Assembly: GCA_938044705.1 (NCBI GenBank) | Contig: CALIOL010000083.1 | Coordinates: 1 to 34,398 of the forward strand | Reading direction: 5' to 3' | From: an uncultured Ilumatobacter sp. | Lineage (GTDB): Bacteria; Actinomycetota; Acidimicrobiia; Acidimicrobiales; Ilumatobacteraceae | Length of the DNA: 34,398 nt | In this document: piece after piece, positions 1 through 34,398 of the stretch | Layout of the letters: every line of letters begins with the position of its first letter | Numbering within the stretch: position 1 is the first letter of the stretch | The notes under the pieces: generated by a model | The model's database searches: none | What the model was told of the DNA's origin: nothing | What the model saw: only the letters and a program-made list of their open reading frames with translations | Translations under genes and position numbers: made by a program

Positions 1-1193
1 GTGTGCAGCGAGCGGGCGGCGAGTTCCATCTGGTTCGCCGGGATGATGATCGACACGCGGATCGTCGACGTCGAGATCATCTGGATGTTGACGTCGTTGT
101 CGGCGAGGACGCGGAACATCTTCGCTGCGATACCCGGCGACGACTTCATGCCGGCGCCGACGAGTGACACCTTTGCGATGTCGTCGTCGTGGGTGACCTT
201 CGTGGCGCCGATCTCCTCGGCAACGCGCTGGACGATCGATTCGGCCTGCCCGAGGTCGGCCATCGGCATCGTGAAGCTGATGTCGGTCGTGCCGTCGGTC
301 GAGGTGTTCTGCACGATCATGTCCACGTTCACGTGAGCGTCGGCGAGCGGCTCGAACAGTGCGGCAGACACGCCCGGCTTGTCGGGAACACCGAGCACGG
401 TGACCTTTGCTTCGGTCATGTCGGTCACGACACCGGAGATGATGGGATCTTCCACGGAGGGCTCCTCGTTACTGACCCACGTGCCCTGCTCCCAAGTGAA
501 GGCAGAACGAACGTGGAGGGGTACGTCATGGTTTCGGGCGAACTCGACGGATCGCATCGCGAGGACTTTCGAGCCGGCGCCGGCCATCTCGAGCATCTCG
601 TCGAAGTGCACCTTGGACAGCTTGCGTGCACGCGGGACGATGCGTGGATCGGCGGTGAACACACCGGTCACGTCGGTGTAGATCTCACAGGCGTCGGCAT
701 CCATCGCTCCTGCGAGCGCGGATGCGGTGAGGTCCGATGCGCCGCGGCCCATCGTGGTGATTTCCTTGTCGGTGCTGACGCCCTGGAAACCGGCGATGAC
801 GGCAACTTTGCCCTCGCCGATGGAGGCCCGCACCCGGTCGCCTTTGACTTCGATGATCTTGGCTTTGCGGTGCGCGGTGTCGGTGATGATGCCGACTTGG
901 CTACCCGTGTAGCTCACGGCGTCGACGCCACGCTCGTGCAGTGCCATGGTGAGGAGCGCGGCGGTTTGGCGTTCTCCGGTGGTCAGCAACATGTCCATCT
1001 CTCGACCGGACTGCTGCTTGGACACCTGGTCGGCAAGGGAGATCAGGTTGTCGGTCGCCTTACCCATGGCCGAGACGACGACGATGACGTCGTCACCGCG
1101 GCGCTTGGTGATGGCGACGTTGTCCGCCACGGCCTTGATGCGGTCCGGGTCGGCGACCGACGTGCCGCCGTACTTCTGAACGATCAGTGCCAC
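1..1193 (-). CDS. lysC: Aspartate kinase (3' end cut by window edge)
   Basis: Phosphorylates L-aspartate with ATP, the first step to lysine, threonine and methionine. Translating the minus strand from the GTG at 1193 gives VALIVQKYGGTSVADPDRIK, the classic aspartokinase N-terminus. Further on come a VVVSAMGKATDNL segment, the TTGERQTAALL stretch and the FTADPRIVPRA substrate-binding region. The C-terminal third contains the start of the regulatory ACT domains, with KVTVLGVPDKPGVSAALFEP and a second ACT beginning with KVSLVGAGMKSSPGVAAKMF. About 397 codons are visible and only a short C-terminal tail is missing. The ORF track shows only shadow frames here because the stop codon lies outside the window. 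It lies 44 bp downstream of the dioxygenase gene on the same strand, with no clear RBS or promoter, so it may be the distal gene of that transcript or have its own undetected promoter. Its function is unrelated to inositol. Confidence 0.95.
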   Translation of the reverse strand, partial: MALIVQKYGGTSVADPDRIKAVADNVAITKRRGDDVIVVVSAMGKATDNLISLADQVSKQQSGREMDMLLTTGERQTAALLTMALHERGVDAVSYTGSQVGIITDTAHRKAKIIEVKGDRVRASIGEGKVAVIAGFQGVSTDKEITTMGRGASDLTASALAGAMDADACEIYTDVTGVFTADPRIVPRARKLSKVHFDEMLEMAGAGSKVLAMRSVEFARNHDVPLHVRSAFTWEQGTWVSNEEPSVEDPIISGVVTDMTEAKVTVLGVPDKPGVSAALFEPLADAHVNVDMIVQNTSTDGTTDISFTMPMADLGQAESIVQRVAEEIGATKVTHDDDIAKVSLVGAGMKSSPGIAAKMFRVLADNDVNIQMISTSTIRVSIIIPANQMELAARSLH

Positions 1194-1237
1194 GGGTACT
1201 GCAGGCTATCGGCTGCGTTGCGCGAGGCGAGCAGCGG

Positions 1238-2371
1238 TTACTCGCCGAGTCGCGCCAGGAGCTCGCTGGTCGTCCAACGCTCGTCAAGGGCTCGACGAAC
1301 CAGGTCCGCCTGGCTCATCGGAACCAGACCATCGAGCGGGGGATCCTCGTCGAGGTTGCCGGGAAACGGGTACCCCTCAGCCGAGGCTGCCACCACCCGA
1401 TCGAGCGCAGCTCGGTCGACACCTCGGGTCAACTGTTCGAGCAGCACCGGGTACACAGCCAGCGACATTGCTCTCCGATCGACCGACTCCATGGTGCGAC
1501 CGAACGCGCTGCCGACCTGCAACAGGTTCGCGATCCGGCGGACGTCGGCGGTCACGTTGGTGCCGGCGCCGTGGAATACCGCCGGGTTGAAGAAGACCGC
1601 ATCGCCCTTGGCGAGGGCACTTTGCGTGTAGTGCTGTGCGAAGTACTCGACGAAATCGTCGCGACGCCACGCCACATAGCCGGCCGCGTACTTGTGCGAG
1701 TGCGGCAGGTACATCGTCGGACCGGTGTCGATGGGCATGTCGCAGTGAGCGATCGCACCTTGCAGCGTGAGCGCGGGAGACAGGCGATGTACGTGCGCCG
1801 GAAACCGTTCGGCGGCAGCGTTGTCGAGAAACCCGAGGTGATAGTCCCGGTGCGGTTGCTGCGCCTGACCACCGGGGTTGACCACGTTCACCTGCGCGGT
1901 GATCTGGTAGTTCGGTCCGAGCCATGCGGTCGATGCGGCTGCGATGATTTCGTTCGCGTAGTAGTCGGCGAACACCTGCGGGTTGCGCAGCGCCAACTTC
2001 TCGATGGTGTTCCACACTCGGTCGTTCGCTCCCGCGGGCGCGAAGTGATCGGCTGCTGGCCCGTCGGGTTCACGTTCCTCTTCGATCATCGCGTTGAACT
2101 CTGCCGAGGCGCTGTCGATGACGCTCGTGTCGACCGCATCGGCGAACACCGCAATGCCCGGACCGTGGGCGAACACCGCAGCGAGCTCTGCAAACAGCTC
2201 GCGTGCGCGGCCATCGGCGAGTGCTCGACGAACGGCATCGCCGTCGTAGACGACCGCACCGTTGTCGACGCCGCGCGAGAACGGGTACTGCGCCGGGTCG
2301 GTCTCGACCTCGACGATCTGACGGAATTCGTCAAGTGAGCACTCTGCGGCACTCAACCAGGATTCAGTCAT
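1238..2371 (-). CDS. Phytanoyl-CoA dioxygenase (PhyH) family Fe(II)/2-oxoglutarate oxygenase
   Basis: A 377-residue cytoplasmic protein with the marks of the PhyH family. These are an HxD pair (QQPHRDYH, about His174 and Asp176), a distal histidine in VFHGAGTN (about His267) and a following arginine (RRIANLL, about Arg279) that would bind 2-oxoglutarate. The family hydroxylates or oxidatively dealkylates diverse small molecules using O2, Fe(II) and 2-oxoglutarate; the substrate here cannot be read from sequence. Its ATG overlaps the 3' end of the upstream aldolase gene by 8 bp. It is therefore almost certainly co-transcribed with the inositol genes and translated at a matched level. PhyH proteins are not part of the canonical inositol pathway, so a role in pre-processing a modified inositol is possible (inference). 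There is no signal peptide and no frameshift. Confidence 0.85.
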   Translation of the reverse strand: MTESWLSAAECSLDEFRQIVEVETDPAQYPFSRGVDNGAVVYDGDAVRRALADGRARELFAELAAVFAHGPGIAVFADAVDTSVIDSASAEFNAMIEEEREPDGPAADHFAPAGANDRVWNTIEKLALRNPQVFADYYANEIIAAASTAWLGPNYQITAQVNVVNPGGQAQQPHRDYHLGFLDNAAAERFPAHVHRLSPALTLQGAIAHCDMPIDTGPTMYLPHSHKYAAGYVAWRRDDFVEYFAQHYTQSALAKGDAVFFNPAVFHGAGTNVTADVRRIANLLQVGSAFGRTMESVDRRAMSLAVYPVLLEQLTRGVDRAALDRVVAASAEGYPFPGNLDEDPPLDGLVPMSQADLVRRALDERWTTSELLARLGE

Positions 2372-3203
2372 CGCCCACGCCTCGGTTCACGTCGAGTAGT
2401 CGCTCGAACCGCTCCCGAACGGCACCGTTCAACATCTCGGTGCGCTCCGCTGGCTCCGACCGAAGCGCATCGCCCCAGAGCGCACGGCCGACCATGAAGC
2501 CGCTGCACCCTTCGGCGACCGCCACGGACAACTGTTCCTCGAAGGCCTCGAAGCTGCCTCCGCCGGAGAGCATCGCCCACGGCACCTCGAGCAAGTTGGT
2601 CACCGCGGCACACGCATCAGCGGTGCCGGGATACGGCAGTTTGAGCAAGTCGCTACCGAACGACGCAAAGCGATCAGCGGTTTCGACGATCAGTTCCGCT
2701 CGTCGTTCCGGTGAGGCGACGCCGTAGAAGAGCGGCTCGAGCGCGATCGGCAAGTCCTGCTCGTGGCATGCAGCCACCAACTCGCGTGCGGTGGCCTCCT
2801 GTTGGGTGGCCAAGGCTCCGTCGGGTCGGTAGGCGAGCAGCAGCTTCGCCGACGAGGCGCCTGAGGCCTTTGCCTGGGCTGGCGACCAGCCCGGGAGCAG
2901 CGTGGTTGGCGTGGTTTCGGGGTCGTCGAGGTATCCCTGGGCTTCGAGTGCCGCGAGGAAACCGACACCTTCGGGCAGAACGCCTGCGTCACGCACCTGC
3001 GGGATCGAGTACTCCGGCTCGAGCATGACCCCGGTCGCCAAGTCACCGAGTGCGTCCACGACCTCGACCTTCAGCGCGGTGATCTCCGCCGCGCTGATCG
3101 ACATTGGATCGTCCGGCGAGAGAAACTCCCGGAGAGAGTCGCGATGATCGATTGCCAGGATCGAAAACCGACCCGCCGCATCGCGCAGGCCATCGAGGCT
3201 CAT
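2364..3203 (-). CDS. Class I aldolase of the LacD/YihT (tagatose-1,6-bisphosphate / sulfofructosephosphate aldolase) type
   Basis: A 279-residue TIM-barrel aldolase. The N-terminus contains FSILAIDHRDSLREFL, the strand-1 signature of LacD/YihT-type aldolases. FGSDLLKLPYPG carries the lysine expected to form the Schiff base, and MLSGGGSFEAFEEQL is the typical phosphate-binding region near the C-terminus. The ORF track starts 52 codons earlier, but the ATG at 3203 is preferred. It overlaps the TGA of iolB in an ATGA arrangement, and the upstream residues are low-quality Arg-rich sequence antisense to iolB. In this operon it most plausibly cleaves 5-dehydro-2-deoxygluconate 6-phosphate (the IolJ step) or a related ketose phosphate. 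However, a second aldolase of the Cgl0159 type is encoded upstream, so the division of labour is unknown. Confidence 0.8.
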   Translation of the reverse strand: MSLDGLRDAAGRFSILAIDHRDSLREFLSPDDPMSISAAEITALKVEVVDALGDLATGVMLEPEYSIPQVRDAGVLPEGVGFLAALEAQGYLDDPETTPTTLLPGWSPAQAKASGASSAKLLLAYRPDGALATQQEATARELVAACHEQDLPIALEPLFYGVASPERRAELIVETADRFASFGSDLLKLPYPGTADACAAVTNLLEVPWAMLSGGGSFEAFEEQLSVAVAEGCSGFMVGRALWGDALRSEPAERTEMLNGAVRERFERLLDVNRGVGDD

Positions 3204-4114
3204 GACGGCGGATGTACCACGGGCAATTCCCATGCCTCGTGATCCCAGTTGTCTTGTATCCACAGGTGCGCCTCGTCGAAGCACGGGGGAGTGGTCCGCT
3301 CCTCGTCGACCAACTCGCCGGCGAGGTAGTTCAGGAACATCATGTGCGAACTGGGGCACGCCACCGACGAGTGGTAGCCCTTCGTGACCAACACGGCTTC
3401 GCCGTCCCGCGCTGAAAACAACTCATCGAAGTCCTCGTCATCGCGCCAGTTGCGCTGCATCACGAAGCCGTTGTCTGGAGTCACTCGGAAGTAGTACACC
3501 TCTTCGAGATACGGCGAGCCGTCGCGACCGTCGTGGCAGTGCGGGGCCCATCCCGACCAGGTTCCTCGCGGGACATAGACCTCGTACAAGATGAGTCGCT
3601 CGGCATCGATCGGTGGTGCCAGCACGTGGTTCACGTGTCGGTATGCCGAGCCACCGCCGCGGAGCTCCTGCTTCATCTCGTTCGGAACGATGAGCCGAGT
3701 CGGGTACTTGCCCTCGGCTTCGGCCGATCCGATCGAGAACTCGAAGCCGCCCTCCGCTGCGACGATCTCCATCGCATCCCCGGGCGTGACGTAGACGATG
3801 TGCGGCATCTCCTCGAAGACCGACGTTCGGCTGATCTCGAAGGTCTGTCCGCCTGCGGTCACGGTGCCAGCGCCACGAAGCGGCACGATCGCGGTCTCTT
3901 CGCCCGGGCGCGACGATGCATGAGACTCGCCAGCATCCAACTCGACGACGGCGAAGCTGAGGAAGTCCCAGCCAGCATTCTCGGGTGTGACGTCGATCCG
4001 CACCGTGCCGTCGGGATTCCGCGTGCGGTGGTGCGCCATATCGGTCTCGCGCATCGGCCCAACCGGGCGGGAGTGACGCATCGGGAAGCCGGAGTGGGAC
4101 AGAGCGTCGGTCAT
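3200..4114 (-). CDS. iolB: 5-deoxy-glucuronate isomerase
   Basis: Converts 5-deoxy-D-glucuronate to 5-dehydro-2-deoxy-D-gluconate, the fourth step of myo-inositol breakdown. The 304-residue product has the KduI/IolB double-cupin layout. A C-terminal cupin contains WAPHCHDG followed by YLEEVYYFR, with metal-ligand histidines and a glutamate, and then TKGYHSSVACP with a further histidine. The N-terminal cupin contains GEETAIVPLRGAG. The start was moved from the track position to the ATG at 4114. A good Shine-Dalgarno (AAGGAG, about 8 nt upstream) precedes it, it overlaps the iolG stop as ATGA, and the extra 48 codons in the track are antisense-like. It sits between iolG and the LacD-like aldolase in a coupled gene string. 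Confidence 0.95.
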   Translation of the reverse strand: MTDALSHSGFPMRHSRPVGPMRETDMAHHRTRNPDGTVRIDVTPENAGWDFLSFAVVELDAGESHASSRPGEETAIVPLRGAGTVTAGGQTFEISRTSVFEEMPHIVYVTPGDAMEIVAAEGGFEFSIGSAEAEGKYPTRLIVPNEMKQELRGGGSAYRHVNHVLAPPIDAERLILYEVYVPRGTWSGWAPHCHDGRDGSPYLEEVYYFRVTPDNGFVMQRNWRDDEDFDELFSARDGEAVLVTKGYHSSVACPSSHMMFLNYLAGELVDEERTTPPCFDEAHLWIQDNWDHEAWELPVVHPPS

Positions 4115-5112
4115 TGGTCGATCTCCTTGATGGTGACGGGTCGATTCTCCTGGAGTGAGCGCAGTGCGGCCTGACCGATCACCAGTGGCGCACGCCCATC
4201 GGCGCCTGACGCCGGGCTCGGTCCATCGGTCCGCACCATCGTGACGAACGCCGCCCACTGATCGAGATAGCTCTGCGCATAGCGCTCGAGGAAGAAGTCC
4301 TCGAGTGGTGTCCGCGCGAAGCCGTCAGATGTCGCCAGGGTCGTGTGATGCTGGTGCACGTTGTCGGACGCCGCCATGCCATCGCTGCCGAACACCTCGA
4401 CGCGCTGGTCGTAGCCGTAGAGCGCCTGGCGGCTGTTGTCGATGGTCGTCATCGCTCCGTTCTCGTGCGTCAACATGACGACCGCCGTGTCGATATCGCC
4501 AGCTTCGCCGATCTCGGCGATGTGAGCCGTGCCGCGGGCGTAGACCTCCACGACCTCAGAGCCGGTGACGTATCGCGCCATATCGAAGTCGTGGATCGTC
4601 ATGTCGTTGAACATTCCGCCCGACACCTTGATGTACGCAATTGGCGGCGGCCCAGGGTCCCGGCTCGTGACTTTGCACACGTGAACGTCACCAACCGCAC
4701 CGCGTGCCACTGCGTCGGCGACGGCGCGATGACTCGGGTCGTAGCGGCGATTGAAACCGATCTGCAGCTTTACCCCGGCCGAATCCACTGCGGCCAAGCC
4801 GCGGTCGACGTCGGAAAGACTGAGTGAGATGGGCTTCTCGCAGAAGATTGCGAGTCCCGCTTCTGCGGCCGCGACGATCGCCTCGACATGGGTGTCCGTG
4901 CTGGTGCAGATCGCCACCGCGTCGACATCGACGAGTGCGTCCTCCAGTGAGGTCGCGACACGACAGCCGAGATCGGCGGCGACGGATTCGGCCGCGTCGG
5001 CGACCACATCGAACACTGCCGCGACCGATGTCCCCTCGATGCGTCGGGCCAGCATCTCTGCGTGCATGCGGCCAATGCGGCCGCAGCCCAGTACTGCGAA
5101 TCTGATCGTCAT
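4111..5112 (-). CDS. iolG: Inositol 2-dehydrogenase (Gfo/Idh/MocA family)
   Basis: NAD-dependent oxidation of myo-inositol to 2-keto-myo-inositol (scyllo-inosose), the entry step. The 333-residue protein begins with the Rossmann motif VLGCGRIGRMHAEML. It has the CEKP motif whose lysine is catalytic, the GFNRRYDPSH segment common to bacterial inositol dehydrogenases, and MFNDMTIHDFDMARY, which supplies the Asp and His of the active site. The ATG at 5112 is chosen over the longer track ORF because an AAGGAG ribosome site lies about 6 nt upstream and the family N-terminus begins here. It is 23 bp downstream of iolD and overlaps iolB by 4 bp. Of the three Gfo/Idh/MocA proteins in this window it is the best match to authentic IolG. 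Confidence 0.92.
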   Translation of the reverse strand: MTIRFAVLGCGRIGRMHAEMLARRIEGTSVAAVFDVVADAAESVAADLGCRVATSLEDALVDVDAVAICTSTDTHVEAIVAAAEAGLAIFCEKPISLSLSDVDRGLAAVDSAGVKLQIGFNRRYDPSHRAVADAVARGAVGDVHVCKVTSRDPGPPPIAYIKVSGGMFNDMTIHDFDMARYVTGSEVVEVYARGTAHIAEIGEAGDIDTAVVMLTHENGAMTTIDNSRQALYGYDQRVEVFGSDGMAASDNVHQHHTTLATSDGFARTPLEDFFLERYAQSYLDQWAAFVTMVRTDGPSPASGADGRAPLVIGQAALRSLQENRPVTIKEIDQ

Positions 5113-5135
5113 CTCGTTCTCCTTCGTCCTCTGCT

Positions 5136-6998
5136 CTAGACCCGACGTTGAGCGCTCTTGCCGGCCACGACCTCGTCGTGAGCCGACACCACGTCGGGGC
5201 GGTATGACACTTCGGGTACGCCCACTTCCCAGAAGGTGCCGCCCTCGGTCCACTCGTAGCGATGCGTCTGGAGCGCGATCACATACGTCCGATCGGACGC
5301 GCGAGCGCGCACCATTGCCGCTTCCAGCTCAGCAACGGTGTGCACCGTCTCGGCGTTGCAGCCCTGAGCCCGCGCCAACATCTCGAAGTCGACGCGCACC
5401 TCGGTGTTGGGGCCGTTGCAGTCGTCGAGCAGATTGTTGAACGGCACACCGCCCTGGTTCACCTGCAGCCGGTTGATCACGGCGTAGCCGCCGTTGTCGC
5501 AGATGATCACGATCATCTTGTGGCCGCTGATCACGGAGCTGTACAGGTCGGAGTTCATCATCATCGTCGAGCCGTCACCGACGAACACGATGACCTCGCG
5601 GTCAGGCATCGCCATCTTGGCGCCCCATCCCCCGGCGATCTCGTAGCCCATGCAGCTGAAGCCGTACTCGCAGTCGAAGCTGTTGATCTCGTCGGCGCGC
5701 CAGCCGTTGTTTACCTCACCGGGGAAGCCGCCGGCCGCGGCGAGCGCGTAGTCACCCGGCGCCTTGTTGCGGTCGACTGCACCGACCACCTGCGCGTAGC
5801 TCACGGGTTCGCCAGCAGCCACCGCGTCGTCGGTCGGCGCCGCGATCTTGTCGATGTAGGCGTGATAGCCCGCTCGCTCGACGGTGGCGCGTTCGCTCCA
5901 ATCATCACCGGAACGCCAGTCACCCAACGCCTCGGTCAGCTCTTCGAGCCCGGCGCGAGCGTCGGCCACCAGCGGCAGCGAGCGGCGCTTGTGCGCATCG
6001 AAGCGTGCCGCGTTCAAGCCGATGATCGTCATGTCGGGCTCTTGGAACAGCGTCCACGAACCGGTGGTGAAGTCTTCGAGGCGGCTCCCGACCGCCAACA
6101 CCACGTCAGCAGCGGCAGCCAGGTTGTTCGCCGACTCGCACCCGGTTACGCCGATCGGGCCGGCGTTGAGCGCGTGGCCCGCCACCAGGCTCGCCTTGCC
6201 CGCAACCGTCTCGACGACGGGGATGTTGTGACGGTCGGCGAACGCCAGCAGCGCGGCCTCTGCGAACGAGTAGTGCACGCCACCGCCAGCGAGAATCAAC
6301 GGCTTCGAGGCATTGCGGAGCGCGTCAGCCGCTGCGGCCAGCTGACCTCGATCAGGCCGAGCGCGCACGATCGCATGGTGCTTCGGAGCGAGGAACTCAT
6401 CGGGAACATCGAACGCCATTGCCTGCACGTCCTGCGGCAGACCGAAGAACGCGGGTCCGCAGTCGGCCGGGTCGAGCATCGTGTCGATCGCCTGCGGCAA
6501 CGACGTGAGCACCTGGTCAGGGACCACGATGCGGTCCCAGTACCGAGCAACCGCGCGGAACGAGTCGTTGACGGTCGTCGACGGCACCCCGAAGTGCTCG
6601 ACCTGCTGCAGGACCGGGTCGGGCGTGCGCGAGGCGAATGAGTCACCGGCGAGCAACAGCAGCGGAATGCGGTTCGAGTGCGCGACGCCGGCGGCGGTCA
6701 CCATATTGGTGGCGCCGGGTCCGATCGACGAGGTGGCCGTCATGATCTGGCGGCGACGCACGGCCTTGTTGTACGCCGTGGCAGCCAGCGCCATGCCCTG
6801 TTCGTTCTGCCCGCGCCAGGTCGGTAGCTCGTCCTTGCGTTCTTCGAGTGCGTGACCGAGGCACGTGACGTTGCCGTGTCCGAAGATGCCGTAGACGCCC
6901 GGAAAGAGCGGAGCGGTCGAACCATCGCCGAGTTCGGTCGTTTGTGCGATCAAGTGTCCGACGATCGCCTGTGCAACCGTCCGTCGTTGTGTTCCCAT
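5136..6998 (-). CDS. iolD: 3D-(3,5/4)-trihydroxycyclohexane-1,2-dione acylhydrolase (ThDP-dependent)
   Basis: Opens the ring of the diketone made by IolE to give 5-deoxy-glucuronate, using thiamine diphosphate. The 620-residue protein has the three-domain acetolactate-synthase-like layout. The N-terminal Pyr domain includes WRGQNEQGMALAATAYNKA with the ThDP-activating glutamate. A central domain contains PLILAGGGVHYS. The C-terminal PP domain has the binding motif VGDGSTMMMNSDLYSSV followed by IICDNGGYAV around residue 470. The length is close to the usual IolD. The ATG at 6998 is preceded by GAGGAC, about 7 nt upstream. It lies 10 nt downstream of the Gfo/Idh/MocA gene and 23 nt upstream of iolG, in the leftward inositol operon. 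Confidence 0.96.
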   Translation of the reverse strand: MGTQRRTVAQAIVGHLIAQTTELGDGSTAPLFPGVYGIFGHGNVTCLGHALEERKDELPTWRGQNEQGMALAATAYNKAVRRRQIMTATSSIGPGATNMVTAAGVAHSNRIPLLLLAGDSFASRTPDPVLQQVEHFGVPSTTVNDSFRAVARYWDRIVVPDQVLTSLPQAIDTMLDPADCGPAFFGLPQDVQAMAFDVPDEFLAPKHHAIVRARPDRGQLAAAADALRNASKPLILAGGGVHYSFAEAALLAFADRHNIPVVETVAGKASLVAGHALNAGPIGVTGCESANNLAAAADVVLAVGSRLEDFTTGSWTLFQEPDMTIIGLNAARFDAHKRRSLPLVADARAGLEELTEALGDWRSGDDWSERATVERAGYHAYIDKIAAPTDDAVAAGEPVSYAQVVGAVDRNKAPGDYALAAAGGFPGEVNNGWRADEINSFDCEYGFSCMGYEIAGGWGAKMAMPDREVIVFVGDGSTMMMNSDLYSSVISGHKMIVIICDNGGYAVINRLQVNQGGVPFNNLLDDCNGPNTEVRVDFEMLARAQGCNAETVHTVAELEAAMVRARASDRTYVIALQTHRYEWTEGGTFWEVGVPEVSYRPDVVSAHDEVVAGKSAQRRV

Positions 6999-7008
6999 GA
7001 TGTCGTCC

Positions 7009-8181
7009 TCAGGTGGATGAGATATTGGTGACGGGTTCCCAGCGTTCCGACTTCCAGCTCGTGAGCAGAGCGGACTGCACGCTCACGTAGTCGATGGCTT
7101 CAGCGAAGCCGGGCTGATGCTGACGGTCTGCTGCGACCGACGACAAGAACTCGAAGTCTTCGATCACCTTCAGGTCCTCGTAGCCGATCGAGTTCGCGTC
7201 GCCGGGCACGAAATTGCCGTGGTACGGGTACCGATCACCGGCGTACACGGTCGTGTAGCCACGAGCTGCGTCACCGACGAGGTTGAGCTGCAACTCGTTC
7301 ATGGTCTCGAGGTTCCACTTCAGCGAACCCTTCGTGCCGTAGATCTCGAATGCGCACTGACTTTCGGGGCCGACGATCGTGCGGCTCGCCTCGAACGTGC
7401 CGCGTGCACCGCTCTCGAACTGCACCATGGCACCGAAGTAGTCCTCGTTCTCGACCGGCCCGGTCGGGTCGCCGGGCGAGCCCATGTCGTAGTGGGTGCC
7501 GCCGGCCTTGGGCAGCGGACGATCGGGGATGTACGTGTGGCCGGCGCCGACGACCTTCTTGATCGGACCGACGAGCATGTGGGCGAGATCGATCGAGTGA
7601 CTCAGGATGTCGGAGCTCACGCCATGGCCTGCGCCGTCGAGCTGGAAGCGCCACGACAACAACCCCATCGGGTCCGAGCCGTACATCGTGAAGAAGCGGC
7701 CGTGATAGTTGGTGATCTCGCCGAGCGTGCCGTCCGCGATCAGGTTCTTCGCGTGCTGAACCAGCGGCGCCCAGCGGTAGTTGTATCCGACGCCGGTGAT
7801 CACGCCGGCGGCGCGGGTGGCCGCTTCGATCCGCACCGTCTGCTCAGGCGTGCCGCCGACCGGCTTTTCGCAGAACACGTGCTTGCCCGCCTCGGCGGCT
7901 GCGATCGCGATCGGCTCATGCAGCATGTTCGGTGCACAGATGCAGACCACGTCGACGTCGGGGTGGTTGACCGCGGCGTTCCAGTCCGTGGTCCCTTCGC
8001 GGAACCCGAACGACTCGACAGCTTCGCTGACGCGCTCGTCCATGTTGTCGCTGATGATGATCAGCTGGGGGTCATAGGTTCGCTCAGGGAAGAGCGTCGG
8101 GATCCTGAGGTACGAGCGCGTGTGCGCCTGGCCCATCCAACCGAAGCCGATCACGGCGATACCGATCTTCTTGCGTGTCAT
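7009..8181 (-). CDS. Gfo/Idh/MocA family oxidoreductase (second dehydrogenase of the inositol operon)
   Basis: A 390-residue NAD(P)-dependent dehydrogenase with the Rossmann motif VIGFGWMGQAHTRSY, the catalytic-lysine motif FCEKPVGG, a GVGYNYRW segment and SSDILSHSIDLAHML, which places the active-site Asp and His as in inositol dehydrogenases. The substrate is not defined by sequence. Family members in inositol clusters oxidise scyllo-, D-chiro- or myo-inositol, or reduce keto-inositols. Its ATG overlaps the TGA of the Cgl0159-type aldolase gene (ATGA), and iolD follows after 10 nt, so it is firmly inside the operon. It is longer than IolG, with an extra loop containing YIPDRPLPKAGGTHYDM. A role on an inositol stereoisomer or derivative is inferred. 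Confidence 0.88.
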   Translation of the reverse strand: MTRKKIGIAVIGFGWMGQAHTRSYLRIPTLFPERTYDPQLIIISDNMDERVSEAVESFGFREGTTDWNAAVNHPDVDVVCICAPNMLHEPIAIAAAEAGKHVFCEKPVGGTPEQTVRIEAATRAAGVITGVGYNYRWAPLVQHAKNLIADGTLGEITNYHGRFFTMYGSDPMGLLSWRFQLDGAGHGVSSDILSHSIDLAHMLVGPIKKVVGAGHTYIPDRPLPKAGGTHYDMGSPGDPTGPVENEDYFGAMVQFESGARGTFEASRTIVGPESQCAFEIYGTKGSLKWNLETMNELQLNLVGDAARGYTTVYAGDRYPYHGNFVPGDANSIGYEDLKVIEDFEFLSSVAADRQHQPGFAEAIDYVSVQSALLTSWKSERWEPVTNISST

Positions 8182-9089
8182 GCGTGTCCGCCTTGTGAGG
8201 TCGGGTGGACGATCTCGGCGGCAGTCGACACTGCCGTCGCGACGTCACCGTCGGAGGGGTAGAGCAGCGAGCGGCCAACCACGAGGCCGCGCACGTTGGG
8301 GACGGCCATCGCGCGACGCCATTCGTCGAACGCTGTCGCTGGGTTGGGGCCGGGGGTGCCACCGAGGATCAGACCGGGCAGCGACGTTGCGGCCATCACA
8401 CGTTCGACCTGGTTGGTCGCAGGCAACTTCAGCCACGTGTACGCCGATGTCGCTCCCAGCGCGTTCGCGATGCCGACGCACTTCACCAGCGCGTCGTCGT
8501 CGGTGTCGAGCACGGCGCGACCGTCTTCGGACGTTGTGTACGGCAGCGGTTCGAGCATCGCCACCTTGCGCGCCGCGGCGAGTTCCGTGATCCATTCGGC
8601 ACACGACTCGATCGTGTATCGACTGCGCTTGTCGGCCATGTCGATGCGCAGCAGCATCTTGCCGCCGTCGAGACCTTGGTCGACGATCGCGTCCGGCGTG
8701 TGCGCAGTGAGCTGATCGTCGAGCTCCCAGGCCGAGCCCAAGAGTCCGCCGCGGTTGATCGAGCCGATCGCGACCTTGCCGTCGAGCGCACCGAGCAGCG
8801 CGAGGTCGTCGAGCACGTCGGGCGTCGCCATCACGCCGTCGACACCCGGATCGGCGAGCGCGACCATCGTGCGTTCGATCACGTCACGCCGATCGGCCAT
8901 CACGAACGGCTGGCCAGAAACCCCGACCATGCCGCGCGCCGGGTGGTCGATCGCAATGATGAACGTGTTGCCGTCGTCGGCGAGCAGAGGTCGGCTCGTG
9001 CGCGCCGCGAGTGCGTCGGCGATGGCCGTCGGGCGCGTCGCTCGAGTCTCGAGGAGTTCGAGCCAGCGTTCGTCGGTGATCACGCTCAC
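8178..9089 (-). CDS. Cgl0159-type class I aldolase of inositol clusters (DeoC/FbaB/LacD-like TIM barrel)
   Basis: A 303-residue protein recognised as the Cgl0159 type, which is often annotated as deoxyribose-phosphate aldolase but is typically found next to iolC in actinobacterial inositol loci. Features seen are NTFIIAIDHPARGM at strand 1, DQGLDGGKMLLRIDM, and YTWLKLPATNQVERV with the probable Schiff-base lysine. PGLILGGTPGPNP and GLVVGRSLLYP follow as the phosphate-binding end of the barrel. In proteobacteria a related aldolase domain (DUF2090) is fused to IolC, which supports cleavage of 5-dehydro-2-deoxygluconate 6-phosphate to dihydroxyacetone phosphate and malonate semialdehyde. The start is the GTG at 9089, overlapping the iolC stop as GTGA; the 3' end overlaps the next dehydrogenase gene as ATGA. 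Confidence 0.85.
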   Translation of the reverse strand: MSVITDERWLELLETRATRPTAIADALAARTSRPLLADDGNTFIIAIDHPARGMVGVSGQPFVMADRRDVIERTMVALADPGVDGVMATPDVLDDLALLGALDGKVAIGSINRGGLLGSAWELDDQLTAHTPDAIVDQGLDGGKMLLRIDMADKRSRYTIESCAEWITELAAARKVAMLEPLPYTTSEDGRAVLDTDDDALVKCVGIANALGATSAYTWLKLPATNQVERVMAATSLPGLILGGTPGPNPATAFDEWRRAMAVPNVRGLVVGRSLLYPSDGDVATAVSTAAEIVHPTSQGGHA

Positions 9090-10069
9090 GACTCGACTCG
9101 CTCGGGGACCAGACCAGTAGTGAGGAGATGATCGATCTCAGCGGTCGTCGGCATCTCGTCGGAGCACATCAGCCGGCCAGCCACGATGGCGCCCGCTGCG
9201 TTCGCACGCTGCACGATCTCGGCGGGATCCCAACCGGCAAGCAACCCATGACACAGCGATCCGCCGAACGCATCGCCCGCGCCGAGTCCGCACACCACCG
9301 GCACGCGAATCGGGTCGATGACCGTGCGCGAGTCTGCGGTCGCCACGAGCACGCCGTCGCCACCCTGCTTCACGATCGCCATCGATACGCCGCGCTCGAG
9401 CATTCGATCCGCGGCTTCCTGCGGCTCACGCGTTCCCACGGCGATCTCGCACTCGTCGCGATTACCGACCGCCACGGTGCACAGGTCGATCACCGGTGAG
9501 ATGAATTCGGCCGCGTGGTCTGGCGAGTCCCAGAACATCGGCCGGTAGTCGAGGTCGATCACCGTGTGGGCCTGGCGGTCGCGCAATCGCAACGCCTCCA
9601 TGGCTGCGCTGCGGCTCGGTTCCTCGGCGAAGCGGGAACCCGCGGTCCAGAACAGCGGCACCGACTGGATTGCGTCGACCGGCAGGTCTTCGATCGCGAT
9701 GTTCATGTCCGGGCCACGCGGCTCGCGGTAGAAGTAGATCGACGGTTCTTCCGGTGGCATCAGCTCGCAGAACACCACAGGCGTCAGCAGGTCGGGGTCA
9801 GTGGCGATGAACTCGTCGTGCACGCCGAACTCGCGCAGCCCCTGACGGACGTATGCGCCGAACGCATCGTTGCCGACCCGATTGATCAACGCGGCACGAC
9901 GACCAAGCCGTGCAGCAGCCACCGCGACATTGGTCGGGCTGCCGCCTATCGACTTTCGGAAGGTCGAGACGTCGGCCAACGCGACGTTGTGCTGTTCCGG
10001 ATAGAGGTCGACCGACGAACGGCCGAGGGTGAGCACCTCCACGTCCTGGAGGTCGAAGGGTGGGGCCAT
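9086..10069 (-). CDS. iolC: 5-dehydro-2-deoxygluconokinase
   Basis: A PfkB/ribokinase-family sugar kinase of 327 residues that phosphorylates 5-dehydro-2-deoxy-D-gluconate before aldol cleavage. Seen directly are the N-terminal VLTLGRSSVDLYPEQ, the first PfkB signature region SIGGSPTNVAVAAARLG, a YFYREPRGPDMNI substrate segment typical of IolC, and the second signature VCGLGAGDAFGGSLCHGLL with the catalytic aspartate. The ATG at 10069 lies 7 nt after the ABC-ATPase stop codon. Here IolC is a stand-alone kinase, not the kinase-aldolase fusion known from proteobacteria. The separate aldolase gene overlaps its stop codon. Confidence 0.94.
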   Translation of the reverse strand: MAPPFDLQDVEVLTLGRSSVDLYPEQHNVALADVSTFRKSIGGSPTNVAVAAARLGRRAALINRVGNDAFGAYVRQGLREFGVHDEFIATDPDLLTPVVFCELMPPEEPSIYFYREPRGPDMNIAIEDLPVDAIQSVPLFWTAGSRFAEEPSRSAAMEALRLRDRQAHTVIDLDYRPMFWDSPDHAAEFISPVIDLCTVAVGNRDECEIAVGTREPQEAADRMLERGVSMAIVKQGGDGVLVATADSRTVIDPIRVPVVCGLGAGDAFGGSLCHGLLAGWDPAEIVQRANAAGAIVAGRLMCSDEMPTTAEIDHLLTTGLVPERVES

Positions 10070-10076
10070 GATGAGC

Positions 10077-10853
10077 TCAGCGCGAGCCTTCGAGCTCGTG
10101 AGTCAGCGCGTCGAGCTCGGCGCCGCCCGCCATCATCTTCACGAGCTCGTCACGGGGGAGATCCGACTTCGCGAAGTTCCCCATCGAACGTCCTCGGTTC
10201 AAGATGAGGAAACGGTCACCGACGGGGTATGCGTGGTGCGGGTTGTGCGTGATGAAGATGACGCCGAGCCCGCGATCGCGTGCCGCGATGATGTACTTCA
10301 GCACCACTCCGGACTGCTTCACGCCAAGCGCGGAGGTCGGCTCATCGAGAATCAGCACCTTTGCGCCGAAGTACACGGCGCGGGCGATTGCGACCGATTG
10401 ACGCTCGCCGCCCGACAGCGTGCCGACCGGTTGTTCAGGGTCACGGATGTCGATGCCCATCTTGGCCATCTCTTCGCGCGCAGTGCGCTTCATGAACGCG
10501 GTCTTCATCATGCCGATCGCGTTGCGCGGCTCGGAACCGAGGAAGAAGTTCCGCCAGATCGACATGAGCGGCGCCATGGCGAGGTCCTGGTAGACGGTTG
10601 CGATTCCCTTCGACAGTGCCTCGCGCGGCGAACCGAAACGAACCTCTTCGCCTTCCACGAGGTACTGGCCCTCACTCTGCTGGTGCACGCCAGCGAGCGT
10701 CTTGATGAACGTCGACTTCCCGGCGCCGTTGTCACCGAGAACGCAGGTGACCTCGCCGGCGTTGACCGACGTGCTGATCCCTTGCAAGGCGGTGATGTTG
10801 CCGAAGTGCTTCGCGATGTCGCGAACCTCGAGCAGTGGTGCTGAATCGGTCAT
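10077..10853 (-). CDS. Sugar (inositol) ABC transporter ATP-binding protein, single nucleotide-binding domain
   Basis: A 258-residue ATPase with Walker [11 protein letters not shown]-loop [10 protein letters not shown], signature LSGGERQ, Walker [13 protein letters not shown] and the switch histidine in FITHNPHH. The closest family type is the ribose/fructose class (CUT2). Many CUT2 ATPases, such as RbsA, have two fused domains, whereas this one has a single domain like FrcA and so should act as a homodimer. The ATG at 10853 overlaps the permease stop as ATGA. The longer track ORF starting at 11357 merely runs antisense-like through the permease gene. iolC follows after 7 nt. The substrate is inferred to be myo-inositol or relatives from position. 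Confidence 0.93.
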
Positions 10854-12751
10854 CGTGCGGCCTCCGCCTTCTCTCGGACGTAGTTGTTCAACAGCACTGC
10901 TCCCAGCAGGAACGCGCCGAGGACGAGGAACGACCAGTTCGTGTTCCATCCCGCGAGCGGGATGCCATTGCGGACCATCGAGATGATGGCCGCACCGATC
11001 GCCGCTCCCAATGCAGATCCGTAGCCACCCTGCAATCGGTTCCCGCCGACGACGGCTGCGATGATGAAGAAGAACTCCTGGCCGTCGCCCTGCGACGCCT
11101 GCACCGAGTTGAGTCGAAACGCGAGGCACATGCCGACGAGCGCAGCGGCCAACGCCACGACGATGAACAGCGTTGTCTTCACGCGGGCGGCTGGCACGCC
11201 GATGCTGCGTGAGGCGTCGAAGTTGCCGCCAACCGCTTGGATCCAGTTGCCGAACCGAGTTCGGAGCAGCACGAACGTCGCGCCGATGGTGAAGAGGACC
11301 CACCACAAGATCGCGATGCGGAAGATGTTGTCGGTGAACACGGTGCGCTGCGCCCACGCCAGCAGCGTCATCACCATGCCGACGGCGACCATGAGCCGCC
11401 CGAGTCGGTCGGCCCGTGCATCGGAGAACGTGCGCTTGCGTGCGAGGAACTCGGTCACGGCGCTGCCCACCACGATCGTGGCGACCAGCAGCATCGCGGT
11501 GAAGAACTCCGTCCTGAACTTTCGACCCTCGGCCATGGCCTGAACGATGAACGCAACCGCTGCGATCGACACCGCTGCGAACAACAGCAGCGAGAGTCGG
11601 GTTTTCGCAGAGATCGACCCGCCAGCGCGGGCACCGAGAAAGATGAGCGCAACTCCGGCGACGATCAGCCCGACGAAGGCCACGGCGCGGAAGCCCTGCA
11701 CTGTGAAGAAGAAGAGGAATGCGTCCTGCGTTTCGGAGTCGATGATCGCGCCCAGGGCGATGCCGAGCAGGATGAGCGCGACTCCGACGAGCGTGAACGT
11801 CGACATGCGCTTGCGAGCGAGCGGTGCGCCATCGGAGTCGGCGTCCGCAGCTGCGAGCTCGACGTCACCGCGTGGTTCGTACCGACCGAGGCCGAGCCCG
11901 GCCATTGCTGCGACCACCCCAACCGCTCCGAGGATGCCGAACAGAGCATTGGTGCCAACGCCGTCGGTGTTGAGCAGGCCGAGTAAGCCGCCGATGCCTG
12001 CCACGACACCTGCGACGGCCACGAGCAGCCCGGTGGGGTTCGCTGTCGCGCGCCGGATGTAGGTCAGCTCGAGCACGCCAACGACCAGGATGACCAGACC
12101 GAGGATCGCACCGATCACGAAGATCTCGTCGCGCCACCCATAGGTCGTTTCCTTGAACTCGGTGGCAAAGATCTTGCGCATGCCGCTGTACCCGGCCGTC
12201 TCGTCGAGATCATCGACGAGGACTTTGTCGACGATGCGCTTCGTGTATCCGAGGACTGCGCCTTTGATGACAAAGAACGAACCGAGGGTGACGATGAAGC
12301 TCGGAAGCGCCGTTCTGTTGACGAACTGTGCGTTCAACCAACCGACGACTGCGGCCAGGAAGAAGACGATCGGGACGACGATGAAGACGTTGAGACCGTT
12401 GTCGCCGAACTCCTTCGCGATGAGTCCGAGGGTGATGCCCGTCGCCCCCGTCATGATGCCCGACGACAGGTCGAACTCTCCGCCGATCATCAAGAGTGCG
12501 ACGGCGACCGACATGATGCCGAGCGTCGCTGCGGGGTCGAGCCAGTTAGCCGTCGCTGCGGCCGTTCCGAATTTGTCGGTGACCGCCCAGAACAGCAACC
12601 AGATCGCAATCGCTCCAAGCAGCGCCCCGACTTCGGGGCGAGTGAGCATGCGTTGAATCGGTCCGACGTGCACGACTCGTTCGTCGATCCGCACTTCTTC
12701 GGTGACAACGTCGCTGTCGTCAACCGCCACGTTTGCGCTGTCATCGCTCAT
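10850..12751 (-). CDS. Sugar (inositol) ABC transporter permease, unusually long
   Basis: A 633-residue integral membrane protein. The N-terminal third matches RbsC-type permeases ([16 protein letters not shown], then [15 protein letters not shown]). The C-terminal part carries the conserved cytoplasmic loop [20 protein letters not shown] and [19 protein letters not shown]. Between them, roughly residues 215-470, lies an extra block of hydrophobic helices interrupted by an acidic/basic linker ([16 protein letters not shown]). Total predicted helices are about 16-18 by eye, against 8-10 in ordinary RbsC proteins of about 320-340 residues. The ORF is open throughout, so this is a real insertion or an internal duplication of helices and not a frameshift. 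The 3' end overlaps the ATPase gene as ATGA. A 135-bp gap with a strong hairpin separates it from the binding-protein gene. Confidence 0.9.
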
Positions 12752-12806
12752 CGGCGACGCTCCCCAGGTCTCATCGGTCCCCCCAATTGTTGTGTTCGCT
12801 CATGAA

Positions 12807-12842
12807 ACGGCCGGGTCGAACGTTCGGGTGCGACCCGGCCGT
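12807..12842 (-). terminator. Intercistronic hairpin between binding-protein and permease genes
   Basis: A perfect 12-bp inverted repeat (ACGGCCGGGTCG and its complement) with a 12-nt loop lies in the 135-bp gap after the binding-protein stop codon and before the permease start. On the transcribed strand it is followed only by TTTC, so it is not a strong intrinsic terminator. It is better read as an mRNA-stabilising or partial attenuating structure that gives more binding protein than membrane components. Its role is inferred; the repeat itself is seen directly. Confidence 0.6.
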
Positions 12843-12886
12843 GTTCACGAGGTGTACGGGTATTCGGTATTCAGATTCTCAATCGA

Positions 12887-13933
12887 TCAGCGCGTGCCGG
12901 CTTCGGCGAGCGCACGAACCTCAGCGGCGTTGTCGGCCGTCACGAAGCCAGGCCCCGTGAGGATCGGCAGACCGCCACCAACCGTGTTCTGGTTGGTTGC
13001 CTGGAGGTACATGAACATCACCGGCAGGTAGCCCTGCAAGTACTGCTGCTGGTCGATTGCGAAGGTGATCTGGCCGGCCTCGATGGCGTCGATGATGTCG
13101 CCCGAGAGGTCGAAGTTTCCGATCGGCATGTCGCGGCCGACTTGCTCGACGGCGTCGACGGCGACGAGCGCCTGCACCGGGCCACCAGCGAGGATGACAT
13201 CAATCGAGTCGTCGCCTTCCAAAGCGCCAACCACTTCAGCGGTCGAGGCCGGGATGTCGGCGTCGCCCGTCACGTTGAGGCGGGTGACCGAGCCGTTGAA
13301 GGTCTCTTCGAGACCGTCGCAGCGCTCTTCGAGTCCGACGTTGCCCTGCTCCTGGATGATGCAGAGTGCATTGGTGCCACCGAGGTCGTTGAATCGCTCA
13401 CCGGCGCCGTTGCCAGCGATGGTCTCGGTCTGGCCGATGTGCGTGACCGCACCCAGCTCCTTGTACTGGTTGAGACCAGAGTTGAGCGTGTACACCGGGA
13501 TGCCGGCGTCGACAGCCTGAGTGATGGCTCCCTCGAGTGCGTCAGGGTTGGCGAGCGAGACGGCGATGCCGTCGGGCTCTGCAGCGATCGCAGCTTCGAT
13601 GGCCTGCGCCTGCGCTTCCGGATCGTTGTTGGCCCCCTGGTACACGACCTCGACACCGAGCGCATCGCCCGCTGCCTCGGCACCGTTCTGAGCCACGGTC
13701 CAGAACACGCCGCCGTCGCCGTGGGTGATCACGTAGAACGTGAGATCGCCCGACTGTGTCTGGTCGACCGGCTCGGATTCGCCGTCTGTTGCCGGAGCGG
13801 CGGAACCGCTCTCGGCTGTGGTGTCAGCTGTCTCGCTGCCCCCGTCTTCACTGTCGCTGTCGCTTCCGCCGCAGGATGCGGCGACGAGCGCAACGGCTGG
13901 CAGCAGGGCCAGCATTTTCTTGGACTTGGTCAT
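12887..13933 (-). CDS. Sugar (inositol) ABC transporter substrate-binding lipoprotein
   Basis: A 348-residue Peripla_BP_4-type solute-binding protein. The signal peptide MTKSKKMLALLPAVALVAAS ends at a lipobox cysteine (residue 21). A Gly/Ser/Asp/Glu-rich linker follows, which is typical of actinobacterial lipoproteins. The binding fold starts with DLTFYVITHGDGGVFW, followed by EAQAQAIEAAIAAEPDGIAVS, and the second lobe has DVILAGGPVQALVAVDAVEQ and IDQQQYLQGYLP. The ATG at 13933 is chosen because AGGGGAG precedes it by about 5 nt and the signal peptide begins there; the track adds 35 spurious residues. It is 13 nt downstream of iolE and first of the transporter genes, so it is likely the most abundant product. 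Ligand assignment to inositol rests on context. Confidence 0.92.
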   Translation of the reverse strand: MTKSKKMLALLPAVALVAASCGGSDSDSEDGGSETADTTAESGSAAPATDGESEPVDQTQSGDLTFYVITHGDGGVFWTVAQNGAEAAGDALGVEVVYQGANNDPEAQAQAIEAAIAAEPDGIAVSLANPDALEGAITQAVDAGIPVYTLNSGLNQYKELGAVTHIGQTETIAGNGAGERFNDLGGTNALCIIQEQGNVGLEERCDGLEETFNGSVTRLNVTGDADIPASTAEVVGALEGDDSIDVILAGGPVQALVAVDAVEQVGRDMPIGNFDLSGDIIDAIEAGQITFAIDQQQYLQGYLPVMFMYLQATNQNTVGGGLPILTGPGFVTADNAAEVRALAEAGTR

Positions 13934-13946
13934 TGTCTCCCCTTCA

Positions 13947-14849
13947 TCAGGTGTGTGTTCCCTCGTCAGTCGAGGCGAATGCCTCGATTCCCCTGAGGTA
14001 CTCGATGCTCGCGAGAACATCGAGAAGTGGGCCGGCACCTTCGGGCGGCTCGCCCGTGGTGATGGCGGCGTCTTGTTCGAGTACGTACCACTGGTCGTAC
14101 CCGCGAGCTTCGAGGAGATTCACAATGTCACGAATCGGGACGTCTCCGCATCCCAAGTTGCAGAACATTCCTGCCTGCACGCCCTCCATGATCGACTGCT
14201 CACCTGCGAACACCGGAGCGGCGAGGCTCATGACGACGTCTTTGAGATGAACGTGGCGAATGCGATCGAATGCGACGTCGATGAACTCGAGCGGGTCCAT
14301 GCCACCGATCTGCATGTGGCCCATGTCGAACGTCCAGCCAACGTTGGAGACCTCGAGCAGCGCTTCGATGTCGGCTCGTGTCTCGACCACGGTTTGCAAG
14401 TGCGGATGAATCGCCTGGACCATGCCGTGCTCGTTTGCGATCTCTTCGACCACCGTGAGCGTCTCGGCGGCGTAGGCCCAGTCGGCGGCCGTGAGGTCGC
14501 GGCGAGGACCCCAGTCCCAGTCCGTTACGCCCGACGTGACGAACACGGTGGCGCCAGCAGCGGACATCAGTGATGCTGCTCGGGTGGCGGCATCGATCGT
14601 GGCCTCGCGCTCGCTCGGCTCGTGCAGTACCAACGGAACGAATCCGCCGATCATCGTCAGGTCGTACTGAGCGCAGAGGTCGCGCAGTGCAGCAGGATCC
14701 GTCGGGAGGTAGCCGTCGGAACCCAGCTCAGTGGCAGGCAACCCGATCTGGCGCATCTCCCCGAGCACGCGAGCGGGCGGCAGTTCGATACCCCAACCCG
14801 GAACTTCGCACACGCCCCAGGAAATCGGAGCGCCAGCGAGACGGCTCAT
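13947..14849 (-). CDS. iolE: Inosose dehydratase
   Basis: Dehydrates 2-keto-myo-inositol to 3D-(3,5/4)-trihydroxycyclohexane-1,2-dione. The 300-residue xylose-isomerase-like TIM barrel opens with LAGAPISWGVCEVPGWG, a hallmark of IolE. QAIHPHLQTVVET, WTFDMGHMQIGG and IRHVHLKDVV supply metal-binding His/Asp/Glu positions, and the C-terminal YVLEQDA contains the last glutamate. The start is uncertain. The ATG at 14849 fits the family N-terminus, but GTG codons at 14858 and 14870 are in frame and the AGGGG sequence lies about 13 nt from the ATG and only 4 nt from the GTG at 14858. It is the first gene of the leftward operon, with the operator/promoter region directly upstream. Confidence 0.94.
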   Translation of the reverse strand: MSRLAGAPISWGVCEVPGWGIELPPARVLGEMRQIGLPATELGSDGYLPTDPAALRDLCAQYDLTMIGGFVPLVLHEPSEREATIDAATRAASLMSAAGATVFVTSGVTDWDWGPRRDLTAADWAYAAETLTVVEEIANEHGMVQAIHPHLQTVVETRADIEALLEVSNVGWTFDMGHMQIGGMDPLEFIDVAFDRIRHVHLKDVVMSLAAPVFAGEQSIMEGVQAGMFCNLGCGDVPIRDIVNLLEARGYDQWYVLEQDAAITTGEPPEGAGPLLDVLASIEYLRGIEAFASTDEGTHT

Positions 14850-14894
14850 TACGTTCACGGTTCCCCTCACACATCTCTTCGATCAGAATCGCAC

Positions 14895-14923
14895 TTGACG
14901 ATTCCGGTTTGGAGCGCTCTAAT
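14895..14923 (+). promoter_or_regulatory. Predicted promoter of the LacI-regulator gene
   Basis: TTGACG (14895-14900), a 17-nt spacer and TCTAAT (14918-14923), each five of six to the sigma-70 consensus. The -10 lies inside operator 1. Transcription would begin near 14930, giving a leader of about 64 nt before the regulator start codon. Confidence 0.6.
14909..14922. promoter_or_regulatory. LacI-type operator 1
   Basis: TTGGAGCGCTCTAA, a near-perfect 14-bp palindrome with a central CG as is typical of LacI-family sites. It overlaps the predicted -10 element of the rightward regulator promoter, which suggests autoregulation, and lies just downstream of the leftward transcription start. An identical copy lies 17 bp to the right. 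Confidence 0.8.
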
Positions 14924-14925
14924 TC

Positions 14926-14939
14926 TTGGAGCGCTCTAA
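14926..14939. promoter_or_regulatory. LacI-type operator 2
   Basis: A second exact copy of TTGGAGCGCTCTAA, spaced 17 bp start-to-start from operator 1. It abuts the predicted -10 and covers the predicted start site of the leftward iolE promoter, a good position for repression by the adjacent LacI-family protein. Confidence 0.8.
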
Positions 14940-14968
14940 CTATGACGGTGGTCACGCCGTCGTGTCAA
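14939..14968 (-). promoter_or_regulatory. Predicted promoter of the iol operon (iolE direction)
   Basis: On the minus strand a perfect TTGACA (14968-14963) is followed after 18 nt by CATAGT (14944-14939), a four-of-six match to the -10 consensus. Transcription would start near 14932, inside operator 2, leaving a leader of about 80 nt before iolE. The call is based on sequence only. Confidence 0.6.
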
Positions 14969-14993
14969 GTAGAAAGTTGACTGGACCCCACCG

Positions 14994-16010
14994 ATGTCGC
15001 AACCAACCATGCAACAAGTTGCCGAGCGAGCCGGCGTGTCGACGGCGCTCGTCTCGCTGGTCATGCGCGACGCTCCCAACGTCAGCGACTACCGGCGAGA
15101 ACTCGTCCTCGCGGCCGCCGATGAGTTGGGGTATCGACCCAACGTGCTGGCACGCAACCTTGCCAGCCGGCGGACCAACACCTTCGGAATCGTGTTGAAC
15201 GACTTCCACAACCTGTTCTTCGCCGAGGTGGCCGACGGAATCCAGGCCGCCGCCGACGAGGCTGGCATTCGACTGCTGTACGGCAACGGCAAACACTCGG
15301 TCGCCGGCGAGGCCGAAGCCGTCGAGACGTTTCTCCAGTTCCGCGTCGACGGCATCATCCTGGCCGGCTCTCTCGACGTGGACACGATGGAAAAGGCGGC
15401 GCGATCTGCTGCGGTCGTGGTGGTCGGGCGAACCGAGCAGAGCAAGTCGGTCGACACGGTCAACACCGATGACGCCGCCGGCGCAGCGCTCGTCGTCAAC
15501 CACCTGGCCAACCTCGGCCACCGTCGCATCGCGCACATCGATGGTGGCAGCGGCGCCGGTGCCGCGGAGCGCTCGTTCGGCTACCAGACGACGATGAAGG
15601 AGCGCGGCCTCGGAGATCACATCCAAATCGTTGCCGGCGACTACACCGAGGCCGGCGGCATGAGCGGCACCGAAGCGCTCATGTCGTCGGCGATGCCGCC
15701 GACCGCCATCTTTGCATCGAACGATCTCGGTGCCGTCGGAGCGATGGACCACCTCGTCGATGCCGGGTATCGCGTGCCGCACGACGTCTCGCTCGTCGGG
15801 TTCGACAACACGGCCCTCGCCGCGATGTCGTATGTGTCGCTGACCACGGTCAACCAGCCCGCCGACGACCTCGGCGCCATGGCGATCCGCCTGGTGCGCG
15901 AACGCGTCGACGGACGTGTCGAACCACACCAGTACGTCGGAGCACCCAGCCTCGTGGTGCGCACGAGTACCGCGGCACCAGCCATCGCCACCGATCCGAA
16001 CGGAGCCTGA
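14994..16010 (+). CDS. LacI-family transcriptional regulator of the inositol locus
   Basis: A 338-residue repressor. The N-terminal helix-turn-helix is MQQVAERAGVSTALVSLVM (residues 6-24), followed by the hinge region GYRPNVLARNLASRRTN, which normally inserts into the minor groove at a central CG. The remainder is a periplasmic-binding-protein-like effector domain with FGIVLNDFHNLFFAEV, RVDGIILAGS, RRIAHIDGG, AIFASNDLGAVGAM and DVSLVGFDNT. It is divergent from the iol operon and next to two LacI-type operators, so it should repress both directions until an inositol-derived ligand binds (inference). The RBS before the ATG is weak. Only 2 nt separate its stop from the next dehydrogenase gene. 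Confidence 0.92.
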   Translation: MSQPTMQQVAERAGVSTALVSLVMRDAPNVSDYRRELVLAAADELGYRPNVLARNLASRRTNTFGIVLNDFHNLFFAEVADGIQAAADEAGIRLLYGNGKHSVAGEAEAVETFLQFRVDGIILAGSLDVDTMEKAARSAAVVVVGRTEQSKSVDTVNTDDAAGAALVVNHLANLGHRRIAHIDGGSGAGAAERSFGYQTTMKERGLGDHIQIVAGDYTEAGGMSGTEALMSSAMPPTAIFASNDLGAVGAMDHLVDAGYRVPHDVSLVGFDNTALAAMSYVSLTTVNQPADDLGAMAIRLVRERVDGRVEPHQYVGAPSLVVRTSTAAPAIATDPNGA

Positions 16011-16012
16011 CC

Positions 16013-17113
16013 ATGCCGCTTCGAGTTGGAGTTCTCGGCACCAGTTGGTGGGCGGACTCGATGTATCTGCCGGCTCTCGATGCGCATCCCGACGTCGAGA
16101 TCGTCGGGGTCTGCGGACGTACCCCTGCGACGGCGGAGGCGCTTGCCGACGAATGGAACGTGCCTGCTTGGAGCGTGGACAGCGATCGCTTCCTCGACAG
16201 CGAACACCTCGACGCGGTCGTGGTCGCCACGTCGAACGACAGCCACGAGCCACTCACCATGCTGGCGATCGAACGCGGTCTACACGTGCTTTGTGAGAAG
16301 CCGATTGCGAGAACTGCGGAGGCGGGCACGCGCATGGCCGACGCCGCAGACGCCGCAAACAGCATCACCCTCGTTCCATTCACCTATCGGTACATGCCCA
16401 CCAACCAATACGTGAAGCGGTTGATCGACGATGGCTTCGTCGGGCGACCGTTTCACTTGAACATGCGGTACTTCACCGGCTTCGCCCGGGACGGCGAATA
16501 CAGTTGGCGCTTCGATACCGAACTTGCCGGGTCCGGCGTGCTCGGCGACATCGGTAGTCACTGGCTCCACGTCGCCCGCTGGTTGCTCGGTGAGGTCACC
16601 GAGATCGGCTGCATCAGTGAGCGATTCATCGAGCGACCGAACCGACCTGACGGTACCGACTACGAACGCAGCGAAGACTCCGCGCAGATGACCGTCCGGT
16701 TCGCTAACGGGGCGTACGGCACGCTGCAGGTGAGCGCCGTGTGCTGGGAAGGCACCGACTTCAACCAGACCCATCATCTCGACCTCCACGGCTCCGCCGG
16801 CACCGTGTATGCGTACAACGACTGGTCGACGGTGCAAGAGGTACGCGGTCTGTCCGCCGGCGAGTCGGGCCCCGCAGCGTTGATGCCGATTCCCGACGAC
16901 ATCTGGGGTGATGTGCGCCGCAACAAGGTCCACGACACGTACCGAGATGTGTTTCGTGTGAAGCGTTCCATGATCGGCGACTGGGTCGACGCGGTCGTTG
17001 CGGGACGCCCAGCGACGCCCGACCTTCGCGAGGGAGCACGTGTGCAACAGCTCCTGCAGCTCGCCCAGGAGAGCGCAGCGACCGACGGACGTCTTCTCGA
17101 CGCACGCGAGTGA
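16013..17113 (+). CDS. Gfo/Idh/MocA family oxidoreductase (third dehydrogenase of the locus)
   Basis: A 366-residue dehydrogenase with an altered Rossmann glycine motif (VLGTSWWADSMYLPAL), the catalytic LCEKPIAR, a FTYRYMPTNQYVK segment and SGVLGDIGSHWLHVARW supplying the Asp and His. The GTSWW variant replaces the usual GxGxxG but occurs in some members of this family. The substrate is unknown; sharing a transcript with the LacI regulator points to a sugar or cyclitol induced together with inositol. It starts 2 nt after the regulator stop, and its own TGA overlaps the GTG of the protease gene. Confidence 0.86.
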   Translation: MPLRVGVLGTSWWADSMYLPALDAHPDVEIVGVCGRTPATAEALADEWNVPAWSVDSDRFLDSEHLDAVVVATSNDSHEPLTMLAIERGLHVLCEKPIARTAEAGTRMADAADAANSITLVPFTYRYMPTNQYVKRLIDDGFVGRPFHLNMRYFTGFARDGEYSWRFDTELAGSGVLGDIGSHWLHVARWLLGEVTEIGCISERFIERPNRPDGTDYERSEDSAQMTVRFANGAYGTLQVSAVCWEGTDFNQTHHLDLHGSAGTVYAYNDWSTVQEVRGLSAGESGPAALMPIPDDIWGDVRRNKVHDTYRDVFRVKRSMIGDWVDAVVAGRPATPDLREGARVQQLLQLAQESAATDGRLLDARE

Positions 17114-17829
17114 TCCGCTGTGTAGGTCACCGAGCCGGTGTCGGCGGGGTCGGCCGCTCGACCGCGATCGTCGTGGCCGCGTTGGTGTTGGTCGCGGTGT
17201 CGTGTGCGAGCAGGGAGTCTGATACTGCTCGCCGTTCAGCCGACGAGATCCGACACTCAGGAGTCGGCGTGATCGCTGAGGGATGTTCCCTCGCCGCCAC
17301 CACCGGGAGCGGCGTCGTCGTGGGTGTCGATGGCCAGGTGGTCACCGCGGCTCACACGATTCGGGGCGCAACCACGATCACGGTGGTCGACAGCGCTGCC
17401 GGCGAACACGCGGCCACCGTGGTGGCGTTCGACAAGGACACGGACCTCGCCGTGCTCGATGTAGGCACGCTGGATGCACCCCCGCTCGATCTCGGAATCG
17501 CCCGCATCGGAACGGGGGCCACGCTGACCTGGACACGCGTCGACGGCATCGCGTTCGACGTTGTCGAGGTGACGCGGCGACTCGACATCACCATCGAGGA
17601 CATCTACGGCGATGGCAGAGTTCAGCGGAGTGGCATCGAGATCCAGGCCGACATCGTCGTTGGAGACTCGGGAGGGCCGGTCCTGGACGAGACGGGTGCG
17701 GTGATCGGCGTCATCTATGCAAACTCGAGAGTGCGCGACGGAATCGGCTTCGCCACGGACCACGATGAGATTGCTGAAGTCATCGAAGCGCGCGACGACG
17801 CCGGAGTTGGCAATGGGAGTTGCCAGTGA
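17110..17829 (+). CDS. Trypsin-like serine protease, secreted or membrane-anchored
   Basis: A 239-residue S1-type protease. After an N-terminal hydrophobic helix (AIVVAALVLVAVSC, with a cysteine that could be a weak lipobox) the catalytic triad is visible: VVTAAHTI (His), DTDLAVLDV (Asp) and VVGDSGGPVLD (Ser). There is no PDZ domain, so it is a short HtrA-like or chymotrypsin-fold protease acting outside the membrane. The start is the GTG at 17110, which overlaps the preceding dehydrogenase stop as GTGA, so translation is probably coupled. No clear functional link to inositol metabolism is known. The product could equally serve envelope quality control. Confidence 0.85.
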   Translation: MIRCVGHRAGVGGVGRSTAIVVAALVLVAVSCASRESDTARRSADEIRHSGVGVIAEGCSLAATTGSGVVVGVDGQVVTAAHTIRGATTITVVDSAAGEHAATVVAFDKDTDLAVLDVGTLDAPPLDLGIARIGTGATLTWTRVDGIAFDVVEVTRRLDITIEDIYGDGRVQRSGIEIQADIVVGDSGGPVLDETGAVIGVIYANSRVRDGIGFATDHDEIAEVIEARDDAGVGNGSCQ

Positions 17830-17916
17830 GTCGTCGACGATCCTCTGCCTCGTGGTGAGCGGGCATCTGCGTCTGTGGACGCGGACGTCGCGACCGGTGT
17901 GCTCGCCAACCGCGGT

Positions 17917-18264
17917 TCAGGTGCCTTTGACGACGTGTTCGACGACGTCGAATGCCATCAGGTCGGCACCCTGGGCGACCGGCTTGCGGGCCTGCTCGCC
18001 GTCGGGGCCCGTGTTGCCGTCGGCCTGGCCGGTGCCGTGGCCCTTCGCGAAGTCCTGGCTGTCCATCCACGCCTGGAAGTGGGCTTCGGTCTCCCAACGG
18101 GTGTACACGAAGTAGCGGGTCTCGCCTTCGGTGGGGCGCAGCAGCTGGAAGTCCTCGAACCCCTCGAACGCTTCGACCATCTTGGCGCGGCCTGCGAAGC
18201 GACCTTCGAGCTGTGGGCCCATGCCTTCCGGGATGGTGATGGCATTGATCTTGACGACGCTCAT
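17917..18264 (-). CDS. mhuD: MhuD-like heme-degrading monooxygenase (antibiotic biosynthesis monooxygenase fold)
   Basis: A 115-residue ferredoxin-like-fold protein, convincingly close to mycobacterial MhuD. MSVVKINAI at the N-terminus keeps Asn7, FQLLRPTEGETRYFVYTRWE forms the core, FQAW keeps Trp66, and AKGHG provides the histidine ligand to heme iron (His76 here). MhuD-type enzymes open heme to release iron. Compared with MhuD there is an acidic/Gly loop (QADGNTGPDGEQ) after the histidine. The track start (18462) is rejected because the added N-terminus is Arg-rich and antisense to the kinase gene; the ATG at 18264 matches the family. It is divergent from the kinase gene and convergent with the protease gene, with no heme-uptake genes nearby. 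Confidence 0.85.
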   Translation of the reverse strand: MSVVKINAITIPEGMGPQLEGRFAGRAKMVEAFEGFEDFQLLRPTEGETRYFVYTRWETEAHFQAWMDSQDFAKGHGTGQADGNTGPDGEQARKPVAQGADLMAFDVVEHVVKGT

Positions 18265-18359
18265 TGCCCCATTCTGGCGTCGGAACGCTCGTGCTGGACA
18301 GCGCGAGCGGAGACGAGAACTCCGAAATCGGCCAATCGGGTGGGTGTTACCGTGTCTCG

Positions 18360-20624
18360 GTGGGTGGAGCGCCGTGGGATGGCCAAATCGATCTTGGCAT
18401 CGACGGACTCGAGTCCGCGACCGAGGTCGGCCACGGTGGAAACGCCGTCGTGTATCGCGCACGACAGACCGAACTCGATCGAAACGTGGCGGTCAAGGTC
18501 CTGAACGATCGCGACGAGGACACGCAACGCCGGTTCGATCGCGAACGTCGGGCGATGGGCCGACTCAGCGAACACGACGGCATCGTCACCGTGTACGAGA
18601 CGGGCTACACGACGTCGGGTCATCCGTACCTCGTGATGCCGCTGCTGAGTCGGTCCCTCGACCAGGAACTCGTCGATCGATTTCGGTTCCCGGTACGAGA
18701 AGCAGCGGCGTTGATGGTCGACGTGTGCCGGACGGTCGAACACGCGCATCGGCAAGGCGTCGTACATCGAGACCTCAAGCCCGGAAATCTGATGCGCGCG
18801 CTCAGCGGGCGCGTGCTCGTGGCGGACTTCGGAATCTCGAGAATCACCAACACATCGACCTCGCTCAAGTCGACGGCGTTGACGCTCACCCCCGCCTTCA
18901 GCCCACCCGAAGCGTTGGAGCAGGGTGAAGCGTTGACGGCGTCGGACATCTATTCGTTGGGCGCGACCCTCTACGCCCTGCTCTCGGGTCATCCGCCCTT
19001 TGTCGAGCCGGGCGAACAGACCCCGCTCCTCGTGCTCATGCGCAGGATCGTGGAGGAACCGTTCGCTGCGCTCACGGACGTTCCGGCCCCCGTCAACGAC
19101 GTGTTGGCAACCGCTCTGGCGAAGGACCCGGCGCAGCGCTTCGCGAGCGCGGGCGAAATGGCCGAGGCGCTCGACGCCATCGTGCGCGGCCCTGATCACG
19201 TCGCCGAGCGGTCGATTGACACGGTCGTCGCCAGCGAGCGTGAGCACGACACACGAACCACGGCGATCGGCTCGCCCCGACCCGATCTCGTGCAGACGAT
19301 CGCCGATCCGCCGCGACCGCCACACGTCGCAGATGCGGCTGCGACGCGTTCGCGGTGGCGCGGCGTTGGCTGGCTGGCTGCGTTCGCGTTGGCCGCCATC
19401 GTCATCGCCGGAATCGTGGTGGCCGTCGTTCGCTCGCCCGACGACACCGATGCATCGCCCGGAGGCGCAGAGACCGGTGCGACGGGTGACTCGGTGGTCG
19501 ATGTTGCCGTCGGCGAAACCGTCGACGTCGAGGGAGCGCCCGACAGCGCTCCCGACGCGGAGATCAGCGCAGTGGACATCACCGATGTCGCCCTCGCACC
19601 CGAGTCCGAGGTGCGCTTCGACGGCTTCCGGTTGGAACGAATCGAAGGTCGATATGCGATCGGCACGACATCGAGTGGAGGCTCGGCCGTCACTCTGGTG
19701 ATCATCGATCGCGTCGAACAGCAGGAGGTTGCCCGCACCGAGTTGCAGAGCGGAGCGTTCAGCTCCGATGCCGTCGAGCTGGCGAACGGACAGATCTGGG
19801 TCGGCCTGGCGAACCAGTCGAGCATCGTCGTGTTCGAGCCGGCATGTCGTTGTGTCGACCGAGTGTTCCCGGTTCGAACCGATCGCGTGTCAGCCCTGCA
19901 CGAGGTGGGCGGCCTCGTGTGGATCGACGATTTCGATCCGGTCGGGCAGCAAGTCGTGTTTGCCGGCCTCGACCTCGATGGGATCGTCGTCTCGGAGGTC
20001 GTCCCTCCACCTCGTTCGTCGACGCGTCTGGCCGAGCGTCGCCTCGGTGACCTGCTGGTCGCGACCAGCGACGAGGGCCTGAGCCTCGTCGACCCCATCG
20101 ATCGCGATGTCGTTGGCCCCTTTGCCACCGGAACGGCAACGAGCGCCGTGGTGGAGTCCGGCTCCCGCATCTTGTGGACCAACGGGCAGACCGGGACGCT
20201 CCAGTCGTCCAACGAGGTCGGGACCGTCACGAGTGTGGTGGTGAGTTCGTCAGCGACCGATGGGGTGCCCACGGTTTCGGGCCTCCTGGTCGACCCGTCT
20301 GGCGGTCTGGTCTGGCTCGCTGATGGCCCAGCGGGATCGGTCGTCGCACACGATCCCGATGGTCTCGGCGAAGTTCACCGAGTCGACGTCGCCGGCGTTG
20401 CTGCGACGTCGTCGCCGAAGGCAGCGCTCGGGCTGATCTGGGTCGCCGCAGCCGAGCGGGTGGTGGCGATCGACCCTGCGACGGCACGAGTCGTCGGGGA
20501 GATTCCGGTACCGGGAGTGCAGGTCCCGGCGTTCGATGTCGACGACGACCAGTTCTGGATCACCGGCTTCGAGGACGACGGCGTGATGCCGTACGCCATC
20601 GCGCGCCGGATCGAAGTCAACTGA
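18360..20624 (+). CDS. Membrane Ser/Thr protein kinase with extracytoplasmic repeat/propeller-like domain
   Basis: A 754-residue Hanks-type kinase. Residues about 10-275 form the catalytic domain, with glycine loop VGHGGNAVVYRA, VAVKVL lysine, VVHRDLKPGNLM, VADFGIS and SPPEAL in place of APE. After a juxtamembrane stretch there is one membrane helix (WLAAFALAAIVIAGIVVAVV, about 337-357). An outside domain of about 400 residues follows, with repeated blade-like stretches (NGQIWVGLANQSSIVVF, GLIWVAAAERVVAIDPA) resembling a beta-propeller. The start is uncertain. The track uses a TTG at 18264; GTG at 18291 and GTG at 18360 are alternatives, and 18360 best matches the short N-termini of similar kinases. 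No PASTA repeats are seen. The 3' end overlaps kynureninase convergently by 8 bp. Confidence 0.88.
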   Translation: MGGAPWDGQIDLGIDGLESATEVGHGGNAVVYRARQTELDRNVAVKVLNDRDEDTQRRFDRERRAMGRLSEHDGIVTVYETGYTTSGHPYLVMPLLSRSLDQELVDRFRFPVREAAALMVDVCRTVEHAHRQGVVHRDLKPGNLMRALSGRVLVADFGISRITNTSTSLKSTALTLTPAFSPPEALEQGEALTASDIYSLGATLYALLSGHPPFVEPGEQTPLLVLMRRIVEEPFAALTDVPAPVNDVLATALAKDPAQRFASAGEMAEALDAIVRGPDHVAERSIDTVVASEREHDTRTTAIGSPRPDLVQTIADPPRPPHVADAAATRSRWRGVGWLAAFALAAIVIAGIVVAVVRSPDDTDASPGGAETGATGDSVVDVAVGETVDVEGAPDSAPDAEISAVDITDVALAPESEVRFDGFRLERIEGRYAIGTTSSGGSAVTLVIIDRVEQQEVARTELQSGAFSSDAVELANGQIWVGLANQSSIVVFEPACRCVDRVFPVRTDRVSALHEVGGLVWIDDFDPVGQQVVFAGLDLDGIVVSEVVPPPRSSTRLAERRLGDLLVATSDEGLSLVDPIDRDVVGPFATGTATSAVVESGSRILWTNGQTGTLQSSNEVGTVTSVVVSSSATDGVPTVSGLLVDPSGGLVWLADGPAGSVVAHDPDGLGEVHRVDVAGVAATSSPKAALGLIWVAAAERVVAIDPATARVVGEIPVPGVQVPAFDVDDDQFWITGFEDDGVMPYAIARRIEVN

Positions 20625-21786
20625 GCAAGCTGCTCAGCGTCGCCATCGCGTCGAACACATCGGTGAATCGCGTCGTCAAGGGTGAGAGGCCGAGACGCAA
20701 CACGTCGGGTTCGCGCTTGTCGATGATGATCTGTCGGTCCGCGAGCGCGGCCTGAAGGTCAGCCGCGTCGCGGTGCAGCACCGACACGTGCCCACCACTC
20801 GATGCGGGCGGTCGCTCGGTCGAGCAGTGCAGGTCGAGTTCACCCGCGAGGTCCAGAGCGAAGTTGGCGAGGGCGCCAGCCTTCGCAGCGATGGCGTCGA
20901 TGCCCGCCTCGTTGGTCAGTGAGATGCCGGCTCGTGTGGCGGTGAGCCCGATCACGCTCGGCGTGCCGTTCATCAGCGCAGCGATACCGGGTCGCGCCTC
21001 GAACGAGTTGTCCATCGCGAACTGATCCCGCTGCGCGAACCACCCCTGGATCGGCTGGTGAAGCTGATCGTGAAGTTCGGTGCGCACGTAGCTGAAGGCC
21101 GGCGAACCGGGGCCGCCGTTGAGGAACTTGTAGGTGCAACCCGCAGCCAGCTCGGCGCCCGACGAGTGCAGATCGATCGGGACGACGCCGGCCGCGTGCG
21201 AGAGGTCCCACACGGTGATCGCACCCGCGTCCTTCGCCCGCTGTGTCTCTGCGGCGAGGTCGTGCAACCTCGCGGTTCGATAGTCGACGAGCGAGCGCAC
21301 CACGACACCGACGCCGTCGAGATCGTCCAGGCCGCGCTTGACCTCGACATCGGGTCGGAGTCGAGCGATGCCGTCGACGACGTATCTGTCGGTCGGAAAT
21401 TCGGAGTCGGCGATGGCGATGACCGGTGCAACCTCGGGAATGTCGAGCGCGACGTTCACGAGTTGGAACAGGCACACCGTCGTCGACTCGTTCACGACGA
21501 CTTCTCCGGACCGGGCACCGATGGTCGGCGCCAGCTCGTCACCGACGGTCAGCGGCAGGTTCAGCCAGTCGTGCTTCCACCACGAAGTGATCAGGTCATC
21601 GGGCCACTGGGACTCGACGGCCTCGAGCACGGCCGCCACCGACCGCTTCGGCGTCATGCCCAACGAGTTGCCGTCGAGGTAGATCAACCTCTGGTCGCGG
21701 ATCACGAAGTGGTCGCGCCAGTGGGCGAGCGGGTCGGCCGCATCGAGTGACTCGGCGTGCGACCGTTCGAGCAGCGGTGACCTCAC
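20617..21786 (-). CDS. kynU: Kynureninase (PLP-dependent)
   Basis: Hydrolyses L-kynurenine (or 3-hydroxykynurenine) to anthranilate and alanine. The 389-residue fold-type I aminotransferase-like protein has IYLDGNSLGMTPK, the WPDDLITSWWKHDWLNLP segment, VWDLSHAAGVVPIDL with the PLP-binding aspartate, and CTYKFLNGGPG with the Schiff-base lysine (Lys220), all typical of bacterial kynureninases. The start is the GTG at 21786, overlapping the stop of the DNA-ligase gene as GTGA, which implies translational coupling. No tryptophan dioxygenase or kynurenine formamidase is seen in the window, so the rest of the pathway must lie elsewhere. Confidence 0.93.
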   Translation of the reverse strand: MRSPLLERSHAESLDAADPLAHWRDHFVIRDQRLIYLDGNSLGMTPKRSVAAVLEAVESQWPDDLITSWWKHDWLNLPLTVGDELAPTIGARSGEVVVNESTTVCLFQLVNVALDIPEVAPVIAIADSEFPTDRYVVDGIARLRPDVEVKRGLDDLDGVGVVVRSLVDYRTARLHDLAAETQRAKDAGAITVWDLSHAAGVVPIDLHSSGAELAAGCTYKFLNGGPGSPAFSYVRTELHDQLHQPIQGWFAQRDQFAMDNSFEARPGIAALMNGTPSVIGLTATRAGISLTNEAGIDAIAAKAGALANFALDLAGELDLHCSTERPPASSGGHVSVLHRDAADLQAALADRQIIIDKREPDVLRLGLSPLTTRFTDVFDAMATLSSLLS

Positions 21787-22745
21787 GACGTGCAGGCTTC
21801 CACGAAGCTCGCGTGCCGGACATGGCCTGCGTTCGTGAACTCGGCGATGTCCACCACGACGCGGAGTTTCGGTTCAACCCATCGCGTCGCCGACCTGCGG
21901 ACGGTGGCAGGGAGCGGTCCGTCGAACGGGGAGCCATCGGCGGAGAGTTCGTTGAGTCGTGCCGTCAGCGCGTCGAGTGTCTTGCTGTCGAAGCCGGTTC
22001 CCACTCCACCGGCGAAGCGCAACTCTCCGGCTGTCAGTGGGGTAGCGAGCGCGCGCTCGACCTCGGGGTCGCGCGAGGCGACCTGGTCGATCCCGACAAG
22101 CAGCGAGCCGAACGACTCCGACCGATTGCCGCTCCCGGTCGTGAACCCACCGACCACCAGCTCGACGCGGCGACGATGCTTCAGCTTCAGCCAGTCCTTG
22201 GACCGAGTGCCGGGCCGATAGATCGAGTCCAGCCGTTTCGCGATCACTCCTTCGAGGCCCTGTTCCGCGGTGGCAGCGAGGAGCTCGGATCCACCACCGA
22301 CGGTGAACGCTGGGACCTGCCAATGCACGCTCGGCTCCACCAACTGTTCCAAGAGTGCTCGACGGTCTCGATACGCGAGTCCTGTGGCGTCGTTGTCGGA
22401 GATCTGGAGCACGTCGAAGATCTGGAACACGGCGGGGTGCTGTGCAGGGTCGGTTCGTTTCTGGACGAGGTCGAAGCTGGGACGGCCGTCGGCATCGAGC
22501 ACGACCATCTCTCCGTCGAGGATCGCGTCGGTGCCGATTGCGGACGCGAGACCGGTCACGTCGGGCCATCGCTGCGTCGCATCGTGGCCGGACGTGGTCT
22601 GGAACCGAACCTCCCCGTTCTCGATATGAGCGAGCGTGCGATGCCCGTCCCACTTCACCTCGAACGCCCAGTCGTCACCGTCGGGGACCGGAGCAGACGC
22701 CGGCTTCATCGTCGCCTTCATCGGAGGCACCGGGAACGACAACAT
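21783..22745 (-). CDS. ATP-dependent DNA ligase, LigC-like
   Basis: A 320-residue ligase of the small actinobacterial type. The nucleotidyltransferase domain has FEVKWDGHRTLAH with the adenylated lysine (Lys31), AILDGEMVVLD (motif III region), EGVIAKRLDSIYRPG (motif IV) and WLKLK (motif V). An OB-fold region follows from about residue 195 to the end. The track ORF begins at 23138, but its first 131 residues are Ser/Arg-rich and antisense to the real frame of the CoA-transferase. The ATG at 22745, 4 nt after that gene's stop, fits the family start. LigC ligases are associated with repair, often beside Ku or other repair genes. Here the neighbours are metabolic: CoA-transferase upstream and kynureninase overlapping downstream. 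Confidence 0.92.
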   Translation of the reverse strand: MLSFPVPPMKATMKPASAPVPDGDDWAFEVKWDGHRTLAHIENGEVRFQTTSGHDATQRWPDVTGLASAIGTDAILDGEMVVLDADGRPSFDLVQKRTDPAQHPAVFQIFDVLQISDNDATGLAYRDRRALLEQLVEPSVHWQVPAFTVGGGSELLAATAEQGLEGVIAKRLDSIYRPGTRSKDWLKLKHRRRVELVVGGFTTGSGNRSESFGSLLVGIDQVASRDPEVERALATPLTAGELRFAGGVGTGFDSKTLDALTARLNELSADGSPFDGPLPATVRRSATRWVEPKLRVVVDIAEFTNAGHVRHASFVEACTS

Positions 22746-22749
22746 CAGC

Positions 22750-24000
22750 TCAGTCTGGTACTCGGCTCGACAGGACGCCGTCGGCCTCCAACGTGTCGAG
22801 CTGGTCGTCGTCGTAGCCGAGCAGTTCGGCGAGCACCGAACGGTTGTCTTCGCCGCGGTACTTCGGCACGCCTGACACCGCGACGTCAGGCCCGTCGCTG
22901 AAGCGCCACGGCACGTTCGGCAATCGAATCGAGCCGCCCGAACGATCGTCGACGTCGACGGTCGCCCCACGCTCGAGTGCCCACTCGGTGTCGGCGAGCT
23001 CGCCGGGCTCGCGCACTCGGCCGGTCGCCAGGCGGTTGGCGGCGAACGTTCGCTCGAAGGTCTCCGCATCAGGCACGGTCGCGGCGAACGACATGAAGAT
23101 CTCACAGAGGGCGTCGTAGTTGGCGACCCGGTTCGCAACGTCGACGAAGCGTTCGTCGTCGAGCAGCTCCGGCTGGTCCATGGCGTTCACGAACAGCTCG
23201 AACGTTCCGCGTTCCGCAGGGTGGCCGCTGACGATGTACTGCTCTCCGCTCGCGATCCGAACGACCAGGTAGTCGCCGGGACGAAAGCTCCGAATCCACT
23301 GCGGATCGTCCTCACCGTCCCACAGCGTGTCGTGCATGTGCTCGTTGACGTACATCATCGTCTCGGCCATCGAGACGTCCAGTGTCTGCCCGTTCCCCGT
23401 CTGCTCGCGTTGATACAGCGCAGCAAGGATCGCGGCGGCCAACTCCATGCCGGTGTACACATCCGCGTGGCTGTGCGGATCCTTCGCCAACCGGCCGCCG
23501 CGCGCATTGCCCTGTGAGGCGATGATCCCCGACTCGGCTTCGACCACCGGTGCGTAGGCGCGTCGGTGAACCCACGGGCCGGTCTGGCCGTAGCCCGACA
23601 GCGACGCGTAGACGAGACGCGGGTTCGCAGCACGAAGCGCGTCGGCGCCGAGGCCGAGCTTGTCCATCACGCCAGGTCGATAGTTCTCGACGAGCACGTC
23701 AGCGGTCGCCGCCAGGTCGCGAAGGATCTGAGCTCCCGCGGGTGCACTCAGATCGATGCTGAGGTTCGACTTGCCCGTGTTCTGCTGCGCGAAGTAGCTG
23801 GCGATGCCATTGCGGCGCGGCGTCGAGAATCGCGTGAGGTCGCCGTCGGGCGGCTCGATCTTGATGACCTCGGCGCCGAGATCGCACAGCATCCGGGTGC
23901 AGTGCGGCCCCGACAGCACTCGCGACAGATCGAGCACACGCACACCGGTGAGCGGTCGGGTCGGTGCGTTGCTCTGCTCGCTCGTCGTTCCGTCGGTCAT
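22750..24000 (-). CDS. Family III CoA-transferase (CaiB/BaiF type)
   Basis: Moves CoA between carboxylic acids; the acid is not identified. The 416-residue protein begins with the family signature GVRVLDLSRVLSGPHCTRMLCDLGAEVIKIEPP. It then has YFAQQNTGKSNLSIDLSAPAG and ENYRPGVMDKLG. SHADVYTGMELAAAI contains the probable catalytic aspartate, and DVSMAETMMYVNEHM completes the core. The length is normal. The ATG at 24000 is preferred over the track start 33 codons upstream, which would run into the divergent SDR gene. It is the first gene of a three-gene leftward unit with LigC and kynureninase. Confidence 0.92.
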   Translation of the reverse strand: MTDGTTSEQSNAPTRPLTGVRVLDLSRVLSGPHCTRMLCDLGAEVIKIEPPDGDLTRFSTPRRNGIASYFAQQNTGKSNLSIDLSAPAGAQILRDLAATADVLVENYRPGVMDKLGLGADALRAANPRLVYASLSGYGQTGPWVHRRAYAPVVEAESGIIASQGNARGGRLAKDPHSHADVYTGMELAAAILAALYQREQTGNGQTLDVSMAETMMYVNEHMHDTLWDGEDDPQWIRSFRPGDYLVVRIASGEQYIVSGHPAERGTFELFVNAMDQPELLDDERFVDVANRVANYDALCEIFMSFAATVPDAETFERTFAANRLATGRVREPGELADTEWALERGATVDVDDRSGGSIRLPNVPWRFSDGPDVAVSGVPKYRGEDNRSVLAELLGYDDDQLDTLEADGVLSSRVPD

Positions 24001-24065
24001 CGTTCCATCGTGACCTGGTTCGGTCGGGCTCGGCAAAGCCTGGCGGTGTCCACCACACTCTCGAC

Positions 24066-24884
24066 ATGGAATCTGGACCCCTCGCAGGCCACGTCGCACT
24101 CGTCACCGGAGGTGGCACCGGCATCGGTTTGGGCTGCGCCGAGGCGCTGCTCGCCGACGGTGCGGCGGTGCTGCTCGCAGCCCGCAACCTCGACCGTCTC
24201 GACGAGGCGGCGGCGGGTCTTCGTTCGAACTTCGACGATGCGACGGTTGCCACGGTCGCATGCGACGTGACCGATGAATCGTCCGTCGCAGCCGCGGTGC
24301 GAACCGCCTCCGAGCTCGGGCCACTCAAGATCGTCGTCGTTAACGCCGGGTTCGGCGCGGCCGCTCCTTTCCACCGGACCTCGCTCGACGACTGGAGCGC
24401 CGTGATGGCGACCAACCTCACCGGCGCGTTCCTCACGATGCGCGAGTCCGTCGAGCCCATGGTCGCGGCAGGCGGTGGTTCGATGGTCGCGGTGTCCTCG
24501 ATCGCCGGGGTCGAAACCCACCGCTTCATGACGCCCTACACGGTGTCGAAAGCCGGCCTCGAGATGCTGGTCAAGCAGGTGGCCGACGAGTTGGGGCCGT
24601 CGGGAATCCGCGCGAATGCGGTTCGCCCCGGACTCGTCCCGACCGACGCAACGGCGGGGATGATGTCGATCCCGGCGATCGTCGAGGACTACCACGCGCA
24701 GATGCCACTCGGCCGTGAGGGGACCACCGAAGACATTGCCAACCTGGTCCGGTTCCTCGCCGGGCCCGAGAGTTCGTGGATCACCGGAACGTGCATCAGC
24801 GCCGACGGAGGGCATCACCTCCGCCGCGGCCCGAACATCGATCCGGTGATGGAGATGCTGCACCCCGGCGACACCGCACCCTGA
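24066..24884 (+). CDS. Short-chain dehydrogenase/reductase (SDR)
   Basis: A 272-residue classical SDR. The cofactor motif is VTGGGTGIGLG near the N-terminus, followed by CDVTD, VVNAGF, the catalytic serine region VAVSSIAG, and Tyr158/Lys162 in YTVSKAG. NAVRPGLVPTD and ITGTCISADGGHHLR follow as in 2-enoyl/3-oxoacyl reductases and related alcohol dehydrogenases. The substrate is unknown. The ATG at 24066 is chosen in place of the track start (23964), which lies inside the divergent CoA-transferase. The 65-bp gap between the two divergent genes must hold both promoters. Sharing a control region with the CoA-transferase hints at a common acyl-CoA or aromatic-acid pathway (inference). Confidence 0.88.
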   Translation: MESGPLAGHVALVTGGGTGIGLGCAEALLADGAAVLLAARNLDRLDEAAAGLRSNFDDATVATVACDVTDESSVAAAVRTASELGPLKIVVVNAGFGAAAPFHRTSLDDWSAVMATNLTGAFLTMRESVEPMVAAGGGSMVAVSSIAGVETHRFMTPYTVSKAGLEMLVKQVADELGPSGIRANAVRPGLVPTDATAGMMSIPAIVEDYHAQMPLGREGTTEDIANLVRFLAGPESSWITGTCISADGGHHLRRGPNIDPVMEMLHPGDTAP

Positions 24885-24956
24885 TTCACGTGACCGCAGG
24901 GAGGTGACGGGGGCGACACGCGGACCGATCCATCCTTCGATACCGTAGGGAGTTCT

Positions 24957-24973
24957 CCGGCCGCTCTGGCCGG
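24957..24973 (+). promoter_or_regulatory. GC-rich hairpin in the leader of the helicase gene
   Basis: CCGGCC, a 5-nt loop and GGCCGG form a short perfect stem in the 160-bp gap between the SDR gene and the helicase start, about 70 nt before the ATG. There is no T-tract, so a simple terminator is unlikely. It could be part of a structured 5' leader. The rest of the gap shows no promoter I can defend. Confidence 0.35.
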
Positions 24974-25044
24974 TGGGCGCTGTTCGGGAAATCTGCTCCG
25001 GCCGTAGCGCTGTTGATGAAGCAGAACCGAAAGAAGACCCCCCA

Positions 25045-26595
25045 ATGAGCACCCTCATCGAGGACGCGCCTGCGTCCGCTGACGTCACCTTCGCCGAGCT
25101 CGGCCTCCCGACTGCGATGGTCGACGCCCTCGAATCGCGGGGCATGGCCGCCCCGTTCGCGATCCAGGCAGCAGTCATTCCCGACGCGCTCGACGGCCGC
25201 GACATCGCCGGTCGGGCACCCACCGGTTCCGGCAAGACCTTGGGCTTCGGCCTCCCGATCGTCGCCGGTCTCACCAAGGCGAAGCCCAAGCGCCCCGTTG
25301 CGCTCGTGCTGGCCCCCACTCGCGAGCTCGCCGAACAGATCATGGCCGAGCTCACACCTTTCACGAAGGCGATGCGGTTCTACGCAACCTCGATCTATGG
25401 CGGTGTCGGCTACGGAAATCAGAAGAACGCCCTGAACAAGGGCACCGAGCTCGTCGTGGCGTGCCCAGGCCGCCTCGAGGACCTGATGCAGATGGGCGCG
25501 ATCGATCTGCGTGACGTCACCCAGGTCGTGATCGACGAAGCAGACCAGATGGCCGACATGGGCTTCTTGCCCGCCGTGCGCCGCATCGTCGGCGAGACGT
25601 CGCCCAACCGCCAGGTGATGCTGTTCTCGGCCACGCTCGACGGCCCGGTCGCCAAGCTGATCAAGGACTACCAGCACGATCCGGTGCGCCACGAGGTCGG
25701 TCCCAAGGGACCCGACATCCACGCAGCCCACCACGTCTTCTGGCAGACGGAGCGCACCGAACGCAACCAGAACGCCGCCGGCGTGATCGAGAGCTGCGGC
25801 TCGACGATCGTGTTCACGCGTACCCGCCACGGCGCCGACCGGTTGGCGAAGCAGCTCGGCAAGCTCGGCGTCTCCGCCCAGCCGATCCACGGTGGCCGGA
25901 GCCAGAACCAGCGTGACCGAGCGCTCGACGCATTCAAGAAGGGCAAGGCCGACGCCTTGATCGCCACCGACGTCGCCGCTCGCGGCATCCACGTCAACGG
26001 CGTGAACGCGGTCATCCACTACGACCCGCCGGCCGACGGCGCCACCTACCACCACCGCTCGGGCCGCACGGCCCGTGCTGGCGCCACCGGCATCGTCGTG
26101 TCGTTCGTCGAGCCGGGCACCTCGAAAGACGTCAGGAAGCTGCAGAAGGAAGTCGGCATCCAGGTCGACGTGACCGACCCAGATCTCGACGAACTCGAAG
26201 TCACCCTGCTGCTGCTGGAGACCGAGGCTGCCGCAGCGGGCGACGTCGTCGAAGCGCCCGTCGCATCGACTCGAACCGATTCAGCCGCAGGTCGACCCAA
26301 GCAGGACAAGCAGCGCAGCTCGGGTGACGCGCCTGCGGAGCCCACGTCGAAGAAGCAGCGGCCCGAAAGCACTGCTCCGGTGCCGTCTGGCCATGAACTC
26401 GGCACGGTCAAGTTCTTCAACGCCAGCCGCGGATACGGCTTCATCGTGCGTGATGCCGGCGGTGACGAGTTGTTCGTCCACTTCTCCAGCATCGACACCG
26501 AGGGCTTCAAGACACTCGACGAGAAGGCCCGTGTGTCCTACGAGGTCGGTCAGGGCAAGAAGGGTCTCGAAGCGAAGAACGTCCTCGTTCGATAG
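25045..26595 (+). CDS. DEAD-box RNA helicase fused to a C-terminal cold-shock domain
   Basis: A 516-residue RNA helicase. The Q-motif region is PFAIQAAVIP. Then come Walker A APTGSGKT (about residue 57), APTRELAEQ, CPGRLEDL, IDEADQMADMGF (about 162) and FSATL. The second RecA domain has TIVFTRTRHGADRLAKQL, ATDVAARGIHVNGV and YHHRSGRTARAG. A low-complexity charged linker (about 395-450, rich in Lys/Gln/Ser) leads to a complete cold-shock domain (about 452-516): GTVKFFNASRGYGFI with RNP1-like GYGFI, and LFVHFSSID as RNP2. Both halves unwind or chaperone RNA, so the product probably resolves mRNA or rRNA structure in the cold. The ATG at 25045 follows a GAAGA ribosome site; the track adds 24 residues. 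Confidence 0.95.
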   Translation: MSTLIEDAPASADVTFAELGLPTAMVDALESRGMAAPFAIQAAVIPDALDGRDIAGRAPTGSGKTLGFGLPIVAGLTKAKPKRPVALVLAPTRELAEQIMAELTPFTKAMRFYATSIYGGVGYGNQKNALNKGTELVVACPGRLEDLMQMGAIDLRDVTQVVIDEADQMADMGFLPAVRRIVGETSPNRQVMLFSATLDGPVAKLIKDYQHDPVRHEVGPKGPDIHAAHHVFWQTERTERNQNAAGVIESCGSTIVFTRTRHGADRLAKQLGKLGVSAQPIHGGRSQNQRDRALDAFKKGKADALIATDVAARGIHVNGVNAVIHYDPPADGATYHHRSGRTARAGATGIVVSFVEPGTSKDVRKLQKEVGIQVDVTDPDLDELEVTLLLLETEAAAAGDVVEAPVASTRTDSAAGRPKQDKQRSSGDAPAEPTSKKQRPESTAPVPSGHELGTVKFFNASRGYGFIVRDAGGDELFVHFSSIDTEGFKTLDEKARVSYEVGQGKKGLEAKNVLVR

Positions 26596-26629
26596 CGACG
26601 GATTCTCGGTGGCGCCTAGGGTCACCTGG

Positions 26630-29600
26630 GTGCACGACGATCGTGAGCTCGCCGAACGCCGAATCGCTCGCGAACTCTGGGAGCGGGTCATGCCGCTCGT
26701 ACACACTGAACGAGTGGCGCTGCGCGTGGAGGCGGGTCCGAGCCTCGACCAGCTGTCGCCGTTCTCCGTCGGCGATGCATGGGGCGAGCCCTGGGGGACG
26801 ACCTGGTTCCGTCTTACAGGGGACGTCCCGACGGATTGGCACGGCCGGCAGCGAGCGGTGCGGATCGAAGCGAACATCGATCTTGGATTCACTCGGAGTC
26901 CAGCCGGATTCCAGGCGGAAGGACTCGTCGTCGAGCGTGGCGGCGACGGTTCGTTGCGACCCCTGCACGGGATCCACCCTCGACGCACCCATCACCTGAT
27001 CGAGAACCCGGCAGGGCCGGTCGACGTGCTCGTCGAGGCGGCATCGAACCCGACGTTCCCGCAGTTCGCACCGTCGCCGCAGGGTCTTCCCGAGACCGCA
27101 TCGACCGACCCGATCTACCGCTTCAGAACGGCCGACCTGGTCCTGGTCGACATCGAGACCGAAGCGCTCGTCCACGACCTCGATGTGCTCGACGAGACGA
27201 TGCGGTCGCTCCCGCTCGACGACCCCAGGCGCTCCAAGCTGCGGCACGTCATCGTCGAAGCGCTCGACGCAGTGCCCGACGTCGAAGCCGCCCGAAAGCT
27301 CCTCGCATCGCACCTGGCCGAATCGGAGGCAACGACGCGCCGCCATCGCGTCATCGCGACGGGACACGCACACATCGACACCGCATGGCTGTGGCCGATC
27401 CGTGAGACCGTCCGCAAGTGCACACGGACGTTCTCCTCCGCAGTCGAGCTGATGGACGCCGACCCGGCGTATCGGTTCACCTGCTCGCAGGCACAGCAGT
27501 ACGCGTGGATCGAGGAGCGGCACCCGGAACTCTTCGAACGCATCATCGCGAAGGTTGCAGAAGGTCAGTGGCTGCCGGTCGGCGGCATGTGGGTCGAGGC
27601 CGACATGAACTTGCCGTCGGGCGAGAGCCTTGCTCGCCAGATCGTCTACGGGCAGCGCTACTTCACCGAGAAGTTCGGTGCGCCGAGCCGCGAGGTCTGG
27701 ATCCCTGACGTGTTCGGGTACCCGGCGGGGCTGCCGCAGCTGTTCCGGGCGGGCGGCATGGACCGATTCGTCACCCAGAAGCTCTCGTGGAACAAGCAGA
27801 ACCGCTTCCCCCACCACACGTTCCGATGGGAAGGGCTCGACGGTTCGTCGGTCCTGACGCACTTCCCGCCGGTCGACACCTACAACGCCGAGATCACACC
27901 CGGCGAGATCGCTCATTCGATCCGCTCGTTCAAAGAGCACGAATGGAGCGATGTCTCCCTGATGCCGTTCGGGCACGGCGACGGCGGTGGCGGCCCGACG
28001 AGGGAGATGCTCGAGCGAGCGCATCGGATCGGATCGACGAATCCCGACGTGTCGGTCGAGATCGGTTCGGCCGACGACTTCTTCGCCGCAGTCGAACGCG
28101 AGGCGGTCGAAGGGGCCGACGTACCGACGTGGCGTGGCGAGCTCTACTTCGAGATGCACCGCGGCACGCTCACCAGCCAACTGCGAACGAAGATCGGCAA
28201 CCGACGCTGCGAACGCGAGCTGTTCCGCGCCGAACTGTGGGAAGCGACCGTTGGCTCGCGACCCTCGGCAGACGTGCTCGAACAGCTGGGATCTCGGCCG
28301 ATCGCCGAGATCTGGCCCGATGTGCTGACGCAGCAGTTCCACGACATCCTGCCGGGCTCCTCGATCGCCTGGGTCCATCGAGACGCCGAGCTGGTGTTCC
28401 TCGGTGCGTACGTCGAGTTGTGCAACCACGGGATCATCTCGCGGCTTGCGGTGCTTCCGAGTGGCAACTCGATCGTGAACAGCTCAGGCGTCGATCACCG
28501 TGGCGTGGTCATCGTCAAAGCGTCCCATCTCGATCTCGTCGGGGAGACCGAACTCGAGAACGTCCAGCAGATCAGCGAGCACGAGTGTGCTGTGGCTGTC
28601 GACGTCGGTGCCTTTGCGACCGCTGCACTCGAACCAAGAACGGTGACGGATCGCGTCGTCGTGACCGACTGTTCGATGACCAACGGCCACCTTGCCGTTC
28701 GCTGGAACAAGCACGGCGACCTCACATCGATCATCGACATCGCAGCGCGACGCGAGCTGATTCCGACGGGGGAGCGTGCCGCCGTTCTCGAGCTGGGGCG
28801 TGACCAGCCGGTGGAGTACGACGCGTGGGATCTCGAGTCCTGGACCCGCGAGCAGAGCCGACCGGTCAGTGGCGGTGTCGTCACCGTCGAGGCGAGTGGG
28901 CCGTTGATCGGACGCGTTCGCGTCGAGCGATCCTTCGGACCGTCGAAGGTCGTCACGACCTATGAGCTGCGCGCGGAGTCACGCCAGCTCGACATCGACC
29001 TCGACATCGACTGGCATCACGACGAGCACCTGCTGTCGATGGCGTTTCCGCTCGACGTGCGCGCGGACACCGCCGCATGTGACGTCCAGTTCGGCGTGAC
29101 ACACCGTCCGACCCACCCGTCGTCGCCGTGGGACGCGGCAAAGTTCGAAGTGTGCGCGCACCGATACGTCAGCGTCGCCGAGCCATCGTTCGGGGTCGCA
29201 GTCCTCAACGACGGTCGCTACGGACACGCCATCTTCGACGGTGCGATTCGTGTGAGTCTCGCCCGTGCCGCGAAGTATCCGGATCCGGATGCGGATCACG
29301 GCAAGCACCAGCTCAAGCTGGCGGTCCGGCCACACGACGGCGACCTCGGGCAGGTGCGTGCCGCAGCCGAGTTGTTGAACCGTCCGCTCGATGTCGCGAT
29401 CAATGTCGGCGAGGTACCGGCTGGTCGGGTCGACCACCCTGCACCGGTGATCACCATCGTCGGCGACGACGATCAGCCAGCGCTCGGCGTCGAGGTCGGC
29501 GCGATCAAGTTGGCTGATGACGGCCCACACACCGCTCCCGGCGATCTCGTCGTACGACTCCACGAGGCGATCGGTGACCGGACTCGGATCACGCTGCGCG

Positions 29601-29758
29601 CCCCGCACAGAATCGCCGCAGCCTGGTCGTGCGACCTGATGGAAACGCCGCAACGCGGCCATGAAGTCGGCGACGGCGTGCTGTCGCTCACGCTGCGCCC
29701 GTTCGAACTCGTCACCCTCCGGATTCGACAAGCCGACGACTGGGACGGTCGCAGCTGA
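26630..29758 (+). CDS. Alpha-mannosidase, glycoside hydrolase family 38
   Basis: A cytoplasmic GH38 enzyme of 1042 residues that removes alpha-linked mannose. Seen are the N-terminal accessory domain with PWGTTWFRLTGDVP, the zinc-binding GHAHIDTAWLWPIRET (about residue 245), the catalytic nucleophile in WIPDVFGYPAGLPQL (about Asp360), LMPFGHGDGGGGPT, and QQFHDILPGSSI before the C-terminal beta-sandwich domains. There is no signal peptide. The track ORF begins inside the helicase gene; the GTG at 26630 gives MHDDRELAERR, the usual start of actinobacterial homologues, with AGGG about 8 nt upstream. The helicase stop lies 34 nt before, so readthrough transcription is possible. It could process mannosyl glycans or lipid-linked mannans (inference). 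Confidence 0.94.
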   Translation: MHDDRELAERRIARELWERVMPLVHTERVALRVEAGPSLDQLSPFSVGDAWGEPWGTTWFRLTGDVPTDWHGRQRAVRIEANIDLGFTRSPAGFQAEGLVVERGGDGSLRPLHGIHPRRTHHLIENPAGPVDVLVEAASNPTFPQFAPSPQGLPETASTDPIYRFRTADLVLVDIETEALVHDLDVLDETMRSLPLDDPRRSKLRHVIVEALDAVPDVEAARKLLASHLAESEATTRRHRVIATGHAHIDTAWLWPIRETVRKCTRTFSSAVELMDADPAYRFTCSQAQQYAWIEERHPELFERIIAKVAEGQWLPVGGMWVEADMNLPSGESLARQIVYGQRYFTEKFGAPSREVWIPDVFGYPAGLPQLFRAGGMDRFVTQKLSWNKQNRFPHHTFRWEGLDGSSVLTHFPPVDTYNAEITPGEIAHSIRSFKEHEWSDVSLMPFGHGDGGGGPTREMLERAHRIGSTNPDVSVEIGSADDFFAAVEREAVEGADVPTWRGELYFEMHRGTLTSQLRTKIGNRRCERELFRAELWEATVGSRPSADVLEQLGSRPIAEIWPDVLTQQFHDILPGSSIAWVHRDAELVFLGAYVELCNHGIISRLAVLPSGNSIVNSSGVDHRGVVIVKASHLDLVGETELENVQQISEHECAVAVDVGAFATAALEPRTVTDRVVVTDCSMTNGHLAVRWNKHGDLTSIIDIAARRELIPTGERAAVLELGRDQPVEYDAWDLESWTREQSRPVSGGVVTVEASGPLIGRVRVERSFGPSKVVTTYELRAESRQLDIDLDIDWHHDEHLLSMAFPLDVRADTAACDVQFGVTHRPTHPSSPWDAAKFEVCAHRYVSVAEPSFGVAVLNDGRYGHAIFDGAIRVSLARAAKYPDPDADHGKHQLKLAVRPHDGDLGQVRAAAELLNRPLDVAINVGEVPAGRVDHPAPVITIVGDDDQPALGVEVGAIKLADDGPHTAPGDLVVRLHEAIGDRTRITLRAPHRIAAAWSCDLMETPQRGHEVGDGVLSLTLRPFELVTLRIRQADDWDGRS

Positions 29759-29767
29759 GCCAGCCTG

Positions 29768-29816
29768 GTTCTCGTCGGCTTTCGTCCCGGGTTCCGGGAC
29801 GAACTCCGACGAGAAC
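29768..29816. terminator. Bidirectional hairpin between convergent genes
   Basis: An 11-bp outer stem (GTTCTCGTCGG with CCGACGAGAAC) and a 10-bp inner stem (TTCGTCCCGG with CCGGGACGAA) are separated by a 2x2 internal loop and closed by GTT. It lies in the 79-bp gap between the mannosidase stop (plus) and the ACC-deaminase stop (minus). The position and near-perfect symmetry suit a shared terminator for both genes. No long T-tract follows on either strand, so efficiency is uncertain. Confidence 0.7.
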
Positions 29817-29837
29817 GAGATGAAACGGCGGTGAGCG

Positions 29838-30869
29838 TCAGCCGAGACCCGGCGCGCCCGCGTAGGCAGGCAGGCACGGCTGGCCACCAAGGTGGCAGTA
29901 CATGACCTTGGAGCCAGCTGGGATCTCACCCGAACGGATCATGCCGATCAGCCCGGCCATCGATTTCCCTTCGTAGACCGGGTCCGTGAGCATCCCCTCG
30001 GTTCGCGCCGTGAGATGGATGGCGTCGACGGTCTGCTGGTCCGGGATGCCGTAGGCAGGTCCCTCGTAGCCGGCGACCACGGTGATCTCATCGTCTCGAA
30101 GGTCGCGTCCGAGGTCGATGGTGTCGGCGGTGTTCGTGGCGATCCGGGTGACCTGCGCGATCGTCTTGTCGAGCGTTGCCGATGCGTCGATGCCGATGAT
30201 CTTGCGCTTGGACCCCTGGCCGTCGGGGTCTTCGAGTGCGAATCCGGCGATCATGCCAGCGTGGCTCGACCCCGTGACCGTGCACACGACGACGTGATCG
30301 AAGAACGTGTCGACCTCGGGCTCCTGTGCCGCGAGCTCGACGGCCCAGTTCGCGAAGCCGAGCCCGCCGAGCGGGTGATCCGATGCGCCGGCCGGGATCG
30401 CGTACGGCGTGCCACCGGCGGCCTCGACCGATGCGAGGGCGTCCTTCCAGCTGTCGCGGATCCCGATGTCGAATCCGGCGGCGTCGATACGGATGTCGCC
30501 ACCCATGATCCGGCTGAGTTGGATGTTGCCGACCTTGTCGTAGTTCATGTCGGGCCAGTCGACCCATGACTCCTGCACCGTCACGCAGCCCAGACCGAGG
30601 TGGCGTGCCACTCCCGTGACGGCGCGCGTGTGGTTGGACTGGATGCCGCCGATCGAGACCAGCGTGTCGCAACCCTTCGCCAAGGCGTCCGCAACGAGGT
30701 ACTCGAGCTTTCGGACCTTGTTGCCACCGAACGCGATCCCCGAGTTGCAGTCTTCGCGCTTGGCCCAGATCTCGACCTCACCACCGAGTGCTTCAGACAG
30801 GCGAGGAAGCGGGTGGATCGGCGAGGGGCCGAAGGTGAGCGAATGGCGGGGGATGTCGCGAAGTTGCAT
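29838..30869 (-). CDS. acdS: 1-aminocyclopropane-1-carboxylate (ACC) deaminase
   Basis: Breaks the cyclopropane ring of ACC, the plant ethylene precursor, to 2-oxobutyrate and ammonia. The 343-residue PLP enzyme keeps [12 protein letters not shown] with Lys51 and [12 protein letters not shown] with the nucleophile Ser78, at the same numbers as the Pseudomonas enzyme. DPVYEGKS keeps Tyr299/Glu300, and CHLGGQP keeps Leu327 (equivalent to Glu295 and Leu322). The Glu and Leu pair separates true ACC deaminases from D-cysteine desulfhydrases, which have Thr at both places. The gene is divergent from a GntR-type regulator and a 2-oxoacid dehydrogenase E1, which fits use of the 2-oxobutyrate product. 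The RBS is weak. ACC or a related D-amino acid remains the best substrate call. Confidence 0.9.
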
Positions 30870-30891
30870 GGGGTCGCTTTCTCGATGTGTA

Positions 30892-30906
30892 CGTCCGGTT
30901 CGGACG
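30892..30906. repeat. Small inverted repeat in the acdS-gntR gap
   Basis: CGTCCG, GTT, CGGACG is a perfect 6-bp inverted repeat upstream of acdS and of the regulator. It may be a second protein-binding site or a 5'-leader hairpin of the acdS mRNA; nothing further supports either. Confidence 0.4.
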
Positions 30907-30916
30907 AGAGATAATA

Positions 30917-30928
30917 ATCGTATACGAT
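30917..30928. promoter_or_regulatory. Predicted GntR/FCD operator between acdS and its regulator
   Basis: ATCGTATACGAT is a perfect 12-bp palindrome in the 66-bp divergent gap. FCD-type GntR regulators often bind sites of the form TNGTNNNACNA or TTGTATACAA, and this is close to that shape. A GATAAT box (30910-30915) just upstream could be the -10 of the regulator gene. The opposite-strand TATTAT (30916-30911) could serve acdS. The palindrome would then overlap both start regions. Autoregulation is inferred. Confidence 0.65.
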
Positions 30929-30935
30929 CGCAGTC

Positions 30936-31568
30936 ATGTCAACGGTTGACCGAGTCGAGCGAGTGGTGATCGACGATCTGCTCCGCGGAGCGTTGGCGCC
31001 AGGAACGAGAATCCGCCAGGACGTCCTGGCAGACCAACTGGGGGTGAGCAAGATCCCGGTCCGCGAGGCACTCCAACGCCTGTCGGCCCTCGGGTTGTTG
31101 CACTTCGAGACGAACCGCGGCGCCGCAGTGCCGACGCTGTCCGTCGCGGAGGCGATCGAGAACTCGGTGCTCCGCAAGTCGATCGAAGTCGAGATCCTGC
31201 GCCAAGCGATCCCAAACATGTCGATCGTCGACCTCGCCGAAGCCGAGCTCGCGCTCGGCAACGCCGAACTCGGCGTCACCGAATCGAACTGGGCCTTTCA
31301 CCGTGCCCTGTATCAAGCATCCGGGTGGACGCGCGGACTCGCCATGGTCGAGATCCTCCACGCTGCGATGGCTCCCTACGTGCTGCTGTACATCGAGAGT
31401 CTCGGCGGAGCCGAGCCATCCGAGTCCGAACACCGTGAGCTCCTCGCGGCCTGCCGGGAGGGCGATGTCGAACGCGCCGTGAGGTTGTTGACCTCGCACC
31501 TTGCCGAGGCATCGTCGGCTGTGATCGACTTCCTCAGCATGAACGAGGCACGGGGTGACGATGTCTGA
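30936..31568 (+). CDS. GntR-family regulator, FadR/FCD subgroup
   Basis: A 210-residue regulator. The winged helix is [41 protein letters not shown] (about residues 25-65). The C-terminal all-helical FCD domain has a [13 protein letters not shown] segment (FHRALY) and [26 protein letters not shown] with further histidines, which bind a metal and a carboxylate ligand in characterised members. It probably senses ACC, 2-oxobutyrate or a related acid and controls acdS and the E1 gene. The last 8 bp overlap the E1 start, so the two are coupled. It starts at the ATG at 30936, a few bases after the predicted operator. Confidence 0.92.
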
Positions 31569-33882
31569 ACAACCGGGTCGCGATCTCGCTGCGCTGCGCG
31601 AGATCGAGCGACGGGTGCTGTGGCTCGCAACGCGCATCATCGACTACGCCAACCGGCGCGGCACGACCGACGTGAAGGTCGGGGGCCATCAGGCGTCGTG
31701 CGCGTCGATGGCATCGATCATGACGGCCTTGTGGTTCAACCACATCGGAAGCGAAGACAAGGTCGCGGTGAAGCCGCATGCCTCGCCCGTGTACCACGCG
31801 ATCAAGTACCTGACCGGCGAGCTCGACCGGTCGTACCTCACGACGTTGCGGCAGCGGGGCGGACTCCAGGCCTACCCGTCGCGCACCAAGGACCCGGATG
31901 TATCCGACTTCTCCACGGGCTCGGTGGGCCTCGGCGCCGTCGCTCCGCTGTTCGCAGCGTTGACTCGGCGCTACACCGACTCGCACTTCGGTGAGCAGGA
32001 CCCGGCACGGTTCATTGCGCTGGTCGGCGATGCCGAACTCGACGAAGGGAACGTCTGGGAAGCCATTGCCGACCCGGCCACCCAGGGGCTCGGCAACTTC
32101 ACCATGGTCATCGATCTCAATCGGCAATCGCTGGATCGCGTGATTCCGGACATCGCCGCCACTCGATTGAAGAGCTTCTTCGCCGACGCCGGCTGGCATG
32201 TCGCAGAAGCCAAGTACGGCAAGCGTCTCTCTGCAGCGTTCGGTGAGCCCGACGGCGACGCCTTGGAGGCGCACATCGACTCGATGCCGAACGAGGCGTA
32301 TCAGGAGCTGTTCGGTCTGGCGCCTGCGGACGTGCGACGCAAGTTCCTCCTCGGGGCCGATCCAGCCGTCTCGCGGTTCGCCGAGCACTTTGACGACGAC
32401 GAACTCAAGTCGATCATCACCGACCTCGGTGGGCATGACCTCGGTGTCTTGACGGACACCTTCAGGTCGTGCGATGCGACACCGGACCGTCCGTCCGTGG
32501 TGTTCGCGTACACCATCAAGGGATACGGCCTGCCGATGGCCGGAGACCCGATGAACCATGCGGCGTTGCTCAGCCCGGAACAGATCGACGACTTCCGTTC
32601 GTCGGTCGGGCTCGATCTCGACACCGAGTGGGATCGGTTTGCACCCGATGCGGAGACCGGGAAGATCTGCCGGAGTGTCGGCGGGGACATCAACAACGCG
32701 CCGTCACCGCCTCGACCCAAGCTCCCGATTCCGGTCGCATCACGCTCGGTCTCCACAACCGGGTCGACGTCGACTCAAGAAGCCTTCGGCCGCGTCCTCG
32801 CGAGCCTCGCTGACGTCGAAGGCGTCGGCGATCGCCTCGTCACGACCGCCCCCGACGTCTCGATCTCGACCAACCTCGGTGGGTTCATCAACAAGCGCGG
32901 TGTCTACTCCCACGTCGAACGAGACGACCATGGCGGCGCCGACCGCCTCCTCAAGTGGGCCCCGGCCCCTTCGGGCCAGCACATCGAACTCGGGATCAGC
33001 GAGATGAACCTGTTCATGCTGCTCGGCCAGCTTGGGTTGAGCCATGAACACCATGGCGAGCATCTGCTCCCTGTCGGCACCGTGTACGACCCGTTCGTGC
33101 TCCGGGGGCTCGATGCCTTCATCTACGGCTTGTACAACGACGCCCGGTTCGTTGTTGCCGGAACGCCGGCGGGTGTCACCCTGGCGCCCGAGGGTGGCGC
33201 CCATCAATCCACGATCACGGCCTCGGTCGGCGCCGAGCTCCCCGGTCTCATTGCGTGGGAACCTGCGTTTGCATCCGAAGTCGACTGGATTCTGTGTTCG
33301 GCGCTACGGCGGCTTGGCGGCGACGACGGCATCAGCAGCTATTTGCGACTGTCGACCCGACCAGTGGATCAGGCGGCGTTCGCCGCCGCGCTCGACCGGT
33401 ATGGCGAGGACCAGCTCAAGGCGAACGTTTTGCAGGGTGGTTACCGGCTGATCGACACCGCAGACGACGGTCGACCCGGTGTCACGATCGTGACCACCGG
33501 AGTAATGGCCCCCGAAGCGATCGAGGCTGCCGCAGTTCTCGACGACGAGGGAGTTCAAGCCAATGTTGTGCATCTCACCAGCGCTGATCTTCTGTACCAG
33601 GGCTGGCGGGCCTCGTTCATGCAGTCGGCGACCACGGCGCATGTCGGCCGAACATCCAACCATCTCGACCACCTGATACCCGACGCCGAACGAGGTCGAC
33701 CGATCGTCAGTGTCCACGATGCCGCAAGCCACAGCTTGGCCTGGATCGGCTCGGCCATCGGTAGCCGCCAGTTCACACTTGGCGTGGACCGGTTCGGCGA
33801 GTCGGGAACGATTGCCGAACTCCATCAGATCGTCGGAATCGATAGTGGCAGCATCGTGAACGCTGCGCTGTTGGCGCTCTAG
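31561..33882 (+). CDS. AceE/MdeB-like 2-oxoacid dehydrogenase E1 (probable 2-oxobutyrate dehydrogenase)
   Basis: A 773-residue ThDP enzyme of the homodimeric pyruvate-dehydrogenase E1/transketolase type. It has an N-terminal KVGGHQASCASMASIMTALW, the ThDP/Mg motif VGDAELDEGNVWEAI to VIDLNRQSLD (about residues 155-195, as in AceE), YTIKGYGLPMAGDPMNH, and a transketolase-like middle domain with LGISEMNLFMLLGQLG. The C-terminal domain contains HDAASHSLAWIGSAIG. It is shorter than AceE (about 890 residues). MdeB of Pseudomonas putida, an E1 homologue preferring 2-oxobutyrate, is encoded beside a 2-oxobutyrate-producing lyase; here ACC deaminase plays that part, so propionyl-CoA formation is inferred. 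No E2 or E3 is in the window. The ATG at 31561 is preferred to the GTG at 31555 because GGGGTG precedes it at good spacing. Confidence 0.87.
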   Translation: MSEQPGRDLAALREIERRVLWLATRIIDYANRRGTTDVKVGGHQASCASMASIMTALWFNHIGSEDKVAVKPHASPVYHAIKYLTGELDRSYLTTLRQRGGLQAYPSRTKDPDVSDFSTGSVGLGAVAPLFAALTRRYTDSHFGEQDPARFIALVGDAELDEGNVWEAIADPATQGLGNFTMVIDLNRQSLDRVIPDIAATRLKSFFADAGWHVAEAKYGKRLSAAFGEPDGDALEAHIDSMPNEAYQELFGLAPADVRRKFLLGADPAVSRFAEHFDDDELKSIITDLGGHDLGVLTDTFRSCDATPDRPSVVFAYTIKGYGLPMAGDPMNHAALLSPEQIDDFRSSVGLDLDTEWDRFAPDAETGKICRSVGGDINNAPSPPRPKLPIPVASRSVSTTGSTSTQEAFGRVLASLADVEGVGDRLVTTAPDVSISTNLGGFINKRGVYSHVERDDHGGADRLLKWAPAPSGQHIELGISEMNLFMLLGQLGLSHEHHGEHLLPVGTVYDPFVLRGLDAFIYGLYNDARFVVAGTPAGVTLAPEGGAHQSTITASVGAELPGLIAWEPAFASEVDWILCSALRRLGGDDGISSYLRLSTRPVDQAAFAAALDRYGEDQLKANVLQGGYRLIDTADDGRPGVTIVTTGVMAPEAIEAAAVLDDEGVQANVVHLTSADLLYQGWRASFMQSATTAHVGRTSNHLDHLIPDAERGRPIVSVHDAASHSLAWIGSAIGSRQFTLGVDRFGESGTIAELHQIVGIDSGSIVNAALLAL

Positions 33883-33958
33883 GCGCCCGGCCCCGCCGTC
33901 GGCGAAATTCCTCGCCTGAGCTGGCCACGACGCCGGCCCGTGCGATGAACTGTCGACC

Positions 33959-34398
33959 GTGGCAACCCCAGCAGTCCCAATTGGACCTTCGACCCGTGCA
34001 CTCGTGCTCGGCGCGCCCGGCGGCCTCGGCTCCCAGATCGTCCATCAGCTCGTCGAACGGGGCGCGGTCGTAGCCATGGTGTCGCAGCATGGCGACAAGC
34101 TCGATCAGCTTCCTCAGCCAGGGCCTCGAATGGCGCTCGACTTACGAGACCCGGGGGCATGCGAGCAGGCCATCGACTTTGCGATGTCAAGTCTGGACGG
34201 TCTCGACCTGGTCGTCAACGCGATGGGCGTGGTTGCATTCGGACCGGCGGTCGAACTCGACATCGACGTACTTGAGGAGCTGTTTTTGACCAACACGTTT
34301 GCGCCCCTCATGATCACCATCGCCGCCCTGAACCGGCTCGAGCGGGGTGCGACCATCGTGAATATCTCCGGGGTGATCGCCGAGCAGAACGTGCCCGG
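33959..34398 (+). CDS. Short-chain dehydrogenase/reductase, partial (cut by window edge)
   Basis: This gene is not in the ORF track because it runs off the window. Reading from the GTG at 33959 gives RALVLGAPGGLGSQIVHQL (an altered TGxxxGxG Rossmann motif), a DLRDP acidic cofactor segment, LVVNAMGVVAFGPAVELD (NNAG-like) and GATIVNISGVIA, where the catalytic serine is expected. About 146 residues are visible; the YxxxK motif lies beyond the edge. The substrate is unknown. It follows the E1 gene by 76 bp on the same strand, so it may belong to the same transcript. Confidence 0.82.
   Translation, partial: MATPAVPIGPSTRALVLGAPGGLGSQIVHQLVERGAVVAMVSQHGDKLDQLPQPGPRMALDLRDPGACEQAIDFAMSSLDGLDLVVNAMGVVAFGPAVELDIDVLEELFLTNTFAPLMITIAALNRLERGATIVNISGVIAEQNVP

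Follow-up and report, generated by a model that had tools for sequence, protein, structure and literature searches.

The locus described here raises two questions: whether a DEAD-box RNA helicase and a cold-shock domain (CSD) are encoded as one chain, and what the CSD would do there. The first-pass annotation had described a single-chain fusion of an intact helicase core with an intact CSD, the latter carrying an RNP1-like GYGFI and the RNP2 LFVHFSS, and had the two parts acting together. In the window, by which we mean the whole stretch of 34,398 nucleotides that was analysed, the fusion is indeed one open reading frame with recognizable Pfam domains and all motifs readable, and RNP1 (RGYGFI) and RNP2 (LFVHFS) are both intact (Table 1). 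By eye, the gene is flanked by a CaiB/BaiF-type CoA transferase-like gene (22750-24099, minus strand), a short-chain dehydrogenase-like gene (23964-24884, plus strand) and a family 38-type alpha-mannosidase-like gene (about 26612-29758, plus strand), and none of these three neighbours suggests RNA metabolism.

Table 1. Positions of the helicase-CSD gene, its protein domains and the elements of its leader RNA in the window
Feature	Position	Strand	Description and support
DEAD-box helicase/cold-shock-domain fusion gene	25045..26595	+	516 aa, ATG to TAG, 0 internal stops
DEAD (RecA-like domain 1), aa 39-201	25159..25647	+	Pfam PF00270, 145 bits
Helicase_C (RecA-like domain 2), aa 249-346	25789..26082	+	Pfam PF00271, 99 bits
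Linker, disordered part, aa 400-440	26242..26364	+	AlphaFold2 pLDDT < 50
Cold-shock domain, aa 453-514	26401..26586	+	Pfam PF00313, 76 bits; RNP1 RGYGFI and RNP2 LFVHFS
Structured 5' leader RNA, type I	24955..25033	+	Covariance model R1, 92 bits; ends 11 bases before the start codon
Hairpin P1, 24957-24962 with 24968-24973	24957..24973	+	Both-side changes in 5/6 pairs; fold z-score mean -3.1 (13 sequences)
Helix P2 (24977-24982 with 25005-25010), enclosing P3	24977..25010	+	96% of P2 cells paired; double changes at 2 pairs
Helix P3, 24984-24988 with 24997-25001, inside P2		+	98% of cells paired; 0 double changes
Proposed pseudoknot helix, 24992-24997 TCTGCT with 25020-25025 AGCAGA	24992..25025	+	Complementary in 11/11 sequences

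The helicase motifs, read by eye from the translation, are PFAIQ (Q), APTGSGKT (I), PTRELA (Ia), CPGRL (Ib, where TPGRL is usual), DEAD (II), SAT (III), TDVAARG (V) and HRSGRTAR (VI). With two RecA-like domains, a fold match and these motifs kept over 36 fusions, the protein is a DEAD-box helicase of superfamily SF2. The CSD match covers positions 3-64 of the 66 in PF00313, well above the cut-off of 27 bits, and with RNP1 and RNP2 both there the domain belongs to that family. All Pfam domains score far above their cut-offs and a chance match is ruled out. Misassembly is ruled out as well, because the genus has the same fusion in a genome that is 99% complete and assembled as a single contig (G007/L089).

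An AlphaFold2 model built with the 36 fusion homologues has confident helicase domains and a CSD folded as a five-stranded barrel with a pLDDT of about 95. Between them runs a linker of about 70 residues (about aa 381-448), which is poorly conserved in sequence, with 23-56% identity to relatives against 73-89% for the core. Compared with the four closest relatives, the core has a pN/pS of 0.18-0.28, the CSD one of 0.17-0.29 and the linker one of 0.41-0.72. Purifying selection acts on the CSD about as strongly as on the core, ruling out a pseudogene or a decaying domain. Across 36 fusions, five residues of RNP1 and RNP2 on the RNA-contacting face (G463, G465, F466, F477 and H479) never vary. 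Two CSD-bearing relatives (L097 and L100) have a CSD that has moved off the consensus, with TNYS or RSYN in place of KFFN, and members of the clade may therefore differ in binding. In L091, L005/L092 and L107, the fused CSD is extended by about 14 inserted residues (GASRRNDGNRSEGADRD) between RNP2 and the TLD motif.

The core aligns with the CshA, RhlE2, SrmB and DbpA models, as RhlE/CshA/DbpA-type helicases do, and its best solved relatives are Hera of T. thermophilus (4kbf, 40% identity), CshA and DDX17/Dbp2-type cores. A core followed by an accessory C-terminal RNA-binding region is the plan common to RhlE/CshA/DbpA-type helicases, Hera included, but here a CSD stands where they have a dimerisation or RRM-like region or a basic tail. 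To our knowledge, the helicase CrhR has no CSD. The CSD resembles that of CspA-type cold-shock proteins, with RNP1 and RNP2 and 82.5 bits to the CspE model, but it is C-terminal in a helicase rather than free and reads KFFN for the common KWFN. None of the NCBIfam equivalog cut-offs for RhlE, CshA and DbpA is reached (the best score is 303 bits against 646, for CshA), and the CSD falls below all the Csp equivalog cut-offs, so we describe the protein as a DEAD-box helicase with a CSD, outside the named subfamilies.

How widespread is this architecture? We surveyed 61 relatives, 395 genomes of the class and 397 of the phylum, with the regions fetched and rescanned, and found 37 distinct DEAD-CSD proteins, which fall into ten families in the class (f1, f19, f22, f27, f30, f46, f54, f61, f68 and f69) and one outside it (f74). 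Within the window's genus most genomes have a fusion of the same build, as do several in its family, and relatives keep the length and architecture of the window's protein; among named relatives the closest is L005, an Ilumatobacter genome bin, at 61% identity. The f74 proteins (L216-L218), from another class, are a separate and distant DEAD-CSD lineage with about 40% identity over the whole protein. Given this recurrence through genus and family and a CSD constrained like the core, the fusion is neither an artefact nor decaying.

In a tree of 136 helicase cores, from which the window's own row was left out and in which its nearest relatives were included, the window's fusion clade comprises 14 sampled proteins (f1, f19 and f46) on one side of a branch with SH-aLRT 99. 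The CSD label changes about eight times, at least three of them on well-supported branches, counts in which the tree alone cannot separate gain from loss. The DEAD-CSD fusion thus appears to be recurrent, having probably arisen several times in the class, a group of soil and marine bacteria. The search for helicase-CSD architectures proposed in the first-pass annotation returned a fusion present in ten or more families of the class, and no description or characterisation of one was found in the open-access papers searched, subscription journals being outside the search.

One family, f30, makes the fusion step itself visible, the downstream csp being a separate gene in some members and joined in frame in others. 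In L140 and L145 the helicase stops and a csp gene follows after about 130 bases (MPRGTVKFFNSEKGYGFIS); in L157 and L234 this same csp is read on in frame from the helicase, with the csp start methionine retained in L157. L150 combines a fused CSD with a free, near-identical csp gene downstream. A csp gene is also separate and downstream of the helicase in L219; this is genome G516, which was rejected as a fusion on that ground. In other Actinomycetota (Streptomyces, Micromonospora, Catenulispora and others) a csp lies directly upstream of the helicase at 28 loci, and this arrangement is also found on plasmids. The Streptomyces and Micromonospora pairs bring together the same two types of protein in neighbouring genes of one strand, but the genes are separate and the csp comes first, the reverse of the fusion, in which the CSD is at the C-terminus. 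Matches in these two genera that seemed to span the whole fusion are really due to the separate upstream csp gene. Since csp genes adjoin the same helicase elsewhere, the first-pass proposal that helicase and CSD act together gains support.

Orthologues that lack the CSD end either in a basic, disordered tail rich in G, R, N and K or in an RRM. The RRM (PF00076) occupies the CSD position in 18 orthologues of one clade (support 100), with 65-68 bits in the two that were tested; RRM-tailed helicases of the same family are seen in L146, L143 and 16 further loci. With an RRM or basic tail in the same slot, the CSD is best read as one of three RNA-holding tails, and it is most likely an exchangeable tail that would hold single-stranded RNA on a common core.

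The second conserved feature of the locus lies before the gene. The bases just ahead of the start codon are conserved far above the sequence further upstream, and in the window clade they make up a structured leader, which we call type I, with hairpin P1 and with helix P2 around P3. An R1 match stands directly upstream of the helicase in 12 genomes, 11 with E < 0.03 plus L248 with E 0.16. The leader directly precedes a fusion gene in the window, L086-L095, L005, L241 and L246. Covariation in type I is 0.283 against 0.154 in shuffled alignments (0/500 shuffles) and is lost on sliding, in an alignment that was fitted to the structure and leans towards it. Single type I leaders have modest fold z-scores (-0.1 to -2.2), and our case for a structure is therefore built on covariation and constant genomic position. 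The proposed pseudoknot, which lies outside the covariance model, would join the P3 loop to a strand just upstream of the ribosome-binding region, with base 24997 common to it and to P3. Its complementarity is found in several sequence versions, and because the shuffle fractions of single sequences span 0.007 to 0.22, it is this repetition that argues for the pseudoknot. No Rfam 15 family matches the leader up to E = 1, the cspA thermoregulator included, and no Rfam match was found in the leaders of related loci. A cspA Rfam match in L140 is sub-threshold (24 bits, cut-off 78), sits at the free csp gene and was set aside.

A type II leader (GGGTTCGCAGACGG...TTGGTTC...GTGAACCA) precedes orthologues in f1, f17, f29, f30 and f63, whether or not they have a CSD. 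It lies about 50-150 bases before the helicase core in L140, L145, L132, L130, L101, L165 and others, and in some copies a distal GCGAACCC might base-pair with GGGTTCGC. In the 395 genomes, the type II model gives 24 matches with E < 2e-5, one per genome and all directly before the helicase, and the strong matches include genomes outside the training set. Covariation is 0.363 against 0.194 shuffled (0/500), with P1 covarying, again in an alignment fitted to the structure and leaning towards it. Strong-scoring type I and type II leaders were thus found only before this helicase gene in the genomes searched; the weak matches of the leader models that became loci, apart from L248, have no helicase directly downstream. 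The type II model also matches the type I element weakly and in the right place (L241, E 0.06; L238, 12.1 bits), and judging from these matches the two types may be one family. A third conserved leader is a candidate for which a consensus fold was computed (CCGGTTGGACCGCCTCTTCGGCCGA...TCCAAC...CCAGGAG). It lies upstream of the helicase in the RRM-tailed clade (L135, L136, L143, L146, L147, L155, L156, L159, L160, L164, L168, L170, L171, L177, L194, L197 and L198).

What, then, would the CSD do? We consider it likely that the protein is an ATP-dependent RNA helicase of the DEAD-box type, which gained the CSD, an accessory tail of predicted RNA-binding function, when a neighbouring csp became joined to it in frame. 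The RecA domains would load on short RNA duplexes and separate the strands locally on ATP binding. The CSD, on its flexible linker of about 70 residues and in the slot of the orthologues' basic disordered tail or RRM, would hold the freed or flanking single strand, and this grip would keep the enzyme on its RNA and slow re-annealing. Against such tethering, the disordered linker is long and could leave the CSD to work separately from the core, and the same genome also encodes free CSDs, which could act in trans.

It is unlikely, in our judgement, that the fusion is a dedicated cold-shock machine, cold-induced and coupling unwinding to the trapping of structured mRNA at low temperature. The CSD family would suit such a machine, the structured leader might respond to temperature, and several bacterial DEAD-box helicases are known cold-shock proteins, among them CrhR (PMC3485376) and the RhlE of Caulobacter (PMC5472812). 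However, RRM or basic tails fill the same slot in orthologues, related leaders also precede orthologues without a CSD, and the leader has no match to the cspA thermoregulator or any other Rfam family. CSD proteins, moreover, often work without cold. The tail alternatives, by the functions their types predict, favour general RNA tethering and a block to re-annealing over a cold-only role, with a role at low temperature still possible.

A disordered linker leading to a conserved small domain would also fit a docking module, in which case the CSD would serve localisation or recruitment, through contact with the degradosome, the ribosome or RNA polymerase, and not the holding of single-stranded RNA. 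The invariance of the RNA-contacting RNP1 and RNP2 residues over the 36 fusions speaks against this, and we rate it as improbable. Family f30 shows how easily loss of a stop codon could have joined a neighbouring csp to the helicase, leaving a CSD with no role in the helicase; but the fusion has been kept through the genus and several families, its CSD is as constrained as the core and its origin is repeated, making a neutral fusion very improbable.

The leader is probably a new cis-regulatory RNA of the helicase gene, and its predicted role is most likely the control of translation of that gene, by the helicase itself or by temperature. There is a precedent for helicase autoregulation in CrhR of Synechocystis, whose expression depends on its own activity and on temperature, according to passages of PMC3485376 that describe no leader pseudoknot. 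More tentatively, as an idea we hold to be somewhat less than an even bet, a previously undescribed family of pseudoknotted leaders, remodelled by the helicase or by temperature, would set helicase translation in this bacterial class, and this circuit would have been kept as the tail (basic, RRM or CSD) was repeatedly exchanged.

Between the two features, the leader is the more novel part; the fusion is recurrent in the class, with no description found in the literature searched. Taken as a whole, the locus and its relatives form a natural domain-swap series. A single core comes with three kinds of RNA-binding tail, helicase and csp occur both joined and as neighbouring genes, and the joining itself can be seen, which makes it possible to use close relatives to test what an accessory domain does to a DEAD-box enzyme. 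The leader is likewise a testable case of feedback control of a helicase via an mRNA pseudoknot, and it has the look of a new RNA family, in a little-studied class whose bacteria abound in water and soil.
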